Part shown: piece by piece, positions 1 to 64,000 of the stretch
How the letters are laid out: each line of letters opens with the position of its first letter
Numbering within the stretch: position 1 is the stretch's first letter
Assembly: GCF_014646075.1 (NCBI RefSeq)
Contig: NZ_BMMT01000003.1
Span: 248,001 to 312,000, forward strand
From: Saccharopolyspora thermophila
GTDB taxonomy: Bacteria; Actinomycetota; Actinomycetes; Mycobacteriales; Pseudonocardiaceae
DNA: 64,000 nt
Direction of reading: 5' to 3'
The notes under the pieces: model-generated
The model's database searches: none
The model's input: the letters and a program-made list of their open reading frames with translations, nothing else
What the model was told of the DNA's origin: nothing
Translations under genes and position numbers: made by a program

Positions 1-17
1 CTCGGGTACGTCCCGAG
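1..17. other. Short inverted repeat at window edge
   Basis: CTCGGG and CCCGAG arms flank a 5-nt loop (TACGT). It may be the end of a terminator of a gene outside the window. A second small palindrome, GATCCAC-T-GTGGATC, follows at about 26-40. Confidence 0.35.
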
Positions 18-125
18 GAGCTTTCGATCCACTGTGGATCTGACGTTGATTTGCCAGCAACACCAGAAGAACCCGGCGTTGATGTCGACCTGAACTAACC
101 GAACCCAGCGGCTCAGGAGTCCCCC

Positions 126-1535
126 ATGGCCCTCTTCAAGGCCCGCCGCAACCGCGGCACCCGCAGCGGAAGACCCGACAGCGTGCACCCGGTGGACGAA
201 GTGCTGCCACCGACCCGGATGCTCGCCTTCGGCGTCCAGCACGTCGCCGCGATGTACGCCGGTGTGGTGGCACCGCCCCTGATCGTCGGCGAGGCGATGG
301 GTCTGCCGCCGGTGCAGCTGACCCTCCTGATCGGGGCGAGCCTGTTCACCGCGGGCCTGGCCACCGTGCTCCAGTCGCTCGGGGTGTGGAAGATCGGCGC
401 GCGGCTGCCGTTCGTCAACGGCGTCACGTTCGGTTCCGTCGCCCCCATCCTGGCCATCGTCGCGCAGCAGGGCCAGCACAACGCGCTGTCTGTCGTCTAC
501 GGTTCGGTGCTGATCGCCGGGGTGCTGGCGTTCGTGGCGGCGCCGTACTTCTCCCGGCTGGTGCGGTTCTTTCCGCCCGTCGTCAACGGCACCGTCATCA
601 CGCTCATCGGCCTGTCGCTGATGCCGGTGGGCATCAGGTGGGTCGCCGGGCCGAACCCGGAGGCGCCGGACCACGCCGCGCCGGAGAAGATCGCGATCGG
701 CGCGCTGACGTTCGTGCTGGTGCTGCTGTTCAACCGGTTCCTCACGGGGTTCTGGAACCGCGTCGCGCTGCTCATCGGCCTCGTCGTGGGGACCCTGGTC
801 GCGTGGCCGGTGGGGTTGATCGACACCACGACCTTCGAGTCGGCGCCGGTGTTCAACCTGCCCACGCCGTTCGAGCTGGGCGCGCCGGTGTTCGACCTGA
901 CCGCGACGCTCTCCCTCTGCATCGTGATGCTGGTGGCGATGATGGAGAGCACGGCCGACATGATCGCGCTCGGCGAGATCGTCGACCGGCCGGCGGACGA
1001 GAAGACCATCGCGGCCGGGCTGCGCGCGGACGGCGCCGGGAGCGCCCTCAGCGCCGTGTTCGGCGGGTTCACCTGCAGCGCGTTCGCGCAGAACATCGGC
1101 CTGGTGGCGCTGACCCGGGTGCGCAGCCGCCACGTGGTGGCCACCGCCGGCGGCGTGCTGGTGCTGCTCGGGCTGTTCCCGGTGGTCGGGGCGGTCGTGT
1201 CGCTGGTGCCGCAGCCGGTGCTGGGCGGGGCCGCACTGGTGCTGTTCGGTTCGGTGGCCACCAGCGGCATCCGCACGCTCGGCAGGGCCGACCTGGGCGA
1301 CCCGTTTCACTCGCTGATCGTGGCGGGGGCGCTGGGCATCGGCATGATCCCGGTCGTCGCACCGCACTTCTACGAGCACTTCCCGGCCGCGCTGCGCACG
1401 GTCCTTGACTCGGGCATCAGCACCGGCTGCATCGCCGCCCTGCTGCTGAACCTGCTGTTCACCGCGATGCGCGGGCAGCGCTCCGAGCCGACCCCGGCGG
1501 TGGGCGGCGACACGGTGGCTCCGACGAATCCGTGA
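126..1535 (+). CDS. NCS2-family nucleobase (xanthine/uracil) permease
   Basis: This is a 469-aa polytopic membrane protein of the nucleobase:cation symporter-2 family, which imports purines or uracil with a cation. It is hydrophobic throughout, with about 12-14 predicted spans. The NCS2 signature is visible as AQNIGLVALT near residue 320, after the conserved segment MVAMMESTADMIALGE. The ATG follows CAGGAG at a 6-nt spacing. Substrate cannot be fixed from sequence. Xanthine/urate is favoured because a glyoxylate module and an IclR-type regulator lie within 8 kb, as in purine and allantoin catabolic clusters. The N-terminus (residues 1-30) is basic and cytosolic. The family is certain; the substrate is inferred. 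Confidence 0.9.
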   Translation: MALFKARRNRGTRSGRPDSVHPVDEVLPPTRMLAFGVQHVAAMYAGVVAPPLIVGEAMGLPPVQLTLLIGASLFTAGLATVLQSLGVWKIGARLPFVNGVTFGSVAPILAIVAQQGQHNALSVVYGSVLIAGVLAFVAAPYFSRLVRFFPPVVNGTVITLIGLSLMPVGIRWVAGPNPEAPDHAAPEKIAIGALTFVLVLLFNRFLTGFWNRVALLIGLVVGTLVAWPVGLIDTTTFESAPVFNLPTPFELGAPVFDLTATLSLCIVMLVAMMESTADMIALGEIVDRPADEKTIAAGLRADGAGSALSAVFGGFTCSAFAQNIGLVALTRVRSRHVVATAGGVLVLLGLFPVVGAVVSLVPQPVLGGAALVLFGSVATSGIRTLGRADLGDPFHSLIVAGALGIGMIPVVAPHFYEHFPAALRTVLDSGISTGCIAALLLNLLFTAMRGQRSEPTPAVGGDTVAPTNP

Positions 1536-1593
1536 CCGAGCAGGGAGGTGAAGCGCTTGGCGAGCACAAAGATCGTGGCTGCCGGACCAGGGC

Positions 1594-2061
1594 TTGAGGT
1601 ATATCAGCACCATACCCGTCGAACAGTGGACATCGGCCGTCGTCCCGGCCGTCGTGGGGATTGTCCTCATCGGCTCTGGCGTCTGGCGGTGGCATGCGCA
1701 GCGCCGGTTCGACCGCGTCGCCGTGCGCACGAACGCCCGGTATGTCCGCGACTACCACTCCGGCGCGCACTCGAGCCTTTCACATGACTCCCCTCTCCGG
1801 TATGCCTCCGTTCCGGAGCTGACGTTCCGCACCGCCGACGGCCGCGAGGTCACCACCATCGTCGTCGACTCCGCGCGCTCCGGTCCGCGCCCGCACCTGC
1901 ACGGCACGGACGTCCCGATCCGGTACGACCCGGCGAACCCGGAGCGCGTCGTGCTGGAGTCCGACCACACCGCCCCGCAGCTACGCTGGCCGCTGCTGAC
2001 CGGTGCCGGCGGGGTGCTGGCACTGGTCGTCGCCGGCGTGATCGTTTTCTGGCTTGGTTGA
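1594..2061 (+). CDS. DUF3592-type membrane protein
   Basis: This is a 155-aa protein with an N-terminal span (about residues 10-30, VVPAVVGIVLIGSGVW), an extracytoplasmic central domain and a C-terminal span (about 133-154). This architecture matches DUF3592 proteins, whose function is unknown. The central segment contains VPELTFRTADGREVTT and VPIRYDPANPERVVL, both typical of the family. The chosen start is a TTG and is weak. A good GGGAGGTG ribosome-binding sequence lies about 45 nt upstream in another frame, so the true start or an N-terminal sequencing error remains open. It sits 58 nt after the permease, with no evident functional link. Confidence 0.7.
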   Translation: MRYISTIPVEQWTSAVVPAVVGIVLIGSGVWRWHAQRRFDRVAVRTNARYVRDYHSGAHSSLSHDSPLRYASVPELTFRTADGREVTTIVVDSARSGPRPHLHGTDVPIRYDPANPERVVLESDHTAPQLRWPLLTGAGGVLALVVAGVIVFWLG

Positions 2062-2199
2062 GAGGAGATCCGCTCGCCCGCCGCCGCGCTGCCGCAAAAC
2101 TTCCTCGACCGCGCGTCCGGATCCAGGAACAATGATCAGTGACGCGGGGCGACCGGCTCCCGCGAACACCAGCACCGAGCGACAGGGGAGCATGGGCCG

Positions 2200-2400
2200 A
2201 TGGACCTTTCGAAGCTGTTCAGGATGGTCTCCCCGGCGAAGCACCACTCGTACGGGCACGACAGCAGCCACCGCCACCACCGCTGGCACTCCTCCAGCAG
2301 CGGGCACCGGCGCCGCTACTCCAGCAGCAGCGGCCACCGCCGCCGGTACCGCTCACGCAGCAGCAGCGGTGGTTACTACCGCCGCCGCAGCCACAGCTGA
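2200..2400 (+). CDS. Ser/His/Arg-rich 66-aa basic protein
   Basis: This predicted small protein begins MDLSKLF and is then almost entirely Ser, His, Arg, Gly and Tyr. It has two near-identical SSSSGHRRRY units and a YYRRRSHS end. An AGGGGAG ribosome-binding sequence lies about 10 nt before the ATG. The stop is 8 nt before the GTG proposed for the following kinase, suggesting translational coupling. No family is recognised. The composition suggests a nucleic-acid or anionic-polymer binder. The dense serines next to a kinase gene make it a possible kinase substrate, which is inference. An alternative is that this DNA encodes only a proline/glutamine-rich N-terminal extension of the kinase in the other frame. 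Confidence 0.5.
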   Translation: MDLSKLFRMVSPAKHHSYGHDSSHRHHRWHSSSSGHRRRYSSSSGHRRRYRSRSSSGGYYRRRSHS

Positions 2401-2408
2401 CCGCACCG

Positions 2409-3320
2409 GTGCTGATCGACTCGTTGAGCTCGTACTACTACGGCGAGCCGGACCAGGACTGGGGCGAACCGGGTCCGCTCCTGGCATCCGGCGAGGTGCT
2501 GGCCCCCGGGTACCGGGTCGTCGCGCACCTGCGCCGCGGTAGTCGGCTCGACGTCTACGACGTGTGGAGCGAGGAGCGGTCCTGCCGCTGCATCGCCAAG
2601 ACCGTCCGCCCGGAGCGGGCCGAGGACGCCCGCGCGGTGGGGTGGCTGCGCAACGAGGGCGTGCTGCTCACCCAGTTCACGCACCCGCACCTGGTGCGCG
2701 GCTACGAGATCGTGCAGACCGAGCCGCCGCGGCGCCCTGCCGTCATCACCGAGACGCTGCCCGGGCGCACGTTGAGCTACCTGATCGAGCAGCTCGGTCG
2801 GCTGCGCCCGATCGACACCGCCGTGCTGGGCATCCAGCTGTGCTCGGTGCTCGGCTACCTGCACCGCCGCGGCTGGGTGCACCTGGACGTCAAACCGTCC
2901 AATGTGGTCGAGATCGGCGGCCGGGCGGTGTTGCTGGACCTGAGCCTGGCCTGCCGGATCGGCGAACGCAGTTCGGCCGGCACCTTCGACTACCTGTCCC
3001 CGGAGCAGGCCGAGGGTGGCGTGATGACCCCGGCGGCGGACGTCTGGGGGCTCGGGATCACCTTGTACGAAGCCCTTTCCGGCACCACGCCGTGGGCGCA
3101 CGTCTCGCACCGCGAGCGCACCAGCAACGGCGGCCGCTACTACCCGCAGCGCACCAGCGTCGCGGCTCCGCTGCGCACGCACCGGCGGCTGCCCGCCGCG
3201 CTGTCGCGCACGGTCGACGCCTGCCTGGAACCGGACCCGACGTCGCGGCCGACGATCCAGGAGGTGGCCGAGCGGCTGATCAGCTGGTCCGGTATCGACC
3301 CGATCACCGCCGGCACCTGA
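2409..3320 (+). CDS. Small cytosolic serine/threonine protein kinase
   Basis: This is a 303-aa Hanks-type kinase. Visible motifs are the VAIK-type lysine in CIAKTVRPE (about K64), an alpha-C glutamate (about E84), the catalytic loop HLDVKPSN (about 159-165), DLS in place of DFG (D about 177), SPE in place of APE (about 197-199) and the DVWGLG aspartate (about 211). All catalytic residues are kept, so activity is likely. There is no transmembrane segment and no PASTA domain, unlike PknB. The start was set at a GTG just after the preceding small gene. An in-frame upstream start at 2139 would add a low-complexity Pro/Gln N-terminus. The 3' end converges with the next gene, leaving an 11-nt gap. 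Confidence 0.8.
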   Translation: MLIDSLSSYYYGEPDQDWGEPGPLLASGEVLAPGYRVVAHLRRGSRLDVYDVWSEERSCRCIAKTVRPERAEDARAVGWLRNEGVLLTQFTHPHLVRGYEIVQTEPPRRPAVITETLPGRTLSYLIEQLGRLRPIDTAVLGIQLCSVLGYLHRRGWVHLDVKPSNVVEIGGRAVLLDLSLACRIGERSSAGTFDYLSPEQAEGGVMTPAADVWGLGITLYEALSGTTPWAHVSHRERTSNGGRYYPQRTSVAAPLRTHRRLPAALSRTVDACLEPDPTSRPTIQEVAERLISWSGIDPITAGT

Positions 3321-3331
3321 GCAGCGGCCGG

Positions 3332-3658
3332 TCAGCGCCGGCGGCGGAAGGCCAGCGCGACGGCGACCGCGATCACGGCGACCGCGAGCTGACCGCCCCA
3401 GACGATCCGGTTGACGCTGACCGCCGGGTGCCAGGCCACCTTCCCGTCGGCGGACACCGAGAACGCCCCGACCGGCCGGGACACCACCCCGACGCCGCGC
3501 CCGTCGTCCCGCCCGCGGCGACCGCCGCCGACGCGGATGCTGGCGACCGGCAGCAGCGTGGTGTCGCCCTGCCGCACGGGCTCCCCGAAGACCTGGTGCT
3601 CCCGCACCTGCTCGGCGAGCCTGTCCAGGATGTCCGCGTGGTCCGACTTCTCCGTCAT
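3332..3658 (-). CDS. GerW/YtfJ-like small membrane protein
   Basis: This 108-aa protein resembles the GerW (YtfJ) sporulation-protein family: an N-terminal helix (ADILDRLAEQVREHQVFGEPV), a beta-rich core with ASIRVGGGRR and GVGVVSRPVGAFSV, then one C-terminal membrane span ending in RRRR. GerW-like proteins occur widely in actinomycetes, and their role outside Bacillus germination is unknown. The ATG is preceded by GGGGAAG. The C-terminal anchor places the core in the cytosol under the positive-inside rule. The gene follows the alcohol dehydrogenase on the same strand with a 108-nt gap. Confidence 0.7.
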   Translation of the reverse strand: MTEKSDHADILDRLAEQVREHQVFGEPVRQGDTTLLPVASIRVGGGRRGRDDGRGVGVVSRPVGAFSVSADGKVAWHPAVSVNRIVWGGQLAVAVIAVAVALAFRRRR

Positions 3659-3766
3659 GAAGCTTCCCCTCGTCTCGCCCGGAACTCCGACCGACGGTAG
3701 CCGCTGCCGCGGACCCGCGCCGCGCGATCGGCTTGTTGCCTGTCGAAGTCGGACCACGCGGCGTGC

Positions 3767-4870
3767 TCAGAACCGGATGACCTGACGCATGGCGCGCCCG
3801 GCGGACAGCTCGTCCATGGCGTGGTTGATGTCGTCGAGGTCGATCGTGCCCGAGACGAGCTGGTCCACCGGCAGCTTCCCGGCCCGCCACAGGTCCGCGT
3901 ACTGCGGGATGTCCTGGGCGGGCAGCCCGGACCCGAGGAACGAGCCGATGATCGTGCGGGTCTCGCTGACCAGCGCCAGCGGCGAGATGCTGCTGCGCGC
4001 CTCCGGCGACGCCAGGCCCACCGACACCGTCCGCCCGCCGGGTGCGGTCACCTCCACCGCGGTCTCGAAGGCCCGCGCGTTGCCGCTGGCCTCGACGACC
4101 ACCGCGGTCCGGTGCCCGGACTCCACCGCCTCCTCGGGGCTCAACGCCCTGGTCGCGCCGAGTTCGAGGCCGCGGGCCCGCTTGTCCGGCAGCGGGTCGA
4201 CCACCGTCACACTGCCCGCCCCCAAGGCGATCGCCACGAGCACCGCCGCCATGCCGACCCCGCCGACGCCGACGACCGTGACGTCCTCGCCCGGTTCCAG
4301 CCGGGCCGCGTTCTTCACCGCGCCACCGCCGGTGAGCACCGCGCATCCGAGCAGCGCGCCGACGTCCGGGGGCACGTCGTCGGCGATCGGCACCACCGAG
4401 TGCCGGTCCACCACGGCGTGGGTGGCGAAACCGGAGACGCCGCAGTGGTGGTGCACCTGCTCGCCGTTCCAGCTCAACCGCCGGGCACCGGACAGCAGCG
4501 TGCCCGCGCCGTTGGCCTCCCACCCCGGCGTGCACAGGACCCGGCCGCCGGCCCGACACGCGTCGCACTCCTCGCAGCGGGGCACGAAGTAGAGCACCAC
4601 CCGCTGGCCCTCGGCCAGGTCGGTGACGCCGGGCCCGGTCCGCACCACCCGACCGCACGCCTCGTGGCCCAGCAGCATCGGCACCGGGCGCACCCGGTTT
4701 CCGTCCACAACGGACAGATCAGAGTGACAGACCCCGGCGGCCTCCAGCTGGACCAGCAGCTCACCGGAGCCGGGCTCGTCGAGGTCGAGTTCGGTGACCG
4801 CGATCGGCTGGGTCTGCTGCCACGGCCCGGGCCGCCCGCACTCCTGCAACACCGCGCCCCTGATCTTCAT
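3767..4870 (-). CDS. Zinc-dependent alcohol dehydrogenase (MDR superfamily)
   Basis: This is a 367-aa medium-chain dehydrogenase that would oxidise an alcohol with NAD(P) or a related cofactor. The catalytic zinc ligand and context is GVCHSD (C48), followed by GHEACG (H69-E70). The structural zinc site has four cysteines at about 99, 102, 105 and 113 (CEECDACRAGGRVLC). The Rossmann motif is VVGVGGVGMAA. The start MKIRGAV follows AAGGAG at about 8 nt. An upstream ATG would add 11 residues without a better site. The substrate is unknown. The family includes NDMA-dependent and formaldehyde/aryl-alcohol enzymes. Confidence 0.85.
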   Translation of the reverse strand: MKIRGAVLQECGRPGPWQQTQPIAVTELDLDEPGSGELLVQLEAAGVCHSDLSVVDGNRVRPVPMLLGHEACGRVVRTGPGVTDLAEGQRVVLYFVPRCEECDACRAGGRVLCTPGWEANGAGTLLSGARRLSWNGEQVHHHCGVSGFATHAVVDRHSVVPIADDVPPDVGALLGCAVLTGGGAVKNAARLEPGEDVTVVGVGGVGMAAVLVAIALGAGSVTVVDPLPDKRARGLELGATRALSPEEAVESGHRTAVVVEASGNARAFETAVEVTAPGGRTVSVGLASPEARSSISPLALVSETRTIIGSFLGSGLPAQDIPQYADLWRAGKLPVDQLVSGTIDLDDINHAMDELSAGRAMRQVIRF

Positions 4871-4963
4871 CCACCACGCTCCTTCGCCAGGTGTTCCCTG
4901 CACATCTGTGCACGTCGAACGCCAACTTTCAAGAGGCGCGAACGCGGATTACGACGAGAGGCA

Positions 4964-4995
4964 GGGCACCTCCCACCAGTCGGTCGGAGGTGCCC
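4964..4995 (-). terminator. Hairpin terminator after the DUF6986 gene
   Basis: Perfect 10-bp arms GGGCACCTCC and GGAGGTGCCC with a 12-nt loop lie just downstream of the stop at 5018 on the minus strand. There is no strong T run. Confidence 0.6.
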
Positions 4996-5017
4996 CGCAC
5001 TCGACACCCGATGGCGT

Positions 5018-6271
5018 CTACAGGCGCCCGAGCTTGCGGATCTCCGCCTCGCTCAGGCCGGTCAGCTGCTGGACCTCCTCGGCGTCCGTGGCGCCGCTGT
5101 CCAGCGCCCGCACGAACGACACCGCCAGCGCCCGCGCGGTCGCCGGTTCGTCCAGCACCGCCCCGCCGCTGGCCGACACGTACGCCGACAGCCGCGCCGC
5201 CTCCGCGGGGGCGGACTCGCGGAAGGCCGCGAACACCGCCGCGTACCGCGTCACCAGCTGCGCCGGGTGCAGGTCCCAGCCCTGGTAGAAGCCGTGCTCA
5301 AGCGAGCGGCGGACGAGCTCGTAGTGCGTCCGCCAACCGTGGTGGACCTGGTCTGCGACCGGCAGTACGTTCGTCGACCCGTCCGAGAGGAACACCCCGG
5401 TCCCGGCCGCCGACACCTGCATCGCGTGCCGCGCGAAGTCGCAGGCGCGGTGCGCGAGGTGCTGGTGCGCCGCGGTCAACCCGCAGCTGGCGGTGTAGTC
5501 GTAGGTGCCGAAGTGCAGCCCGCTGACCCGGCCGCCGCCCGCCTGCAGGAACCGGGGCAGCGCGAAGCGCCCCTGGGAGTCCACGATGGACTGCGTGGTC
5601 TCCACCTGGATCTCGAAGCGCAGCGCCTTCTCCGGGATGCCCAGCTGGTGCTCGAACAGCTCCAGCAGCTCGACGAACACCTCCACCTGCGCCGCGTCGA
5701 CCACCTTCGGGAAGGTCAGCACGAACCCGGCGGGCAGGCTGCCCCACTGCTGCAGCAGGGCGGTGAGGAACACGTCCAGCGTGCGCACCGAGCGGGCCCG
5801 CAGCTCGGGCGTGTCGAACGACTTCACCCGCAGGCCGAGGTTCGCCGGTTCCGCGCCGTCGCGCAGCCAGTCGGCGACCACCCCGGCGGTGCGCTCGGCG
5901 TCGGCGTCCTCCACGTCGTCATCGGGGCGGCCGTAGCCGTCCTCGAAGTCGATGCGCAGGTCCTCGACCGGGTCGTCCTGCAGCTTCGCCCGCACCCGCG
6001 GGTGCACCGCGCGGGCGATCTCCGGGTCCATCCCGACGATCCCGGCGAGGTCCTCGGGACGCGCCGCGTCCCGGTCGAGCGCGGCCAGCGCCTCCTGACC
6101 CCACTGCCCCACCGTCGCCACGTCCACCTTGTTCGCCGGGACGTAGCAGGTGTGCACGGGTTGCCGGGCCGCGCTCGCCCCCGGATAGGTGCGGGCCATC
6201 TGCTCGTCCACGGCGGACAGCCGGGCGAGCCGTTGCGCGATGTCGGCGGATTCCAGCGAGGTTCTGGCCAC
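5018..6271 (-). CDS. DUF6986 family, aldolase/citrate-lyase-like protein
   Basis: This is a 417-aa protein of the DUF6986 family, sometimes annotated as phosphoenolpyruvate kinase/aldolase-like. Segments typical of a HpcH/CitE-like TIM barrel are visible: DFEDGYG, RVKSFDTPE, FEIQVETTQSIVDSQGR and GLHFGTYDYT. The start is a GTG placed 8 nt after AAGGGAG; an upstream in-frame TTG overlaps that ribosome-binding site. It lies 63 nt downstream of malate synthase on the same strand, separated by a strong hairpin. Co-location with malate synthase and an IclR regulator points to glyoxylate or allantoin carbon use. The exact reaction is not established. Confidence 0.8.
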   Translation of the reverse strand: MARTSLESADIAQRLARLSAVDEQMARTYPGASAARQPVHTCYVPANKVDVATVGQWGQEALAALDRDAARPEDLAGIVGMDPEIARAVHPRVRAKLQDDPVEDLRIDFEDGYGRPDDDVEDADAERTAGVVADWLRDGAEPANLGLRVKSFDTPELRARSVRTLDVFLTALLQQWGSLPAGFVLTFPKVVDAAQVEVFVELLELFEHQLGIPEKALRFEIQVETTQSIVDSQGRFALPRFLQAGGGRVSGLHFGTYDYTASCGLTAAHQHLAHRACDFARHAMQVSAAGTGVFLSDGSTNVLPVADQVHHGWRTHYELVRRSLEHGFYQGWDLHPAQLVTRYAAVFAAFRESAPAEAARLSAYVSASGGAVLDEPATARALAVSFVRALDSGATDAEEVQQLTGLSEAEIRKLGRL

Positions 6272-6295
6272 GTGCGCTCCCTTCAACGGTTCCGG

Positions 6296-6326
6296 CGGGG
6301 CCCTCCGGACGTGCCGGAGGGCCCCG
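6296..6326 (-). terminator. Perfect 13-bp hairpin between aceB and the DUF6986 gene
   Basis: Arms CGGGGCCCTCCGG and CCGGAGGGCCCCG flank a 5-nt loop immediately after the malate synthase stop. It could be a partial terminator or mRNA-stability element that lowers expression of the downstream gene relative to aceB. Confidence 0.7.
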
Positions 6327-6334
6327 CGGATCGG

Positions 6335-7927
<1,593 letters not shown>

Positions 7928-8049
7928 GAGGGTCCACCTCTTTCTGCTGCCGGGTTCCAGACGGTGGCTGATGGCTCACCTTGCCGCGTGGCGGGCACTC
8001 GCGCACCCGCGGTGCGCGGCGGCCGCCCCGCTAGCGGTACGTCCGTTAT

Positions 8050-8077
8050 GTTTTTCTGCATCGTGGATGTTAGTTTC
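8050..8077. promoter_or_regulatory. Candidate IclR-type operator
   Basis: An AT-rich patch in an otherwise GC-rich intergenic region contains TTTCTGCATCGTGGATG, an imperfect inverted repeat similar in style to IclR-family sites (TTCCGC-n-GCGGAA type). It overlaps the predicted aceB -10, where a repressor would block transcription. The match is partial. Confidence 0.4.
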
Positions 8078-8096
8078 CATATAGCGTTCGAAGCAA
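8067..8096 (-). promoter_or_regulatory. Predicted aceB promoter
   Basis: On the minus strand TTGCTT (-35) and TAACAT (-10) are separated by 18 nt. This gives a leader of roughly 130 nt before aceB. The -10 overlaps the candidate IclR operator. Confidence 0.5.
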
Positions 8097-8165
8097 CATG
8101 AGCTGGCGCACCTGCCACGGACTAGACTGCGCCTGGAGCGAGCTAGGTACGAGGGAGTTCTTGCG

Positions 8166-8945
8166 ATGACCACTGGCCCGCAACGGGCGAAGCAGGGCGG
8201 AGGGGTGCAGTCGGTCGAGCGCACCTTCGAACTGCTGGGGCTCATGGCCGACGCGGGGGGCGAAGTCGCCCTCTCCGAGCTCGCCGAGAAGTCCGGGTTG
8301 CCGCTGCCGACGATCCACCGGATCATGCGCACCCTGGTGGGCAGCGGATACGTCCGGCAACAGCCGTCCCGCCGGTACTCGCTCGGCCCCCGCCTGATCC
8401 GGCTCGGCGAGACCGCCAGCCGGGCGCTGGGCGCCTGGGCCCGCCCGTACCTGGCCGAGCTCACCGAAGCGACCGGCGAGACCTCCAACATGGCGATCCT
8501 GGACGGCACCCAGATCGTCTACGTCGCGCAGGTCCCCTCGCAGCACTCGATGCGGATGTTCACCGAGGTGGGCCGCCGGGTCGACGCGCACGCCACGGCG
8601 GTCGGCAAGGCCGTGATGGCCACGATGCCGCCCGACGCGGTGACCCAGATGCTGTCCCGCACCACGATGCACGCGCAGACCGAGCGCACCATCACCACGA
8701 TCGAGGCGATGCACGAGGAACTGGCCCGCATCCGCCAGCAGGGCTACGCGCTCGACGACGGGGAGCAGGAGGTCGGCGTCCGCTGCTACGCGGTGGCCGT
8801 CCCCGGCGCACCAGCGGGCACGGCGATCTCCATCAGCGGCCCGGAGGGCCGCATGGCGCGCATCTCGACGGACGAGGTCATCCCCCTGATGCAGCGCCTC
8901 GCCCGCGACCTCGCCGCGGAAATCACGGTCAGCAACACCGCCTGA
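8166..8945 (+). CDS. IclR-family transcriptional regulator (AllR-like)
   Basis: This is a 259-aa regulator. Residues about 15-75 form the winged helix-turn-helix (VERTFELLGLMADAGGEVALSELAEKSGLPLPTIHRIMRTL). The rest is the IclR ligand-binding domain, with MAILDGTQIVYVAQVPS, GRRVDAHATAVGKA and GYALDDGEQEVGVRCYAVAV. It is divergent from malate synthase across a 238-nt region with a plausible operator, so it probably represses that gene. In Streptomyces, AllR represses allantoin genes including malate synthase and releases DNA on binding allantoic acid or glyoxylate-type ligands. That parallel is inference. A possible -10 (TAGACT) lies at 8123-8128. Confidence 0.85.
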   Translation: MTTGPQRAKQGGGVQSVERTFELLGLMADAGGEVALSELAEKSGLPLPTIHRIMRTLVGSGYVRQQPSRRYSLGPRLIRLGETASRALGAWARPYLAELTEATGETSNMAILDGTQIVYVAQVPSQHSMRMFTEVGRRVDAHATAVGKAVMATMPPDAVTQMLSRTTMHAQTERTITTIEAMHEELARIRQQGYALDDGEQEVGVRCYAVAVPGAPAGTAISISGPEGRMARISTDEVIPLMQRLARDLAAEITVSNTA

Positions 8946-8968
8946 CCCAGGGCGGACACCGCGGACAT

Positions 8969-9613
8969 TCAGACCCGGTCCGCGTGGGACTCCGGGACGT
9001 CCGCCGTGCGGTTCGCGCCAGGGCGCGCGGGGCATCGGCGGCGGAGTCGCCAGACCGCGAAGGCGACCAGCGCCGCCACCGCCAGCAGCGGCATCCCCGC
9101 GACACCGACGACCGTCTGAACCTGCTCGTAGGCCGCTCCGGACCACGCGCCGAGCAGGACCAGGGTCGTGGCCCAGGCCGCGGCCGCCGGTGCGTTGCAG
9201 GCGGTGAAGCGCAGGTGGGACATGCCGGAGTGACCCGCCAGGCGCGGCACCAGCGTCCGCACCACCGCGAAGCACTGCGACGTCGACACCGCCACCGCGG
9301 CACGACCGTCCATTGCGGACTCCAGCCGCGCCAGCCGCTCCTCGCCGACCCGGCGCACCAGGTGGCGCTGCACCGGACCGAGACTCCTGCCCCGCAGAAA
9401 CCCGTGCTGGCAGCCCAGGGCCGTCGCGCCGAAGGCGCTCACCGCGGCCACCCACACCTCCACCACGCCCTGCCCGGCGAGCCAGCCCAGGGCGAGCACC
9501 GTGCCCGATCCCGGTAGGAACACCCCGACCAGCAGCCCGGACTCGGCGAACAGCAGCACCACGGCGGCCACCAGCGCGAGCGGGGCCGGGACGCCCGCGA
9601 GGAAGTCGGTCAC
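8969..9613 (-). CDS. DedA/VTT-domain membrane protein
   Basis: This is a 214-aa DedA family protein with segments PLALVAAVVLLFAESGLLVGVFLPGSGTVLALGWLAG (re-entrant plus span), FAVVRTLVPRLAGHSGMSHLRF with the conserved R and G residues, and two C-terminal spans. DedA proteins act in lipid-carrier recycling and membrane homeostasis. The GTG start overlaps the tsaE stop by 4 nt (GTGA), indicating translational coupling. It occupies the place where tsaB usually follows tsaE. The C-terminus is basic and cytosolic. Confidence 0.8.
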   Translation of the reverse strand: MTDFLAGVPAPLALVAAVVLLFAESGLLVGVFLPGSGTVLALGWLAGQGVVEVWVAAVSAFGATALGCQHGFLRGRSLGPVQRHLVRRVGEERLARLESAMDGRAAVAVSTSQCFAVVRTLVPRLAGHSGMSHLRFTACNAPAAAAWATTLVLLGAWSGAAYEQVQTVVGVAGMPLLAVAALVAFAVWRLRRRCPARPGANRTADVPESHADRV

Positions 9614-10089
9614 CGGGCGGCGAGTTGCGCCAACCGCGGCGCCCACGACTCGCCGTGCGGTTCCGCGGTGAGCTCGCGGACGTCGTCGTCGCGGCGACGC
9701 AGCCGCAGCAACAGATAGGAGTCCGCGAGCCGCTCGGCGAGGCCCTCGCCCCACTCCACGACCACCGCCGACTCCGTCAGGTCGGTGTCCAGGTCCAGGT
9801 CGTCGATCTCGTCCAGGCCGCCCAACCGGTAGGCGTCGACGTGCACCAGCGCCGGGCCGTCACCGGATCCCGGCCGGTGCACCCGCGCGATCACGAACGT
9901 CGGCGAGGTCACCGCACCGGTGACCCCCATCCCGGCCGCGATGCCGCGCGCCAGCACGGTCTTGCCCGCCCCCAGCGGGCCGTCCAGCAGCACGAGATCA
10001 CCCGCGCGCAGCAGCGCCCCCAACCGCCGGCCGAACTCGAGCGTGTCGGACTCCTGCGGCAGTTCAATGGTGTGCAGCGCAGCGCTCAA
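9610..10089 (-). CDS. tsaE: tRNA threonylcarbamoyladenosine biosynthesis ATPase TsaE
   Basis: This 159-aa P-loop protein is needed with TsaB and TsaD to make t6A at position 37 of ANN-decoding tRNAs. The Walker A motif GPLGAGKT sits at about residues 37-44. TSPTFVIARVH, HVDAYRL and VVVEWGEGL are family landmarks. It overlaps the upstream hydrolase by 4 nt. The usual partners tsaB, rimI and tsaD are not in this window and must lie elsewhere. Confidence 0.93.
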   Translation of the reverse strand: MSAALHTIELPQESDTLEFGRRLGALLRAGDLVLLDGPLGAGKTVLARGIAAGMGVTGAVTSPTFVIARVHRPGSGDGPALVHVDAYRLGGLDEIDDLDLDTDLTESAVVVEWGEGLAERLADSYLLLRLRRRDDDVRELTAEPHGESWAPRLAQLAAR

Positions 10090-11177
10090 CCCCCGGTCAC
10101 CTCCCCGGTCTTGTCCTCGACCGCCCGGCGCAGCAGCGCGATCAGCTCCTCGGTGACCAGCTCGTGCCGCTCCAGCATCACTGGGTGCCCGGCCCCCTCC
10201 ACGCGCACCACCCTGGCGTGGGGCAGCTCCGCGGCCATCACCTCGGCATGCGGCGAATACGGCGTGAGCCGGTCGACGTCCCCGCTGAGCACCAGCACCT
10301 CGCAGGTGCTCAGCGCGGCGAGCGCGGTCCGGCGATCGTGCGTGCTGATGGTGTCGAGGAAGTTTGTGACCACCTCGACGGTGGTGGCGCCGATCATCTC
10401 GGCCACCAGGTCCACCACCGCCGGGGAGATCTCGCCGTCCCCGAACGACAGGGTGCGGATCAGGCTCCAGGCCAGCCGGTCACCCATCCGCCGGGTGCGC
10501 TCGACCAGCTCCGGCTGGAACCCGGCGAGCAGCGCCAGCCCGCGCGGCACGGGATTGGCGCGGGACAGCCACGGCCGCGGCAGCCCGGACGCGCCGATCG
10601 CCCCGGCCGACGTGCCGATCAGCGCCACCGCCCGCACCCGGTCGCGGAACAGCTCGGGGCGCTGCTCGGCCAGCGCCATGATCGCCATGCCGCCCATCGA
10701 GTGCCCGACCAGCGCGACCGGCCCCTCGCGGGCGGTTGCCCGCAGCACCGCGTCCAGGTCCCGGCCGAGCTGTTCGATGGTGCTGTTGTGCTTGGCCGAG
10801 CGCCCGGAGCGGCCGTGGCTGCGCTGGTCGAACAGCACCAGCCGCACCCGCGGCGCGGTCAGCTCCGGCAGGTCGCGGCGCTGGAAGTGCCAGCAGCGGG
10901 AGTCGAGCGCGAACCCGTGCACGAGCACCACGGACAGCTCGGCGTCACCGCCGTCGACGGGCTGGATCTCCTGCACCGCCAGCGGAACGCCGTCATCAGC
11001 GGCCACAGTGGACTCGCGGTCCGGGCGCAGCCGGCCCAGCGGCTCCGCGGCGTGCGGGTCGGCCTTGCGCAGCGCGGCCACCCGCGAGCTGTGCGCGGCC
11101 ACGCCCACCACGGCGCCGGTGATCGCGGCGCCGAGCACCCCGCTGGTCCAGGCCAGCGCCTGCCAGACCGGCTTCAC
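10086..11177 (-). CDS. Alpha/beta hydrolase
   Basis: This is a 363-aa protein with an N-terminal hydrophobic segment (about 5-25, possible membrane anchor or signal) and an alpha/beta hydrolase fold. VVLVHGFALDSRCWHFQ carries the oxyanion HG, GHSMGGMA the nucleophile elbow, LSGDVDRLTPY the acid region and EGAGHPVML the histidine. The GTG start overlaps the alr stop by 4 nt and its own stop overlaps the tsaE start, so it belongs to one alr-hydrolase-tsaE-dedA transcript. This linkage is conserved in actinobacteria. The substrate is unknown. Confidence 0.85.
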   Translation of the reverse strand: MKPVWQALAWTSGVLGAAITGAVVGVAAHSSRVAALRKADPHAAEPLGRLRPDRESTVAADDGVPLAVQEIQPVDGGDAELSVVLVHGFALDSRCWHFQRRDLPELTAPRVRLVLFDQRSHGRSGRSAKHNSTIEQLGRDLDAVLRATAREGPVALVGHSMGGMAIMALAEQRPELFRDRVRAVALIGTSAGAIGASGLPRPWLSRANPVPRGLALLAGFQPELVERTRRMGDRLAWSLIRTLSFGDGEISPAVVDLVAEMIGATTVEVVTNFLDTISTHDRRTALAALSTCEVLVLSGDVDRLTPYSPHAEVMAAELPHARVVRVEGAGHPVMLERHELVTEELIALLRRAVEDKTGEVTGG

Positions 11178-12337
11178 GGCCCCTCCGCGGTGCCCCGCGC
11201 CTCCTCGGCGACCACGGTGCGCGTGACGCGCGGCCGGTACAGGCCGGTCACGATCTCGTAATGGATCGTCCCGATCGCCTCCGCCCACTCCGCGGCGGTC
11301 GGCTCGCCCCGGTCGCCCGGGCCGAACAGCAGCACCTCGTCGCCCTCGCGGACCTCGTCGTCGCCGCAGTCGACCACCAGCTGGTCCATGCAGACCCGCC
11401 CGACCACCCGACGCCGCCGCCCCGCCAGCCACACCTCCATACGCCCGGACAGGGTGCGCGGCACGCCGTCGGCGTAGCCCACCGGCACCAGGGCGAGGGT
11501 GGTCGGCCGCGGCGCGGTCCAGGTCTGGCCGTAGGAGACGCCCTCCCCGGCGGGGACGCGCCTGGTCGCCACCACCGACGAGCGGAACGTCATCGCCGGG
11601 CGCAGACCGTGGTCGCCGTCCTGCGGGACGGGATCCAGGCCGTAGACGGCGATCCCCGGCCGCACCAGCTCGAAGTGCAGGTCCGGTCGGGTGAGCACCG
11701 CCGCCGAGTTGGCCAGGTGGCGGATCGGAGTGAGCCCCGCCGCGCGGGCCTGCTCGTAGGCGCGCTGGAAGCGCTCCGCCTGCCGGTCGATCGAGGGGTG
11801 GCCGGGTTCGTCGGCGCAGGCCAGGTGCGACCAGACGGCCACGGCCTCGATGCGTCCGTCGGCCTCGGCCTTCGCGGCGGCCTCCACCAGAGCGGGCCAC
11901 AGCTCGGGCGGGCAGCCGTTGCGGCACAACCCGGTGTCGATCTTGAGGTGCACGCGGGCGGCGCGGTCCCGCTGCTCGGCCGCGACGATGATCCGCTCCA
12001 GCTCCGTGGGTGTGGAGGCGGCGAGGTCGATGTCGGCCGCGACGGCGGGGGCGAAGTCGTCATTCGCGGCGTGCAGCCAGCACAGCACCGGGGCGGTGAT
12101 GCCCCCCGCGCGGAGCTGGAGGGCCTCGCCGAGGGACGCGACGCCGAGGCTGTCCGCGCCCGACCGCAGCGCCGCGCGCGCGACCGCCAGGGCGCCGTGC
12201 CCGTAGCCGTCGGACTTCACGATCGCCATCGTGCGGGCGCCCGACCTGCTGGCACGCCCCGACAGCACGCTCACGTTGTGGCGGATCGCGTCGAGGTCGA
12301 TGCGCAGGTCGGCGCGGTGGGCGGGCTGGTCACTCAT
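11174..12337 (-). CDS. alr: Alanine racemase
   Basis: This 387-aa PLP enzyme interconverts L- and D-alanine for peptidoglycan. The PLP lysine lies in AIVKSDGYGHG (about K41) and the second catalytic base is the tyrosine in GVSYGQTW (about Y269). Serine replaces the more common alanine in the K(A/S)(D/N)AYGHG motif. The start MSDQPAHR was preferred over an in-frame upstream start that adds 34 residues not typical of the family. It is first in a coupled run with the hydrolase, tsaE and dedA. Confidence 0.95.
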   Translation of the reverse strand: MSDQPAHRADLRIDLDAIRHNVSVLSGRASRSGARTMAIVKSDGYGHGALAVARAALRSGADSLGVASLGEALQLRAGGITAPVLCWLHAANDDFAPAVAADIDLAASTPTELERIIVAAEQRDRAARVHLKIDTGLCRNGCPPELWPALVEAAAKAEADGRIEAVAVWSHLACADEPGHPSIDRQAERFQRAYEQARAAGLTPIRHLANSAAVLTRPDLHFELVRPGIAVYGLDPVPQDGDHGLRPAMTFRSSVVATRRVPAGEGVSYGQTWTAPRPTTLALVPVGYADGVPRTLSGRMEVWLAGRRRRVVGRVCMDQLVVDCGDDEVREGDEVLLFGPGDRGEPTAAEWAEAIGTIHYEIVTGLYRPRVTRTVVAEEARGTAEGP

Positions 12338-12466
12338 GGCATCGCCATCGTCGCACACCACCCGCAGCGCAGGTCCCCGGTCCCGGACCAGCACACCGGC
12401 ATGGACCAGCGCAACCCCACCCGGACCGGCAGCGTTCACCCGGGTGACCGGTCCGACGGCACCTGT

Positions 12467-13990
12467 TCAGGTGAGGGCTGCGGTGCGGACCAGGCGGATC
12501 GCATCGGGGACCGCCGCGAGCAGGGCCGACGCTCCGATCGGCGCCCCCACCTGCGCGCCGGCCGGGCGGTCGCGGGTCGCCCCGCGGGCCGCCAACTCCG
12601 CCGCCAGGGCGTGCACGTGGGCAGCGTAGCCGCAGGCCAGCCACGGTTCGATGCCGCTGGCCAGGAGGGCCCCGATCAGGCCGGTGAGCACGTCACCGGA
12701 CCCGGCCGTGGCCGGCCAGGCGTGACGCGAGTCGTTGACCAGCACCCGGCCGTCCGGCGCGGCGATGATCGTGGTGTTGCCCTTCAGCAGCAGCACCGCG
12801 TCGAAGCGGGCCGCGACCTCCCGGGCCGCCGCGACCCGGTCCGCGCCCGGTTCCTCCCCGGCCAGGCGAGCGAACTCCCCGGCGTGCGGCGTCAGCACCA
12901 CCGGCACGTCCGGGTCGCGGGCGTCCCACAGGGTCTCGTCGGCGGCGAACAGGGTGATCGAGTCCGCGTCGGCGCACACCGGCCGCCCGGACTCCAGCAC
13001 GTGGCGAAGCACGTCCCGGCCGCTCGCGCCGGTGCCGATGCCCGGCCCGACCGCCCACGCCTGCACCCGCCCGGCGTCGGCGACGGACCCGGTCGCCACC
13101 ACCTCCGGCCAGTGCGCGCGGACCACGTCGGCCGCCGGCCCTGCGTAGCGAACCATGCCGGAGGTCGCCTGCACGGCAGCACCGCTGGCCAGCACCGCCG
13201 CGCCGGGGTAGGTCGCCGACCCGGCGGCCACCCCGACCACGCCCTGGCTGTACTTGTCATCGTCGGCCCGCGGTACCGGCCAGGCCGCCCCGATCTCCGC
13301 GGCCTCCAGCAGGGACAACTCCGGGTCCGGCAGCTCGTCGGCCACTCCGATGTCGACCACCTCGACGTCCCCGGACAGCACCGAGCCGGCCCCCAGCACG
13401 TGGCAGGGCTTGCGGCCGCCGAACGTGACCGTCACGTCCGCCTCGACCGCCGGGCCGTCCACCGTCCCGGTCACCGGGTCCACACCGCTGGGCAGGTCCA
13501 CGGCGACGACCGGCACGGTCACGCGACGCACCAGCTCCGCCGCCGTCGCCCGCAGCGGGCCCCGCCCGGACAGCCCCACGATGCCGTCGATCACCACGTC
13601 GGCGCGTTGCACCGCGTCCGCGGCATCCGCGCCGATGCCCGCGGTGTCCGGGCTCGCGCCCTCCGCCGGGACCGCACGCCCCCCGGTGCGGCGCAGCGCG
13701 GCGAGCCCGGCCGGGTGCGCCTTCTCCGGGGCGAGCAGCACGGCGGTCACGCCAACGCCGCGGCGGCGGAGGAAGGCCCCGGCCCACAGGGCGTCGCCGC
13801 CGTTGTTACCCGCCCCGACCAGTAGCGCCACCCGGCGACCGGCCACGCCGCCAGTGGATTCGGCCAGCACGCGGGCGGTGTGGACGGACACGGCGAACGC
13901 GGCGCGGCGCATCACCGTCGGCTCGGGCGTCCGGGCGAACAACCGCTGTTCGGCGGCGCGGATCTGGTCCGGGGTCCACACTCCCTGCAT
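12467..13990 (-). CDS. nnr: Bifunctional NAD(P)H-hydrate epimerase/dehydratase
   Basis: This 507-aa protein repairs hydrated NADH and NADPH. The N-terminal half is the epimerase (LLVGAGNNGGDALWAGAFLRRRG, VDLPSGVDPVTG). The C-terminal half is the ADP/ATP-dependent dehydratase (GPGIGTG, VVLTPHAGEFARL, GNTTIIAAPDGRV, TAGSGDVLTGLIGALLASG). The ATG of MQGVWTPDQIRAAE follows GGGAGG at 6-7 nt. It is followed by alr, as in Mycobacterium (Rv3433c to Rv3423c region). Confidence 0.93.
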   Translation of the reverse strand: MQGVWTPDQIRAAEQRLFARTPEPTVMRRAAFAVSVHTARVLAESTGGVAGRRVALLVGAGNNGGDALWAGAFLRRRGVGVTAVLLAPEKAHPAGLAALRRTGGRAVPAEGASPDTAGIGADAADAVQRADVVIDGIVGLSGRGPLRATAAELVRRVTVPVVAVDLPSGVDPVTGTVDGPAVEADVTVTFGGRKPCHVLGAGSVLSGDVEVVDIGVADELPDPELSLLEAAEIGAAWPVPRADDDKYSQGVVGVAAGSATYPGAAVLASGAAVQATSGMVRYAGPAADVVRAHWPEVVATGSVADAGRVQAWAVGPGIGTGASGRDVLRHVLESGRPVCADADSITLFAADETLWDARDPDVPVVLTPHAGEFARLAGEEPGADRVAAAREVAARFDAVLLLKGNTTIIAAPDGRVLVNDSRHAWPATAGSGDVLTGLIGALLASGIEPWLACGYAAHVHALAAELAARGATRDRPAGAQVGAPIGASALLAAVPDAIRLVRTAALT

Positions 13991-14126
13991 CGCGTCCTCC
14001 CTCATCACCGGTGCGCCCAGTCTGCCCGCCCGCGGCGCGCGGCAGATCCCGACATGCCCGGCGCGGAACACCTTTCGACGACGACGAACGCCCGGCGATC
14101 ACTCCAGGGGTGTGCGTGCGCGAAGC

Positions 14127-15989
14127 TCACTCGACGGTGACGGACTTGGCCAGGTTGCGGGGCTTGTCCACGTCGTATCCGCGGGCCCGGGCGATCTCGG
14201 CCGCCAGCACCTGCAGCGGCACCGTCGACACCAGCGGCTGCAGCAACGTTGGCACCGCCGGGATGGTGACCAGTTCGTCGGCGAACGGCCGCACCGCCTC
14301 GTCACCCTCCTCGGCCAGGACGATGGTGCGCGCGCCGCGCGCCTGGATCTCGCGGATGTTGGACACCATCTTGGCGTGCAGCAGGGCCCGGCCGGTCGGC
14401 GACGGCATCACCACGACCACCGGCAACCCCTCCTCGATCAGCGCGATCGGGCCGTGCTTGAGCTCGCCGGCGGCGAAGCCCTCGGCGTGCATGTAGGCAA
14501 GCTCCTTGAGCTTGAGCGCGCCCTCCAGCGCCACCGGGTAGCCGACGTGGCGACCCAGGAACAGCACCGCCTTGGCGTCGGCCATCTCGCGACCCAGTCG
14601 CCGCACCTGCTCCACAGTGGACAGAGTGCGGCGCACCGCGTCCGGCATCGCGGCCAGCTCGGCGAACTCGCGCGCCACCTCGTCGGAGTACTTCGTGCCG
14701 CGCGCCTGCGCCAGGGCCAGCCCGACCAGGTAGTTCGCCGCGATCTGGGCCAGGAACGTCTTGGTCGCGGCGACCCCGATCTCCGGGCCGGCGTGGGTGT
14801 AGAGCACCGCGTCGGACTCGCGCGGGATCTGCGCGCCGTTGGTGTTGCAGATCGCCAGCACCCGCGCCCGCTGGGTGCGCGCGTGCCGCACCGCTTCGAG
14901 GGTGTCGGCGGTCTCGCCGGACTGCGAGATCGCCACCACCAGGGTGTCGCGGCCCAGCACCGGGTCGCGGTAGCGGAACTCGCTGGCCAGCTCGACCTCC
15001 ACCGGTACCCGGCACCAGTGCTCGATGGCGTACTTGGCGAGCAGCCCGGAGTGGTAGGCGGTGCCGCAGGCGACCACGAAGACCTTGTCCACGTCGCGCA
15101 GGTCCTGCTCGGTCAGCCGCAGCTCGTCGAGCACGATGCCGCCGGAGGCGAAGTGCCCGCGCAGCGTGTTCTCCAGCGCCTCGGGCTGCTCCTCGATCTC
15201 CTTGAGCATGAAGTAGTCGTGGCCGCCCTTCTCGGCGGCCGACAGGTCCCAGTCGACCCGGAACGGCTTGGCCTCGACGTCCTGACCCCAGAAGTCGGTC
15301 ACCCGGTAGCCGTCGCGGGTGATGGTGACCACCTGGTCCTGGCCGAGCTCCACCGCGTCGCGGGTGTGCTCGATGAACGCGGCCACGTCGGAGGCGACGA
15401 AGTGCTCGCCCTCGCCGACCCCGACGACCAGCGGGGACGACCGGCGGGCGGCGACGATCGTGCCCGGCTCGGCGGCGTGCGTGACGACCAGCGTGAACGC
15501 GCCCTCCAGCCGCCGGACGACCGCGCAGACGCTGGCGGTCAGGTCACCGGCGGTCGGGCCGTCGGCGTAGGCGGCGGCGATCAGGTGCGCCGCGATCTCG
15601 GTGTCGGTGTCGCTGGCCATCTCGGTGCCCGCCGCCTCGAGCTCGGCGCGCAGGACCGCGAAGTTCTCGATGATCCCGTTGTGCACCACCGCGACCTGGC
15701 CACTGCTGTCGCGGTGCGGGTGGGCGTTGCGGTCGGTGGGCGCCCCGTGGGTGGCCCACCGGGTGTGCCCCATGCCGCTGTTGCCCTCGAACCGGGAGCC
15801 GTCGGCTTCGGCGAGCCGCTTCTCCAGGTTGGACAGCGCGCCCGCGGCCCGCTCCACCGCGATGCTGCCCGTCCCGTCGAGCAGGGCCACCCCGGCCGAG
15901 TCATAGCCGCGGTACTCGAGCCGCCGGAGTCCGCCCAGGACGACGTCGAGCGCCTGGCGATGTCCTACGTAACCAACGATGCCGCACAC
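14127..15989 (-). CDS. glmS: Glutamine-fructose-6-phosphate aminotransferase (isomerizing)
   Basis: This 620-aa enzyme makes glucosamine-6-phosphate, the entry step to UDP-GlcNAc. A GTG start puts the glutaminase nucleophile at Cys2 (CGIVGYVGHRQALDVV). GMGHTRWATHG and HNGIIENF are glutaminase motifs, CGTAYHSG and ISQSGETADT belong to the SIS domains, and the C-terminus is the classic KSVTVE. No ribosome-binding site precedes the GTG. A TACGCT hexamer 7 nt upstream suggests a leaderless transcript. glmM lies about 6.5 kb away with ESX-like genes between, as in Mycobacterium. Confidence 0.95.
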   Translation of the reverse strand: MCGIVGYVGHRQALDVVLGGLRRLEYRGYDSAGVALLDGTGSIAVERAAGALSNLEKRLAEADGSRFEGNSGMGHTRWATHGAPTDRNAHPHRDSSGQVAVVHNGIIENFAVLRAELEAAGTEMASDTDTEIAAHLIAAAYADGPTAGDLTASVCAVVRRLEGAFTLVVTHAAEPGTIVAARRSSPLVVGVGEGEHFVASDVAAFIEHTRDAVELGQDQVVTITRDGYRVTDFWGQDVEAKPFRVDWDLSAAEKGGHDYFMLKEIEEQPEALENTLRGHFASGGIVLDELRLTEQDLRDVDKVFVVACGTAYHSGLLAKYAIEHWCRVPVEVELASEFRYRDPVLGRDTLVVAISQSGETADTLEAVRHARTQRARVLAICNTNGAQIPRESDAVLYTHAGPEIGVAATKTFLAQIAANYLVGLALAQARGTKYSDEVAREFAELAAMPDAVRRTLSTVEQVRRLGREMADAKAVLFLGRHVGYPVALEGALKLKELAYMHAEGFAAGELKHGPIALIEEGLPVVVVMPSPTGRALLHAKMVSNIREIQARGARTIVLAEEGDEAVRPFADELVTIPAVPTLLQPLVSTVPLQVLAAEIARARGYDVDKPRNLAKSVTVE

Positions 15990-16182
15990 CCGAACCAGCG
16001 TAGCTACTCCGAATGGTTTGAACCTCCGCAGCCGTGGACGGGACGCCGGCCGGTTCACGCGGCAGTGCAGGTCGCGGGCCAGGCACGTGGCCCGGTTGTG
16101 GGATCCCCGACACCGCCCGCGGAGCCGGACCCACGCGGCAGCGACCGCGCGTGGCCGCGCGGGTCCGCTACCGTTGCTGACC

Positions 16183-17016
16183 ATGGCGCGCACTGCCAAA
16201 AAGGCCCCTTCCGCGAAGAAGGCGTTCGAAGAACTGTCCCGGCGGGGACCGCACGACGTGCTGCACGGCGACCTCGCCCTCGTCGGGCTGCCCGGCATCG
16301 TGTGCACGCCGCGCAGCGGCCTCGGCCTGCCCGCGGTCGCGTTCGGGCACGGCTGGCTGCAACCGCCGCGGCGCTACCTCGGTCTGATGCGCCACCTGGC
16401 GTCGTGGGGCATCGTCGTCGCCGCGCCCGCCACCCAGCGGGGGGTTTTCGCCTCGCACCGGCTGTTCGCCACCGACCTGCGCACCGCGCTCGACGTCTGC
16501 GTGGGCGTCCGGCTCGGCGACGGCGGCATCAGCGTCGACGAGCAGCGGCTCGGGGTGGCCGGGCACGCCATGGGCGGCGGGTGCGCGGTGCTCGCGGCGG
16601 CCGAGGACGAGCGGGTGCGCGCGGTGGCGACCCTCGCCGCGGCCGAGACCAGGCCGTCGGCGTTCGAGGCGGCGAACCGGGTGCGCGTGCCCGGCCTACA
16701 CGTCGCGGCGGGCAACGACCTGCTCGCCCCGCCGGTGGCCAACGCCGAACCGATCGCCCGCGCCTGGGGCGGCCCGGTGCAGCTGCGGATCGTGAAGAAG
16801 GCCAGTCACCTCGGCTTCGCCGAGGGGCGGCACTGGACGCAGCTGGTCCTGCACGGCAGGTCGGAGTACGCCACGCAGCGGGTCACCAGGGCCCTGCTGA
16901 CGGCGTTCTTCCTGCGCACCCTGGCCGGTGACCGGCGCGGCGAGGCGCTGCTGGGCGCGGACGTCGGCGGAAGCAGCATCAACCACGACCACACCCGTGG
17001 CGACCTCGCCGCGTGA
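16183..17016 (+). CDS. Alpha/beta hydrolase (dienelactone hydrolase/lipase-like)
   Basis: This is a 277-aa protein with a basic N-terminus (MARTAKKAPSAKKAFEELSRR) and an alpha/beta hydrolase fold: AVAFGHGWLQPP (oxyanion), GVAGHAMGGGCAVLAAA (nucleophile elbow GHAMGG, with alanine where serine is expected), VAAGNDLLAPP and ASHLGF (histidine). The canonical G-H-S-x-G serine is replaced by Ala, so classical serine hydrolase activity is doubtful. It is divergent from glmS across 193 nt. A TACCGT -10-like hexamer 8 nt before the ATG suggests a leaderless message. Function is unknown. Confidence 0.7.
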   Translation: MARTAKKAPSAKKAFEELSRRGPHDVLHGDLALVGLPGIVCTPRSGLGLPAVAFGHGWLQPPRRYLGLMRHLASWGIVVAAPATQRGVFASHRLFATDLRTALDVCVGVRLGDGGISVDEQRLGVAGHAMGGGCAVLAAAEDERVRAVATLAAAETRPSAFEAANRVRVPGLHVAAGNDLLAPPVANAEPIARAWGGPVQLRIVKKASHLGFAEGRHWTQLVLHGRSEYATQRVTRALLTAFFLRTLAGDRRGEALLGADVGGSSINHDHTRGDLAA

Positions 17017-17184
17017 CCCACACCTCGGGCGCGATCTCCAGGGCCACGGGACACCCTGTCATCGATCGACACTCCCCGTGAGCAGGTGATCAAAGCTCTG
17101 CTGCGGTCGCTGCCGACGAAGTTCGTTCGGGCGGTCGGCAGTTCGCGGTCCACAGCATCGCCCCGGTGGGCCACAATCGGCGCC

Positions 17185-17793
17185 ATGACGTCGCCGCAAC
17201 CGCCCTACGGGCATCCGCCACAACAGCCACCCGGCCACCCGCACCAGCCGGGTTACCCGCAACAACCCGGCTACCCACAGTGGAACGTCCCACCGCAGCA
17301 GGGATATCCGCCGCAGGTTCCCCAGCAGCCCGGCGGACCTTCCCAGCAGGCGCCGCGGCCCAGCCCCGTCTTCGCGATCATCCTCGGGGCCGTCTCGATC
17401 GTCGTCGGGCTGGTCGTGCTGATCGACTACCTCGACAGCTCGCTGATCAGCCTGCTCCTGTGTGTTCCGGGTGCCCTGGCGCTGATCGCGGGTGGTGTGC
17501 TGCTGATCCTGCGCCTCCGGATCGCGCCGATCCTGATGGTCGTCGCGGCCGCGCTGCTGCTGGGCAACCTGGTCAAGGAGATGGTCCTCGGGTACCTGAA
17601 CATGGAGCCGGAACGCGGCGAGACGCTCGCCGACGCGCTCTACTCCTGGGCCGGCATCGTGACGTTCGTGCCCGCGGCCGTCCTGGCCGGGCTGGCCTTC
17701 CTGCCGCCCGTGCGCAACGCGTTCCGGCCGAAGGGCGGCAGCGTCCCGCCGTCCACCCCCCAGTTCCCGCAGGGCGGGTATCCCCGACAGTGA
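17185..17793 (+). CDS. Pro/Gln-rich tetraspan-like membrane protein
   Basis: This is a 202-aa protein. Residues 1-60 are a cytosolic Pro/Gln/Tyr-rich tail with repeated PGYPQ units, followed by about four hydrophobic segments (VFAIILGAVSIVVGLVVLI; LISLLLCVPGALALIAGGVLLIL; APILMVVAAALLLGNLV; GIVTFVPAAVLAGLAFL). The C-terminus is again Pro-rich. Such Pro-tailed membrane proteins are common in actinobacteria and unassigned. It converges with the 190-aa gene through a strong bidirectional terminator. Confidence 0.75.
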   Translation: MTSPQPPYGHPPQQPPGHPHQPGYPQQPGYPQWNVPPQQGYPPQVPQQPGGPSQQAPRPSPVFAIILGAVSIVVGLVVLIDYLDSSLISLLLCVPGALALIAGGVLLILRLRIAPILMVVAAALLLGNLVKEMVLGYLNMEPERGETLADALYSWAGIVTFVPAAVLAGLAFLPPVRNAFRPKGGSVPPSTPQFPQGGYPRQ

Positions 17794-17795
17794 GC

Positions 17796-17831
17796 ACTTC
17801 GGGCTGTGCTCGCGCGATCACAGCCCGAAGT
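17796..17831. terminator. Bidirectional terminator
   Basis: Perfect 13-bp arms ACTTCGGGCTGTG and CACAGCCCGAAGT flank a 10-nt loop between two convergent genes. Symmetry allows use on either strand. Confidence 0.8.
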
Positions 17832-17834
17832 CCG

Positions 17835-18407
17835 TCAGCGCAGCCAGCTCTGGTTCTCGAAGTCGTCGTCATCGTCGATGACCGGCTGCCGACGCGGTGC
17901 CGGTTTCGGCGCCGGTGGCTTCGGCGGTGCCGCCGGAGGCGGTGTCGGCTGCTGGTTGCGGCGGCCGAACCGGCCTGCCTGGACGGTCCAGCCGCTGCTG
18001 GGCTCCGGGTCCGGGGAGGCGTGCCGACCGGGCGGCGCGGACTGCGGCGGGGCCGCCGACTGCGCCGCCGTGGCGGCCGGTTCGTCGGCCTTGCTCCGCT
18101 GCTGCGCGTACAGGTGCTGGGAGAAGCGCTCGACCTCGGGATCCGGGTCCTCGGTCTCCGGTTCCTCGCCGACCGCGATCTCCTGCACCCCGCGCTTCTC
18201 GTCGGCCCTGCGCAGGTTCTCGGCGCGTTCCCGGATGCGTTGGACCAGCTTCTGACCCTTCTCGGTGAGCTCCTGGGCGCTCCTGTCCGCCGCCTTGGCG
18301 GTGTCCGCCCAGGTCTGCTCGACGACCCGGACGCTCGCTACGTGCGTCGTCGTCAGGGCCTCCATGTAGTTGCGGAAGGCCCGCGCACTGTCACTGACGG
18401 CCGTCAC
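17835..18407 (-). CDS. Coiled, Pro-rich ESX-associated protein
   Basis: This 190-aa protein has an N-terminal helical half (about 1-95, heptad-rich VVEQTWADTAKAADRSAQELTEKGQKL) and a Pro/Gln-rich C-terminal half, and ends in DDDDDFENQSWLR. A GTG start follows AGGTGG. It lies 28 nt after the 901-aa WXG-type gene and is third in the EspC-like/WXG module. The acidic-aromatic C-terminus resembles that of the 112-aa protein in the main ESX locus (DLDFSQARIMR). There is no signal peptide or membrane span. Function is unknown; an ESX chaperone or accessory role is inferred from context. Confidence 0.7.
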   Translation of the reverse strand: MTAVSDSARAFRNYMEALTTTHVASVRVVEQTWADTAKAADRSAQELTEKGQKLVQRIRERAENLRRADEKRGVQEIAVGEEPETEDPDPEVERFSQHLYAQQRSKADEPAATAAQSAAPPQSAPPGRHASPDPEPSSGWTVQAGRFGRRNQQPTPPPAAPPKPPAPKPAPRRQPVIDDDDDFENQSWLR

Positions 18408-18435
18408 TGCCCCACCTCTTCATCGGCCCTGCCGC

Positions 18436-21141
18436 TCATCGCTGCCGGTCCTCACCGAGCACCGACCGGAACCGCACGTTGGACGCGTCGACACCGTCGT
18501 CGAACAGCTGCCCCTGGGTGCGCCACGGGCTGGAGTTGGTGCGCTCCTGGTCGCCACCCTGCTGGCCGCCGTGGCCGCCCATCGCGCCCATGCCGCCCAT
18601 CATGCCGCCCATCGCGGGGGTGCTCTGCCCGGAGCTGCCGGACGTGGCGCCGTTCGGGTCACCGCCGAGCGAGGACAGGCCGGTCGCGCCCTGCGGGCTG
18701 CCGGGGGCCGCGTCGCTCAGCGACGACAGCCCGGTCGAACCGCTCGACCCGGGATGGTCGGACTGGCCGAACCCGCCGGCCGGCTGCCCGCCTCCCGGAT
18801 GGCCACCGCCCGGCTGGTCCTGATCGAGGCCGAACAGCTGGCCGGAGGCACTGCCGAAGGAATTCGGCACCCCCTCGCCGTACCCGCTGAACGAGCCGAA
18901 ACCGGCCGACTGCGGCATCGTGGCGGCCGGTGCCCCCGTCGCAGCGGGCGCGGTCACCTCGGGAGCCGCACCGCCGGTGTCCGGCGCGGGCATGGTGGTG
19001 AACCCGCCCGCGTCCGCAGGCATGGTGGTGAAACCACCCGCATCCGCAGGCATGGTCGTGAACCCGCCCGCGTCCGCAGGCATCGCGGTGAAACCACCCG
19101 CGTCCGCAGGCATCGCGGTGAAACCACCCGCATCCGCAGGCATCGCGGTGAAACCACCCGCATCCGCAGGCATGGTCGTGAAACCACCCGCGTCCACGGC
19201 GGGGCCACCGGGCCGGCCGCCCTCGGCGCGGAACGCCTCGGTGTACTCGCCCGGCCGGGTCGCCCCGGCACTCATGTAATCGCGCTCGCTGACGTGCTGC
19301 GGCTTCGGCTGCTCGTCGCCGAAGTTGATGGTCTGGTGCAACGGCGGCTGGCCACCGCCGTTGTCCACGTTGACCCGGATCTCGCCGGTCGGGGTGCGCT
19401 CCAGGGTGATGGTGCGGTCGCCCTCCCGGATCACCGCCTTGCCGTCCTCGCCGGCCTGCACCGGGATCGGGCCCTGACCACCCTGCGCCATGCCACCCGG
19501 CATCTGACCGGGCGCGGGCATGGTCCCCCCACCGGGGTGCCCCGGCAGCTGACCTGGCAGCTGGCCCGGCGAGGGCCGACCGGGGTCGCCGGGCTGGCCG
19601 AAGTCGACCTCGTAGGTCTTCGGCTTGCCGTCCGGGCCCATCAGCTCGACCTGCATCGTGCCGTCCGGACCGGGTTCCTGGATGGTCACCGCGTCCTGGC
19701 CCTCGCCGAGCGTGACCTCCTGCTGGTCGCCCGTGCCACCAGCGCCGCCACCCTGACCCGGCATGCCGGGGACCTCGGGCATCTGCGGCATCTCCGGCGG
19801 CTTGGGCGTCTCCGGCATCTCGGGTTTCGGCATCTCGGGCGTCTGCGGCGTCCCGGCGCCGCCGCCACCACCGCCGCCGCCGGTCCCGGCACCACCGCCG
19901 CCGCCACCGCCGCCTCCGCCACCGGAGCCGCCGCCCTGCTTTCGACCGCCGCCCTTTCGGTCACCGCCGCCGTCGTCGTCCTTGCCGCCGGGGTTCTTGA
20001 AGGGGTTCTCCTCGGCCTTGCCCAACTCGTCGTTGAGCTTCTTCCAGGCGTCGTTGATGTTCTTCTTGGTCTTGTCGCAGAGGTCGGTGAACGCCTTGCA
20101 CTGGTCCTCGACGGACTTGGCGAAGCACTCACGGACGCCCTTGCGGCACTCGTCCTCGATCTTGCGCTTGACCTCCTCGGTGAGGTCACCGCAGTCCTCG
20201 TCGATCGGCACGTTCCAGATCGAGCAGGCCGTGCGCAGCGTGGTGTCATCGTCGGTGCCGTTGGCGACCTTGATGGTGGTGTCCCAGTCCTGCGGCGCCT
20301 TGCCACCGATCCTGTCGGCGTACTGGTCGAGCTGGAGCACCGCGCTGGCCTTGCTGCGCACCATCTCGGCGACGGCCTTGACCGTGTCCTGGGTCATCGA
20401 CGCGGCGTCGCTGACGGTGCTGATCACGCGCTCCTGCGCGGTGGGAGTGAACTTCCCGGAGAAGAACTTCTGGGAGGCATCGGAGGCGCTGCCGGTCCAG
20501 CTCTTCCACAACGAGCCGAGCTTGTCGGACATGGTCTGCAGGGATTCCCGCATGCCCTTCTCGGCGGCCTTGAGGTCGTCGATGTTCTTGGCGAACTTGT
20601 CGAAGTTCAGCTGGCGCTGCTCGTCGTAGCGCTCCCTGATCTTGTCGACCTTGAGGACCTTGCTGCGGTCGTTGACGTCATGCTCGATCTTCTCGTAGAG
20701 CGGGACCCAGTTCTCGAAGAACAGCAGGCCCGGCTTGCCCGCGTCGAGCAGCTCGTCGGCGGTCTTGGCCCCGGCGCCGCCGTGGTCGCCGTTCTCGGCC
20801 TTGCGCTTGCTGTCCTCCAGCGCGTTCTTGCCGTTCTGGACGGCCTGGTCGTGCTTCTTGGCCTTGTCGGCGGCCTTGTCCGCCTCCTCCTTGGCGGACT
20901 TGTAGGCGTCCTTGAGGTTGTCGTCGCGGTTGAACGCCGACGCGAGAGACTCACCCTGGGTGCGCCAGTAGCCGTCGTCGTACTTGTCCAGGTACGGCTC
21001 GACCTCGTCGCGGACGCCGAATATCGCCCAGTCGTCCTCGGCGGCGTAGGCGAGCGCCAGCTGGCGCTTCTTCTCGTCGGAGACGTTCGGGTCGTCCAGG
21101 AGCTTCTTGATGTCTTCCCACTTCGGCGTGTCGTCGGACAT
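18436..21141 (-). CDS. Large WXG-type ESX cargo candidate with six-Cys segment and decapeptide repeats
   Basis: This is a 901-aa protein with no signal peptide. Residues 1-290 are helical and contain a WXG-like turn (LWKSWTGSAS, W215-G217). Residues 306-355 contain six cysteines (306, 317, 332, 339, 348, 355). Then come Gly-rich and Pro/Met-rich linkers, a small beta-rich region (EVTLGEGQDAVTIQEPGPDG), and seven in-frame decapeptides of the form DAGGFT[AT]MPA. A Met/Gly tail ends in QQGGDQERTNSS. The start overlaps the upstream EspC-like stop (TGATG). Its position between glmM and glmS matches M. tuberculosis Rv3439c. A secreted ESX substrate or surface protein is inferred; family membership is not proven. 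Confidence 0.8.
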   Translation of the reverse strand: MSDDTPKWEDIKKLLDDPNVSDEKKRQLALAYAAEDDWAIFGVRDEVEPYLDKYDDGYWRTQGESLASAFNRDDNLKDAYKSAKEEADKAADKAKKHDQAVQNGKNALEDSKRKAENGDHGGAGAKTADELLDAGKPGLLFFENWVPLYEKIEHDVNDRSKVLKVDKIRERYDEQRQLNFDKFAKNIDDLKAAEKGMRESLQTMSDKLGSLWKSWTGSASDASQKFFSGKFTPTAQERVISTVSDAASMTQDTVKAVAEMVRSKASAVLQLDQYADRIGGKAPQDWDTTIKVANGTDDDTTLRTACSIWNVPIDEDCGDLTEEVKRKIEDECRKGVRECFAKSVEDQCKAFTDLCDKTKKNINDAWKKLNDELGKAEENPFKNPGGKDDDGGGDRKGGGRKQGGGSGGGGGGGGGGGAGTGGGGGGGGAGTPQTPEMPKPEMPETPKPPEMPQMPEVPGMPGQGGGAGGTGDQQEVTLGEGQDAVTIQEPGPDGTMQVELMGPDGKPKTYEVDFGQPGDPGRPSPGQLPGQLPGHPGGGTMPAPGQMPGGMAQGGQGPIPVQAGEDGKAVIREGDRTITLERTPTGEIRVNVDNGGGQPPLHQTINFGDEQPKPQHVSERDYMSAGATRPGEYTEAFRAEGGRPGGPAVDAGGFTTMPADAGGFTAMPADAGGFTAMPADAGGFTAMPADAGGFTTMPADAGGFTTMPADAGGFTTMPAPDTGGAAPEVTAPAATGAPAATMPQSAGFGSFSGYGEGVPNSFGSASGQLFGLDQDQPGGGHPGGGQPAGGFGQSDHPGSSGSTGLSSLSDAAPGSPQGATGLSSLGGDPNGATSGSSGQSTPAMGGMMGGMGAMGGHGGQQGGDQERTNSSPWRTQGQLFDDGVDASNVRFRSVLGEDRQR
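18991..19200. repeat. Seven tandem 30-bp in-frame repeats
   Basis: Seven consecutive units of exactly 30 bp encode DAGGFT[AT]MPA in the 901-aa protein. Units differ at few, mostly synonymous or Ala/Thr-changing positions, so the array is recent or kept homogeneous. Confidence 0.95.
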
Positions 21142-21449
21142 CAGTTACCCCCGGACTTGACGGTGTCGGCCGCGTCGGCGTCGGACCAGGTGTAGCCGGA
21201 GCCGGTCTTCTCGATCTTTCCGGCGAAGTCGTCCATGGCGTCGGCCATGCTGGCCACGCACTTGGAGATCTTGGTCATGGCCTGCTGGTACGGGCCGAAG
21301 TTCTCCCCGTGCGCCTTGCCGAAGTCGGCCTGCCCCATCCCCATGTCGGCGATCTTCTTGCTGTGGTCGTCCCGAACCGGGTCCGCAGCACCCCTGATGC
21401 TGCCCGCTGTGGAGACGAATTCACCGGCATTTGCCCCGAACCCGGACAC
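21141..21449 (-). CDS. EspC-like ESX secretion-associated protein
   Basis: This 102-aa helical protein resembles the EspC/DUF2580 family of type VII secretion-associated proteins: an N-terminal helix from MSGFGAN, a central GENFGPYQQAM turn and a second helix ASMADAMDDFAGKIEKTGSGY. The sequence YTWSD near the C-terminus fits the YxxxD/E secretion motif, as expected for an exported partner. A GTG start is used. It is coupled to the 901-aa gene by a 1-nt overlap. The place beside glmM matches Rv3440c (about 103 aa) of M. tuberculosis. Confidence 0.8.
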   Translation of the reverse strand: MSGFGANAGEFVSTAGSIRGAADPVRDDHSKKIADMGMGQADFGKAHGENFGPYQQAMTKISKCVASMADAMDDFAGKIEKTGSGYTWSDADAADTVKSGGN

Positions 21450-21514
21450 CGTTCCCCCTCCTCATCGCTGAGCCGCCCGCCACCGGGACGGTGACGTCGG
21501 CAATGGCTCCGACG

Positions 21515-21549
21515 CCTGCCAAGACCATGTGGTTCCACATCTTGGCAGG
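21515..21549 (-). terminator. Hairpin between mini-membrane genes and the ESX cargo module
   Basis: CCTGCCAAGA and TCTTGGCAGG arms with an inner TGTGG/CCACA stem lie downstream of the 56-aa gene on the minus strand and upstream of the EspC-like gene. Confidence 0.65.
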
Positions 21550-21601
21550 TTCGGGCGAGGCAGGATGAGAGATCGGCGTAGGTGCTTGCATCCGTAAAGG
21601 A

Positions 21602-21772
21602 TCACCGCGGCGGGTGAGGACCCTGCGGCGGCTGCCCGAAGCCCTGCTGCTGGGCGACGAAGGTCTGCGGCTGCGCGGGCTTGTTGTTCCGGAAGATCAG
21701 GAAGGCCACGAGGAAGCCCAGCGCTGCCCCGATCAGCAGTGAGATCAGCACGAAGATGAGCATCGCCGTCAT
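21602..21772 (-). CDS. 56-aa single-span membrane protein
   Basis: MTAMLIFVLISLLIGAALGF begins a single hydrophobic span, followed by NNKP and a Gln/Pro/Gly-rich tail (QGFGQPPQGPHPP). The tail is near-identical in style to that of the neighbouring 82-aa protein, suggesting duplication. A GGAG ribosome-binding site precedes the ATG. No known family; function unknown. Confidence 0.65.
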   Translation of the reverse strand: MTAMLIFVLISLLIGAALGFLVAFLIFRNNKPAQPQTFVAQQQGFGQPPQGPHPPR

Positions 21773-21854
21773 GTCCTGCTCCGTTCCAGCACCGGAGGGG
21801 GAATCTGCCGAGCCTGCCCCGGTGCGCATCGCAGGCCGAGCCAGTCCGAGCTGG

Positions 21855-22103
21855 TCACTGCGGCGGGTAGGGGCCCTGCGGCGGCTGGCCGTAGCCCTGC
21901 TGGGGCGGGTAGGGCCCCTGCGGCGGCTGGCCGAAGCCCTGCTGCGGCGGGTAGCCGTACTGCTGGGGCGGGTAGCCGTACTGCTGGGGCGGGTGCCCCG
22001 ATTTCGTGCGGTTGCTCCGGATGACGAGCACCGCCACAAGCGTGCCGCCACCCACGAGGAGGAGCACGAACAGGATCATCACGAGTTCCCAGCCGCCGAT
22101 CAC
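21855..22103 (-). CDS. 82-aa single-span membrane protein with PPQQ repeats
   Basis: A short N-terminus and one span (LVMILFVLLLVGGGTLVAVLVI) are followed by a basic stop-transfer and a cytosolic tail of repeated PPQQYGY and PPQQGFGQ/PPQQGYGQ units. It resembles the 56-aa neighbour in layout and tail. Repeats of this kind often mediate self-association or binding of SH3-like partners, but nothing specific can be assigned. Function unknown. Confidence 0.7.
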   Translation of the reverse strand: MIGGWELVMILFVLLLVGGGTLVAVLVIRSNRTKSGHPPQQYGYPPQQYGYPPQQGFGQPPQGPYPPQQGYGQPPQGPYPPQ

Positions 22104-22144
22104 GGCACCGATGATGCCAGTTCGGCCGGCAGACCGGGACAGGG

Positions 22145-22273
22145 TTACTCGAAGATCGTGTGCAGACCCCAGCCCTGGGCGAGGACGACAGCGAGCACGA
22201 AGGCGCTGAGGACCATCAGCACCAGGGGTACGACGAGGACCATCATCAGGTCGCCGAGGAACCGTCCGCGCAT
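22145..22273 (-). CDS. 42-aa single-span membrane mini-protein
   Basis: The gene reads MRGRFLGDLMMVLVVPLVLM, then continues through one span (VLSAFVLAVVLAQ) to a TAA. The basic start and hydrophobic core fit a small inner-membrane protein. It starts 7 nt after the stop of the upstream 51-aa gene, consistent with coupling. No family is recognised. Confidence 0.5.
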   Translation of the reverse strand: MRGRFLGDLMMVLVVPLVLMVLSAFVLAVVLAQGWGLHTIFE

Positions 22274-22280
22274 GGTGCGC

Positions 22281-22436
22281 CTACCGCCGCCTGCGGTTGA
22301 CGAACCAGGAGCGGCTCTCGTGCGCGGCGTTCACGGCCTTGAGCCCGGCCAGCGCGAGCGTGGAGAAGATCACGAGAGCGACGACGAGCCCGACGGCGAC
22401 GAGCCCCACAACGATGGCGACAACGATGGCACCCAT
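22281..22436 (-). CDS. 51-aa single-span membrane mini-protein
   Basis: MGAIVVAIVVGLVAVGLVVA begins a long hydrophobic helix, followed by an amphipathic stretch and a strongly basic end (VNRRRR). It is the first of four consecutive mini-membrane genes on this strand. The ribosome-binding site is weak. Coding status rests on composition, spacing and the neighbouring set. Confidence 0.5.
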   Translation of the reverse strand: MGAIVVAIVVGLVAVGLVVALVIFSTLALAGLKAVNAAHESRSWFVNRRRR

Positions 22437-22488
22437 GTGAGGAGGCTCTCACAGATCGTGGCCGCATGAGAGATCAAAATCACAAAAA

Positions 22489-23823
22489 TCACCGGATTGC
22501 GGCAACGACCTCCGCCAAACGCGCCGCCACCGCCTGCGCACCGTCCTCGCTCGGCGCCTCCACCATCACCCGCACGAGCTGCTCGGTGCCGGACGGGCGC
22601 AGCAGCACGCGCCCCGTGTCACCCAGCTCCGCCTCGGCCGCCCGCACCGCCTCACGCACTGCGGGCGCCGCGACCACCGCGGCCTTGTCCGCCACCCGCA
22701 CGTTGACCAGCACCTGCGGCAACCGGCGCATGACCTTGGCCAGCGACGCCAGCGGTGTGCCGGTGACCGCCACCCGCCCCATCAGCCGCAGCGCGGTGAG
22801 CAGGCCGTCACCGGTGGTGGCGTGCCCGGGCAACACGACGTGGCCGGACTGCTCTCCGCCGAGCGCGAAGCCGCCGGCCCGCAGTTCCTCCAGCACGTAT
22901 CGGTCGCCGACCGCCGTGGTGCGCAGCTGGATGCCGTGCTCACGCATCGCCAGGTGCAGACCGAGGTTGCTCATCACCGTCGCGACCAGCGTGTTCTTGG
23001 TGAGCTCGCCCGCCTCGCGCAGCGCCAGCGCGAGGATCGCCATGATCTGATCGCCGTCCACCACGGCCCCGCTGGAGTCCACCGCGAGGCACCGGTCGGC
23101 GTCGCCGTCGTGCGCGATCCCGAGGTCCGCACCGTGCTCCACGACCGCGGTTTGCAGTGGCTCCAGGTGGGTGGAGCCGACGCCGTCGTTGATGTTGATG
23201 CCGTCCGGTTCGGCGTTGATGGCGATCACCTCGGCCCCGGCCCGGCGGTACGCCTCGGGCGCCGCCGCGGCAGCCGCGCCGTTGGCGCAGTCCACCACGA
23301 CCCTGAGCCCACCCAGCGGTTGCGGGGCCGCCTCGAGCAGGTGATCGACGTAGCGGTGCACCGCGTCGGGCACGTCCCGCACCCGGCCGACCTGGGCGCC
23401 CGTGGGCCGCTCGACCGCCTCCGGCAGCCGCGCCTCGATCTCGTCCTCCACCGCGTCCGGCAGCTTGTGCCCACCGGCGGCGAACAGCTTGATCCCGTTG
23501 TCCGGCATCGGGTTGTGCGAGGCAGAGATCATCACGCCCAGGTCCGCGCCCAGCTCGGCCACCAGGTGCGCCACCGCCGGGGTGGGCAGCACGCCGACCC
23601 GCAGTACGTCTGCCCCGGCCGAGGTCAGGCCCGCCGTGACGGCCGCCTCCAGCATCTCGCCGCTGGCCCGCGGGTCCCGGCCCACCAGCGCCACCCGGCG
23701 CTGCGAATCGTCCCGGTCGTAGAGCACCCGGGCCGCCGCGGCGGCCACCGACATCGCCAGTTCCGGCGTCAGGTCGGCGTTGGCCAACCCGCGCACCCCG
23801 TCGGTGCCGAACAACCGAGACAT
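22489..23823 (-). CDS. glmM: Phosphoglucosamine mutase
   Basis: This 444-aa enzyme converts glucosamine-6-phosphate to glucosamine-1-phosphate for UDP-GlcNAc. The catalytic phosphoserine is S102 in [12 protein letters not shown], the metal-binding loop is AHDGDADRC and the sugar-binding loop is GGEQSGHVV. The start [12 protein letters not shown] follows AGGAGG. An in-frame GTG three codons earlier is too close to that site. It acts directly after GlmS in the pathway. Confidence 0.95.
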
Positions 23824-23907
23824 CAGCAGCACGTCCTCCTCATGCGACGCGGAATCTACGCGCCCGGCTACCAGCGCGCAGCGGTGGGGACCAGGTTACG
23901 CATACGA

Positions 23908-23955
23908 CTGCGGGAGCAGCCGTTGTCCGCAGTGGACTATCGGCTACTCCCGCAG
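23908..23955 (-). terminator. rpsI terminator
   Basis: CTGCGGGAG and CTCCCGCAG arms with an inner GCCG/CGGC stem lie just after the rpsI stop. They end the rplM-rpsI transcript before glmM. Confidence 0.65.
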
Positions 23956-23972
23956 ATCGGATGAAGTTCGCG

Positions 23973-24443
23973 TCAGCGCTTGCTGTACTGCGGCGCCTTG
24001 CGGGCCTTCTTCAGACCGTACTTCTTGCGCTCCTTCTCCCGCGCGTCGCGAGTGAGCATGCCCGCCTTCTTCAGCGCCGGGCGGTCGTCGGGGTCGTAGG
24101 CCACCAGGGCCCGGGCGATCGCCATCCGCAGCGCGCCGGCCTGGCCCGACGGGCCGCCACCGCGCAGGTTGGCCACCACGTCGAAGCTCTCCAGCCGCTC
24201 GACGGTGACCAGCGGCTCCTTGATCAGCTGCTGGTGCACCTTGTTCGGGAAGTACTGCTCCAGGCTCCTGCCGTTGAGCTTGAAGCCGCCGTTGCCCGGA
24301 ACCAGCCGGACACGCACCACGGCCTCCTTGCGGCGGCCCACGGTCTGCACCGGACGGCCGGTCGGCACCGGGACCGGGGCGACGGCCTCGGTGGCCTCCT
24401 CCGGCGCGCTCACTGCTTCTTCCTGCTGAAGTTCGTCAGTCAC
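23973..24443 (-). CDS. rpsI: 30S ribosomal protein S9
   Basis: This is a 156-aa S9 with an actinobacterial acidic N-terminal extension (about 30 residues) before [17 protein letters not shown]. The conserved C-terminal tail [10 protein letters not shown] reaches the P-site tRNA. It overlaps rplM by 4 nt, forming the classic L13-S9 pair. Confidence 0.97.
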
Positions 24444-24886
24444 TTGTTGACCTTGCCCTTGATCTCGAACGGCTGCGGGTTCTGGGCCTGGTGCGGGTGG
24501 TTCGGCCCGGCGTAGACCTTGAGCTTCTTGCCCATGGCCCGGCCAAGCTTGTTCTTCGGCAACATGCCCTTGATCGCCTTCTCGAGCAGCCGCTCGGGGT
24601 GCTTCTGCAGCACCTCCCCGAAGGACTGCTTGCGCAGACCACCGGGGTAACCGCTGTGCCGGTAGTGGAACGCCTGCTCGCGCTTGTTACCGGTGAGGGC
24701 CACCTTCTCGGCGTTGACGATGACGACGAAGTCGCCGGTGTCGACGTGCGGCGCGTAGGTCGGCTTGTGCTTGCCGCGCAGCAGCGTCGCGGCCTGAGTC
24801 GCCAACCGGCCGAGCACCACATCCTCGGCGTCGATCACATGCCAGGCGCGGGTCACCTCGCCGGCCTTCGGGCTGTACGTGCGCAC
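24440..24886 (-). CDS. rplM: 50S ribosomal protein L13
   Basis: This 148-aa early-assembly protein of the large subunit begins [20 protein letters not shown] and contains [12 protein letters not shown], the signature [25 protein letters not shown], and a C-terminal QPFEIKG. It is cotranscribed with rpsI and follows a predicted TTGACC-n18-TACCCT promoter about 190 nt upstream. Confidence 0.97.
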
Positions 24887-25076
24887 GGGTCTACCTCGTC
24901 GTTCGCGTCGGAGTCGTCAGTGCGGAGCCCGTCTTGACCACGCCGGTCGGTTCCCCGGGGAACCCCCTGGAGGGAACCGGCACGTCCATCAGTACGCCGC
25001 CGCCGACCGCGATCCGGCTTGCGCCGATCCGTTCCGCTGGCGCGCACTGCAGCCGCGCACCGCACAACAAAGAATG

Positions 25077-25106
25077 AGGGTACTGGGTGGCTTCTGGCCC
25101 GGTCAA
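25077..25106 (-). promoter_or_regulatory. Predicted rplM-rpsI promoter
   Basis: On the minus strand TTGACC and TACCCT are spaced 18 nt apart, close to the principal sigma consensus. Transcription would enter rplM after about 190 nt. Confidence 0.6.
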
Positions 25107-25209
25107 AACGGGTCCTCGGTAGCGGGGGCGAGGCTGTTGACCTGCCAGATCGCCATACTCAGGATAGCGAACGCCCGGGGGCGGTACCCCACGCACCCCG
25201 GGCAGCGGT

Positions 25210-25236
25210 GCGGCCCCGGCGGATCACCGGGGCCGC
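25210..25236 (-). terminator. Terminator after the WXG100 pair
   Basis: Perfect 10-bp arms GCGGCCCCGG and CCGGGGCCGC with a 7-nt loop lie 25 nt after the WXG100 stop. They isolate the ESX genes from rplM. Confidence 0.75.
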
Positions 25237-25261
25237 GTGATGACGATCTCAGGAAGCGAGC

Positions 25262-25549
25262 TCAGAGGAAGCGAGCGGCGTTCTTGGCCTCGCCCGCCTG
25301 GAACGCCTCGTTGGCGACGCCGACCGCGGTGCCCATCTTGGCAGCGGTCTCCTGCATCCTCTTGGCCTCCTCGTCCCACTGGCGCTGGGCCTCCTGGTAG
25401 GCGGCCTGGGCGTCGCCCTCCCAGGTGGCGACGAGCCGCTGGATCTTGCCCTCCAGCTCGTCCAGCTCGGCCTGGATCTTCTGGGCGGCGGCCTGCAGGT
25501 CGTCCGACGCCTGCTGCAGCTCCGCGAAGTTGACCTTGATCTCGCTCAT
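25262..25549 (-). CDS. esxT: WXG100 family protein (EsxT-position, CFP-10-like)
   Basis: This 95-aa helical hairpin protein has the WXG turn in LVATWEGDAQAAY. It starts MSEIKVNFAELQQASDDLQ and ends NEAFQAGEAKNAARFL. FQAGE resembles a Phe variant of the YxxxD/E export motif. It lies directly next to rplM, the place of esxT (Rv3444c) in M. tuberculosis, and likely forms a heterodimer with the 103-aa neighbour. The symbol is by position and size; sequence-level orthology was not computed. Confidence 0.85.
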   Translation of the reverse strand: MSEIKVNFAELQQASDDLQAAAQKIQAELDELEGKIQRLVATWEGDAQAAYQEAQRQWDEEAKRMQETAAKMGTAVGVANEAFQAGEAKNAARFL

Positions 25550-25616
25550 TACCTGTCCCCTCGGAAGAAAACTAATGGTCTAGAAAGTGGAGTTGCACTC
25601 GCCGGAGGCGACGGGC

Positions 25617-25928
25617 TCAGCCCTCGAGCAGCGACTGGATCTTGGAGATCTCGGCCGCCTGCTCCTCCTGGGCCTGCGCGTAGTCCTGACCGGAGCTCCT
25701 GACGTTCTGGCCCAGCTCGTCCAGCTTCTGCAGGATCTTCTTGCCGCTCTCCTCGTACTGCTCCATCAGCTTGCGGAAGACGTCGGCGGCCTGGCCCTTC
25801 CAGTTCTGCAGCGGCCCCTCCAGGTTGCCGTGCAGCTGCTGGAGCGCCGCCTCGACCGCGCTGCGCGCCTCATCGATGTCGACCGACGCCTGCTGGATCG
25901 CCTCGACGTCTGCACCCATTCCAGCCAT
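25617..25928 (-). CDS. esxU: WXG100 family protein (EsxU-position, ESAT-6-like)
   Basis: This 103-aa helical hairpin has the WXG turn in LQNWKGQAADVFRKL, and helix 2 ends in SSGQDYAQAQEEQAAEISKI. The start MAGMGADVEA follows AAGGGGG; a second in-frame Met three codons later is possible. It is the upstream partner in the WXG100 pair, with a 67-nt gap, matching esxU (Rv3445c). An exported heterodimer through the adjacent ESX-4-type machine is the likely fate. Confidence 0.85.
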   Translation of the reverse strand: MAGMGADVEAIQQASVDIDEARSAVEAALQQLHGNLEGPLQNWKGQAADVFRKLMEQYEESGKKILQKLDELGQNVRSSGQDYAQAQEEQAAEISKIQSLLEG

Positions 25929-25997
25929 CTGCGGATGACCCCCTTCGATCTCGTCACCAAGTTCGGATGAACCTGCGACGCAGACATTGCCACGTTC

Positions 25998-26029
25998 GGT
26001 TCCACGTTGTCCCGGATTTCCGTGGAACC
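25998..26029. promoter_or_regulatory. Inverted repeat upstream of the WXG100 pair
   Basis: Perfect 9-bp arms GGTTCCACG and CGTGGAACC are separated by 14 nt in an AT-richer gap. They could be an operator for the esx genes or a terminator of the 112-aa gene. Confidence 0.5.
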
Positions 26030-26066
26030 CGTTGCTGATGTAAACGCAAGAACGCAAACCCGCAGG

Positions 26067-26405
26067 TCATCGCATGATTCGCGCTTGCGAAAAGTCGAGA
26101 TCGCTGCCGTCGGAGGGCGTTTGCTCCTGCGATTTGGGTTCTGCGGAGTTCTGCGCGGGCGCATTCGACTCCGGCTCGGCGAACTCCGGAACCTCCAGTC
26201 CCATCCGCTGCCGGTAGGCGAGCGCGGCGGCGCGGTGCTCGGCCGCGGCCTGGCCGCCGGAGCTGGCTTCGCCGCCGGGTTTTGTCGGGCGCTTTCGCGC
26301 ATCCTCACGGCGGTGGAGGGCTTCGCGGCGGGCCCGGCGGCTGCGACCGACCGCGTTGGCGAGCTCGGATCGGAATCGACGCAGGGATTCTGTGGAATCT
26401 GCCAT
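26067..26405 (-). CDS. 112-aa ESX-locus protein with acidic tail
   Basis: This small hydrophilic protein is unrecognised. Residues 1-75 are strongly basic and helical (VGRSRRARREALHRREDARKR), and the C-terminal part is acidic, Gln/Pro-rich and ends DLDFSQARIMR. It lies between the Hsp70-like fusion and the WXG100 pair. The end recalls DDDFENQSWLR of the 190-aa protein in the glmM/glmS ESX module, hinting at a shared binding motif. It has no signal sequence or membrane span. An adaptor role is speculation. Confidence 0.65.
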   Translation of the reverse strand: MADSTESLRRFRSELANAVGRSRRARREALHRREDARKRPTKPGGEASSGGQAAAEHRAAALAYRQRMGLEVPEFAEPESNAPAQNSAEPKSQEQTPSDGSDLDFSQARIMR

Positions 26406-26474
26406 ATCAAAGCCTTCCTGCCGGGCGGGCGGATGGGCGTTCGGCGATCCGACGCGCGCAAATTCTCCACCGGT

Positions 26475-28298
26475 TCAGCGCACTCGGACCGATCCAACGA
26501 CCTGTTCGCACGCGCGCAGCACGTCCTCCTTGTCGGCGGAGCCGTACTTGCACCCGACGCTGATCCGGAATTGCCCCTGGTACAGCAGGTACCAGTCGAC
26601 CGTCGCACCGGACAGCGTTTCCTGGTAGTACACCACGTCCCGACCGGCGAAACTGGCCGAAGCGTTGAACCGCGAGAAATGCTCGCCGCGGGCGACTGCC
26701 GCCTGGTACTCGGCGCGCAGCTGCTGCACCGCCCGGTTGCGGTCGGTGTCCGTGTCGTAGTCGAACCTGCCCTCCTCGACCGCCACCAGCGAGTCCTGGC
26801 TGCCCTCCTGCGGGCCGATCAGGGTCTGCAGTTTCCGCGGATCGCCGCCGATCTGCTTCCAGTGCGCGGGGTAGTCGAACTCGTAGTCGTACTGGACGAC
26901 GCGGCGCGGTGGATCGTCCTGTTCGGCCTGCGATCCGCTGCCGCTGAAGGCGACGAGCGCGCCGACCGCTGCGGCCAGCACCACGGCCACCGCACCGGCC
27001 CCGACCAGCCACGGCGTCCTGCGGGCCCGGCGGCGGCTGCTGCGCTGGTGCCGCACGGGCATGGTCTGGTCGCTGCCGCCGATCACGATGGTGCGGGCGC
27101 GGCTAAGCGAGTCGCCCGCCGTCGTGCCCGGGCCGGCCGGGTGGCCACCGGACGGCGGGCCGGAGACCGGGAAGGAACGCACCGTCGTGGCACCCGCCCA
27201 GGCACCGGCGGGTGCCAGCCCGCCGCCACGGTCCGGGTCCAGCCGCACCGCGCGCAGCGCGCCGCGCGCCACCACGGTCTCCGGCTGGTCCAAAGTGGTC
27301 GGGACGACGCCGGTGCGCTCGTGGATCAGCCGCGCCACCAACGGGATCCGGCTGGAGCCGCCCACCAGGAACACCCCGGCCAGCTGCTGCCGCGGCACGT
27401 TGCCCTCGCGCAGCGTGGTCAGCACCAGGTCGGCGGCCTTGGCCAGCGGCGCGGCGATCAGCGCCTCCAGGTCGACGCGGGTGACGTGCGCGTCGGAGAA
27501 CGGTGGCGGCATCGGCACGTCAGTGTAGGTGTGCCGGGACAGGGTCTCCTTGGCGCCCCGGACGTCCTGGCGCAGTACCCGGCGCCGACGGCGGTCGGCA
27601 AGTTCGCGGCCCTCCACCAGCCGCCGCCACGCCTCGGGATCGGTGGCCGAGACGAGGCGTCCCACGTGGTCCAGCAGCGCCTGGTCGATGTCCGCCCCGC
27701 CGAAGTTCGGTTCCCCGCGGGTGGCCAGCACCTGGAACGACGAGCCCTGCTTGCGGACCACGCTGGCGTCCACCGTGCCGCCGCCGAGGTCGAGCACGGC
27801 CAGTGCGCCGCCGTCGGGCAGTCCGTGGCCGGCGGAGTGGAACACCGCCGCGGCCACCGGTTCGGGCACCAGGACCAGTTCCTTGCCGAGCCCGGCGGCG
27901 GCCTGGCGCAGCACCCCGGTGCGCACCGACCCCCAGTCCGCGGGGTGGGTCAGCACGAGCAGGTCGACGGCCGCGCCCCCGGCGAAGCGCCGGGCCTCGC
28001 CGACGGCGCGCTGCAGCACCGCGCGCACCACGTCGCCGACCTTGAGCACGCTGCTACCCAGCAGCAGTTCGCCCTCGTCGATGCGGCGCTTGGGGTGGGG
28101 TTCGAAACGGGCGGGGTCGACCGCGGCCTGCCGCTCGGCCTCGTGTCCGACGAACAGGGTGCCGTCGGCCGCGGCGAACACCGCCGACGGCACCAGCGGC
28201 TGGCCGTCGATGACCACCACCTGCGGTTCGGCACCGCCGACGGACACCACCGTGCATGTGCTCGACGTGCCAAAGTCAATCGAGACGTGCAGGGACAC
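26475..28298 (-). CDS. Hsp70-ATPase/transmembrane/T7SS-associated (Rv3446c-like) fusion
   Basis: This is a 607-aa protein. Residues 1-351 form an Hsp70 nucleotide-binding domain: phosphate-1 SIDFGTSST (6-14), phosphate-2 VLDLGGGTVDAS (168-179) and adenosine VGGSSRIP (312-319). The Hsp70 substrate-binding domain is absent. A linker ends in a basic cluster (RSSRRRARR), then a span at about 430-452, then an extracytoplasmic domain (about 465-607) with C583 and C597. That domain matches the Rv3446c-family C-terminal domain expected at this place in ESX-4 loci. The GTG start follows GAAGGAG. It likely couples ATP use to ESX export or assembly; this is inference. Confidence 0.85.
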   Translation of the reverse strand: MSLHVSIDFGTSSTCTVVSVGGAEPQVVVIDGQPLVPSAVFAAADGTLFVGHEAERQAAVDPARFEPHPKRRIDEGELLLGSSVLKVGDVVRAVLQRAVGEARRFAGGAAVDLLVLTHPADWGSVRTGVLRQAAAGLGKELVLVPEPVAAAVFHSAGHGLPDGGALAVLDLGGGTVDASVVRKQGSSFQVLATRGEPNFGGADIDQALLDHVGRLVSATDPEAWRRLVEGRELADRRRRRVLRQDVRGAKETLSRHTYTDVPMPPPFSDAHVTRVDLEALIAAPLAKAADLVLTTLREGNVPRQQLAGVFLVGGSSRIPLVARLIHERTGVVPTTLDQPETVVARGALRAVRLDPDRGGGLAPAGAWAGATTVRSFPVSGPPSGGHPAGPGTTAGDSLSRARTIVIGGSDQTMPVRHQRSSRRRARRTPWLVGAGAVAVVLAAAVGALVAFSGSGSQAEQDDPPRRVVQYDYEFDYPAHWKQIGGDPRKLQTLIGPQEGSQDSLVAVEEGRFDYDTDTDRNRAVQQLRAEYQAAVARGEHFSRFNASASFAGRDVVYYQETLSGATVDWYLLYQGQFRISVGCKYGSADKEDVLRACEQVVGSVRVR

Positions 28299-28389
28299 CC
28301 AAAGCTCCTTCACCGTCGCCGGAGCGCCTTTTCCGGCGACGTCGTTCGTCCGGCGGCCGAGGCGTCGGGCCCGCCGGCTCCCCCCGAGC

Positions 28390-28420
28390 ACCCTAGTAGC
28401 CAAAGGTGCGAGCGCTCCAA
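28390..28420 (-). promoter_or_regulatory. Possible promoter of the Hsp70-like gene
   Basis: TTGGAG and TAGGGT are spaced by 19 nt on the minus strand, about 85 nt before the GTG. The spacing is slightly long. Confidence 0.35.
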
Positions 28421-28556
28421 CAGTCTGCCCCTGATCGGTCGATTCGCGCGAGCACCTGATCGAAGTCGTTTCGCGCAGGTCCGTTCCGCGGCGCCAACCC
28501 CGAACGCCGGCGCGCTGCGACCGGTCGCGGCCCCGCACCGGTGCCCCGGACAAGGG

Positions 28557-28590
28557 AAGACCTCCCCCGCCGCGTGGTGGGGGAGGTCTT
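28557..28590. terminator. eccC terminator
   Basis: 15-bp arms AAGACCTCCCCCGCC and GGTGGGGGAGGTCTT (one wobble) with a 4-nt loop lie 16 nt beyond the eccC stop. The plus-strand side is followed by TTTT, so termination is predicted to be strongest for plus-strand readthrough. Confidence 0.8.
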
Positions 28591-28605
28591 TTCGGGACCG
28601 TTGGA

Positions 28606-31600
28606 TCAGCGCTTCTGCTGTTCCTTCCAGGGGAAGGCGACCTGGATGGTCTGCTGGCCGTCCTTGACACTGCGGGCGACCAGGATGCCGCGGCCCGGCG
28701 GCATCTTGCGCGACTTGATGTTGCCGACCAGCTGGCCGTCGTCCTTGTTCGCGCTCAACGCCAGGCCCGGAGCCACCGACTCCTTGAGCTTGCCGATGAT
28801 CGGCTCGTACAGCGCGCTGCTCGCACCACCGGAGTTGCGCGCCAGGATGACGTGCAGACCCACGTCGCTGGCCTGCGGCACGAACTCCGCCAACGCCTGC
28901 ATCGGGTTGGCGCCGCGCGGCGCCACGATGTCGTAGTCGTCGACGATGACGAACAGCTCCGGACCGGACCACCAGGACCGGCTTTCCAGCTGCTCCTGCG
29001 TGATGTCGGGACCGGGCAGCCGCTTCTTCAACGCCGCGCACACGTCGTTGATGTTGCTCTTGACCTGGTCGGCGTTCATCGAGTACTCGAGCGTGTGCGG
29101 GGTGTTGCGGAAGGCCAGCATGCTGCGCCGGTAGTCCACGAACAGGATCAGCGCTTCCTTCGGCGTGTACCGCTCCATGATCCCGCGCGTGATGGTGTGC
29201 AGCAGCGCGGACTTGCCGGACTGCGGCTCGCCGAAGGCGTACAGGTGCGGCTCGGCGTTGAAGTTGAGGTACACCGGCTGCAGGCCGTCCTCGTTGATGC
29301 CGATCGGCACCAGCTTCGGGTTCGGCTGCTGGTCGGGACGCGGCAGCTGCTCGATCGGCAGCACCTCCGGCAGCAGCCGCACCTGCGGCGCCGGGCGCCC
29401 CTTCCAGGAACTGCGCACCCGGTTGACCAGGTCCGCCGCGCCCTCGGAGACGTCCGCACTGTACAGCTGCCAGGCCGGGGTCGGAGGACGCCGCTCCTCG
29501 TCGGCCCGGACCAGCTCCTCGCCGACCCGGTCACCCATCCGGTCGCTGTCCACCCGGGGCAGGGCGATCAGGTAGTGCAGGTCGCCCTCCCAGTACAGGC
29601 CCCGGCCGGGGAAACCGATCGGCACCCGTTGGGCCGCCTTGCGGCCGATCTCCGACTCGCTCGGGTCACCGAGCCGCAGCTCCACCCGAACACCCAGCAT
29701 GTCCTTCAACGCCGGGCGGATCTCCGCCCAGCGCGTCGCGGAGACGATCACGTGCACGCCGTAGGTCAGGCCCTGCGCGGCGATACCCAGCACGTCCTGC
29801 TCCAGCTGCTCGAAGTCCTCGCGGAAGGACCGCCAGCCGTCGATCATCAGGAACACGTCGCCGTACGGGTCCTCGATCTCGCCGCGGCGCCGGCGCGCCC
29901 GGAACTCGGCGATGTCGATGCCCTGCTGCTGGAACAACGCCTCCCGCTGCGCGATCAGCGTCTTGATCTCCGCGATCGTGCGCCGCACCATGTCCGGGTT
30001 CTGGCGGCTGCCGTACGCGCCGACGTGCGGCAGGTTGCGCACCTGCGCCATCGCACCACCACCGAGGTCCACGCAGTAGAACTGCGCCTCCTCCGGGGTG
30101 TTGGTCAGCGCCATCGACGCGATGATCGTCCGCATCACGTTCGACTTGCCCGACTGCGGACCACCGACCACCGCGCCGTGGCTGCTCAGCAGCTCCAGCA
30201 CCAACGGCTCCTGCCGCTGGTGGTACGGCATGTCGATGAGACCGATCGGCGCGGTCAGCTTGCCCGAGTTGGCATACCCGGCCGCCGTGTAACCGCGGTC
30301 GTCGGTCGCCTGCAACGGCGGCAGCAGAGCGTCCAGAGTGGGCGGCACGTCCAGCGGTGGCAGCCAGATCTGCCGCGCCTGCGGGCCCTGACCGGTGACC
30401 TTCTGGATGACAATCTCGAAGTCGGTCGGCCCCTCGTCCTTCTCCTTCTTCTCCTCCGGCTCCTCCTCCGGCACCTCGGGTTCCGGCGGCTTCTCGATGT
30501 ACTCCGGCACGAACAACTGCGGCATCTTGTCCGCGGTCACCACGGCCACGTTCTGGCTCGCGGGGCGGACACCGCTGGTCTGGTGCAGCCGACCGGACAC
30601 GAACGCGGCGCGGAACCGCTCCATGCCGTTGGGGTGCTTGAGGAAACCGTGACCACCCGAGCTGGGCAGGTCCGCCGCGTCCGGCACGCCGATGACCGCG
30701 CGGGAGTCGGCCGCACTCGTGGTGCGCAGACCGATCCGGTAGGTCAGGTGGGTGTCCAGGCCGCGCAGCTTGCCCTCTTCGAGCTTCTGGGTGGCCAGCA
30801 GCAGGTGCATCTGCAACGAACGACCGAGTCGACCGACCATCACGAACAGCTCGGCGAACTCCGGCTTCTGCTCCAGCAGCTCGGTGAACTCGTCCAGCAC
30901 GATGAACAGTGCCGGCATCGGCTCCTGGGCGTACGGGTCGCCGGCGTCGCGCTTCTTGCGGTAGTCCCAGACGTCCTTGGCCTTGGCCGTCGCCAGAATC
31001 TCCTGCCTCCGGGCCATCTCACCGCGGATGACGTCTTCCATACGGTCGATGAGGATGGCGGCGTTCTCCAGGTTGGAGATGTTCGCGGCCACGTGCGGCG
31101 CGCTCTCGAAGCCGTTGAACGTCGCGCCACCCTTGAAGTCGACCAGCACGAAGTTCAGCAGCTCCGCGGAGTGCGTGGCCATCATGCCGAGCACGATGGT
31201 GCGCAGGAACTCCGACTTACCGGAACCGGTCGAACCGATGCACAGGCCGTGTGGGCCCATGCCGCCCGCGGCACCTTCCTTGATGTCCAGCTGGACGATC
31301 TCGCCCTGCTCGCCGGGGCCGATCGCCACCTTGTACATGTCGTCGCGGGGACGCGGCCGCCACGCCTCGTTGAGGTCGAAGGTGATCACGTCACCGGCCA
31401 GCCCCAGCTGCTCGATGTAGTTCAGCGGCGTGGTCAGCGGCTCGTAACCACCGGAGTCGTCGACCGCGCTCGCGCCACCGGCGACCCGGTACGGCGCGAG
31501 CTGGCGGGCCAGCGCGGTGGCCTCCTCCATGCTCAGCGCGTCCGGCTTGCCGAACCACTCGACGCCCGCACCACCGCGGGCACCGATGCGGTCCTCCTCC

Positions 31601-32685
31601 ACGACCATCCGCATGCCGCGCCGGGCGGTGAGCTGCCCCAGCAGGTCGGACAGGTCGATCATGGTGACACCGGCGAGCCCGTTCTCGACGATCAGCGCCT
31701 CCTCGCGGGAGATCTCGGCGTCGTCGAGCACGATCACGATGTGCGGCTGGCCCTCCGGCGGCGGCGTGTTGCGCTGGAAACGCGGCCGACCGGCCAGCTG
31801 CTCGGCGAGCATCTGCTCGATCGCGGCCAGCGACCCGTCCATCAACCGCATCTGGCCGATGCCGTCGGTCTCCGTCGGGTGCTGCGCGTGCGGCAGCCAC
31901 TTCACCCATTCCCACGCCGTGCGCGCCGGGCCGCTGGCGGCCACCGCGATGAGCACGTCGTCCGGGGTGTGGAAGGTGGCCAGCTGGCAGATCATGGCGC
32001 GCGCCAGCGCGCGGGTCAGCTCGCGGTCACCCTGCAGACCGACCGCGGCGAAACCGCGCAGTGACGTGGCGATGGGCAGGTCCGGAACCAGCGAGTGCGC
32101 GCGCACGAAGCGGCGCAGCGCCAGCGTGGTGATCGGCTCCAGCTCGTCGACCGGACCGGTCTGCGGCGGCACCAGGCGGGTCTCCAGACGCTGCGCACCG
32201 CGACCGACCCGGACCTGGCAGAAGTCGTTGTCGTTGGGGCGCCGCTCCCACATCCGCCGACTGTGGACCATCGACCACAGGATCTGCGGATCCGGGTGCA
32301 CCCACTCCCGGGCCAGCCGCTGCTCGTCGGCGGCCTCCCGCGCGCGATCCCGCATCTGACCGAGATACCGCAGGTAGTCCTTGCGGTCCTCGTTCATCTC
32401 GGCCTTCTTCTGGCTGCCCTCGCGGCCGCCGCCGGCCATCATGCCGAAGGTCGAGATGAGCATCATCATCGGCATCATCATCATCATCGGGTTGTCCCGC
32501 GCCCGCTGGAGCATGAAGACCATCATTCCCAGCGAGGCGACGATCATGACGCCCGGAAGGACCTTCTGGACGATGTTGCCCGGGATCGTCCGCGGAATCT
32601 CCGGCGGTGGTTCGAGGTGCACCTCCCCGCCCGGTGGCCTGGGAGCGGCCAGGCGTGGCGTTCGCTTGAACTGCAGCGTGCTCAC
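28606..32685 (-). CDS. eccC: Type VII secretion FtsK/SpoIIIE ATPase EccC (fused Ca-Cb)
   Basis: This 1,359-aa motor ATPase of the ESX translocon has two N-terminal spans (about 40-60 and 66-84, with the Met-rich NPMMMMMPMMMLIS stretch). Three P-loop domains follow with Walker A GSTGSGKS (about 488), GGPQSGKS (about 843) and GEPQSGKS (about 1155), and Walker B LFIVLDEF, VFLMIDGW and LFVIVDDY. Domain 1 has intact catalytic features; domains 2 and 3 are the substrate-sensing type. A GTG start (VSTLQFKRTP) was chosen, and the upstream in-frame sequence is not family-like. It is divergent from eccD, as in ESX-4 (Rv3447c/Rv3448). Confidence 0.96.
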   Translation of the reverse strand: MSTLQFKRTPRLAAPRPPGGEVHLEPPPEIPRTIPGNIVQKVLPGVMIVASLGMMVFMLQRARDNPMMMMMPMMMLISTFGMMAGGGREGSQKKAEMNEDRKDYLRYLGQMRDRAREAADEQRLAREWVHPDPQILWSMVHSRRMWERRPNDNDFCQVRVGRGAQRLETRLVPPQTGPVDELEPITTLALRRFVRAHSLVPDLPIATSLRGFAAVGLQGDRELTRALARAMICQLATFHTPDDVLIAVAASGPARTAWEWVKWLPHAQHPTETDGIGQMRLMDGSLAAIEQMLAEQLAGRPRFQRNTPPPEGQPHIVIVLDDAEISREEALIVENGLAGVTMIDLSDLLGQLTARRGMRMVVEEDRIGARGGAGVEWFGKPDALSMEEATALARQLAPYRVAGGASAVDDSGGYEPLTTPLNYIEQLGLAGDVITFDLNEAWRPRPRDDMYKVAIGPGEQGEIVQLDIKEGAAGGMGPHGLCIGSTGSGKSEFLRTIVLGMMATHSAELLNFVLVDFKGGATFNGFESAPHVAANISNLENAAILIDRMEDVIRGEMARRQEILATAKAKDVWDYRKKRDAGDPYAQEPMPALFIVLDEFTELLEQKPEFAELFVMVGRLGRSLQMHLLLATQKLEEGKLRGLDTHLTYRIGLRTTSAADSRAVIGVPDAADLPSSGGHGFLKHPNGMERFRAAFVSGRLHQTSGVRPASQNVAVVTADKMPQLFVPEYIEKPPEPEVPEEEPEEKKEKDEGPTDFEIVIQKVTGQGPQARQIWLPPLDVPPTLDALLPPLQATDDRGYTAAGYANSGKLTAPIGLIDMPYHQRQEPLVLELLSSHGAVVGGPQSGKSNVMRTIIASMALTNTPEEAQFYCVDLGGGAMAQVRNLPHVGAYGSRQNPDMVRRTIAEIKTLIAQREALFQQQGIDIAEFRARRRRGEIEDPYGDVFLMIDGWRSFREDFEQLEQDVLGIAAQGLTYGVHVIVSATRWAEIRPALKDMLGVRVELRLGDPSESEIGRKAAQRVPIGFPGRGLYWEGDLHYLIALPRVDSDRMGDRVGEELVRADEERRPPTPAWQLYSADVSEGAADLVNRVRSSWKGRPAPQVRLLPEVLPIEQLPRPDQQPNPKLVPIGINEDGLQPVYLNFNAEPHLYAFGEPQSGKSALLHTITRGIMERYTPKEALILFVDYRRSMLAFRNTPHTLEYSMNADQVKSNINDVCAALKKRLPGPDITQEQLESRSWWSGPELFVIVDDYDIVAPRGANPMQALAEFVPQASDVGLHVILARNSGGASSALYEPIIGKLKESVAPGLALSANKDDGQLVGNIKSRKMPPGRGILVARSVKDGQQTIQVAFPWKEQQKR

Positions 32686-32973
32686 CGGACGCAACAACCT
32701 TTCCGTGTCGAACGTGCGAATCTCGCAGCCAGCATTCTGTACCGCTGCACCGCCACCGGCGGCGGGGTGGGAGTCCCGACGTGACCAACCCGATGCGAAC
32801 TGGTTGGAACGAGTTCCCCCAAACCTGTCACCCCCCGACGGCCGGTGTGGCCATACTAGGGGCGCTCTTCGACCGGGCGGGTGGGTTTCAGCAGAAAATC
32901 CGGGCTTGGTTGGATCGAGACCAGCGACAGACGAACGCAAGGCATATCGGACTTCAGGGAGTAGGGGGCCCAA

Positions 32974-34407
32974 GTGGCGACCGGGACCACGGTGTTCAGC
33001 CGCGTGACGGTGGTGGCGCCTACAACTCGCATCGACCTGGCGCTTCCCGCGGACGTGGCGGTGGCGGACCTGCTGCCGATGCTGCTGGAGATGGCGAAGC
33101 AAGTCTCCCCGGACGGCGGTTCGAGGCACGGCGGGTGGTGCCTGGCCAAGCTCGGTGAGAGCCAGCCCCTCGACCCGAGCCAGACCCTCGCCGCGCAGGG
33201 GATCGTCGACGGCGACATGCTCCAGCTGCGGCGCAGGTCGGACAACCCGCCGCCGCCGCTGTACGACGACGTCGTCGACGCGCTCGCGGAAGCCGAACCC
33301 GGCAGCTACCGCCCGTGGACCAAGGAGACCGCGCAGAAGGTCGGGCACATCGCGGGTGCGCTGGCGTTCATCGCCGCGGCCCTCGCCATGGGCCTGGCGG
33401 GCCCGGCGTGGCTGTTCCACCAGATGGACCAGACCTCGGCGATCGTGTTCCAGGTCGTGGCGGCGGTCACCGCGGGGGTCGTGGCCATCTTCGCCACCGG
33501 CGTCGGCTCGATCGTCGCCCGCGCCTACGCGGCGCCGACCACCGGCACCGTCATCGCCGCCGCGGGCGGCCTGCCGATGGCGTTCGTCGCGGGCTTCAAC
33601 ATCGTGCCCGGCCGGGCACTGGAACCGCGGCTGCTGCTGGCGTCCGCGCTGGTACTGATCTTCGCCTCGGTGTCGATCATGGTGATCGGCGCGGGCATCG
33701 TCACGTTCATCGCCGCCGCCACCGTCGGCGCGTTCGCCACCCTCTCCTTCGTTGTGGCGGTGCTGGTTCCGGGCGCGACCACCGCCGGGATCGCCGCGGG
33801 TGCGGCGGCTGTCGGCCTGGCGGGCATCTCGCTGCTGCCGCGGATCACCATCCAGCTGGCGAAGTTGCCGCTGCCGCACGTCCCGGGCAGCGCGGAGGAC
33901 CTCAAGGAGGACACCGGTTTCCCGGACTACCGCATGATCGAGCGGCAAACCGGCCTGGCGCACCAGTACATGACCGGTCTGATCATCGGCTGCGGCCTGG
34001 TGGCCGCGCTGGGCGCGATCCTCGCGGCGCTCAATGGCATCTGGGGTGCGGTGTTCTCGATCGTGGTGTCGGCGGTGCTGCTGCTGCGCGGCCGCAACTA
34101 CGCCAACGGCAGCCAGGCGATCGCCCTGTTGCTGAGCGGTCTGCTGTCCTCGCTGGGCATCACCGTCGGGCTGCTGGTGCAGGTGGCGACCACGCCGATC
34201 GCGGTGGCCTGGGTGTTCCCGCCGCTGCTGGTGCTCGGCATCCTGTCGCTGATCTTCGGCGTGGTGTTCCCGAACCGCCGGTTCTCCCCGGTGCAGCGCC
34301 GGACGGTGGACATCCTGGAGGCGGTCCTGATCGCCCTGGTGCTGCCGCTCGCGCTGGCCGCGATGGACCTCTACATGAAGATCCGCGACCTCAACATCAA
34401 TTTCTGA
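32974..34407 (+). CDS. eccD: Type VII secretion membrane channel protein EccD
   Basis: This is a 477-aa protein. An N-terminal ubiquitin-like (YukD) domain (about 1-85, with LPADVAVADLLPMLLE and VDGDMLQLRRR) precedes about 11 membrane spans, typical of EccD, which forms the channel scaffold. A GTG start follows AGGGAGTAGGGGG. The mycosin gene follows after 11 nt, so the two are cotranscribed. EccD between divergent eccC and downstream mycP is the ESX-4 order. Confidence 0.95.
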   Translation: MATGTTVFSRVTVVAPTTRIDLALPADVAVADLLPMLLEMAKQVSPDGGSRHGGWCLAKLGESQPLDPSQTLAAQGIVDGDMLQLRRRSDNPPPPLYDDVVDALAEAEPGSYRPWTKETAQKVGHIAGALAFIAAALAMGLAGPAWLFHQMDQTSAIVFQVVAAVTAGVVAIFATGVGSIVARAYAAPTTGTVIAAAGGLPMAFVAGFNIVPGRALEPRLLLASALVLIFASVSIMVIGAGIVTFIAAATVGAFATLSFVVAVLVPGATTAGIAAGAAAVGLAGISLLPRITIQLAKLPLPHVPGSAEDLKEDTGFPDYRMIERQTGLAHQYMTGLIIGCGLVAALGAILAALNGIWGAVFSIVVSAVLLLRGRNYANGSQAIALLLSGLLSSLGITVGLLVQVATTPIAVAWVFPPLLVLGILSLIFGVVFPNRRFSPVQRRTVDILEAVLIALVLPLALAAMDLYMKIRDLNINF

Positions 34408-34418
34408 GGGGCAGCGTG

Positions 34419-35810
34419 ATGCGCTCTAGGCACCTCCGCTCCCGCGGCGTGCTGCGCGGTGTCGCGCTGTGCGCCGCGGTGGGCACCCTCACGCTCGGCG
34501 GTCCGACGGCCCCGGCGGTGGGCCAGACCATCGGCCCACCGCCGCTGGACGAGTCCCAGAAGGCCAGCAGCCGCGTGGACGCGATCAGCGGCGACTACGA
34601 GCAGAAGCAAGGCTGTATGCAGCGGAACACCGGCAACTCCCTGATCGAGGAGAAGCCGTGGAGCCAGCTGGTGCTCGGCTACGAACGCGCCCACGAGCAG
34701 GGCATCACCGGTGCGGGACAGACGGTCGCCGTCATCGACACCGGGGTGAACCAGCACCCGCGGCTGCAGCACCTGCGGGGCGGCGACAGTGCCCTTCCCG
34801 GCGGGGCCACCACCGATTGCGACGGGCACGGCACGCTCGTGGCGGGCATCATCGGGGCAGCCCCGGACGAGACCGGCCAAACCGGATACGTCGGGGTCGC
34901 GCCGGACGCCACGATCCTGTCGATCCGGCAGACCTCCCGGCTGTGGAGCAGCCGGGCGAACAGCTCGACGGTCGGCAACACGCACACGTTGGCGCAGGCC
35001 ATCAACAGCGCGGTGGCCTCGGGCGCCACCGTCATTAACATCTCCCAGTCGTCCTGCCAGCCGATCGCGCAGGCGGCCAACCCCGCTGACTGGGGAAACC
35101 AGCAGCTGCACAACGCGGTCCGGGACGCCTACAACGCCGGTGTGGTGGTCGTCGCGGCGGCGGGCAATGCCGACCAGGTGTGCCAGAAGAACCCGGTTGG
35201 CAGCCCGACGACCGCGGTGCTGCCGGCCTGGTTCGACGACTACGTGCTCACCGTGGCATCGGTGAACCAGCAGGGTGCGCCCTCGGAGTTCACCGTGCCC
35301 GGCCCGTGGGTGGACGTGGCCGCACCGGGCGAGAACCTGATCGGCCTCGACCCGGGTGCCGGCGGCCGGGGTCTGGCCAGCCAGATCACCGAGGGCCAGA
35401 ACGGCCAATTGGGACCGATTCAGGGCACCAGCTTCGCGGCTCCGTACGTGGCGGGCCTGGCGGCGCTGATCAAGCAGAAGTTCCCGCAGCTCAGTCCCAA
35501 ACAAGTGATGGACCGGATCACCCAGACGGCGCTGCACCCGGGCGGCATCAACGGGCGCAACGACATCGTCGGCTACGGCATGATCGACCCGATGGCCGCG
35601 CTGGGCGACATCCTCCCGTCCGAGTACGGCAAGCAGGCACCGCCGCCGAAGCAGACCCGCCTGCAGGCGGACGTGATCCCGCAGAAGGACTTCCCGGCCC
35701 TGATCGTGGCCATGGGCGGCGCCGGAGCGGGCATCGCGGCGATCATCTTCACGGCGTTCCTGGTGAACGCGGTCCGCAACGTCCGAGCCAGAACGCGCGG
35801 CAACCGCTGA
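34419..35810 (+). CDS. mycP: Mycosin, membrane-anchored subtilisin-like protease MycP
   Basis: This 463-aa S8 protease has a signal peptide (about 1-35, cleaved near AVGQT), a catalytic Asp in AVIDTGVNQHP (about D107), His in DGHGTLVAG (about H137), oxyanion Asn in AAGNAD and Ser in GTSFAAPYVAG (about S338). A C-terminal span (FPALIVAMGGAGAGIAAIIF) anchors it outside the membrane. Mycosins stabilise the ESX complex and process substrates. The ATG follows GAGGGG; a GTG one codon earlier is possible. Confidence 0.95.
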   Translation: MRSRHLRSRGVLRGVALCAAVGTLTLGGPTAPAVGQTIGPPPLDESQKASSRVDAISGDYEQKQGCMQRNTGNSLIEEKPWSQLVLGYERAHEQGITGAGQTVAVIDTGVNQHPRLQHLRGGDSALPGGATTDCDGHGTLVAGIIGAAPDETGQTGYVGVAPDATILSIRQTSRLWSSRANSSTVGNTHTLAQAINSAVASGATVINISQSSCQPIAQAANPADWGNQQLHNAVRDAYNAGVVVVAAAGNADQVCQKNPVGSPTTAVLPAWFDDYVLTVASVNQQGAPSEFTVPGPWVDVAAPGENLIGLDPGAGGRGLASQITEGQNGQLGPIQGTSFAAPYVAGLAALIKQKFPQLSPKQVMDRITQTALHPGGINGRNDIVGYGMIDPMAALGDILPSEYGKQAPPPKQTRLQADVIPQKDFPALIVAMGGAGAGIAAIIFTAFLVNAVRNVRARTRGNR

Positions 35811-35821
35811 CGAATCGCGAC

Positions 35822-35854
35822 ACGGCCCGGTGTCCACAACGGACACCGGGCCGT
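35822..35854. terminator. Bidirectional terminator between mycP and the cargo gene
   Basis: Perfect 14-bp arms ACGGCCCGGTGTCC and GGACACCGGGCCGT with a 5-nt loop, followed by TTCTCGT on the plus strand. Confidence 0.85.
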
Positions 35855-35859
35855 TCTCG

Positions 35860-37203
35860 TCAGTCCTGCTTGCGTGGCTTGGGCGGCGGAGCATCACCGA
35901 CCGACGCCGTGCCCGTTTTCGGCTTCGGTGGCGGAGCATCGCCCACCGAGGCCGTGCCGGTCCTGAGCCTGCGCCGCGGGGCTTCCGAGGACGTGCTCGT
36001 CGTCAGCCTCCGCGTCGTCGCACCCGAAGCCGCAGCCGGTTTCGGGTGCAGGGCGTCGTCGATGGACCTGCGCGGGCCCGCCGGTTCCGGCGTCGACGGC
36101 AGGTTGAGGCGCCCCGTACCCGCCGGTTTGGTGGCGGCGGGCTTGTTACCGGCCTGCTTGCGCGGCGGGTCGCCGAGCACGGCCGGGGCCGCGTCCGGGG
36201 GCGTGCCGAACAACTCCTCCGGTCTGGACTTCAGCCGCGAGCTGTTCTTGCGCTCCTGCTCGCCGCCCTGCTGGCCCATGCCGCCCATCATGCCCATCGG
36301 CATCATGCCGCCGTACATACCACCGGCTCCCGCGCCCGCGGCCGCCGCACCGGCCGCCGCGGCACCACCCGCGGCCGCGGCCGGGGGCATCGTCGAGGGC
36401 TCCACAGCCCGCGTGGTCCCACCGGGGGACAGTTCCGGCTGCGGCGCTGTGCCACCGACCCCGGCGGCGCCCGCGCCACCCACGCCGGCAGCACCGCCAC
36501 CACCACCCGCGGTACCACCGCCACCGCTCGCGGCACCGGCGCCTGCCGACGCGGCCTCCGCGGAAGCGGGTGGCGCGGGCGCAGGAGCCGGTGCGGGCGG
36601 CGTGAAGTCCCACGGCTTGTCGGGCATCCGGCGGTCGAACCGGGTGTCGCCGACGTCGCGCCCCGCCCCCAGGTCGTCACACAGCCGCGCAAAGGCCCGA
36701 TAGGTGTCCGCAATGGACTCCGCGAGGTCCGCCGCCGGTTCCGCCAGGTCGAGGAGGTGCCGGCGCGCCCGGTTCGCGCCCTCGGCCGGGGCGAGCAGCG
36801 CCGCGGACACCGAATCAGCCGTGTCCGCCAGCAGATCCCCCAGGTCCTCCAGCTGCAGGCGGATCGCCTCCGCGGTCTCCTCCAGGGCGTCGCCCAGCAC
36901 GCGCATGGTGTCCACCAGGTCGTTGCCCGCGAGACCCACCTGCTGCATGTGGTCGAGGAACGCGTCGGCGTCCGCGCCCTGCCACGCGGAATCGATACCG
37001 CCGAGCTTGCCCTGCACGTCGCCCGCGGCCTTCTCCACGCGCTCGGCACCGCGCCGCCACACCGCCGCGGCCTCGCGCAGCATGTCCTGGTGCCCCACCA
37101 GGTCCGCGAACACCTCGGGCACCACGTCGGAGACGTCGAGGGAGTCCGCGATGCGGGTCAGGTAGTCGAGGTGCTCGGCCACCTCGGAATCGCTGCGCGC
37201 CAT
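35860..37203 (-). CDS. WXG-type ESX cargo candidate with Met/Gly tail
   Basis: This is a 447-aa protein. The N-terminal helical domain (about 1-190) has a WXG turn (IDSAWQGADADAFL, W74-G76). A Pro/Ala/Gly-rich linker leads to a Met/Gly stretch ending QQGGEQERKNSS (about 305-320), then EELFG...VLGD and a basic, Pro-rich C-terminus with two TGTASVGDAPPPKP units. It has no signal peptide. It starts 2 nt after the stop of the EspC-like gene and lies between mycP and eccB. The tail matches the 901-aa protein near glmM, so the two are likely related substrates. The exact function is unknown. Confidence 0.8.
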   Translation of the reverse strand: MARSDSEVAEHLDYLTRIADSLDVSDVVPEVFADLVGHQDMLREAAAVWRRGAERVEKAAGDVQGKLGGIDSAWQGADADAFLDHMQQVGLAGNDLVDTMRVLGDALEETAEAIRLQLEDLGDLLADTADSVSAALLAPAEGANRARRHLLDLAEPAADLAESIADTYRAFARLCDDLGAGRDVGDTRFDRRMPDKPWDFTPPAPAPAPAPPASAEAASAGAGAASGGGGTAGGGGGAAGVGGAGAAGVGGTAPQPELSPGGTTRAVEPSTMPPAAAAGGAAAAGAAAAGAGAGGMYGGMMPMGMMGGMGQQGGEQERKNSSRLKSRPEELFGTPPDAAPAVLGDPPRKQAGNKPAATKPAGTGRLNLPSTPEPAGPRRSIDDALHPKPAAASGATTRRLTTSTSSEAPRRRLRTGTASVGDAPPPKPKTGTASVGDAPPPKPRKQD

Positions 37204-37205
37204 GC

Positions 37206-37520
37206 TCACCCCTCCTGCTTCCGGGCCAGCTGGCTGGCGCTGTCGTCGTCGCCCCCGGCGTGGAACTCCACAACCTGCCTCAGCTCGTCACCGGCGCTGG
37301 TCAACGTCTCCCCGGCGCGGCGGTGCTGGTCCAGCAGCAGCGTGCAGAGCCGCTGGTAGGACTCGGCCGCACCCACCTGGCGGCCGACCTCCCCGAACGC
37401 CTCCGGCGTGAGCTGCGCGGCCAACAAGGGCTGCTGCGCAGCGGAAATCTCCTCACCGGCCAACCGCACCTCGCGCGCGTAGGCGGCCAACCACTCGGTA
37501 TCGACCCGGATCCCCGACAT
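37206..37520 (-). CDS. EspC-like ESX secretion-associated protein
   Basis: This 104-aa two-helix protein resembles the EspC/DUF2580 family: MSGIRVDTEWLAAYAREVR, then LTPEAFGEVGRQVGAAESYQRLCTLLLDQHRRAGETL. The ATG follows GGGAGG. It is coupled to the downstream 447-aa WXG-type gene (2-nt gap), mirroring the 102-aa/901-aa pair. Unlike that pair, no clear YxxxD/E motif is visible here. It probably acts as the secretion partner of the large protein. Confidence 0.78.
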   Translation of the reverse strand: MSGIRVDTEWLAAYAREVRLAGEEISAAQQPLLAAQLTPEAFGEVGRQVGAAESYQRLCTLLLDQHRRAGETLTSAGDELRQVVEFHAGGDDDSASQLARKQEG

Positions 37521-37551
37521 CGAGCACCTCCCACTTCGGTCGCTCTCAAGA

Positions 37552-37596
37552 CGATCCGCCCGCAGCGTCACGTCACCGTGCGCTGCGGGCGGATCG
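37552..37596 (-). terminator. eccB terminator
   Basis: Perfect 16-bp arms CGATCCGCCCGCAGCG and CGCTGCGGGCGGATCG with a 13-nt loop lie between eccB and the EspC-like gene. They would limit readthrough into the cargo module. Confidence 0.8.
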
Positions 37597-37637
37597 CTTG
37601 CTCCTCGGACGTTGGAGCCGGCCTGTTCGGTTCCCGG

Positions 37638-39218
37638 TCAGCGGCCGGCCTGGGCGACCTGCTGCTGTTGCTGCGGCTTCGGCGGCTGGCGGTTCACTCC
37701 GCCCGGCCCCACCGGCACCGAGTCGTAGGTGATGCTCGCATTCGCCGGGTCGAGGAAGTCGCCCTTGGGCAGCGTCCGCATCAGCCACGCCGGACCCGCC
37801 TTGATGTCCAGGGCACCGCCGATGACACCGAGGCCCTGCGCGGTGGCCACGTCCTTGATGCCGTACTGCACACCCTGGTCGGACACCAGGAAGATCGGCC
37901 CGCTGTCCGCACCGGCCTCGTTCGCGGCGCCGCGCACCACGGCCGCCTTGCCCGCCGGCATGTAGTAGTAGTCGACCTTCGGACCCGGGCCGTCGAACTG
38001 GGCCAGCTTCACCGGCGCCTTCGCGGCCGGTGAGCCCTTGTGCAGCGTCACCGTGATGTTCTGGTCACCCAGCACGTTCTTCCAGCTCAGGCACGAGGTG
38101 TCGGACTGCTGGAAGGACACCGGAGTGGGCACCGCCATCGGGAAGTTCGACAGGTCGAGCTTCTCCTCTGCTTCCGGCGCGTCGGTCACCGCACCGGTCG
38201 CGTTCGGGATGTCGCGGCTGTTGTTCTTGTCCGCGTGCAGCACGGCCGCGGCACCCTCGTTGATCTTCTGCTTTCCATCCTGCAGCAGCAGGAAGAACTC
38301 GTCGGGCTGGCCCGGCACGGTCCGCCGCACCACGTCACCGACCTGTCGGTTGGGCATGTAGGACAACCGGTCGCCCCGGCCATCGATGTCCGGCACCACC
38401 AGGTCCGGCACGGACGGGATCGCGTTGAGCATGTTGGTGCTGATCGTGCGCGGCGTCGCGCCCCGCAGCCCGAACATGTCCAGCACCGCGCCCTCGGACC
38501 GCCGCACCTTCGCCTTCACGGCGCGGGTGTGCGGGCGGCCCGGCAGGTTCTCCACCCGGTAGACGAGGTACTCGTCACCGGAGGTCTGGTCCCTGACGTA
38601 CAGCGACTGGTTCGGCGCGAGCTCGGTGCCGTGGTTGCCGTCACCACCGATCACCGTGGTCTCCACCTTCGTCGCGGCCTCCACCCGGGCGGAGTTGAGG
38701 GAGTTCCGGACCAGGCCCACGTCGCAGATCGCCCACGACGGCTCCGCCGGGTTGTCGGCCTTCGGCAGGTAGGTGGGCGCGTTCACCAGACCCGTCAGCG
38801 AACCGCGCGGGAAGTCCGCGAGGGCCGCCTCCTTGACGATCGTCGGCTCCACCGATCCACCGCCCTGACCGCCGCCCTGCGCCATCACCAGCAGCTTCGC
38901 CGACGCGAGGTTGAGCATCGGGATGAGCCGCTTCTGCGCCTGCTGGTCGGAGGTGACGACGTAGACGGCGCCGCTTTCCTTGGCGATCACGATCGATCCC
39001 GGTTCGGGCACCGTTCCCCTGCCGCCGAACAGACCCCAGACCAGGAATCCGATCATGCCGACGGCCGCGAGCACCGCACCCGCGATGGTGGCCCGCTTGT
39101 GCGCACCCATCGGATCGTGGAGCATCACCGCGTCTTTGCGCACCAGCGCCGATTCCATCCGGCGCAACACGAAGCGATACGCCTGGACCTGTGACTTGGT
39201 TGTGGGTGTTGATGCCAT
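37638..39218 (-). CDS. eccB: Type VII secretion protein EccB
   Basis: This 526-aa ESX core protein has a short cytosolic N-terminus (TTKSQVQAYRFVLRRMESALVRKD, the EccB signature), one span (about 46-66, ATIAGAVLAAVGMIGFLVWGLF) and a large periplasmic domain. In other ESX systems that domain forms a dimer of repeats. YVVTSDQQAQKRLIPMLNLASAKLL and KADNPAEPSWAICDVG are conserved. The C-terminus is Gln/Pro-rich. It is divergent from eccE across 174 nt. Confidence 0.95.
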   Translation of the reverse strand: MASTPTTKSQVQAYRFVLRRMESALVRKDAVMLHDPMGAHKRATIAGAVLAAVGMIGFLVWGLFGGRGTVPEPGSIVIAKESGAVYVVTSDQQAQKRLIPMLNLASAKLLVMAQGGGQGGGSVEPTIVKEAALADFPRGSLTGLVNAPTYLPKADNPAEPSWAICDVGLVRNSLNSARVEAATKVETTVIGGDGNHGTELAPNQSLYVRDQTSGDEYLVYRVENLPGRPHTRAVKAKVRRSEGAVLDMFGLRGATPRTISTNMLNAIPSVPDLVVPDIDGRGDRLSYMPNRQVGDVVRRTVPGQPDEFFLLLQDGKQKINEGAAAVLHADKNNSRDIPNATGAVTDAPEAEEKLDLSNFPMAVPTPVSFQQSDTSCLSWKNVLGDQNITVTLHKGSPAAKAPVKLAQFDGPGPKVDYYYMPAGKAAVVRGAANEAGADSGPIFLVSDQGVQYGIKDVATAQGLGVIGGALDIKAGPAWLMRTLPKGDFLDPANASITYDSVPVGPGGVNRQPPKPQQQQQVAQAGR

Positions 39219-39256
39219 TCTTCGCCTACAGCTCTCCCGTCCGAGGTACGGTTTCG

Positions 39257-39262
39257 CAGGAT
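39257..39262 (-). promoter_or_regulatory. Possible eccB -10 element
   Basis: TATCCT on the minus strand lies 39 nt before eccB. No clear -35 is seen. A plus-strand TATTCT at 39310-39315 could serve eccE. Confidence 0.3.
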
Positions 39263-39392
39263 AGTCGCAGAGAGATACCGAATGGGTGCGGTTCGACCGA
39301 GTCCGTCAGTATTCTCGTCACGCGGCTGACCGAGGAACGCGTCCCAGCGCACCGCGCGCCGCACCTACCTGCGAGGGGGAGAGACCGAACGG

Positions 39393-40700
39393 ATGTCCGT
39401 GACGACACAACATCCGGCCCAGCCGAAAACCCCCGGGCCCGCCAGCCCGCCGCCCCGCGCCCGAATCCGCGCGCGCCGGCGGCGCACCAACGGCGTGACG
39501 CTCGGCGGCATCCCGGCGGCCAACATCGTGCTCATCGAGGTCGGCCTCGCCATCGGCCTGATCCTCTTCCTGGTCAACCAGATGCTGCTGCCGGTCGGCG
39601 CGGGCGTGGCGGTGTTGACGCTCATCATCGCGCTGCTGCGCCGGCGCGGCCGCTGGTTCACCCAGTGGTTCGGGCTGGTGCTGGACTACCGCGGCCGCAA
39701 CCACACCCGGGTGTCGCACCCGGTCAATGTGGACGCCACGGAACCGGCCGAGGACAAGGACGGCGACGGCATCATCGGGCCCGACGAGAACCACCGGGTG
39801 GCGCTGCTGCGGCTGGTCGTCGAGGATCTGGTGGTCGCCCGCACCCAGGACCACGACCGCAACCCGGTCGGCATGGCCTGGCACAACGGCAAGTGGACCG
39901 GGGTGCTGATGGCCGAACCCGCGCCGTCGCTGCTCAACCCGGTTGAGGACACGCCGAACCTGCCGCTGGGCGTGCTGGTTCCGTGCCTGGAGGACCGCGG
40001 CGTGGTGCTCGACGCGATCCAGGTGATCTGGCACTGCTACCCGGGCAGCGCGGCGCTGCCGTCGAACTCGCCCGCACTGAACTCCTACCTCGAGGTCCTC
40101 GGTCGGCTGCCCGCGGCGGCCCGCCGCACCACGTGGATCGCGGTGCGCCTCGACCCGCAGCGCTGCGCCAAGGCGATCGGCGAACGTGGCGGCGGTGTTC
40201 TCGGCGCGCACCGGGCGCTCATCGGCGCCATGTCCCGCGTGCGCAACGCCCTGGAGCAGCGCGGTGTCGTGACCCGGCCGCTGGACCCGGACGAGCTGCT
40301 GCAGGCCGGGATTTCGTCGGCGGAGCTGCACAGCGCGCTCGGTTCGCAACGCCCGGTGGGGCTGAAGGAGCGCTGGGACGGCGTCACCGCCGGCGGTGTC
40401 GGGCACTCCAGCTACGCCATCACCGGCTGGCCGAGCCAGATGAACGACAGCCTCAACGTGCTCACCGGCATCCGCGCGCTGTCCACGAGCATTGCGCTGT
40501 CCATCTCGCCGACGGGCGAGGAGGGCGAGGTCGGGCTGCGCGGCCTGGTGCGGGTCAGCGCCCGCACCCCCGCCGAACTCGACACGGCCGATGAGCGGCT
40601 CAAGGCGATCAGCAGCCGCATCGGGCTGACCCTCACCCCGCTGCGCGGTTCGCAACTGGCCGGTCTTGCGGCGACGCTGCCACTGGGAGGTGCGGCATGA
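39393..40700 (+). CDS. eccE: Type VII secretion protein EccE
   Basis: This is a 435-aa protein with a basic Pro-rich N-terminus, two close N-terminal spans (NIVLIEVGLAIGLILFLVNQ and MLLPVGAGVAVLTLIIALL), then RGRWFTQWFGLVLDYRGR and a cytosolic/peripheral domain. This is the EccE layout. EccE sits at the rim of the ESX membrane complex. The mycobacterial ESX-4 cluster lacks it, so its presence marks the broader actinobacterial ESX-4 form. It overlaps the next gene by 4 nt. Confidence 0.88.
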   Translation: MSVTTQHPAQPKTPGPASPPPRARIRARRRRTNGVTLGGIPAANIVLIEVGLAIGLILFLVNQMLLPVGAGVAVLTLIIALLRRRGRWFTQWFGLVLDYRGRNHTRVSHPVNVDATEPAEDKDGDGIIGPDENHRVALLRLVVEDLVVARTQDHDRNPVGMAWHNGKWTGVLMAEPAPSLLNPVEDTPNLPLGVLVPCLEDRGVVLDAIQVIWHCYPGSAALPSNSPALNSYLEVLGRLPAAARRTTWIAVRLDPQRCAKAIGERGGGVLGAHRALIGAMSRVRNALEQRGVVTRPLDPDELLQAGISSAELHSALGSQRPVGLKERWDGVTAGGVGHSSYAITGWPSQMNDSLNVLTGIRALSTSIALSISPTGEEGEVGLRGLVRVSARTPAELDTADERLKAISSRIGLTLTPLRGSQLAGLAATLPLGGAA

Positions 40701-41428
40701 GCCGAAGCAGGACGATCGACGTGCCCGGCGCCCATGGCCCGGCACCGGAATTCCTCGTCACCGCGGAAACCCTGGACGCCGTCAGCCCGTCCCCGGACCG
40801 CGGCGGTGTGATCATCGGCTCCGACCTGAACGGCCGGGCGCAGGCGGCGTCGATCCTGCGGCCGCATCCGACCCGCATGGTCACCGTCGGCGGCCTGTAC
40901 CTGGCCCGGCAGCTGGCGCTGCGCGCCCTGGCCACCGGCGCCTTCGTGATCGTGGCCACCGGTCGCCCGGCGGCATGGAAGATGCTGGAGCGCGCGGCCG
41001 GGCAGACCCCGGACGGCAAGCCGGTCCCCCTGATGCAGATCCGTCGGCTCACCCAGTTCGACCTCCCGATGTCCACTGAGGACACCCCGCTGCTGATGGT
41101 GCACGACGGCGGCGCCGTGCCGCAGGAGCTGTTCCCGCCGCGGGCCCCGTGGCAGACCACCATGTACGTGCTACCCTACCTGCACCCGCAGGTCAGCAGC
41201 GGCACGGCGGCGAACACGGCGGACCTGGTCCTGCTACAGCGCCTCCCGCTGAACCAGGCCCAACTCGCCCAGCGCATCTGGAGCCTGCACGGCCACCAGG
41301 TCCAGCAGCTGACCCAGCTGGCGGACGACGGCGTGGTGGCCCTGGGCAACATGAGCTGGAAGACGATCCGCCTGGTGACCAAGCACAAGGAGATGGAAAT
41401 CCTCGGCCCCATCCGCCGAGGAGACTGA
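40697..41428 (+). CDS. Conserved ESX-linked protein downstream of EccE
   Basis: This 243-aa soluble protein is translationally coupled to eccE (ATGA overlap). It begins MSRSRTIDVPGAHGPAPEF and contains GGVIIGSDLNGRAQAASILRP, MVTVGGLYLARQLALRALA, FVIVATGRPAAWKMLE and PLLMVHDGGAVPQELF. No Walker motif or signal peptide is seen. The alternation of beta-strands and Gly-rich turns suggests a Rossmann-like or FHA-like fold, which I cannot confirm. Constant linkage to eccE suggests a role in the translocon or its regulation. Confidence 0.75.
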   Translation: MSRSRTIDVPGAHGPAPEFLVTAETLDAVSPSPDRGGVIIGSDLNGRAQAASILRPHPTRMVTVGGLYLARQLALRALATGAFVIVATGRPAAWKMLERAAGQTPDGKPVPLMQIRRLTQFDLPMSTEDTPLLMVHDGGAVPQELFPPRAPWQTTMYVLPYLHPQVSSGTAANTADLVLLQRLPLNQAQLAQRIWSLHGHQVQQLTQLADDGVVALGNMSWKTIRLVTKHKEMEILGPIRRGD

Positions 41429-41445
41429 CCCTCCCCGCAGACATG

Positions 41446-41478
41446 CCGAAGCCCCGGCCCAACCGGCCGGGGCTTCGG
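41446..41478. terminator. Bidirectional terminator between ESX locus and truA
   Basis: Perfect 14-bp arms CCGAAGCCCCGGCC and GGCCGGGGCTTCGG with a 5-nt loop separate convergent genes. Confidence 0.88.
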
Positions 41479-41519
41479 TGTCTGTGCCCTCGGACGAGCG
41501 AGGTTCGGATGCCGCTGGG

Positions 41520-42401
41520 TCAGGGGAGGGTGCGGACGGCTCTGGTCTGGGCTGCCCGGGATGCGAGGTCCTCGTCCGACGGGTAGTCGATCGCCGTCAG
41601 GGTCAGGCCGTGCGGGGGAGCCACCGCCGTGGTCCGCGTGGCTCCCCGCAGGAGTTCCGCCGGCCACGGCGGGGTTCTGCGGCCGTCTCCGACCATCAGC
41701 AACGTGCCCACCAGGCTGCGCACCATCGAGTGGCAGAACGCGTCCGCCGTCACGCTCGCGACGACCAGGTGCTCGGACACCCGCTCCCACGTGAAGCGCT
41801 GCAGCTCCCGCACCGTCGTGGCGCCGTCGCGCGGCTTGCAGTACGCCGCGAAGTCGTTGAGACCCACCAGTTCCCGGGCGGCCTCGTTGAGCGCCTCCAC
41901 GTCCAGCGGGCGGTTCCAGGCCAGTGTGTCGCGGCGCCGCAGCGGGTCAACGCCCCACGGCGCGTCCGACACCTGGTAGCGGTAGTGCCGCCGCAGCGCC
42001 GAGAACCTGGCGTCGAACCCGGGGGGCGCCACCCGCGCGCCCAGCACGCGCACGTCCGGCGGCAGGATGCGATTCCACCGGTGCACCATCCGCTCCAGGT
42101 CCGGAATCCCTCGCTCGTCGACGGGGAGCCGCCCTCCGGCAGCCGGATCCAGGGGCTCCACGTCGACGTGCACGACCTGGCCCGAGGCGTGCACCCCGGC
42201 ATCGGTGCGCCCGGCCACCACGACCGGCCGCGGCACCGAACGGCCCGGGGGCTGCTTGGCCAGCGCGTCCTCCAGCAGACCCTGCACGGTACGCAGACCG
42301 GGTTGCTTGGCCCAACCGGAGAAGTCCGTGCCGTCGTAGGACAGGTCCAGGCGTAGACGGACAAGCCCGCCCTCCCCTGCGGGAGTGGCGGGCTCGTCCA
42401 C
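41520..42401 (-). CDS. truA: tRNA pseudouridine synthase A
   Basis: This 293-aa enzyme forms pseudouridine at tRNA positions 38-40. The catalytic aspartate is in VAGRTDAGVHASGQ. LDLSYDGTDFSGWAKQPG and FCHSMVRSLVGTLLMVGDGR are family motifs. The only reasonable start is a GTG 17 nt after the rplQ stop. There is no good ribosome-binding site, and a strong hairpin overlaps codons about 3-13. It matches the rplQ-truA order of Rv3456c-Rv3455c. Confidence 0.93.
   Translation of the reverse strand: MDEPATPAGEGGLVRLRLDLSYDGTDFSGWAKQPGLRTVQGLLEDALAKQPPGRSVPRPVVVAGRTDAGVHASGQVVHVDVEPLDPAAGGRLPVDERGIPDLERMVHRWNRILPPDVRVLGARVAPPGFDARFSALRRHYRYQVSDAPWGVDPLRRRDTLAWNRPLDVEALNEAARELVGLNDFAAYCKPRDGATTVRELQRFTWERVSEHLVVASVTADAFCHSMVRSLVGTLLMVGDGRRTPPWPAELLRGATRTTAVAPPHGLTLTAIDYPSDEDLASRAAQTRAVRTLP
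42364..42393 (-). terminator. Hairpin at the rplQ/truA junction
   Basis: On the minus strand AGCCCGCC-A-CTCCC pairs with GGGAG-GGCGGGCT around a short loop, inside the truA 5' coding region. It may terminate the rpoA-rplQ transcript or limit truA translation. Confidence 0.5.
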
Positions 42402-42418
42402 GGCAGCACTGCTTCGAA

Positions 42419-42946
42419 TCAGGACTCGTCCTTCTTCTCGGCGGCGGTGTCCTCGGCCTTGGCCTCGGCGGCCGGTGCCTCGGTCTCCTGAGCCTCGGTG
42501 GCCTCGGCCTTCGGGGCCTCCGGCTCGGCCTTCGGCTCGTCCTTGGCGAACTTCGTGCCGCGAGCGGCCTCGGCCTCGGCGGTGACGGTCTTCTCCGTCA
42601 CCAGCGCGATGACGGCCATCTTCGCGTTGTCACCCTTGCGCGGCATCGTCTTGATGATGCGGGTGTAACCGCCGTTGCGGTCGGCGAAGAACGGGCCGAT
42701 CTCGGCGAAGAGCTTGTGCACGACATCCTTGTCGCGGATGGTCTTCATGACCTGGCGACGGTTGTGCAGGTCGCCCTTCTTGGCCTTGGTGATCAGCCGC
42801 TCGGCGAGCGGCCGCAGCCGCTTCGCCTTCGCCTCGGTCGTGGTGATCCGGCCGTGCTCGAACAGCGAGGTGGCCAGGTTGGCCAGAATGAGCCGCTCGT
42901 GCGCCGGCGACCCGCCGAGACGCGGACCCTTGGTCGGGGTGGGCAT
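42419..42946 (-). CDS. rplQ: 50S ribosomal protein L17
   Basis: This is a 175-aa L17. The core (about 1-118) includes [25 protein letters not shown] and [23 protein letters not shown] Glu/Ala-rich acidic tail of about 55 residues follows, as in other actinobacteria. It is separated from rpoA by 48 nt and cotranscribed with it. Confidence 0.96.
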
Positions 42947-42994
42947 CGGTTGCTCCTCTCAGGGCGCGCCGGTGACCCCGGACGCGCAACACAG

Positions 42995-44071
42995 CTACAG
43001 CTGCTCTGTCTCCGCGTAGTCCTGACCGTCGTCGTAGCCGTTGTCCTGCCCGACCGTGCCGACGGTGCTGGTCGGCTCGGCCGGCCAACCCTCGGTCGGG
43101 TACTCGGCCGCGGCGGCGGACGGGTCGAAACCGGGCGGGCTGTCCTTGAGCGCAAGACCAAGACCGGCCAGCTTCATCTTGACCTCGTCGATGGACTTCG
43201 CACCGAAGTTGCGGATGTCCAGCAGGTCCGCCTCGCTGCGCGAAACCAGCTCACCGACGGTGTGGATGCCCTCCCGCTTGAGGCAGTTGTAGGAGCGCAC
43301 CGTCAGGTCGAGGTCCTCGATCGGCATCGCGTAGGCCGCGATGGTGTCAGCCTCGGCCGGCGACGGACCGATCTCGATGCCCTCGGCGTCGACGTTGAGC
43401 TCGCGGGCGAGCCCGAACAGCTCGACGAGGGTGCGACCGGCCGAAGCCACCGCGTCCCGCGGGGTGATCGACGGCTTGGTCTCCACGTCGAGGATCAGCT
43501 TGTCGAAGTCCGTCCGCTGCTCGACACGGGTCGCCTCGACCTTGTAGGTCACCTTCAGCACCGGGGAGTAGATCGAGTCCACCGGGATGCGGCCGATCTC
43601 GGCACCGGTCTGCTTGTTCTGCATCGCGGGGACGTAGCCACGACCACGCTCGACGACGAGCTCGATCTCCAGCTTGCCCTTCGCGTTGAGGGTGGCGATG
43701 TGCAGGTCGGGGTTGTGCACCGTGACACCGGCCGGCGGCACGATGTCAGCGGCGGTGACCTCGCCAGGACCCTGCTTGCGCAGGTACATCGTCACCGGCT
43801 CGTCCTCCTCGGAGCTGACGACCAGCTCCTTGATGTTCAGGATGACGTCGGTGACGTCCTCCTTCACACCCGGAATCGTGGTGAACTCGTGCAGCACACC
43901 GTCGATGCGCAGGCTGGTGACCGCCGCCCCCGGGATGGACGAGAGCAGGGTGCGGCGCAGCGAGTTCCCGAGGGTGTAGCCGAAGCCCGGCTCCAGCGGC
44001 TCGATGACGAACCGGGAGCGGGTCTCCGACACCGTCTCTTCGGACAGTGTGGGTCGCTGGGAGATGAGCAC
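42995..44071 (-). CDS. rpoA: DNA-directed RNA polymerase alpha subunit
   Basis: This 358-aa protein has an N-terminal dimerisation domain ([30 protein letters not shown]) and a C-terminal DNA/activator-binding domain ([44 protein letters not shown]). The C-terminal tail is acidic. A GTG start is used. It is in the alpha cluster after rpsM-rpsK-rpsD. Confidence 0.97.
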
Positions 44072-44123
44072 TGGACTTTCCTTTCCTCACGGCGCCCGCC
44101 ATTTGACGCCGACGGAATGGCGT

Positions 44124-44142
44124 GCCCGCGAAGGTCGCGGGC
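44124..44142 (-). promoter_or_regulatory. Leader hairpin between rpsD and rpoA
   Basis: 8-bp arms GCCCGCGA and TCGCGGGC with a 3-nt loop lie in the 145-nt rpsD-rpoA gap. They could attenuate or stabilise the message; the gap is long for this cluster. Confidence 0.4.
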
Positions 44143-44216
44143 GGGCGGCGGATTCCGGTACCGCCACCGGTAGCGGCGAGCCGCCGACGGCCGCGGACGG
44201 CCGCCGGCGGGACGCG

Positions 44217-44822
44217 TCACTTCGAGTAGAGCTCGACGATGAGCTGCTCGGTGACCGGGGTGTCGATCTGCGCGCGCTCCGGGCGCTGGTGCACCAGGAT
44301 CCGCAGGTTGGAGGGCACGACCTGCAGCCAGGCCGGAACCGGCCGCTCGCCCAGGGTCTCCTTGGCGATGATGAACGGCGTGGTGTTCAGCGACTTCGGC
44401 CGGACGTCGATGATGTCCCACTTCGAGACCTGGAAGCTGGGGACGTTCACCTTCTTGCCGTTGACCAGGAAGTGGCCGTGGCTGACCAGCTGCCGCGCCA
44501 TGCGGCGGGTGCGGGCCAGGCCGGCGCGGTACACGACGTTGTCCAGCCGGCACTCCAGCAGCTGCAGCAGGTTGTCACCCGTCTTGCCCGGCCGCCGGTT
44601 GGCTTCCTCGTAGTAGTTCGAGAACTGCCGCTCCAGCACGCCGTAGGTGAACTTCGCCTTCTGCTTCTCCTGGAGCTGCAGCAGGTACTCGGTTTCCTTG
44701 ACGCGGGCGCGGCCGTGCTGCCCCGGCGGGTACGGACGGCGCTCGAACGCCTGGTCGCCGCCGACGAGGTCAACCTTCAGCCGGCGGGACTTGCGGGTCG
44801 CGGGACCGGTGTAACGAGCCAT
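44217..44822 (-). CDS. rpsD: 30S ribosomal protein S4
   Basis: This is a 201-aa S4. It has an [10 protein letters not shown]...[29 protein letters not shown]-terminus without the zinc cysteines (C- form). The S4 RNA-binding domain is [34 protein letters not shown]. It is an early 16S binder. In many bacteria S4 represses the alpha operon. Confidence 0.97.
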
Positions 44823-44849
44823 TGTTGTTCCCTCACTCCTTCCCGCGGC

Positions 44850-45254
44850 TCAGACCCGACGACGCTTCGGCGGGCGGCAGCCGTTGTGCGGCTGCGGGGT
44901 CACGTCCTGGATGGTGCCGACCTCGAGACCGGCCGCCTGCAGCGACCGGATCGCCGTCTCACGGCCCGAGCCCGGGCCCTTGACGAACACGTCGACCTTC
45001 TTCATGCCGTGCTCGGCGGCCTTGCGGGCAGCGTTCTCCGCGGCCATCTGCGCGGCGAACGGGGTGGACTTGCGGGAGCCCTTGAACCCGACGTGGCCGG
45101 CGGAGGCCCAGCTGATCACCGCACCGGTGGGGTCGGTGATCGAGACGATGGTGTTGTTGAACGTGCTCTTGATGTGCGCCTGGCCGTGCGCGACGTTCTT
45201 CTTCTCCTTGCGCCGCACCTTCTTGACGGCGCCAGCGCGTTGCTTGGGTGGCAT
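44850..45254 (-). CDS. rpsK: 30S ribosomal protein S11
   Basis: This is a 134-aa S11 with [26 protein letters not shown] and [20 protein letters not shown], ending KRRRV. It sits in the 30S platform near the mRNA exit. Short gaps join it to rpsM and rpsD. Confidence 0.97.
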
Positions 45255-45278
45255 GTTTCAGCTGTCTCCTAGCGAGGC

Positions 45279-45659
45279 TTACTTCTTCCCGGCCTTCTTC
45301 TTGCCGGCGACCGTCTTCTTCGGGCCCTTGCGGGTGCGGGCGTTGGTCTTGGTCCGCTGCCCACGCACCGGGAGGTGGCGGCGGTGCCGCAGCCCCTGGT
45401 AGCACCCGATTTCGATCTTCCGGCGGATGTCGGCCTGCACCTCGCGGCGGAGGTCACCCTCGACCCGGTAGTTGTTCTCGATGAAGTCGCGCAGCTTGGT
45501 GAGCTGCTCGTCGTCGAGTTCGCGCGGACGCGCGTCGGGCGAGATGCCGGTCGCGGCAAGAATCTCCCTCGACCGGGTCTTGCCGATCCCGTAGATGTAG
45601 GTGAGCGCGATCTCCATGCGCTTGTCGCGCGGGAGATCGACACCGACGACCCGTGCCAT
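45279..45659 (-). CDS. rpsM: 30S ribosomal protein S13
   Basis: This is a 126-aa S13 beginning [26 protein letters not shown], with [24 protein letters not shown] and a Lys-rich tail. It contacts the head and P-site tRNA. A 151-nt gap separates it from rpmJ. Confidence 0.97.
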
Positions 45660-45810
45660 GAGGCCGGTTCTCCTTCGTGTCGTCCAGGTCTGCTCCCCCG
45701 CCGTCCCCGCACGTGGGTGCGGAGCCCCGGCCTGGTCCGGGGGTCAGCCGACTCACTCGCGAGCCGACAGGTCGAGGGAGGTCCTTACTCATCGCGACGA
45801 AGTGCCGCGC

Positions 45811-45924
45811 TCAGCCCTGACGCTGCTTGTGGCGGGCGTTGTCGCAGATCACCAGGACCCGCCCGTGACGGCGGATGACCTGGCACTTGTCGCAGATTCG
45901 CTTCACACTCGGCTGGACCTTCAC
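45811..45924 (-). CDS. rpmJ: 50S ribosomal protein L36
   Basis: This 37-aa L36 begins with a GTG ([14 protein letters not shown]) preceded by GGAG. It keeps the CxxC...C...H zinc-ribbon, the C+ form. It lies between infA and rpsM. Confidence 0.95.
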
Positions 45925-45976
45925 GGTCGTGCTCTCCTGCTCGGACGCGTGTCCGGTCGCCCGGACACCGTGGAGG

Positions 45977-46198
45977 TCACTTGTAGCGGTAGACGATGCG
46001 CCCACGGGAGAGGTCGTAGGGCGAGAGCTCCACCACGACCCGGTCCTCAGGCAGGATGCGGATGTAGTGCTGGCGCATCTTGCCACTGATGTGTGCGAGG
46101 ACCTTGTGGCCGTTCTCCAACTCGACGCGGAACATCGCGTTGGGGAGCGGCTCGATCACCCGACCCTCGACCTCAATGGCCCCGTCCTTCTTGCCCAT
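45977..46198 (-). CDS. infA: Translation initiation factor IF-1
   Basis: This 73-aa OB-fold protein reads [20 protein letters not shown]...[15 protein letters not shown]. It binds the 30S A site during initiation. It is first in the alpha-type cluster (infA-rpmJ-rpsM-rpsK-rpsD-rpoA-rplQ), with its promoter in the adjacent 400-nt gap. Confidence 0.98.
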
Positions 46199-46598
46199 GT
46201 CCTCCGCGTTTCGTGACGGTGACGGTTGTTCGGACCTGACGGTCCCGCCGCCGGCACCGGAGGCCCCGGCGCCCGCGACGAGCACACCGCACCCCGGTCC
46301 GCCGAACCTGCTGATTTCGCCCGACCGAGTGGATCGGGCGCGGATACTCAGGTGAATACCCAGGCAGGGCGAACCGGCGCTGCGAGTGCACCGATGCTCC
46401 ACTGTACGCGCCGCTGGTTCGGGGCCGCACATCGGGGCAGCTCATCGCCACCGCGAGCACGGAGCGCAACGATCCCACCTCGCTCCGCCACCGGGGAGCC
46501 GTCGGCGGCTTGCGCGGTCGCTCCGGGGCTCATTACTTTCGATCACGCGCTCGACAGCGGGGGCGAGAACCCACACCGGGGGACAACCGAGGAGAAGC
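46199..46598. other. Divergent intergenic region infA/methyltransferase
   Basis: A 400-nt region holds promoters for both directions. A plus-strand TTGCGC-n18-TACTTT is at 46510-46539. On the infA side AT-richer sequence around 46341-46360 may hold its promoter. No gene is supported within it. Confidence 0.5.
46510..46539 (+). promoter_or_regulatory. Predicted methyltransferase promoter
   Basis: TTGCGC and TACTTT are separated by 18 nt, about 60 nt before the GTG of the first methyltransferase gene. Confidence 0.5.
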
Positions 46599-47255
46599 GT
46601 GACACCCCAACAGCACCGCTCGAACATCGGACCGTGGATCGACCGGGTCGCCCAGAACGCCGCCAGCAAGCTGGTCGAGTACCGGACCTTCCTCGGCACC
46701 GCGGTGCGCAACCCGAAGATGGTCGGCGCCGCCACCCCCACCTCGGCTGCGGTCGCCGCCACCGTCGCCCAGGTGGTGCCCACCACAGGAACCCCGGTCG
46801 TCGTCGAACTCGGCCCGGGCACCGGGTCGCTCAGCAACGGCATCCACCGCCGCCTGCCCGCGGGTGCCCGGCACATCGGCATCGAACTCGGCAAGGAGTT
46901 GGTCGAGCACCTCCGCGCGCACAAGCCGTGGATGGAGATCGTGCACGGTGACGCGGCCGACCTGCTGGCGCTGCTGGACAAGCACGGCGTCGACCGGGTC
47001 GACGCGGTGATCAGCAGCATCCCGTGGTCCCTGCTGCCCGGCGACGCCCAGGACCACATCCTCCGCCAGGCCGCCGAGGCGCTGGCCCCGCAGGGCGCGT
47101 TCACGGCGCTGACCTACCTCCCGGCCGACCAGATGCCGGGTGGGCGACGCTTCCGCGCCAAGCTCACCCAGACCTTCGACGAGGTCCTCACCCACATCAC
47201 CTGGCGGAACCTGCCGCCGATCCTGCACTACATCTGCCGCCGCCCCCTCTCCTGA
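46599..47255 (+). CDS. SAM-dependent methyltransferase (phospholipid/rRNA-adenine methylase-like), copy 1
   Basis: This is a 218-aa class I methyltransferase. Motif I is VVVELGPGTGSLSNG, an acidic residue follows in HIGIELGKELVEHL, and motif IV is DAVISSIPWSLLP. The N-terminal segment RTFLGTAVRNPKMVGAATPTS is shared with the downstream paralogue. The style resembles phospholipid N-methyltransferases and rRNA adenine dimethylases; the substrate is unknown. A GTG start follows GAGGAG. It is one of a tandem pair inserted between infA and map on the opposite strand. Confidence 0.8.
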   Translation: MTPQQHRSNIGPWIDRVAQNAASKLVEYRTFLGTAVRNPKMVGAATPTSAAVAATVAQVVPTTGTPVVVELGPGTGSLSNGIHRRLPAGARHIGIELGKELVEHLRAHKPWMEIVHGDAADLLALLDKHGVDRVDAVISSIPWSLLPGDAQDHILRQAAEALAPQGAFTALTYLPADQMPGGRRFRAKLTQTFDEVLTHITWRNLPPILHYICRRPLS

Positions 47256-47409
47256 CGCACCGGCTTCCGGCGGAACGCATCGGACGCCGCGGCACCCACC
47301 CGCGGCGTACCCGCAGGTCATCCGGAAGCGGAGAGCTTGCGCTGCGGTCCGACCGGAAGGGTTGCACGCTGCGTGGCAGCAGCGCGTCCACCGGAGAGCG
47401 GGAGCAGCC

Positions 47410-48033
47410 GTGAGCAGCACACTGCGCGAGTATGCGACGTTCCTGGCCCGCGCCGTCCGCCAGCCCACCCGGGTGGGCGCCGTGCTGCCCACATCCCGCC
47501 ACGTCGCCACGGCGGTGACCGCCGTGGTACCCAGCTTCGGCAGCCCGACGGTCCTCGAGCTCGGCCCCGGCACCGGCGCGCTCAGTGGCCCGATCCAGCG
47601 GCGTCTCGCGGAGGGCGCCCGGCACCTCGCGGTCGAGATCGACCCGGAGATGGTGCGCTACCTGCACCGCAGCAAGCCGTGGCTGGAGGTCATCGAGGGC
47701 GACGCCACGCACCTGCGCGAGCTGCTTGATGCCGCCGCGGTCGAGCAGGTGGACGTGGTGATCAGCAGCATTCCGTGGACCCTGCTACCGCCGGACCGGC
47801 AGCGCACCCTGCTCCGCGAGGTCGCCGCCGTGCTGGTGCCCGACGGCGTGCTGACCACGATCACCTACCTGACGACCCTGTGGCGACCGAACACGCGCGC
47901 CTTCGTCGCGGCCCTGCACGACACCTTTGACGAGGTGCTGCCGCGGACCGCGGTGTGGCGCAACCTGCCGCCAGCCCGGATCTACGCCTGCCGCCGCCCG
48001 AAGGCCGACAGCGTCACTCCTCGGCAGCGGTGA
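47410..48033 (+). CDS. SAM-dependent methyltransferase, copy 2
   Basis: This 207-aa paralogue of the upstream gene has motif [17 protein letters not shown], acidic loop [14 protein letters not shown] and motif [16 protein letters not shown]-terminal [21 protein letters not shown] aligns with copy 1. A GTG start follows GGAGCAG. Its 3' end overlaps convergent map by 20 nt. The two copies have diverged clearly, so the duplication is old. Substrate unknown. Confidence 0.8.
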
Positions 48034-48814
48034 GCACCCAGGGGCCGTCCTCGGTGATGGCGACGGTGTGCTCCCAGTGCGCCGCGCGCGAACCGTCGGC
48101 CGTCACCACGGTCCAGCCGTCGTCGAGCTCCTCGGTCTCCGCGGTACCGAGCGTGAGCATCGGCTCCACCGCGATCGCCATGCCCACCCGCAGCTTCGGG
48201 CCCTTGCCGGGCTTGCCGAGGTTCGGCAGGAACGGCTCCATGTGCATCTGCGACCCGATGCCGTGACCGCCGTACTCGGCGATGATCCCGTACTCCAGCC
48301 CGTCGGCCGCCGCGGCCGACCGGGCCGCGGTCTCCACCGCGTGCGAGATGTCGGTCAGCCGGTTCCCGGCCCGCACCTGCTCGATACCGGCCCACATCGA
48401 GCGCTCGGTGGCCGCCGACAGGGCGCGGTCCTTGGGACTGACCTCGCCGATCGCCAGCGTCACCGCGGAGTCACCGTGCCAGCCGTCCAGGATCGCGCCG
48501 CAGTCCACCGACAGCAGGTCGCCCTCGGCGAGCACCTCGGTCCGCGCCGGGATGCCGTGCACCACCTTCTCGTTCACCGACGCGCAGATCGACGCCGGGA
48601 ACCCGTGGTAGCCCTTGAACGAGGGCACCGCACCGGCGTCGCGGATCACCTGCTCGGCGACCTCGTCCAGCTCGCCGGTGCTGACGCCCGGCCTTGCCTG
48701 CGCGGACACCGCGGCCAGCGCGCGGGCCACGACGAGCCCGGCGGCGCGCATCGCCTCGATCTCGCCCCGCGACTTGAGCTCAATGCCCTTCCCCCGACGC
48801 AACACGGCACTCAT
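48014..48814 (-). CDS. map: Methionine aminopeptidase
   Basis: This 266-aa type I enzyme removes N-terminal Met. Metal ligands lie in [17 protein letters not shown] (the usual second Asp of D-x10-D), [11 protein letters not shown] (His), EPMLTLG (Glu) and HWEHTVAIT (Glu region). [14 protein letters not shown] supplies the substrate-side His. It follows adk in the usual secY-adk-map order. Confidence 0.95.
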
Positions 48815-48883
48815 CCTTCAGTAGAGCCTTCGAACGGTTCGCGCAGCGGCGCAGGCGCGGCAGCCCGCGCCGCTCGCGGAGAA

Positions 48884-48900
48884 CGCCCCGGTCCGGGGCG
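48884..48900 (-). terminator. Small hairpin after adk
   Basis: CGCCCCG and CGGGGCG arms with a 3-nt loop in the adk-map gap. Weak alone. Confidence 0.4.
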
Positions 48901-48906
48901 ACCGGT

Positions 48907-49452
48907 TCACGCGCGCAGCGCCGCCAGCGCACGGGCGGTGATCTCCTCGATCGAACCGACGGCGTCGATCCTGAGGATCTTGTCCCGGTAGTAGTCCAGC
49001 AGCGGCTCGGTCTCCTCGCGGTAGACCGCCAGCCGGCGCCGGATCACGTCCTCGGTGTCGTCCGAGCGCCCGCGGGCCAGCATCCGCTTGACCAGCTCCT
49101 CCTCGGGCACGTCGAACTGCAGCACCGCGGTCAGCTCGTGGCCCTGCTCGGCGAGCATCTCGCCGAGGACCGTGGCCTGCGCGGTGTTGCGCGGGTAGCC
49201 GTCCAGCAGGAACCCCTGCGCGGTGTCGGAGTCGGCGAGCCGGTTGCGGACCATCTCGTTGGTGACCTCGTCCGGCACCAGCTCACCGGCGTCCATGTAG
49301 CTCTTGGCCTTCTGGCCGAGCGGTGTCTCGTTACCGATGTTCGCGCGGAACAGATCTCCGGTGGAGATGTGCGGAACGCCGAGCTCCTCGCTCAGCACGG
49401 CCGCCTGGGTGCCCTTACCCGCACCGGGCGGGCCGACGAGAACCAATCGCAC
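48907..49452 (-). CDS. adk: Adenylate kinase
   Basis: This 181-aa enzyme interconverts ATP+AMP and 2 ADP. The P-loop is [10 protein letters not shown], the AMP site is [10 protein letters not shown], and GYPRNTAQA and [15 protein letters not shown] are further landmarks. It is the short-lid type without zinc cysteines, as usual in actinobacteria. The GTG giving MRLVLVGPP was chosen; a TTG one codon upstream is the alternative (7 nt from GGAGG). Confidence 0.95.
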
Positions 49453-49571
49453 CAAGGGTCTGCCTCCGAATCAATCCGATCGCGCGCCACCTGCCGGCGA
49501 GCGCTCCGCCTGCCCGCCCTGCCACCGGACACCGGTCCACCCTACGCATGTGCCGGTACCGCCGGACGGAC

Positions 49572-49618
49572 GCATCCACTAGCCCGCGCCGACGTACCGG
49601 GCGCGGGCTAGTGGATGC
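49572..49618. terminator. Perfect 19-bp hairpin after secY
   Basis: Arms GCATCCACTAGCCCGCGCC and GGCGCGGGCTAGTGGATGC flank a 9-nt loop, 15 nt beyond the secY stop. There is no T run. It may be a terminator or an RNA-processing signal between secY and adk. Confidence 0.75.
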
Positions 49619-49633
49619 ACCAAGGCGTCCAGA

Positions 49634-50947
49634 CTACCGGAGGAAACCCTCGTACTTGCGTTGCGTGAGCTGGCTCTCGATTTGCTTCACGGTGTCCAGG
49701 CCGACGTTCACCATGATCAACACCGCGGTGCCGCCGAACGGGAAGTTCTGGTTCTGGCCCTGACCACCGGTGATGCCGAGGAAGAAGTTCGGCAGGATCG
49801 CGATGATGCCCAGGTACAGCGAGCCGGGCAGGGTGATGCGGGAGAGCACGAAGCTCAGGTACTCGGCGGTTGGGCGGCCCGGCCGGATGCCCGGGATGAA
49901 GCCGCCGAACTTCTTCATGTCGTCGGCGCGTTCTTCCGGGTTGAACGTGATCGACACGTAGAAGTACGCGAAGAAGATGATCAACGACATGTACAGCAGG
50001 ATGTGCACCCAGCTGGACGGCGAGACGATGTACTGCTGGATGAACTGCGACCACCAGGTGTTGGTGTTGCCGGCCAGCTGACCGATCAGCTGCGGCAGGT
50101 ACAGCAGTGAGGAACCGAAGATGATCGGGATGACGCCTGCCTGGTTCACCTTCAATGGCAGGTAGGTCGAGGTGCCGCCGTACATCCGGCGGCCGATCAT
50201 GCGCTTGGCGTACTGCACCGGAATCCGGCGCTGCGCCTGCTCGATGAACACCACCGTGGCGATGATCGCGATCGCGAAGGCGCAGACGACGGCGAACACC
50301 AACCCGCCGTGCGAGGTCAGGATGGCGCCACCCTCGGCCGGGATACGGGCCGCGATCGACACGAAGATCAGCAGCGACATGCCGTTGCCGATGCCGCGCT
50401 CGGTGATCAGCTCACCCATCCACATCAGCACCGCGGCGCCGGCGGTCATCACGATCACGATGGTGATCAGGTTCAGCACCGAGTCGTCCGGGATCGGCGA
50501 GGTCGAGCAGCCCTGGAACAGCTGGCCGCGCACCGCCAGCGCGACCACGCCGGTGCCCTGCAGGATCGCCAGCGCGATCGTCAGGTACCGGGTGTACTGG
50601 GTGAGCTTCGCCTGCCCGGACTGGCCTTCCTTCTTCAGCTGCTCGAACCGCGGGATGACCACCTGCAGCAGCTGGATGATGATGCTCGCGGTGATGTAGG
50701 GCATGATGCCCAGCGACAGCACCGACAGCTGCAGCAGCGCACCGCCGCTGAAGAGGTTGAGCAGGGAGTACACGCTCTGCGCGCCACTGCCCTGGATCTC
50801 CTCGATGCACTGCTGGATGTTCGGGTACGACACCCCGGGCGAGGGGATCGTCGCCCCGAGCCGGTACAGCACCACCATGCCCAGGGTGAACAGGATCTTG
50901 CGGCGCAGGTCCGGCGTCGCCAGAGCCGAGCGGAAGGCGCCGAGCAC
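49634..50947 (-). CDS. secY: Protein translocase subunit SecY
   Basis: This 437-aa channel subunit has ten spans. MLGAFRSALATPDLRRKILFTLGMV is the usual N-terminus, and GIMPYITASIIIQLL and a C-terminal RKYEGFLR are present. The GTG start follows AGGAGG. It is preceded by a 335-nt gap and an rplO terminator, so it probably has its own promoter, unlike the classic spc operon. Confidence 0.97.
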   Translation of the reverse strand: MLGAFRSALATPDLRRKILFTLGMVVLYRLGATIPSPGVSYPNIQQCIEEIQGSGAQSVYSLLNLFSGGALLQLSVLSLGIMPYITASIIIQLLQVVIPRFEQLKKEGQSGQAKLTQYTRYLTIALAILQGTGVVALAVRGQLFQGCSTSPIPDDSVLNLITIVIVMTAGAAVLMWMGELITERGIGNGMSLLIFVSIAARIPAEGGAILTSHGGLVFAVVCAFAIAIIATVVFIEQAQRRIPVQYAKRMIGRRMYGGTSTYLPLKVNQAGVIPIIFGSSLLYLPQLIGQLAGNTNTWWSQFIQQYIVSPSSWVHILLYMSLIIFFAYFYVSITFNPEERADDMKKFGGFIPGIRPGRPTAEYLSFVLSRITLPGSLYLGIIAILPNFFLGITGGQGQNQNFPFGGTAVLIMVNVGLDTVKQIESQLTQRKYEGFLR

Positions 50948-51282
50948 GCGAACCTCCTGTACGCGAGCCGGTCGGAACCGGCCGGAAAAGTTGCGGCAGA
51001 TGTCCTGCAGCACCCACTGATGACGGCACTGCCGGGGCGACTCTAGCAGGCCGACCGGCCACCACGTTCGGCGACCGAAGCCACCCGGCCGGTCACCGCG
51101 TCCGCCATCGGCGAACACAAGCGTGTTCCCAGTTTCACCGGGAAATGCGCCCCGTTCACGTGATCGGGCGGCGGGTACAGGGCACCAGTGACCACTCGGT
51201 TCGAAGGCGCCCGGCACTCATCACTCGATCGTGGAAAAGGGCCGGTCGACCGAAGCCGACCGGCCCTCCGCGCCGTTTTCGC
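50948..51282. other. rplO-secY intergenic region
   Basis: A 335-nt gap. It contains the rplO terminator (51238-51267) and a palindrome GAACAC-n4-GTGTTC at about 51113-51128 that could be an operator or promoter element for secY. No gene is supported. Confidence 0.6.
51238..51267 (-). terminator. rplO terminator
   Basis: 11-bp arms AGGGCCGGTCG and CGACCGGCCCT followed by TTTT on the minus strand make a good intrinsic terminator at the end of the rpsH-rplO transcript. Confidence 0.85.
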
Positions 51283-51732
51283 TCAGCGGTCCAGCTTGGT
51301 CACCGAACCACCCGCAGCGGTGATCTTCTCCTGGGCGCTGCCGGTGAACGCGTGCGCGGTCACGTCCAGCTTGACGCCCTCGAGGTCCCCGTCGCCGAGG
51401 ATCTTCACCAGCTCGTTCTTCTTGACCAGGCCCGCGGCGATCAGCTCGTCGATGCCGACGGTGCCGCCCTGCGGGAACGCCTTGGCCAGCCGGCCCACGT
51501 TCACACCCTGGTACTCGGTGCGGAAGCGGTTCTTGAAGCCCTTCAGCTTCGGCAGCCGCATGTGGATCGGCATCTGCCCGCCCTCGAAGCGCGGGGAGAC
51601 GTTCTTGCGGGCCTTGGTGCCCTTGGTACCGCGACCCGCGGTCTTGCCCTTGGAGCCCTCACCGCGACCGACTCGGATCTTGTCGCGCTTGGCGCCGGGG
51701 GCCGGACGCAGGTCGTGCAACTTGATGACCAT
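51283..51732 (-). CDS. rplO: 50S ribosomal protein L15
   Basis: This is a 149-aa L15 with [31 protein letters not shown] and [22 protein letters not shown]. It binds 23S rRNA late in assembly and is last in the spc-type cluster before a strong terminator. Confidence 0.97.
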
Positions 51733-51733
51733 G

Positions 51734-51916
51734 TCAGTCGACCTCCTCGACCGTCACCAGGTGGGCGACGGTCTTGATCATGCCGCGCACGTTCGGGTCA
51801 TCCGGGCGCACCACGGACTGACGGATCTTACGCAGCCCGAGGGTGCGCATGGTGTCGCGCTGCTTCTGCCTGGTGCCGACCAGTCCGCGCACCTGGGTGA
51901 TCTTCAGCTGTGCCAT
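51734..51916 (-). CDS. rpmD: 50S ribosomal protein L30
   Basis: This 60-aa L30 reads [20 protein letters not shown]...[24 protein letters not shown]. Its stop and the rplO start are 1 nt apart. It is in the rpsE-rpmD-rplO order. Confidence 0.96.
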
Positions 51917-51921
51917 GTCGA

Positions 51922-52530
51922 TCAGACTCCCTGCCCCGCGCGGATTCGCAGCATCTGCGCCGTGGCAACGTCCTCCAGCGGCAGGCCCCGGCGAGCGGCA
52001 ACCTCCTCCGGGCGCTGCAGCTGCTTGAGGGCCGCGACCGTGGCGTGCACGATGTTGATCGGGTTGTCGCTGCCCAGCGACTTGCTCAGCACGTCGTGGA
52101 CACCGGCGCACTCCAGCACCGCACGCACCGGGCCACCGGCGATGACACCGGTACCAGCACTGGCCGGGCGCAGCAGGACCTTGCCCGCGGCGTCCTCGCC
52201 CTGCACCGGGTGCGTGATGGTGCCGCCCAGGCGCGGGACGCGGAAGAAGTTCTTCTTCGCCTCCTCGACACCCTTGGCGATCGCCGCCGGAACTTCCTTG
52301 GCCTTGCCGTAGCCGACACCGACCATGCCGTCACCGTCGCCGACGACGACCAGCGCGGTGAAGCTGAAGCGCCGACCACCCTTGACGACCTTCGCGACCC
52401 GGTTGATGGTCACGACACGCTCGAACTGCGGGGTCTTTTCCTGGGCCGCCCCGCCACGGCCGCCGTCGCGGCGGTCCCGGCGGTCCTTGCCGCCGGACTC
52501 CCCGCCCTCACGCCGAGTGCGTCCAGGCAT
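51922..52530 (-). CDS. rpsE: 30S ribosomal protein S5
   Basis: This 202-aa S5 has a charged N-terminal extension, the double-stranded RNA-binding domain [27 protein letters not shown] and C-terminal [26 protein letters not shown]. It contributes to translational accuracy. The start [10 protein letters not shown] was chosen by family length. Confidence 0.97.
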
Positions 52531-52565
52531 CAGGCGTCCCTTCCGTTCTCCGTCGTACGCACTTG

Positions 52566-52994
52566 TCAGAACTCCAGTCCACCGTCGCGGGCCGCATCGG
52601 CCAGCGCCGCGACCCGACCGTGGTAGGCGTTGCCGCCCCGGTCGAACACGACCTTCTCGATGCCGGCGTTCTTGGCCCGGGCCGCGATCAGCTCGCCGAC
52701 CTTGGTGGCCTTGGCCTTCTTGTCGCCCTCGAACGCCTGGACATCGGCCTCCAGGGAGGACGCCGAGACCAGGGTGTGGCCCTTGGTGTCGTCGATGACC
52801 TGCGCGCGGATGTTGCGCAGCGACCGGGTCACGACGAGCCGCGGGCGCTCCGGGGTGCCAAAAACCTTCTTGCGGATACGCGTGTGCCGCTTGGCCCGGG
52901 CAAGCCGACGCTTGGTCGCGATGTCCTTGCCCACGGGCTTGCGCTTGGTCGTCGGCGAAGCCGACGCATTTGCCGTAGCAGTCGTCTCGCTCAT
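52566..52994 (-). CDS. rplR: 50S ribosomal protein L18
   Basis: This 142-aa L18 binds 5S rRNA. The N-terminal 20 residues are Ala/Thr/Ser-rich, then [28 protein letters not shown] and ARDGGLEF at the end. An in-frame GTG two codons upstream, overlapping the rplF stop (GTGA), is an alternative start. Confidence 0.95.
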
Positions 52995-52996
52995 GG

Positions 52997-53536
52997 TCAC
53001 TTACCCGTCTTCCCGACCTTGCGGCGGATGGTCTCACCCGCGTACCGGACACCCTTGCCCTTGTACGGGTCGGGCTTACGCAGCTTGCGGATCCTGGCCG
53101 CGATCTCGCCGACCAGCTGCTTGTCGATGCCCTTGACCGACAGCTTGGTCGGGCCGTCGACGGCGAACTGGATGCCTTCCGGCGGCTCGACCACGATGGG
53201 GTGGCTGTAGCCGAGGGCGAACTCCAGGTTCGAGCCCTTCAGCTGGACGCGGTAACCGACGCCGTGGATCTCCAGGTCCTTCTGGTAGCCCTGGCTGACC
53301 CCGATCACCATGTTGTTGATCAGCGTCCGGGTGAGCCCGTGCAGCGAGCGGCTCTCCCGCTCGTCGTTGGGGCGCTTCACCAGGACCGCACCGTCGTCGT
53401 CCTTCTCGACGGTGATCGGCTCGGCCACCCGGTGCTGCAGGGTGCCCTTCGAGCCCTTGACCGTCACCGTCTGGCCGTCGATGGTCACCTCGACGCCGGA
53501 GGGGACGGTGATCGGCAGCTTTCCGATGCGCGACAT
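52997..53536 (-). CDS. rplF: 50S ribosomal protein L6
   Basis: This 179-aa L6 begins [21 protein letters not shown] and has two related domains, with [22 protein letters not shown] and [22 protein letters not shown]. It lies near the sarcin-ricin loop. Confidence 0.97.
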
Positions 53537-53552
53537 AGCCGTTCCTCCTCCC

Positions 53553-53951
53553 TCACCAGACGTAGGCGAGAACTTCCCCGCCCACACCCTTCTTCATGGC
53601 CTGCCGGTCGGTCATCAGACCGCCGGAGGTCGAGATGATCGCGATACCCAGGCCACCAAGCACCTTGGGCAGGTTGGTGGACTTGGCGTAGACCCGCAGA
53701 CCCGGCTTGGAGACCCGGCGCAGGCCCGCGATGCTCCGCTCGCGGTTCGGGCCGTACTTCAGCTCGACGACGAGCTGCTTGCCCTTCTCGCCCTCCTCGA
53801 CGCGGGAACCGGCCACGTAGCCCTCCCGCTTGAGGATCTCGGCGATGTTCGCCTTCAGCTTCGAGTGCGGCATCACGACCTCGTCGTGGTATGCCGAGTT
53901 CCCGTTGCGCAGACGCGTCAGCATGTCTGCGATCGGATCGGTCATCGTCAT
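53553..53951 (-). CDS. rpsH: 30S ribosomal protein S8
   Basis: This 132-aa S8 begins [20 protein letters not shown] and ends [11 protein letters not shown]. It binds the central 16S domain and in many bacteria represses the spc operon. An ATG two codons inside is an alternative start. A 234-nt gap separates it from rpsN. Confidence 0.96.
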
Positions 53952-54053
53952 GACCTGCTCAACCTTTCTCGTCTGGTTCCGACGGGCCCCGACCGGGTCC
54001 CACCCGGCGGACCGGGTGGTCGTCTGGGCCCTGGCCTGGACGAAGTTCGGGGT

Positions 54054-54084
54054 CGCCTACCGCGGGCGGCAGGCCCCTTGTCAA
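54054..54084 (-). promoter_or_regulatory. Possible internal promoter before rpsH
   Basis: On the minus strand a consensus TTGACA is followed after 19 nt by TAGGCG. The spacing and -10 are imperfect, but it follows an apparent terminator (54137-54179). Confidence 0.4.
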
Positions 54085-54136
54085 TTCGCGTGCAAGCACG
54101 GCCTTCGCCGCGGAGCGTGGGCATCAGCCCTGGTAA

Positions 54137-54179
54137 CGCCTGCCGAGGGTACCGGTGTCCGGCAGCGCCCCGGCAGGCG
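54137..54179 (-). terminator. Hairpin after rpsN
   Basis: 9-bp arms CGCCTGCCG and CGGCAGGCG enclose a 25-nt loop that itself can pair. It lies immediately after the rpsN stop. Confidence 0.5.
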
Positions 54180-54185
54180 GGAGGT

Positions 54186-54371
54186 TCACCAGGAGGACTT
54201 GCTCACGCCGGGCAGCTCGCCCGCGTGCGCCATCTCGCGGAAGCACACCCGGCACAGCCCGAACTTGCGGAACACCGCACGCGGCCGCCCGCAGCGCTGG
54301 CAACGGGTGTAGCCACGAACAGCGAACTTCGGCTTGCGCGCCGCCTTGATAACCAGCGCCTTCTTGGCCAT
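54186..54371 (-). CDS. rpsN: 30S ribosomal protein S14, zinc-binding type
   Basis: This 61-aa S14 type Z reads [20 protein letters not shown] then [24 protein letters not shown] with two CxxC pairs (zinc). It starts 4 nt after the rplE stop. A separate long zinc-free S14 may exist elsewhere. Confidence 0.97.
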
Positions 54372-54375
54372 CGCT

Positions 54376-54939
54376 TCAGTTCTCCTTGAACGGGAAGCCC
54401 AGGCGCCGCAGCAGCGCTCGGCCTTCCTCATCGTTGGTGGCCGTGGTAACGACGGTGATGTCCATGCCCCGCGGACGGTCGATGGTGTCCGGATCGATCT
54501 CGTGGAACATCGACTGCTCGGTGAGGCCGAACGTGTAGTTGCCCCTGCCGTCGAACTGCTTCGGCGACAGCCCGCGGAAGTCGCGGATGCGCGGCAGCGC
54601 GATGGTGACCAGGCGGTCCAGGAACTCCCACATCCGGTCGCCGCGCAGGGTGACCCGCGCACCGATCGGCATGCCCTCGCGGAGCTTGAACTGCGCGATC
54701 GACTTGCGGGCCCGGCGGATCTCCGGCTTCTGACCGGTGATGGTGGCCAGGTCGCGCACCGCACCCTCGATCAGCTTGCTGTCCCGGGCGGCGTCGCCAA
54801 CACCCATGTTGACCACGACCTTGACCACACCCGGCACCTGCATCACGTTGGAGTACCTGAACTCCTCGTTGAGGGCCGGGCGGATCTCCTCGCGGTAACG
54901 GACCTTGAGCCGCGGGACGATCTTCTCAGCGGTCGTCAT
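54376..54939 (-). CDS. rplE: 50S ribosomal protein L5
   Basis: This 187-aa 5S rRNA-binding protein has [31 protein letters not shown] and [19 protein letters not shown]. It starts 2 nt after the rplX stop. Confidence 0.97.
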
Positions 54940-54941
54940 GA

Positions 54942-55256
54942 TCAGATGTCCTTACCGTTACGACGAGAGATGCGAACCTTCTTGCCGTCCTCACCGATGC
55001 GGTAGCCGACTCGGGTGGGCTTGCCGTCGGAGTCCAGGATCATCACGTTGCTCACGTGGATCGGCGCTTCCTGGGTGACAATGCCGCCGGACTGCACACC
55101 ACGCTCGGTCCGGGAGACCTTGGTGTGCTTCTTGATGCGGTTGACACCCTCGACCAGCACACGCTGCTCCTTGGGCATGGCCTTGATGACCTTGCCCTTG
55201 GCGCCCTTGTCCTTGCCGGAGATGACGACGACCGTGTCACCCTTCTTGATCTTCAT
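54942..55256 (-). CDS. rplX: 50S ribosomal protein L24
   Basis: This 104-aa L24 begins [23 protein letters not shown] (KOW motif) and has [12 protein letters not shown]. It initiates 23S assembly at the tunnel exit. It overlaps rplN by 1 nt. Confidence 0.97.
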
Positions 55257-55624
55257 CACAAAACCTCCGGCGCGAGCGAGATGATCTTCATGAACTTCTT
55301 GTCGCGCAGCTCGCGGGCGACCGGCCCAAAGATACGGGTGCCCCGCGGCTCGCCGCCGGGCTTGATCAAAACCGCGGCATTCTCGTCGAAGCGGATGTAG
55401 GACCCGTCCGCCCGACGCTTCTCCTTCTTCTGCCGGACGATGACGGCCTTGACCACATCGCCCTTCTTGACGCCGGCACCGGGGATGGCTTCCTTGACGG
55501 TCGCCACGATGATGTCCCCCAGGCCCGCGTACCGCCGACCCGACCCACCGAGGACCCGGATCGTGAGGATCTCCTTGGCCCCGGTGTTGTCGGCGACACG
55601 CAGTCGCGACTCCTGCTGGATCAC
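55256..55624 (-). CDS. rplN: 50S ribosomal protein L14
   Basis: This 122-aa L14 begins (GTG) [18 protein letters not shown] and has [17 protein letters not shown]. It binds at the subunit interface near L3. The GTG follows AGGAG at 7 nt. A 261-nt leader with nested hairpins separates it from rpsQ, so it probably begins its own transcript. Confidence 0.97.
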
Positions 55625-55643
55625 GTCTGACTCCTGACCCTAA

Positions 55644-55668
55644 GTGCCCGAGCGCTCTACCCGGGCAC
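55644..55668 (-). promoter_or_regulatory. Third hairpin in the rplN leader
   Basis: GTGCCCG and CGGGCAC arms with an 11-nt loop lie about 20 nt before the rplN start and could mask or expose the ribosome-binding site. Confidence 0.45.
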
Positions 55669-55725
55669 ACTCTGGCACGCCAAATTTCCGACCTGACGCG
55701 CGCGGTCAACTTCCGGCACGCGAAC

Positions 55726-55825
55726 CGGCCGATCGCTGGGACAATCGCCCCTGCGTTGCTCGGGTGCGGGTGTCCCGCAGCGATCGGCCGACCGCGGACT
55801 GTGCCAGTGCGGGATACCCGCACCC
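55726..55825 (-). promoter_or_regulatory. Mutually exclusive hairpins upstream of rplN
   Basis: Two inverted repeats share an arm. Repeat 1: 55726-55743 with 55771-55790 (18 paired, 2-nt bulge). Repeat 2: 55762-55779 with 55808-55825 (17 of 18). Positions 55771-55779 belong to both, so only one can form. The arrangement resembles a terminator/antiterminator switch. Confidence 0.6.
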
Positions 55826-55885
55826 AGTCGGACGACATGAGGCGCCACAGAAAGCGCAGTGCCGCTCATGTCGCCCCCCGGACGT

Positions 55886-56161
55886 TTACTTGGCCTTCTC
55901 CAGGATCTCCACCAGCCGCCAGCGCTTGGTCGCCGACAGCGGACGGGTCTCCATCAGCAGCACCCGGTCGCCGACACCGGCCGAGTTGGCCTCGTCGTGC
56001 GCCTTGACCTTGGTGTTGCGGCGCATCACCTTGCCGTAGAGGGCGTGCTTCTTGCGGTCCTCGAGGGAGACCACGATCGTCTTGTCCATCTTGTCCGAGA
56101 CGACGTAGCCCTCGCGCACCTTGCGGCGGTTGCGCTCCACGCCCTGTCCTTTCTCGCTCAT
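55886..56161 (-). CDS. rpsQ: 30S ribosomal protein S17
   Basis: This 91-aa S17 begins [22 protein letters not shown], has [24 protein letters not shown] and ends EILEKAK. It overlaps rpmC by 4 nt. It is the last gene before the structured rplN leader. Confidence 0.97.
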
Positions 56162-56400
56162 GCCGCGCCCTCCTCAGCGCCCTCGGGGGAAACCGTCAGG
56201 CCCAGTTCGCGCTCGCGCATGATCGTGTAGATCCGGGCGATGTCCTTCCGGACCGTGCGCAGCCGCTGGTTGTTCTGCAGCTGACCGGTGGCCATCTGGA
56301 AGCGGAGGTTGAACAGCTCCTCCTTCGCCTCCTTCAGCCGCTGGACGAGCTCCTCGTCGCTCAGCTCGCGCAGCTCAGAAGCGGTGACACCCGCTGCCAT
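56158..56400 (-). CDS. rpmC: 50S ribosomal protein L29
   Basis: This 80-aa helical L29 contains [30 protein letters not shown] and [18 protein letters not shown]. It lies at the tunnel exit. It overlaps rplP by 1 nt and rpsQ by 4 nt. Confidence 0.97.
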
Positions 56401-56819
56401 CAGAAGTCACCACCCTCGCGGGACACGATCTTGCACTTCATCGGGAGCTTGTGCGCCGCACGGGTCAGCGCCTCGATCGCCGTCTTCTTGTTCGGGAAGG
56501 TCAGCTCGAACATGATGCGACCGGGCTTGACGTTGGCGACCCAGGACTCCGGCGAACCCTTACCGGAACCCTGACGGGTTTCGGCCGGCTTCTTGGTCAG
56601 CGGGCGGTCCGGGAAGATGTTGATCCACACCTTGCCGCCGCGCTTGACGTGCCGGGTGATGGCGATACGGGCCGACTCGATCTGCCGGTTGGTCACGTAG
56701 CCGTGCTCGATCGCCTGAATGCCGTACTCACCGAAGTTGATCCGGGTGCCGCCCTTGGCGAATCCCTTCCGCTTCGGCGCGTGGCTCTTGCGCCACTTCA
56801 CCCTGCGTGGGACGAGCAC
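56400..56819 (-). CDS. rplP: 50S ribosomal protein L16
   Basis: This 139-aa L16 begins (GTG) [24 protein letters not shown] and has [22 protein letters not shown] plus GKGSPE. It organises the A-site finger and peptidyl-transferase centre. Confidence 0.97.
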
Positions 56820-56822
56820 GTC

Positions 56823-57641
56823 TCAGCCCTCCGTCTTCTCTTCGGCCGCAGCAGCCTGCGGCTGCTCGCCCTCCGAGGCCCTGGCCTTGTCGGCGGACTT
56901 GTCCGCCGCGGCGCGGTCACCACCGCCACGACGACGGCCACCGCGCTCGGAGCGGCCCCCGCGGTCGCCGCGCGGCGGGCGGACCTCGGACTCCTGCTGC
57001 TTCTGCTTCAGGCCGCCGACCAGCTCGCCCTTGTAGATCCACACCTTGACGCCGATGCGGCCGAACGTGGTGCGGGCCTCGAAGAAGCCGTAGTCGATGT
57101 CCGCGCGCAGCGTGTGCAGCGGCACGCGGCCCTCGCGGTAGAACTCCGAGCGGGACATCTCGGCGCCGCCGAGACGACCGGAGCACTGCACCCGGATGCC
57201 CTTGACCTGCGGCGAGCGCATGGCCGACTGGATAGCCTTGCGCATCGCACGCCGGAACGACACGCGATTGGACAGCTGCTCGGCCACGCCCTGCGCGACC
57301 AGCTGGGCGTCCGCCTCGGGGTTCTTGACCTCGAGGATGTTGAGCTGGACCTGCTTGCCGGTCAGCTTCTCCAGCGAACCGCGGATGCGGTCCGCCTCGG
57401 CACCGCGACGGCCGATCACAATGCCCGGCCGGGCGGTGTGGATGTCCACCCGGACCCGCTCACGGGTGCGCTCGATCTCCACTTTGGAGATCCCCGCGCG
57501 CTCCATCCCGCGAGACAGCTGCCGGCGGATCTTGACGTCCTCCGCGACGTACTCCGCGTACTGCTTGTCGGCGTACCAGCGGGACTTCCAGTCCGTGGTG
57601 ATGCCGAGTCGGAAGCCGTGCGGGTTGATCTTCTGACCCAC
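56823..57641 (-). CDS. rpsC: 30S ribosomal protein S3
   Basis: This 272-aa S3 has the KH domain ([21 protein letters not shown]) and [22 protein letters not shown] 55-residue low-complexity C-terminal tail (Arg/Gly/Glu-rich) is typical of actinobacteria. A GTG start overlaps the rplV stop by 1 nt. Confidence 0.97.
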
Positions 57642-58057
57642 TACCGGGCACTCCCCTTCTGGCTCTTTCGGGACTTGGCCGCCTTCGGCCGCGACTCGAC
57701 CTCGACCGTGATGTGGCTGGTCCGCTTACGAATCCGGTACGCACGGCCCTGCGCGCGCGGCCGGAACCGCTTCAACGTCGGACCCTCGTCCACGTACGCG
57801 TGGTGCACCCACAGCGTCTCGGGGTCGAGAGAAAGGTTGTTCTCCGCGTTGGCGATCGCACTGGCGAGCACCTTCGACACCGGACCGCTGGCGGTCTGCG
57901 GCGCGAACTGGAGCACGGCCAGGGCATCGCTGGCGCTCCGGCCCTTGATGAGCTCGACCACGCGGCGTGCCTTCATCGGCGACACGCGGACGAACCGGGC
58001 CCGCGCCACTGCGCGCGGGGTCTCCTCCGCGGCAGTGTCGTCGGAACGGGCTGTCAT
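57641..58057 (-). CDS. rplV: 50S ribosomal protein L22
   Basis: This 138-aa L22 has [19 protein letters not shown] and the extended beta-hairpin [24 protein letters not shown] that lines the tunnel. It is a known macrolide-resistance site. Confidence 0.97.
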
Positions 58058-58099
58058 CCTGCTACCCCTTGCTCTTACTCGTTCGTGTCACAGACCCGC

Positions 58100-58381
58100 T
58101 CAGCGGCGGCGCGACTTCCGGTCTTCCTTGACGTGACCCTTGAAGGTGCGGGTCGGGGCGAACTCGCCCAGCTTGTGCCCGACCATCGCCTCGGTGACGA
58201 ACACCGGGACGTGCTTGCGGCCGTCGTGCACCGCGAAGGTGTGGCCGATCATGTCCGGGATGATCGTCGACCGGCGGGACCAGGTCTTGATCACGGTCTT
58301 CTTGCCCGACTCGTTGAGCGCGTCCACCTTCTTGAGCAGGTGGTCGTCCACGAACGGGCCCTTCTTCAGGCTGCGTGGCAT
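58100..58381 (-). CDS. rpsS: 30S ribosomal protein S19
   Basis: This 93-aa S19 reads [20 protein letters not shown], then [31 protein letters not shown]. It binds 16S helix 42 with S13. Confidence 0.98.
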
Positions 58382-58399
58382 GTTCCCTTACCTCCCTGC

Positions 58400-59233
58400 T
58401 CAGCGCTTCTTGCCGGTGCGGCGACGGCGGACGATGAGCTTGTCGCTGGGCTTGCGGCGGCGGGTGCGCCCCTCCGGCTTGCCCTTCGGGTTGACCGGGT
58501 GGCGACCACCGGAGGTCTTACCCTCACCACCACCGTGCGGGTGGTCGACCGGGTTCATGACGACACCGCGGACGGTGGGGCGCCTGCCCTTCCACCGCAT
58601 GCGGCCCGCCTTGCCCCAGTTGATGTTGGCGTGCTCGGCGTTGCCAACCTCGCCAACCGTGGCCCGGCACCGCGCGTCCACGTTGCGGATCTCGCCCGAG
58701 GGCATCCGCAGCTGGGCGTACGGGCCGTCCTTGGCCACCAGCTGCACCCGGGCGCCCGCGGACCGCGCGATCTTGGCGCCGCCACCGGGGCGGAGCTCGA
58801 TCGCGTGGATCACGGTGCCGGTCGGGATGTTGCGCAGCGGCAGGTTGTTGCCCGGCTTGATGTCCGCCCGCGCACCGCTCTCGATGACGTCGCCCTGCTT
58901 GATGTTGTTCGGCGCGATGATGTAGCGCTTCTCGCCATCGGCGTAGTGCAGGAGCGCGATCCGAGCGCTGCGGTTCGGGTCGTACTCGATGTGCGCGACC
59001 TTGGCCGGCACACCGTCCTTGTCGTTGCGGCGGAAGTCGATCAGGCGGTAGGCCCGCTTGTGCCCGCCACCCTTGTGCCGCGTGGTGATCTTGCCCTGAG
59101 CGTTGCGGCCCGCCTTGCGGTTCAGCGGACGCACCAACGACTTCTCCGGCTCCGACCGGGTGATCTCGGCGAAGTCGGACACGCTCGCGCCACGACGGCC
59201 CGGCGTCGTCGGCTTGTACTTGCGAATGCCCAT
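58400..59233 (-). CDS. rplB: 50S ribosomal protein L2
   Basis: This 277-aa L2 has [45 protein letters not shown] and [35 protein letters not shown]. It is essential for peptidyl transfer. Confidence 0.98.
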
Positions 59234-59266
59234 CTCTAACGCAACCTCGTCCTCATCAGCGCCGGG

Positions 59267-59566
59267 TCAGACGGCCGGTCCGCCGAAGATCTCAATCGGC
59301 TTGCTCTCCGGCGACAGGGTGACGATCGCCCGCTTGGTGTTCTTGCGCTTGCCGTACCCGGTGCGGGACCGCTTGCGCTTGCCCTGGCGGTTGATCGTGT
59401 TGACGTTGGTCACCTTGACGCCGAAGATCTTCTCGACCGCGATCTTGATCTCGGTCTTGTTCGAGCGCGGGTCGACCAGGAACGTGTACTGCCCCTGCTC
59501 GAGGAGCCCGTAGCTCTTCTCGGAGATCACCGGCGCCAGGATGATGTCTCGCGGGTCGGTGCTCAC
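59267..59566 (-). CDS. rplW: 50S ribosomal protein L23
   Basis: This 99-aa L23 begins with a GTG ([20 protein letters not shown]), overlapping rplD by 4 nt. [19 protein letters not shown] is the tunnel-exit loop. It docks SRP and trigger factor. Confidence 0.97.
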
Positions 59567-60246
59567 TGCTCTGCCTCCTCTGCGGAAGACGCGGCGGCCT
59601 TGACCGACCGGCCCTTGGCCGAGCTCGCGACGAAGCGCTCGAACGCGGCCCTGGTGAACACCACGTCGTCGCTGTTGAGCACGTCGTAGGTGTTGAGCTG
59701 GCCCGGGTCGATCAGGTGCACGTTCTGCAGGTTCCGCAGGCTCAGCCACGAGGTCTCCTCCTCGCGGCGGTTGAGCACCACCAGAACCTTCTTGGCCTCG
59801 GTCCAGTTGCGCAGCGCGGCCTTGGCCTGCTTGGTGGACGGCTTCTCGCCGCCGACCACCCCGGTGACCACGTGCAGCTGGCCGGCGCGAACCCGGTCGG
59901 AGAGGGCGCCACGCAGCGCGGCGACCTTCATCTTCTTCGGGGTCCGCTGCGAGTAGTCCCGCGGCTGCGGCCCGTGGACGATGCCACCTCCGGTGAACTG
60001 CGGGGCCCGGATGGAGCCCTGCCGCGCGTTGCCGGTGCCCTTCTGGCGGTACGGCTTCTTGCCACCGCCGGACACCATGCCGCGGGTCTTCGTGGCGTGC
60101 GTGCCCTGGCGCGCGGCGGCCAGCTGGGCCACCACGACCTGGTGCATCAGCGCCACGTTGGCCGGTACGTCGAAGATCTCCGCGGGCAGCTCGACGGTGC
60201 CGTCGGTCCCGCCGTCCGGGGTACGGACATCGAGGGTCAGGCTCAT
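59563..60246 (-). CDS. rplD: 50S ribosomal protein L4
   Basis: This 227-aa L4 has the tunnel-lining loop ([24 protein letters not shown]) and [13 protein letters not shown]. In E. coli L4 represses the S10 operon; the leader here is not recognisably the same. The ATG overlaps the rplC stop; a GTG one codon earlier is possible. Confidence 0.97.
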
Positions 60247-60905
60247 CACGCACCACCCTTCGCGATCTTCGCCGGGGTCTTGACCAGGACCAGGCCGCCC
60301 TTGGGGCCGGGCACGGCACCCTTGATCAGCAGCAGGCCGGTCTCGGCCTCGACCTTGTGCACGGTCAGATTCTGGACGGTGACGCGGTCACGGCCCATCC
60401 GCCCGGCCATCCGCATGCCCTTGAACACGCGGCCCGGGGTGGCGCAGCCGCCGATGGAGCCCGGCTTGCGGTGCACGGCCTGCGTACCGTGGCTGGCGCC
60501 CTGGCTGCGGAAGCCGTGGCGCTTGATGGTGCCCGCGAAGCCCTTGCCCTTGCTGGTGCCCACCACGTCGACCAGCGCCCCCGCCTCGAAGACGTCGGCG
60601 TTGATCTCCTGGCCTACCTCGTACTCGGAGGCGTCCGCGGTGCGCAGCTCGACCAGGTGGCGACGCGGGGTCACGCCGGCCTTGGCGAAGTGGCCGGCAC
60701 GCGGCTTGTTCACCTTGCGCGGGTCGATGGCGCCGAACGCCAGCTGCACGGCCGAGTAGCCGTCCTTCTCGGGGGTTCGAATCTGGGTGACCACGTTCGG
60801 CCCGGCCTGCACGACCGTCACCGGGACCACCCGGTTCTGGTCGTCGAAGACCTGGGTCATGCCGAGCTTGGTGCCCAGAATCCCCTTGATCTGCCTGTCA
60901 GACAT
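60246..60905 (-). CDS. rplC: 50S ribosomal protein L3
   Basis: This 219-aa L3 begins [22 protein letters not shown] and has the extension [24 protein letters not shown] with the methylatable Gln region. It is an early 23S binder. Confidence 0.97.
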
Positions 60906-60940
60906 GGGTCTCGTTCTCTCCAGCTACCTCGTCGCCGCGC

Positions 60941-61246
60941 TTACTGGATGTTCACGTCGACGCTGGCCGGCAGGTCGATGCGCATCAGCGCGTCGACCGT
61001 CTTCGGCGTCGGTTCGAGGATGTCGATGAGCCGCTTGTGCGTCCGCATCTCGAAGTGCTCCCGCGAGTCCTTGTACTTGTGCGGGGAGCGGATGACGCAG
61101 TAGACGTTCTTCTCCGTGGGCAGCGGCACCGGCCCGACGACCCGAGCGCCGGTGCGCGTCACGGTCTCGACGATCTTGCGCGCGGACGCGTCGATCGCCT
61201 CGTGGTCGTAGGCCTTGAGCCGGATGCGGATCTTCTGTCCCGCCAT
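60941..61246 (-). CDS. rpsJ: 30S ribosomal protein S10
   Basis: This 101-aa S10 ([19 protein letters not shown]...[15 protein letters not shown]-type core) also functions with NusB in antitermination. It starts the S10 cluster after a 565-nt structured region. Confidence 0.97.
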
Positions 61247-61578
61247 AGTGGCTTGCCGTTCCTCTAGTCTCGTGCCGCGGTTTGGTCTTGGGGCGGGCGC
61301 ACCGCACCCTTGCGGGCGGTGGTGCCCCACGCGGCCTCAGCCTTGTGTCGTCCCCGAATGCAATACCGGGAGCCACAGCCCTCGGTCCGCCCCTGTTCAG
61401 GTTTCTGGTGCCCGGTACACGCGGTCGGGCGTGTCGCCCGGCTACCGCACACCGGTCCCCTCGAACGTCGCCGAGTGGATGGGCCTGACGGCCCGTACAC
61501 CTTCGTGTGCCCCGTTCGGCACCGCCCACCGCACAGGCGGTCGGTCTACCACGAACAAGGGCGCGAGGCCCTCGCAGC

Positions 61579-61624
61579 AGGGCGGCCGGACCTTCCGATG
61601 CTGTTCGAAGAATCCGGCCGCCCT
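61579..61624 (-). promoter_or_regulatory. S10-leader stem-loop
   Basis: Perfect 12-bp arms AGGGCGGCCGGA and TCCGGCCGCCCT with a 22-nt loop lie about 330 nt before rpsJ. A regulatory leader is possible. Confidence 0.5.
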
Positions 61625-61770
61625 GAACGAGCAACCCATACAGGATGGCATACCCGAGATGCCACCCCAAATCGGGGGTCGCTCTCCGCCGAGGACCCGC
61701 CCTGGCCCCGCCCTGCACGGGCGGACCGAGCGGCATCACCGCTTCGCCAGCGGTGCTCGGCGAAAGCGAA

Positions 61771-61805
61771 GAGGGCCCGCCCCCGCAGCACGGGAACGGG
61801 CCCTC
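61771..61805 (-). terminator. tuf terminator
   Basis: 9-bp arms GAGGGCCCG and CGGGCCCTC with a 17-nt loop lie 6 nt beyond the tuf stop. Confidence 0.75.
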
Positions 61806-61811
61806 GCCACG

Positions 61812-63005
<1,194 letters not shown>

Positions 63006-63165
63006 TGGATTGTCCTCCTGGACTTGTTCACTTTCCGCCGTACGACTTGTTGTTGCCAGGCGGAGTCCTGTCGGGTAGGTGGCGAACGGGGCAGCCCCGC
63101 CGGGAGCCGCCCATCCGCCGCCGAATGGAGGGGATTGCTCCCCGTCGCCAACGCGTGCGCTTCCC

Positions 63166-63195
63166 GTGCTCCGGTCCCGGGCGGGACCGGAGCAC
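63166..63195 (-). terminator. fusA terminator
   Basis: Perfect 13-bp arms GTGCTCCGGTCCC and GGGACCGGAGCAC with a 4-nt loop lie just after the fusA stop. Confidence 0.8.
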
Positions 63196-63199
63196 CAGG

Positions 63200-64000
63200 T
63201 CACTCGCCCGTTGCCTTGGCGATGATCTCCTTAGCCACGTTCGCCGGAACCTCGGCGTAGGAGTCGAACACCATCGAGTAGTTCGCCCGACCCTGGGTCT
63301 TGGACCGCAGGTCGCCGACATACCCGAACATCTCGGACAGCGGCACGAGAGCCTTGACGACGCGGGTACCGCTGCGCTCGTCCATGGCCTGGATCTGACC
63401 ACGGCGGGAGTTCAGGTCGCCGATGACATCGCCCATGTAGTCCTCGGGCGTGGTCACCTCGACCGCCATCATCGGTTCGAGCAGCGTCGGGCTCGCCTTG
63501 GCGGCGGCCTCCTTGAGCGCCATCGAACCCGCGATCTTGAACGCCATTTCCGACGAGTCGACCTCGTGGTACTGGCCGTCGAGCAAGGTCACCTTCACGC
63601 CGACCAGCGGGTAGCCGGCCAGCACGCCGTACTGCATCGCGTCCTGCGCACCCTGGTCCACCGACGGGATGTACTCCCGCGGGACGCGGCCACCGGTGAC
63701 CTTGTTCTCGAACTCGTAGGTCGGGCTGTCCGCGGACTGCTCGATCGGGTCCAGGGCGATGATCACGCGCGCGAACTGACCGGAACCACCGGTCTGCTTC
63801 TTGTGCGTGTACTCGTACCGGTCGATCGACTTGCGGATCGTCTCCCGGTAGGCCACCTGCGGCTTACCGATGTTCGCCTCGACCTTGAAGTCGCTCTTCA
63901 TCCGGTTGACCAGCACCTCGAGGTGCAGCTCACCCATGCCCTTGATGATGGTCTGACCGGTTTCCTCGTCCTGCTTGACCTGGAACGTGGGGTCTTCCTC
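63200..64000 (-). CDS. fusA: Elongation factor G (3' part only)
   Basis: This is the C-terminal 266 residues of EF-G; the 5' part is beyond the window edge. It covers the end of domain III through V, with [46 protein letters not shown] and [21 protein letters not shown]. The reading frame is open to base 64000. It catalyses translocation and ribosome recycling. Order fusA-tuf-rpsJ is usual. Confidence 0.97.

Follow-up and report, generated by a model that had tools for sequence, protein, structure and literature searches.

In the soil bacterium Saccharopolyspora thermophila, a gene for a small protein made up largely of serine, arginine and histidine lies immediately upstream of a protein kinase gene, and this arrangement raises the question of whether the small protein is a dedicated substrate of the kinase encoded behind it. 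To our knowledge, only a minority of bacterial Ser/Thr kinases have known substrates; a likely substrate gene placed 8 nt 5' of a kinase gene, in a pairing found in 31 genomes, would make kinase–substrate specificity directly testable, and the pair would also provide a test of phospho-control of a disordered bacterial protein. All coordinates refer to the window, the whole 64,000-nt stretch of DNA that was analysed, in which the following features concern us here:

1594-2061, + strand: gene for a DUF3592 membrane protein, between a permease gene and the pair
2105..2133, + strand: promoter-like element, TCGACC (2105-2110), 17-nt spacer and AACAAT (2128-2133), called on conservation alone
2184..2190, + strand: Shine-Dalgarno-like AGGGGAG of the small gene
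2200..2400, + strand: small gene for the 66-aa Ser/Arg/His-repeat protein, stop codon at 2398-2400
2290..2349, + strand: tandem pair of exact SSSSGHRRRY copies within the small gene (residues 31-40 and 41-50)
2409..3320, + strand: kinase gene with GTG start, 303 aa, a single soluble Hanks-type domain
3332-3658, - strand: convergent small gene, whose product begins MTEKSDHADILDRLAEQVREHQVFGEPV

The small gene and its surroundings

The geometry first proposed for this locus, a 66-aa SSSSGHRRRY-repeat protein ending 8 nt before a kinase, is borne out by the frame at 2200-2400, the stop at 2398-2400 and the GTG at 2409. The full translation on the + strand, MDLSKLFRMVSPAKHHSYGHDSSHRHHRWHSSSSGHRRRYSSSSGHRRRYRSRSSSGGYYRRRSHS, can be laid out as MDLSKLFRMVSPAKHHSYGH-DSSHRHHRWH-SSSSGHRRRY-SSSSGHRRRY-RSRSSSGGYY-RRRSHS and contains 10 His and 14 Arg residues. 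Its combined Ser, Arg and His fraction of 0.65 is reached by one of the 376 ORFs of at least 55 aa in the window, namely the small ORF itself, and the protein has no match in Pfam, NCBIfam or PADLOC. A chance ORF of a GC-rich genome is ruled out by codon-position and dN/dS tests. Over eight species pairs the small frame shows a pS of 0.273, a pN of 0.081 and a dN/dS of about 0.25, while the other two frames over the same gene give 1.24 and 1.52. When substitutions were permuted among columns, the pN/pS of 0.298 in the small frame compared with a shuffle mean of 0.885 ± 0.123, and none of the 500 trials yielded a value as low; one of the eight pairs (shandongensis/elongata), taken alone, displays no constraint on the small frame. 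Since purifying selection acts here at the amino-acid level, the small ORF represents a genuine gene.

When the upstream regions of 23 loci are aligned, a conserved TCGACC/TCGCAT ... ACAATG block emerges, whose flanks are not conserved. The block agrees with TTGACA/TATAAT at 8 of 12 positions, and its spacing is right for a principal-sigma promoter. A consensus scan returned no promoters and no terminators; the block lies too far from TTGACA/TATAAT for such a scan, so that the promoter call draws on conservation. If the block is a promoter, transcription would begin near 2139-2142. All 23 loci have a Shine-Dalgarno-like motif before the small ORF and only 2/23 have one before the kinase, while the distance from the small stop to the kinase start ranges across loci from 7 to 27 nt, measured to the nearest start codon as chosen by the analyst. 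Because the motif is regularly found before the small gene and rarely before the kinase, translation of the kinase is probably coupled to that of the small gene.

The short spacers, and the fact that 21 of 23 loci lack the motif in front of the kinase, also favour a reading in which the small ORF serves chiefly as a translational leader, tuning kinase output by coupling, and its product is unimportant. We consider this very improbable in view of the amino-acid-level selection, the invariant residues at both ends of the protein described below and the lack of any Rfam element in 1500-3800; with no Rfam match, a structured leader RNA was likewise ruled out. The original prediction had also raised the prospect that the kinase is translated from an upstream GTG at 2139, in another frame. 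This start is not conserved: in S. soli, S. rosea, S. kobensis and S. rectivirgula a stop interrupts the kinase frame a short way 5' of the kinase, and a start at 2139 therefore cannot be general. It also overlaps the predicted start of transcription.

The immediate neighbours help to delimit the unit. Of 19 named loci, 17 have a gene related to the convergent one at 3332-3658 close to the kinase; we take the product of the convergent gene to be GerW/YtfJ-like, and it has no match in Pfam or NCBIfam. Within 4-kb flanks of the same 19 loci, the xanthine permease gene was found in 14 and the DUF3592 gene in none, so the latter is perhaps a recent gain. With a convergent gene on one side and a non-conserved one on the other, the transcription unit would most simply be bicistronic, comprising the two genes of the pair.

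Conservation of the pair and kinship of the kinase

The kinase and the small gene are exclusively linked and occur together. At a cut-off of at least 65% identity, a kinase ortholog is present in 23 of 61 relatives, the S. thermophila genome counted, and the small ORF lies directly 5' of the kinase in 23/23 of these loci. Across the Pseudonocardiaceae, a kinase ortholog (E <= 1e-85) is present in 31 of 390 genomes, and a profile search recovers the small protein (E <= 1e-3) in 30 of 390. In one genome (G259), a diverged small gene that the profile missed, VATVGSWFDSLRPAKRDHGSRSGSGGHKRHRSGSGSDHKRRNRSGDRSDSNRRHRSDS, was found 98 nt before the kinase match, which makes the pair complete in 31/31 genomes with a kinase ortholog; the loci inspected were those of the 23 close relatives, of G393-G397 and G399, of G398 and of G259. 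At profile level, none of the 390 family genomes encodes the small protein without the kinase. Among the 22 genomes of the genus, own included, G010 is the only one to lack the kinase ortholog, and the small protein is missing there too; its assembly is 92% complete. A search extended to 397 genomes of the order brought up no convincing member beyond the family: nine of its ten matches fall in the same family and the tenth (G627) is interrupted by a stop.

Conservation of the small frame, a check that the original prediction had called for, thus extends to every genome with a kinase ortholog, with one frameshifted copy. In S. spinosa NRRL 18395 (L009 / L063), 11 extra nucleotides in the repeats shift the small frame, which would consequently extend beyond the kinase start, and the kinase is intact; the frameshift is either a real loss or an assembly error.

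The protein encoded at 2409..3320 can be assigned by its motifs to the Hanks-type Ser/Thr kinases, with intact catalytic residues. Pfam Pkinase (PF00069) covers residues 36-288 (6.3e-32; 111.4 bits against a cut-off of 31.7), and K64, D160, D177 and E199, corresponding to the catalytic Lys, the HxD Asp, the DFG Asp and the APE Glu, are invariant in an alignment of 23 sequences (A1). HLDVKPSN stands for the usual HRD motif and DLSL for DFGx, together with GTFDYLSPE, and neither a transmembrane nor a sensor domain was found in the kinase. The structure model is moderate (pLDDT 76). The closest solved structure is that of PknB, with PDB 1o6y as top Foldseek match and 3f61 as top profile match; the best matches in these comparisons are PknB, Aurora, AMPK, PKC iota and Nek7, and no SRPK occurs among the matches listed. 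An anti-phage defence kinase was considered and set aside as unlikely, as the many PADLOC PD-T4-6/MAD6 models that match are read as generic kinase matches.

In a tree of 76 kinases, collected with two motif patterns, the 27 rows with a repeat protein form one clade (100/99), which adjoins same-genus kinases lying 3' of an MsbA-like ABC transporter gene. These ABC-linked sisters are 42-49% identical and have no repeat-protein gene upstream, which argues that the partner belongs to the repeat-protein kinase clade. They represent a second kinase–partner arrangement, seen in L159-L166 and L168-L171 (Saccharopolyspora and relatives), L080 (Nocardioides halotolerans) and L209. The 12 other kinase domains of the S. 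thermophila genome sit apart in the tree, and in a listing of their loci none has such a small gene at its start; one of these kinases lies 3' of the Ser/Thr-rich tail of another kinase.

The repeat-protein and ABC-linked groups together cluster with kinases from Nocardioides and Thermoleophilia (100/100), and the Nocardioides relatives have a low-complexity protein gene shortly 5' on the same strand. Of 394 genomes in the class (own genome counted), 26 have a related kinase, as do 156 of 294 Nocardioidaceae genomes. A partner survey of 154 loci, which took in part of the Nocardioidaceae matches, yielded 136 distinct low-complexity partners once nine partnerless loci were set aside and duplicates merged, and 127 distinct partners with an Asp run. 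The typical layout is a Sec-type signal peptide, judged by eye, followed by the Asp run and a Thr/Ser/Arg/Asn repeat tail. Short DLS-motif kinases regularly preceded by such a protein include L082-L111, L185-L208 and L211-L316 (Nocardioidaceae and others). That distant kinases, too, lie 3' of Ser/Thr-rich low-complexity genes suggests that partners of this kind are a recurrent feature of the kinase subfamily, with no sequence similarity between the Saccharopolyspora and Nocardioidaceae partner types.

The exported appearance of the Nocardioidaceae partners complicates a simple substrate model. Partners with Sec-type signals would leave the cytoplasm, while their kinases show no membrane segment, and one could thus suppose that a different modification acts on the partners of this subfamily, such as the O-glycosylation that exported proteins may receive, the Saccharopolyspora protein being a derived, non-exported member. 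With no signal peptide on the Saccharopolyspora protein and no sequence similarity to connect the partner types, we regard phosphorylation being replaced in this way as extremely improbable.

Possible roles of the small protein

The small protein has conserved ends and a drifting middle. In 21 of the 23 sequences (alignment A2, which omits the frameshifted S. spinosa copy and that of G014, one residue off S. indica), the N terminus reads [MV]DLSKLFkMVSPAKHH with P12, A13 and K14 invariant, and the C terminus is R-S-x-S or RRRSHS-like with R63, S64 and S66 invariant. Between them lies a variable count of (D/H/Y)SS(S/D)(G/D)HRRR(R/Y/H) units, whose number and wording differ from species to species. 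Orthologs span 51-82 aa and carry a net charge of +10 to +16 in all intact species copies. AlphaFold2 gives a helix at residues 3-10 and nothing else with confidence (mean pLDDT 56); the protein is accordingly predicted to be disordered outside its N-terminal helix.

The 22 intact small proteins contain 362 Ser residues and 2 Thr. Past residue 14 they hold 62 RRxS motifs, where shuffles that preserve composition give 29.2 ± 4.8; given the common ancestry of the repeats, these 62 are not independent events. Exclusive pairing, predicted disorder, Ser-only acceptors, RRxS motifs and a Leu at the DFG+1 position of the kinase are what a dedicated substrate would look like.

The last of these features concerns the choice between Ser and Thr. 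According to PMC3898841, the DFG+1 residue sets the preference for Ser or Thr in many kinases, Leu, Phe or Met pointing to Ser and Val, Ile or Thr to Thr, and Leu is unselective in the CMGC group. Leu occupies DFG+1 in 27/27 kinase rows of the repeat-protein clade, whose partners are practically Ser-only, and would fit this use of Ser. Most Nocardioidaceae kinases have Val or Ile at DFG+1 and partners richer in Thr, the median Ser/(Ser+Thr) being 0.52 for 5 Leu kinases and 0.37 for 129 Val/Ile kinases (p 0.010, with relatedness ignored). In a narrower set restricted to Asp-run partners p is 0.0025, but this set leaves out the low-Ser Leu kinases L206 and L207, which have identical partners. 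Seven Val/Ile kinases break the rule, with a partner Ser share of at least 0.6, and two kinases with Ala at DFG+1 have partners with a Ser share of 0.02-0.03. The latter are L284 and L290 (Nocardioidaceae), in which Ala follows DLS and the partners, with extreme TRD repeats, contain 31 and 40 Thr and 1 Ser each. The ABC-linked sisters frequently have Leu as well, and the residue therefore did not originate together with the partner. The agreement between DFG+1 and acceptor has the right direction and a weak effect, and we treat it as suggestive only.

Other observations count against the substrate reading. PKA reads Arg at -2/-3 through acidic residues; at the position that we take to be the PKA-type Arg-reading site, the kinase has KPSN, not KPEN, and acidic Arg-reading residues of the PKA type are absent. 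An electrostatic match between kinase and partner was sought at whole-domain level and not seen, the kinase being no more acidic than its ABC-linked sisters (-1.24 vs -1.15 per 100 aa). The small gene of S. rosea is short and irregular, and that of S. spinosa is frameshifted beside an intact kinase. The proposal of a dedicated substrate, with which work on this locus began, therefore keeps its support from a conserved and exclusive pairing (31/31), disorder and Ser-only RRxS-containing repeats, and loses some to the missing PKA-type residues, the ordinary charge of the kinase and the Sec-type signals of the Nocardioidaceae partners. The conserved pair of kinase and mini-protein is real, and a substrate role for the latter is plausible.

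We give about an even chance to the proposal that the small protein is a dedicated, charge-switchable substrate of the co-encoded kinase, and from it we infer co-transcription, phosphorylation, ligand and output as follows. One promoter 5' of 2200 would drive both genes; ribosomes would enter at the small gene and proceed to the kinase by coupled re-initiation, so that the two proteins would be produced in linked amounts. The small protein would be a soluble, cytosolic, intrinsically disordered chain, with a short amphipathic N-terminal segment as a likely docking or anchoring element. The Ser-Ser units between Arg/His clusters would be targets of multi-site phosphorylation by the kinase, which would convert the strongly positive chain (net +10 to +16) to a mixed or negative charge. 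This charge switch may alter its condensation or its binding to a polyanion, with RNA, DNA, polyphosphate and membrane as candidates, as with eukaryotic RS domains.

The main rival is a docking regulator or anchor. The N-terminal helix would dock on the kinase, and the small protein would serve as activator, scaffold or pseudosubstrate inhibitor, or would use its cationic repeats to bring the kinase to nucleic acid or membrane. The predicted helix at 3-10, the positive charge of each intact species copy and the better conservation of both ends (P12, A13, K14; R63, S64, S66) than of the drifting repeats speak for such a role, which accounts for the conserved ends better than for the repeats; by itself it leaves the maintained Ser-Ser units and the near-absence of Thr unexplained, and we place it on the unlikely side. 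The abundance of His and Arg, both of which persist in most orthologs, could instead mark an autonomous polyanion or metal binder that merely shares the operon with a kinase acting on other substrates. This is improbable, as the small protein was never seen without the kinase at profile level and His is nearly lost in some orthologs (2 His in H. lacisalsi).

Comparison with known systems

The preferred reading, that of a charge-switchable substrate, finds its closest parallel in the SR proteins, with their RS domains, and the kinases SRPK and CLK. Both cases have a disordered Ser/Arg-rich chain beside a Ser/Thr kinase, and the charge switch by multi-site phosphorylation is an obvious model for the bacterial pair also. 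To this extent the analogy drawn in the original prediction is apt, but it does not reach to homology. The small protein has no RNA recognition motif, in keeping with the lack of any Pfam or NCBIfam domain; its overall S+R fraction is 0.44-0.55 across orthologs, with few SR/RS dipeptides (1-8); and the kinase, among the matches listed, is nearest to PknB and not to SRPK. By these features the pair would not be classed with SR proteins and SRPK. An S+R fraction of 0.80 is attained in one 20-aa stretch of the S. thermophila protein and at least 0.70 in 8 of 22 orthologs, the threshold of at least 70% being the RS criterion given in the available part of PMC9479744 and the 20-aa length an assumption of the analyst. 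The same part of that paper reports S/R-rich low-complexity proteins in about 25-30% of archaea and bacteria, and the bacterial SR-related proteins that it highlights are DEAD-box helicases, with no mention there of a stand-alone mini-protein beside a kinase. Nor did the literature searched contain an account of a kinase paired with a Ser/Arg-repeat mini-protein.

A broader reading, drawn by analogy and held with more doubt than conviction, is that a bacterial SR-like switch evolved apart from splicing. A subfamily of short DLS-motif kinases of Actinobacteria would stand behind dedicated low-complexity phosphoacceptors, the Ser-Arg-His repeat of the Saccharopolyspora group would flip charge, binding or condensation upon multi-site phosphorylation, and the pair would offer a minimal two-gene RS-domain model. 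Bacteria, as far as we know, are without spliceosomal splicing; if true, this reading would provide a convergent, splicing-free counterpart of SR proteins and their kinases, and would give access to a far larger collection of kinases with low-complexity partners, given the 156 Nocardioidaceae genomes with a related kinase.

Among bacterial systems, the kinase shares its fold and catalytic motifs with mycobacterial PknB and other Hanks-type kinases, from which it differs in having no transmembrane or sensor domain and in carrying HLDVKPSN and DLS where those kinases have HRD and DFG. The proposed role of its partner recalls the small dedicated kinase substrate of the PknB/PknG-GarA(OdhI) system of Actinobacteria. 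GarA, according to PMC12321487, carries an FHA domain and is phosphorylated within an ETTS motif; the partner described here, unlike GarA, is a predicted disordered, Ser-only repeat that is co-encoded with its kinase.

Follow-up and report, generated by a model that had tools for sequence, protein, structure and literature searches.

Probable repeat insertions and a candidate three-way-junction leader in the rpsQ–rplN gap of Saccharopolyspora thermophila

Results

Overlapping inverted repeats in the rpsQ–rplN gap

The overlapping inverted repeats in the rpsQ–rplN gap of the window (the whole stretch of 64,000 nucleotides analyzed here) are real; they were probably produced by insertions of a small interspersed repeat, with a neighboring three-way-junction leader as the regulatory candidate of the region. 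The gap spanned 261 nt (55625–55885) between rpsQ (uS17; 55886–56161; the tblastn anchor in relatives) upstream and rplN (uL14; 55256–55624; GTG start; the first gene of the spc cluster), both genes being on the minus strand. An inverted-repeat search identified two overlapping elements: (i) I1, with arms 55762–55779 and 55808–55825 and 17 of 18 positions paired, and (ii) I2, with arms 55726–55738 and 55778–55790 and all 13 positions paired. In the fold, I2 extended inwards past a small asymmetry (55740–55745 with 55772–55777) to a total of about 19 bp, and this extended I2 and I1 had about 8–9 bases in common. The order of segments in the minus-strand RNA was C (55825–55808), B (55790–55772), and A (55745–55726). 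The gap folded at −148.1 kcal/mol compared to a shuffle mean of −119.8 kcal/mol (z = −5.38, with 0 of 200 shuffles as good), and the 109-nt core folded at z = −4.6 against shuffles. An earlier note on this DNA had described two inverted repeats of about 18 bp sharing nine bases and a third hairpin just before rplN; both repeats were present, and the third hairpin (55668–55644) turned out to be P3, one of the helices of a conserved three-way junction (see below). A fourth hairpin (55876–55830) came after rpsQ.

Two repeat copies and the older hairpin I2

Two copies of the repeat were identified in the gap: (i) copy 1 (55802–55878, minus strand), a nearly complete unit resembling mycobacterial interspersed repetitive units (MIRU; see below) and composed of an SD-like GGGGGG, an ATGAGC start, hairpin 1, CCGACTGG, and hairpin 2, which scored 57.7 bits with covariance model R3, the window row being part of that model, and (ii) copy 2 (55761–55779, plus strand; arm B), a partial and inverted unit sitting within the I2 loop and common to L005 and L006, which scored 23.8 bits with R3 and was outside the training set. 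Hairpin 1 of copy 1 (I3; 55830–55876, minus strand) was an inverted repeat enclosing the start codon, and its stem covaried across the repeat family; hairpin 2 (55807–55823, minus strand), GTGCGGGTATCCCGCAC, corresponded to arm C, was recognized by the recurrence of its palindrome, and formed by itself in the minimum-energy fold. A left-out profile of the repeat, built without the window and L004 rows and searched over the 64 kb, gave copy 1 as its best match (55808–55877, minus strand; E 2.5e-8) and copy 2 as its second best (55761–55780, plus strand; E 7e-4).

Each I1 arm was itself palindromic (TGCGGGTRTCCCGCA), C and B were the same palindrome, and B can pair with C because both repeat copies carry it. 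Relatives displayed empty sites at the rpsQ–rplN junction (e.g., L019 versus L004). The two window copies had diverged, and, unlike that of a typical unit, the ORF of copy 1 did not end at the rplN start, and window-type copies (L003 and L004) had no stop/start overlap with the next gene. A 70-codon ORF (55657–55869, minus strand; predicted only) ran from the copy 1 start through I2 and helix P2 to a stop inside P3, and it had no Pfam match. The competing hairpins look like leftovers of a small interspersed repeat, not a genetic switch; the origin of B from this same repeat is the weaker of the two assignments, since the piece is only 19 nt long.

The element into whose loop copy 2 had been placed, I2 (55726–55790, minus strand; arm A with 55778–55790), was an older conserved hairpin. 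With B removed from three rows beforehand, 99.4% of its cells were paired in 16 sequences, and 4 of 11 pairs had changed on both sides; the stem was kept with compensatory changes in the genus. The possibility was considered that I2 is the working element itself, namely a U-less terminator, a processing site, or an RNA-stability hairpin dividing S10 from spc expression: genus-wide compensatory changes and a loop that tolerated an insertion while the stem was conserved spoke for it, but I2 was without a U-tract, and a different hairpin or none occupied the same place in L012 and L026, leaving this reading rather unlikely. It is compatible with the explanation by repeat insertion plus a leader and not opposed to it. 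The gaps of L016 and L027, one from a genus member and one from another genus in the family, shared roughly 110 nt of additional inserted sequence (GGTAAGCGGAACCTCA ... GAGAACCCGCCGGTGGTCAC).

The repeat family across genomes

The repeat unit was about 74 nt in length and interspersed, and it also formed tandem arrays with a period of 74 or 75. Its palindrome recurred in the window genome (at C11 as a tandem pair), and the contexts had further elements in common: a Shine-Dalgarno, then ATGAGC and GCTCAT separated by a variable stretch, and, a few letters on, CCGACCGG followed by the palindrome. A 25-nt core pattern (≤3 mismatches) matched 30 of 61 relatives, and the reversed pattern, serving as the control, gave 0 matches in the same 61. 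R3 had 26 matches in the window genome (E ≤ 0.01) and, among relatives, 48 in G015 and 39 in G022; matches were few and weak in the other families of the order, G046 excepted. The latter, a 2.4-Mb genome from another family of the same order, contained eight R3 matches (best E 1.5e-6) and possibly harbors a related repeat family. In G003, a single contig, 10 of 10 matches to the repeat pattern lay on one strand.

The stem holding the start codon covaried (e.g., ATGAGC/GCTCAT versus GTGAAC/GTTCGC), and the second hairpin was almost invariant. Among 43 translated copies drawn from the genus and the family, the end of the short ORF overlapped a start codon in 31 (24 at ATGA/GTGA and 7 at TGATG), a mechanical count from codon letters alone in which a few long ORFs also ended at such sites; most of the remaining ORFs continued in frame. 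The flanking genes tested were aromatic lyase–urocanase (hutH–hutU), FecCD–FecCD, an amidase gene, and MlaE–MlaD (yrbE–mce). At the MlaE–MlaD junction L113/L155 (G000:C11:161792-161887) of the window genome, the repeat was opposite to the genes, and at this junction in the relatives L197 and L205 it ran in the gene direction and was fused in frame to the mce start. A conserved repeat-encoded peptide was rejected: two reading frames were in use (RPGAGVPQ or ADRVRVSR), and it is thus the nucleotides of the repeat, not a peptide, that are conserved. Judged from its codons, the short ORF would be coupled translationally to the next gene, and the repeat may be mobile. A literature search for such repeats in Saccharopolyspora or Pseudonocardia returned none.

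The repeat was compared with two known kinds of interspersed element. MIRU (Supply et al. 1997, as described in PMC12548453) resemble it in being interspersed at gene junctions and in tandem arrays and in possessing an internal ORF that overlapping stop/start codons tie to the following gene, the overlap being read in 31/43 copies here; the present repeat differs in that it comes from another bacterial family, has two hairpins, the first covarying and enclosing the start codon and the second invariant, and is represented in the window by decayed copies, one of them inverted. It may be said to work like a MIRU, a likeness judged on organization, and it is not called one. REP/REPIN elements are likewise short, palindromic, hairpin-forming units scattered through intergenic DNA, but the unit here includes a short ORF with an end fitted to the following gene. 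That the repeats act purely as DNA, as REP/REPIN-like mobile elements or as protein-binding palindromes, would agree with the two palindromes per unit, the GGAG at the foot, and the dispersed and inverted copies; it appears improbable, because the window genome contained no RAYT-type (Y1) transposase (no PF01797 match) and a short ORF whose end suits the start codon after it, as in 31 of 43 copies, is nothing that a DNA-only element would need.

A conserved three-way junction before rplN

Directly before rplN lay a conserved three-way junction (55635–55708, minus strand; recognized by covariation; 41.5 bits with model R2) composed of helices P1 (55704–55708/55635–55639), P2 (55691–55701/55675–55685), and P3 (55660–55668/55644–55652), all on the minus strand. 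P1 adjoined the GGAG read as the rplN Shine-Dalgarno (55631–55634, minus strand), its 3′ strand being one base away. The approximately 75 nt before rplN were nearly invariant in the genus save for the covarying positions; 99.2% of cells in P1–P2–P3 were paired, seven pairs had changed on both sides, no shuffle was as good, and every slid control was far lower. P1 had little covariation support of its own because it hardly varied. P3 varied freely in length and was absent from distant family members, which kept P1 and P2, the latter covarying.

The distribution of the leader was examined with R2, which was built without rplN letters and with P3 removed from the rows having it; R1, a model that hit every rplN start owing to the rplN letters in it, was uninformative and was replaced by R2. 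Among 346 genomes of the class, R2 gave 11 matches, each directly before the rplN start: the window genome, one other member of its family, and nine members of family f8, which is probably Mycobacteriaceae. Within the family, 75 of 150 genomes (26 of 46 genera) had exactly one match each and half (75 of 150) had none, and rplN came next at 20/20 matched loci examined. Twenty R2-found sequences outside the model were 97.7% paired, with five pairs changed on both sides. Covariation in alignments A2 and A3 was counted on the structure from the window's own fold; the count in A8 was more independent, though its sequences were model-found.

Rfam 15 gave no match above the gathering score and contained no family for this leader; the sub-threshold matches sot2652, mir-341, and sX7 were dismissed as chance, being far under the cut-offs and positioned on the inverted repeats. 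A second, unrelated conserved structure, GUUCNGCMAGGCUC–stem–GAGAACCNGCNNGAC, was found directly before rplN in Streptomyces, Micromonospora, Arthrobacter, Nocardioides, Knoellia, Cellulomonas, Amycolatopsis, and Microbispora (loci L034, L035, L036, L038, L047, L052, L059, L063, L070, L077, L085, L088, L102, and others); one example (L077) had no Rfam match.

Two known systems were set beside the leader: ribosomal-protein leaders (r-leaders), surveyed in 2020 (PMC7247131), and the E. coli spc operator, which is bound by uS8 and located at rplE (PMC10931766). All share a structured, conserved RNA that sits immediately ahead of a ribosomal-protein gene and beside the ribosome-binding site, but the present leader lies before rplN and the E. 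coli operator at rplE. Two features expected of an r-leader, namely a covarying RNA structure and a consistent place before a ribosomal-protein gene, were both found here, and an L14 leader is unmentioned in the text of the 2020 survey (PMC7247131). The segment 55635–55708 probably serves the spc operon as a ribosomal-protein leader controlling the rplN genes, its most likely role being that of a translational operator to which a ribosomal protein from the S10/spc region would bind. Neither 16S nor 23S rRNA was found in the window genome assembly. The invariant block could instead be a DNA promoter or operator, given that it contains TTGACC and that in M. tuberculosis ResR/McdR binds a promoter belonging to the rplN operon itself (PMC10336103). 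This alternative is quite unlikely: substitutions tracked base pairing in P2 and P3, P3 was free to vary in length and was absent outside the genus, no sigma-70-like site was found, and the published ResR site is upstream of a −35 element (PMC10336103).

Alternative pairing of A, B, and C

The genomes of the genus bore on the alternating A–B–C switch that the earlier note had proposed for the S10–spc junction. Among the 22 genus genomes, C was confined to the window genome and L004 and B to the window genome, L005, and L006, so that the two occurred together, and B–C pairing was possible, in the window genome alone; the I1 pairing thereby failed the conservation test set by the earlier note. 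The I1 conformer folded at −137.9 kcal/mol, costing about 10 kcal/mol relative to the best fold, and in the minimum-energy structure C folded up as its own hairpin, closing before B would be available. No U-tract terminator was found at the gap hairpins. That A, B, and C form a true attenuator or switch, B pairing with C or A upon a protein or ligand signal, is very improbable: both pairings are present and overlap in a region far more stable than shuffles, but the alternative pairing is unconserved, its fold is the costlier one, both I1 arms are copies of a dispersed repeat, and a terminator-like U-tract is lacking. The mutual exclusivity of the B pairings is real on paper but a product of two insertions. 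Of the earlier view of this junction as a site of responsive control, what survives is the conserved RNA located there (I2 and the three-way junction, the latter a good candidate for such control by a protein), and the alternating switch is not supported.

Discussion

In the explanation favored here, repeat insertion beside an rplN leader, the MIRU-like repeat of about 74 nt would have entered the rpsQ–rplN gap twice: (i) a near-complete copy in the operon direction, supplying C and the hairpin after rpsQ, and (ii) a partial copy in the opposite direction, supplying B within the loop of the older I2. The shared palindrome would then let B pair with C, and the mutual exclusivity would be a by-product. 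Elsewhere, at operon gene junctions, the short ORF with its own SD and start would allow the downstream gene still to be translated, because its stop overlaps the next start or it fuses in frame. As for the leader, its position and structure suggest regulation by a ribosomal protein: one encoded nearby (uS8, uL14, uL24, uL5, or uS17) may bind P1/P2 and lock the junction, and the locked junction would keep 30S subunits off rplN and so set the translation level of the spc operon.

According to a 2024 review (PMC10931766), it is not known how the spc operon is controlled outside gammaproteobacteria. A broader joint reading, to which about even weight is given, would have (i) spc autoregulated through an undescribed rplN leader in Pseudonocardiaceae and another family of the same order (probably Mycobacteriaceae), (ii) a second, unrelated leader type at the same place in many other Actinobacteria, and (iii) a selfish repeat of Pseudonocardiaceae whose start codon is concealed within a covarying hairpin and which persists by translational coupling. 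The case also carries a caution: the insertion of repeats can, as a by-product, generate strong hairpins that exclude each other. The leader structure was previously uncatalogued, and with a covarying leader that a model finds once per genome, the question of spc control can be put to a direct test. The repeat family points to the existence, outside mycobacteria, of a MIRU-like strategy in which translation is kept flowing by a mobile short ORF.
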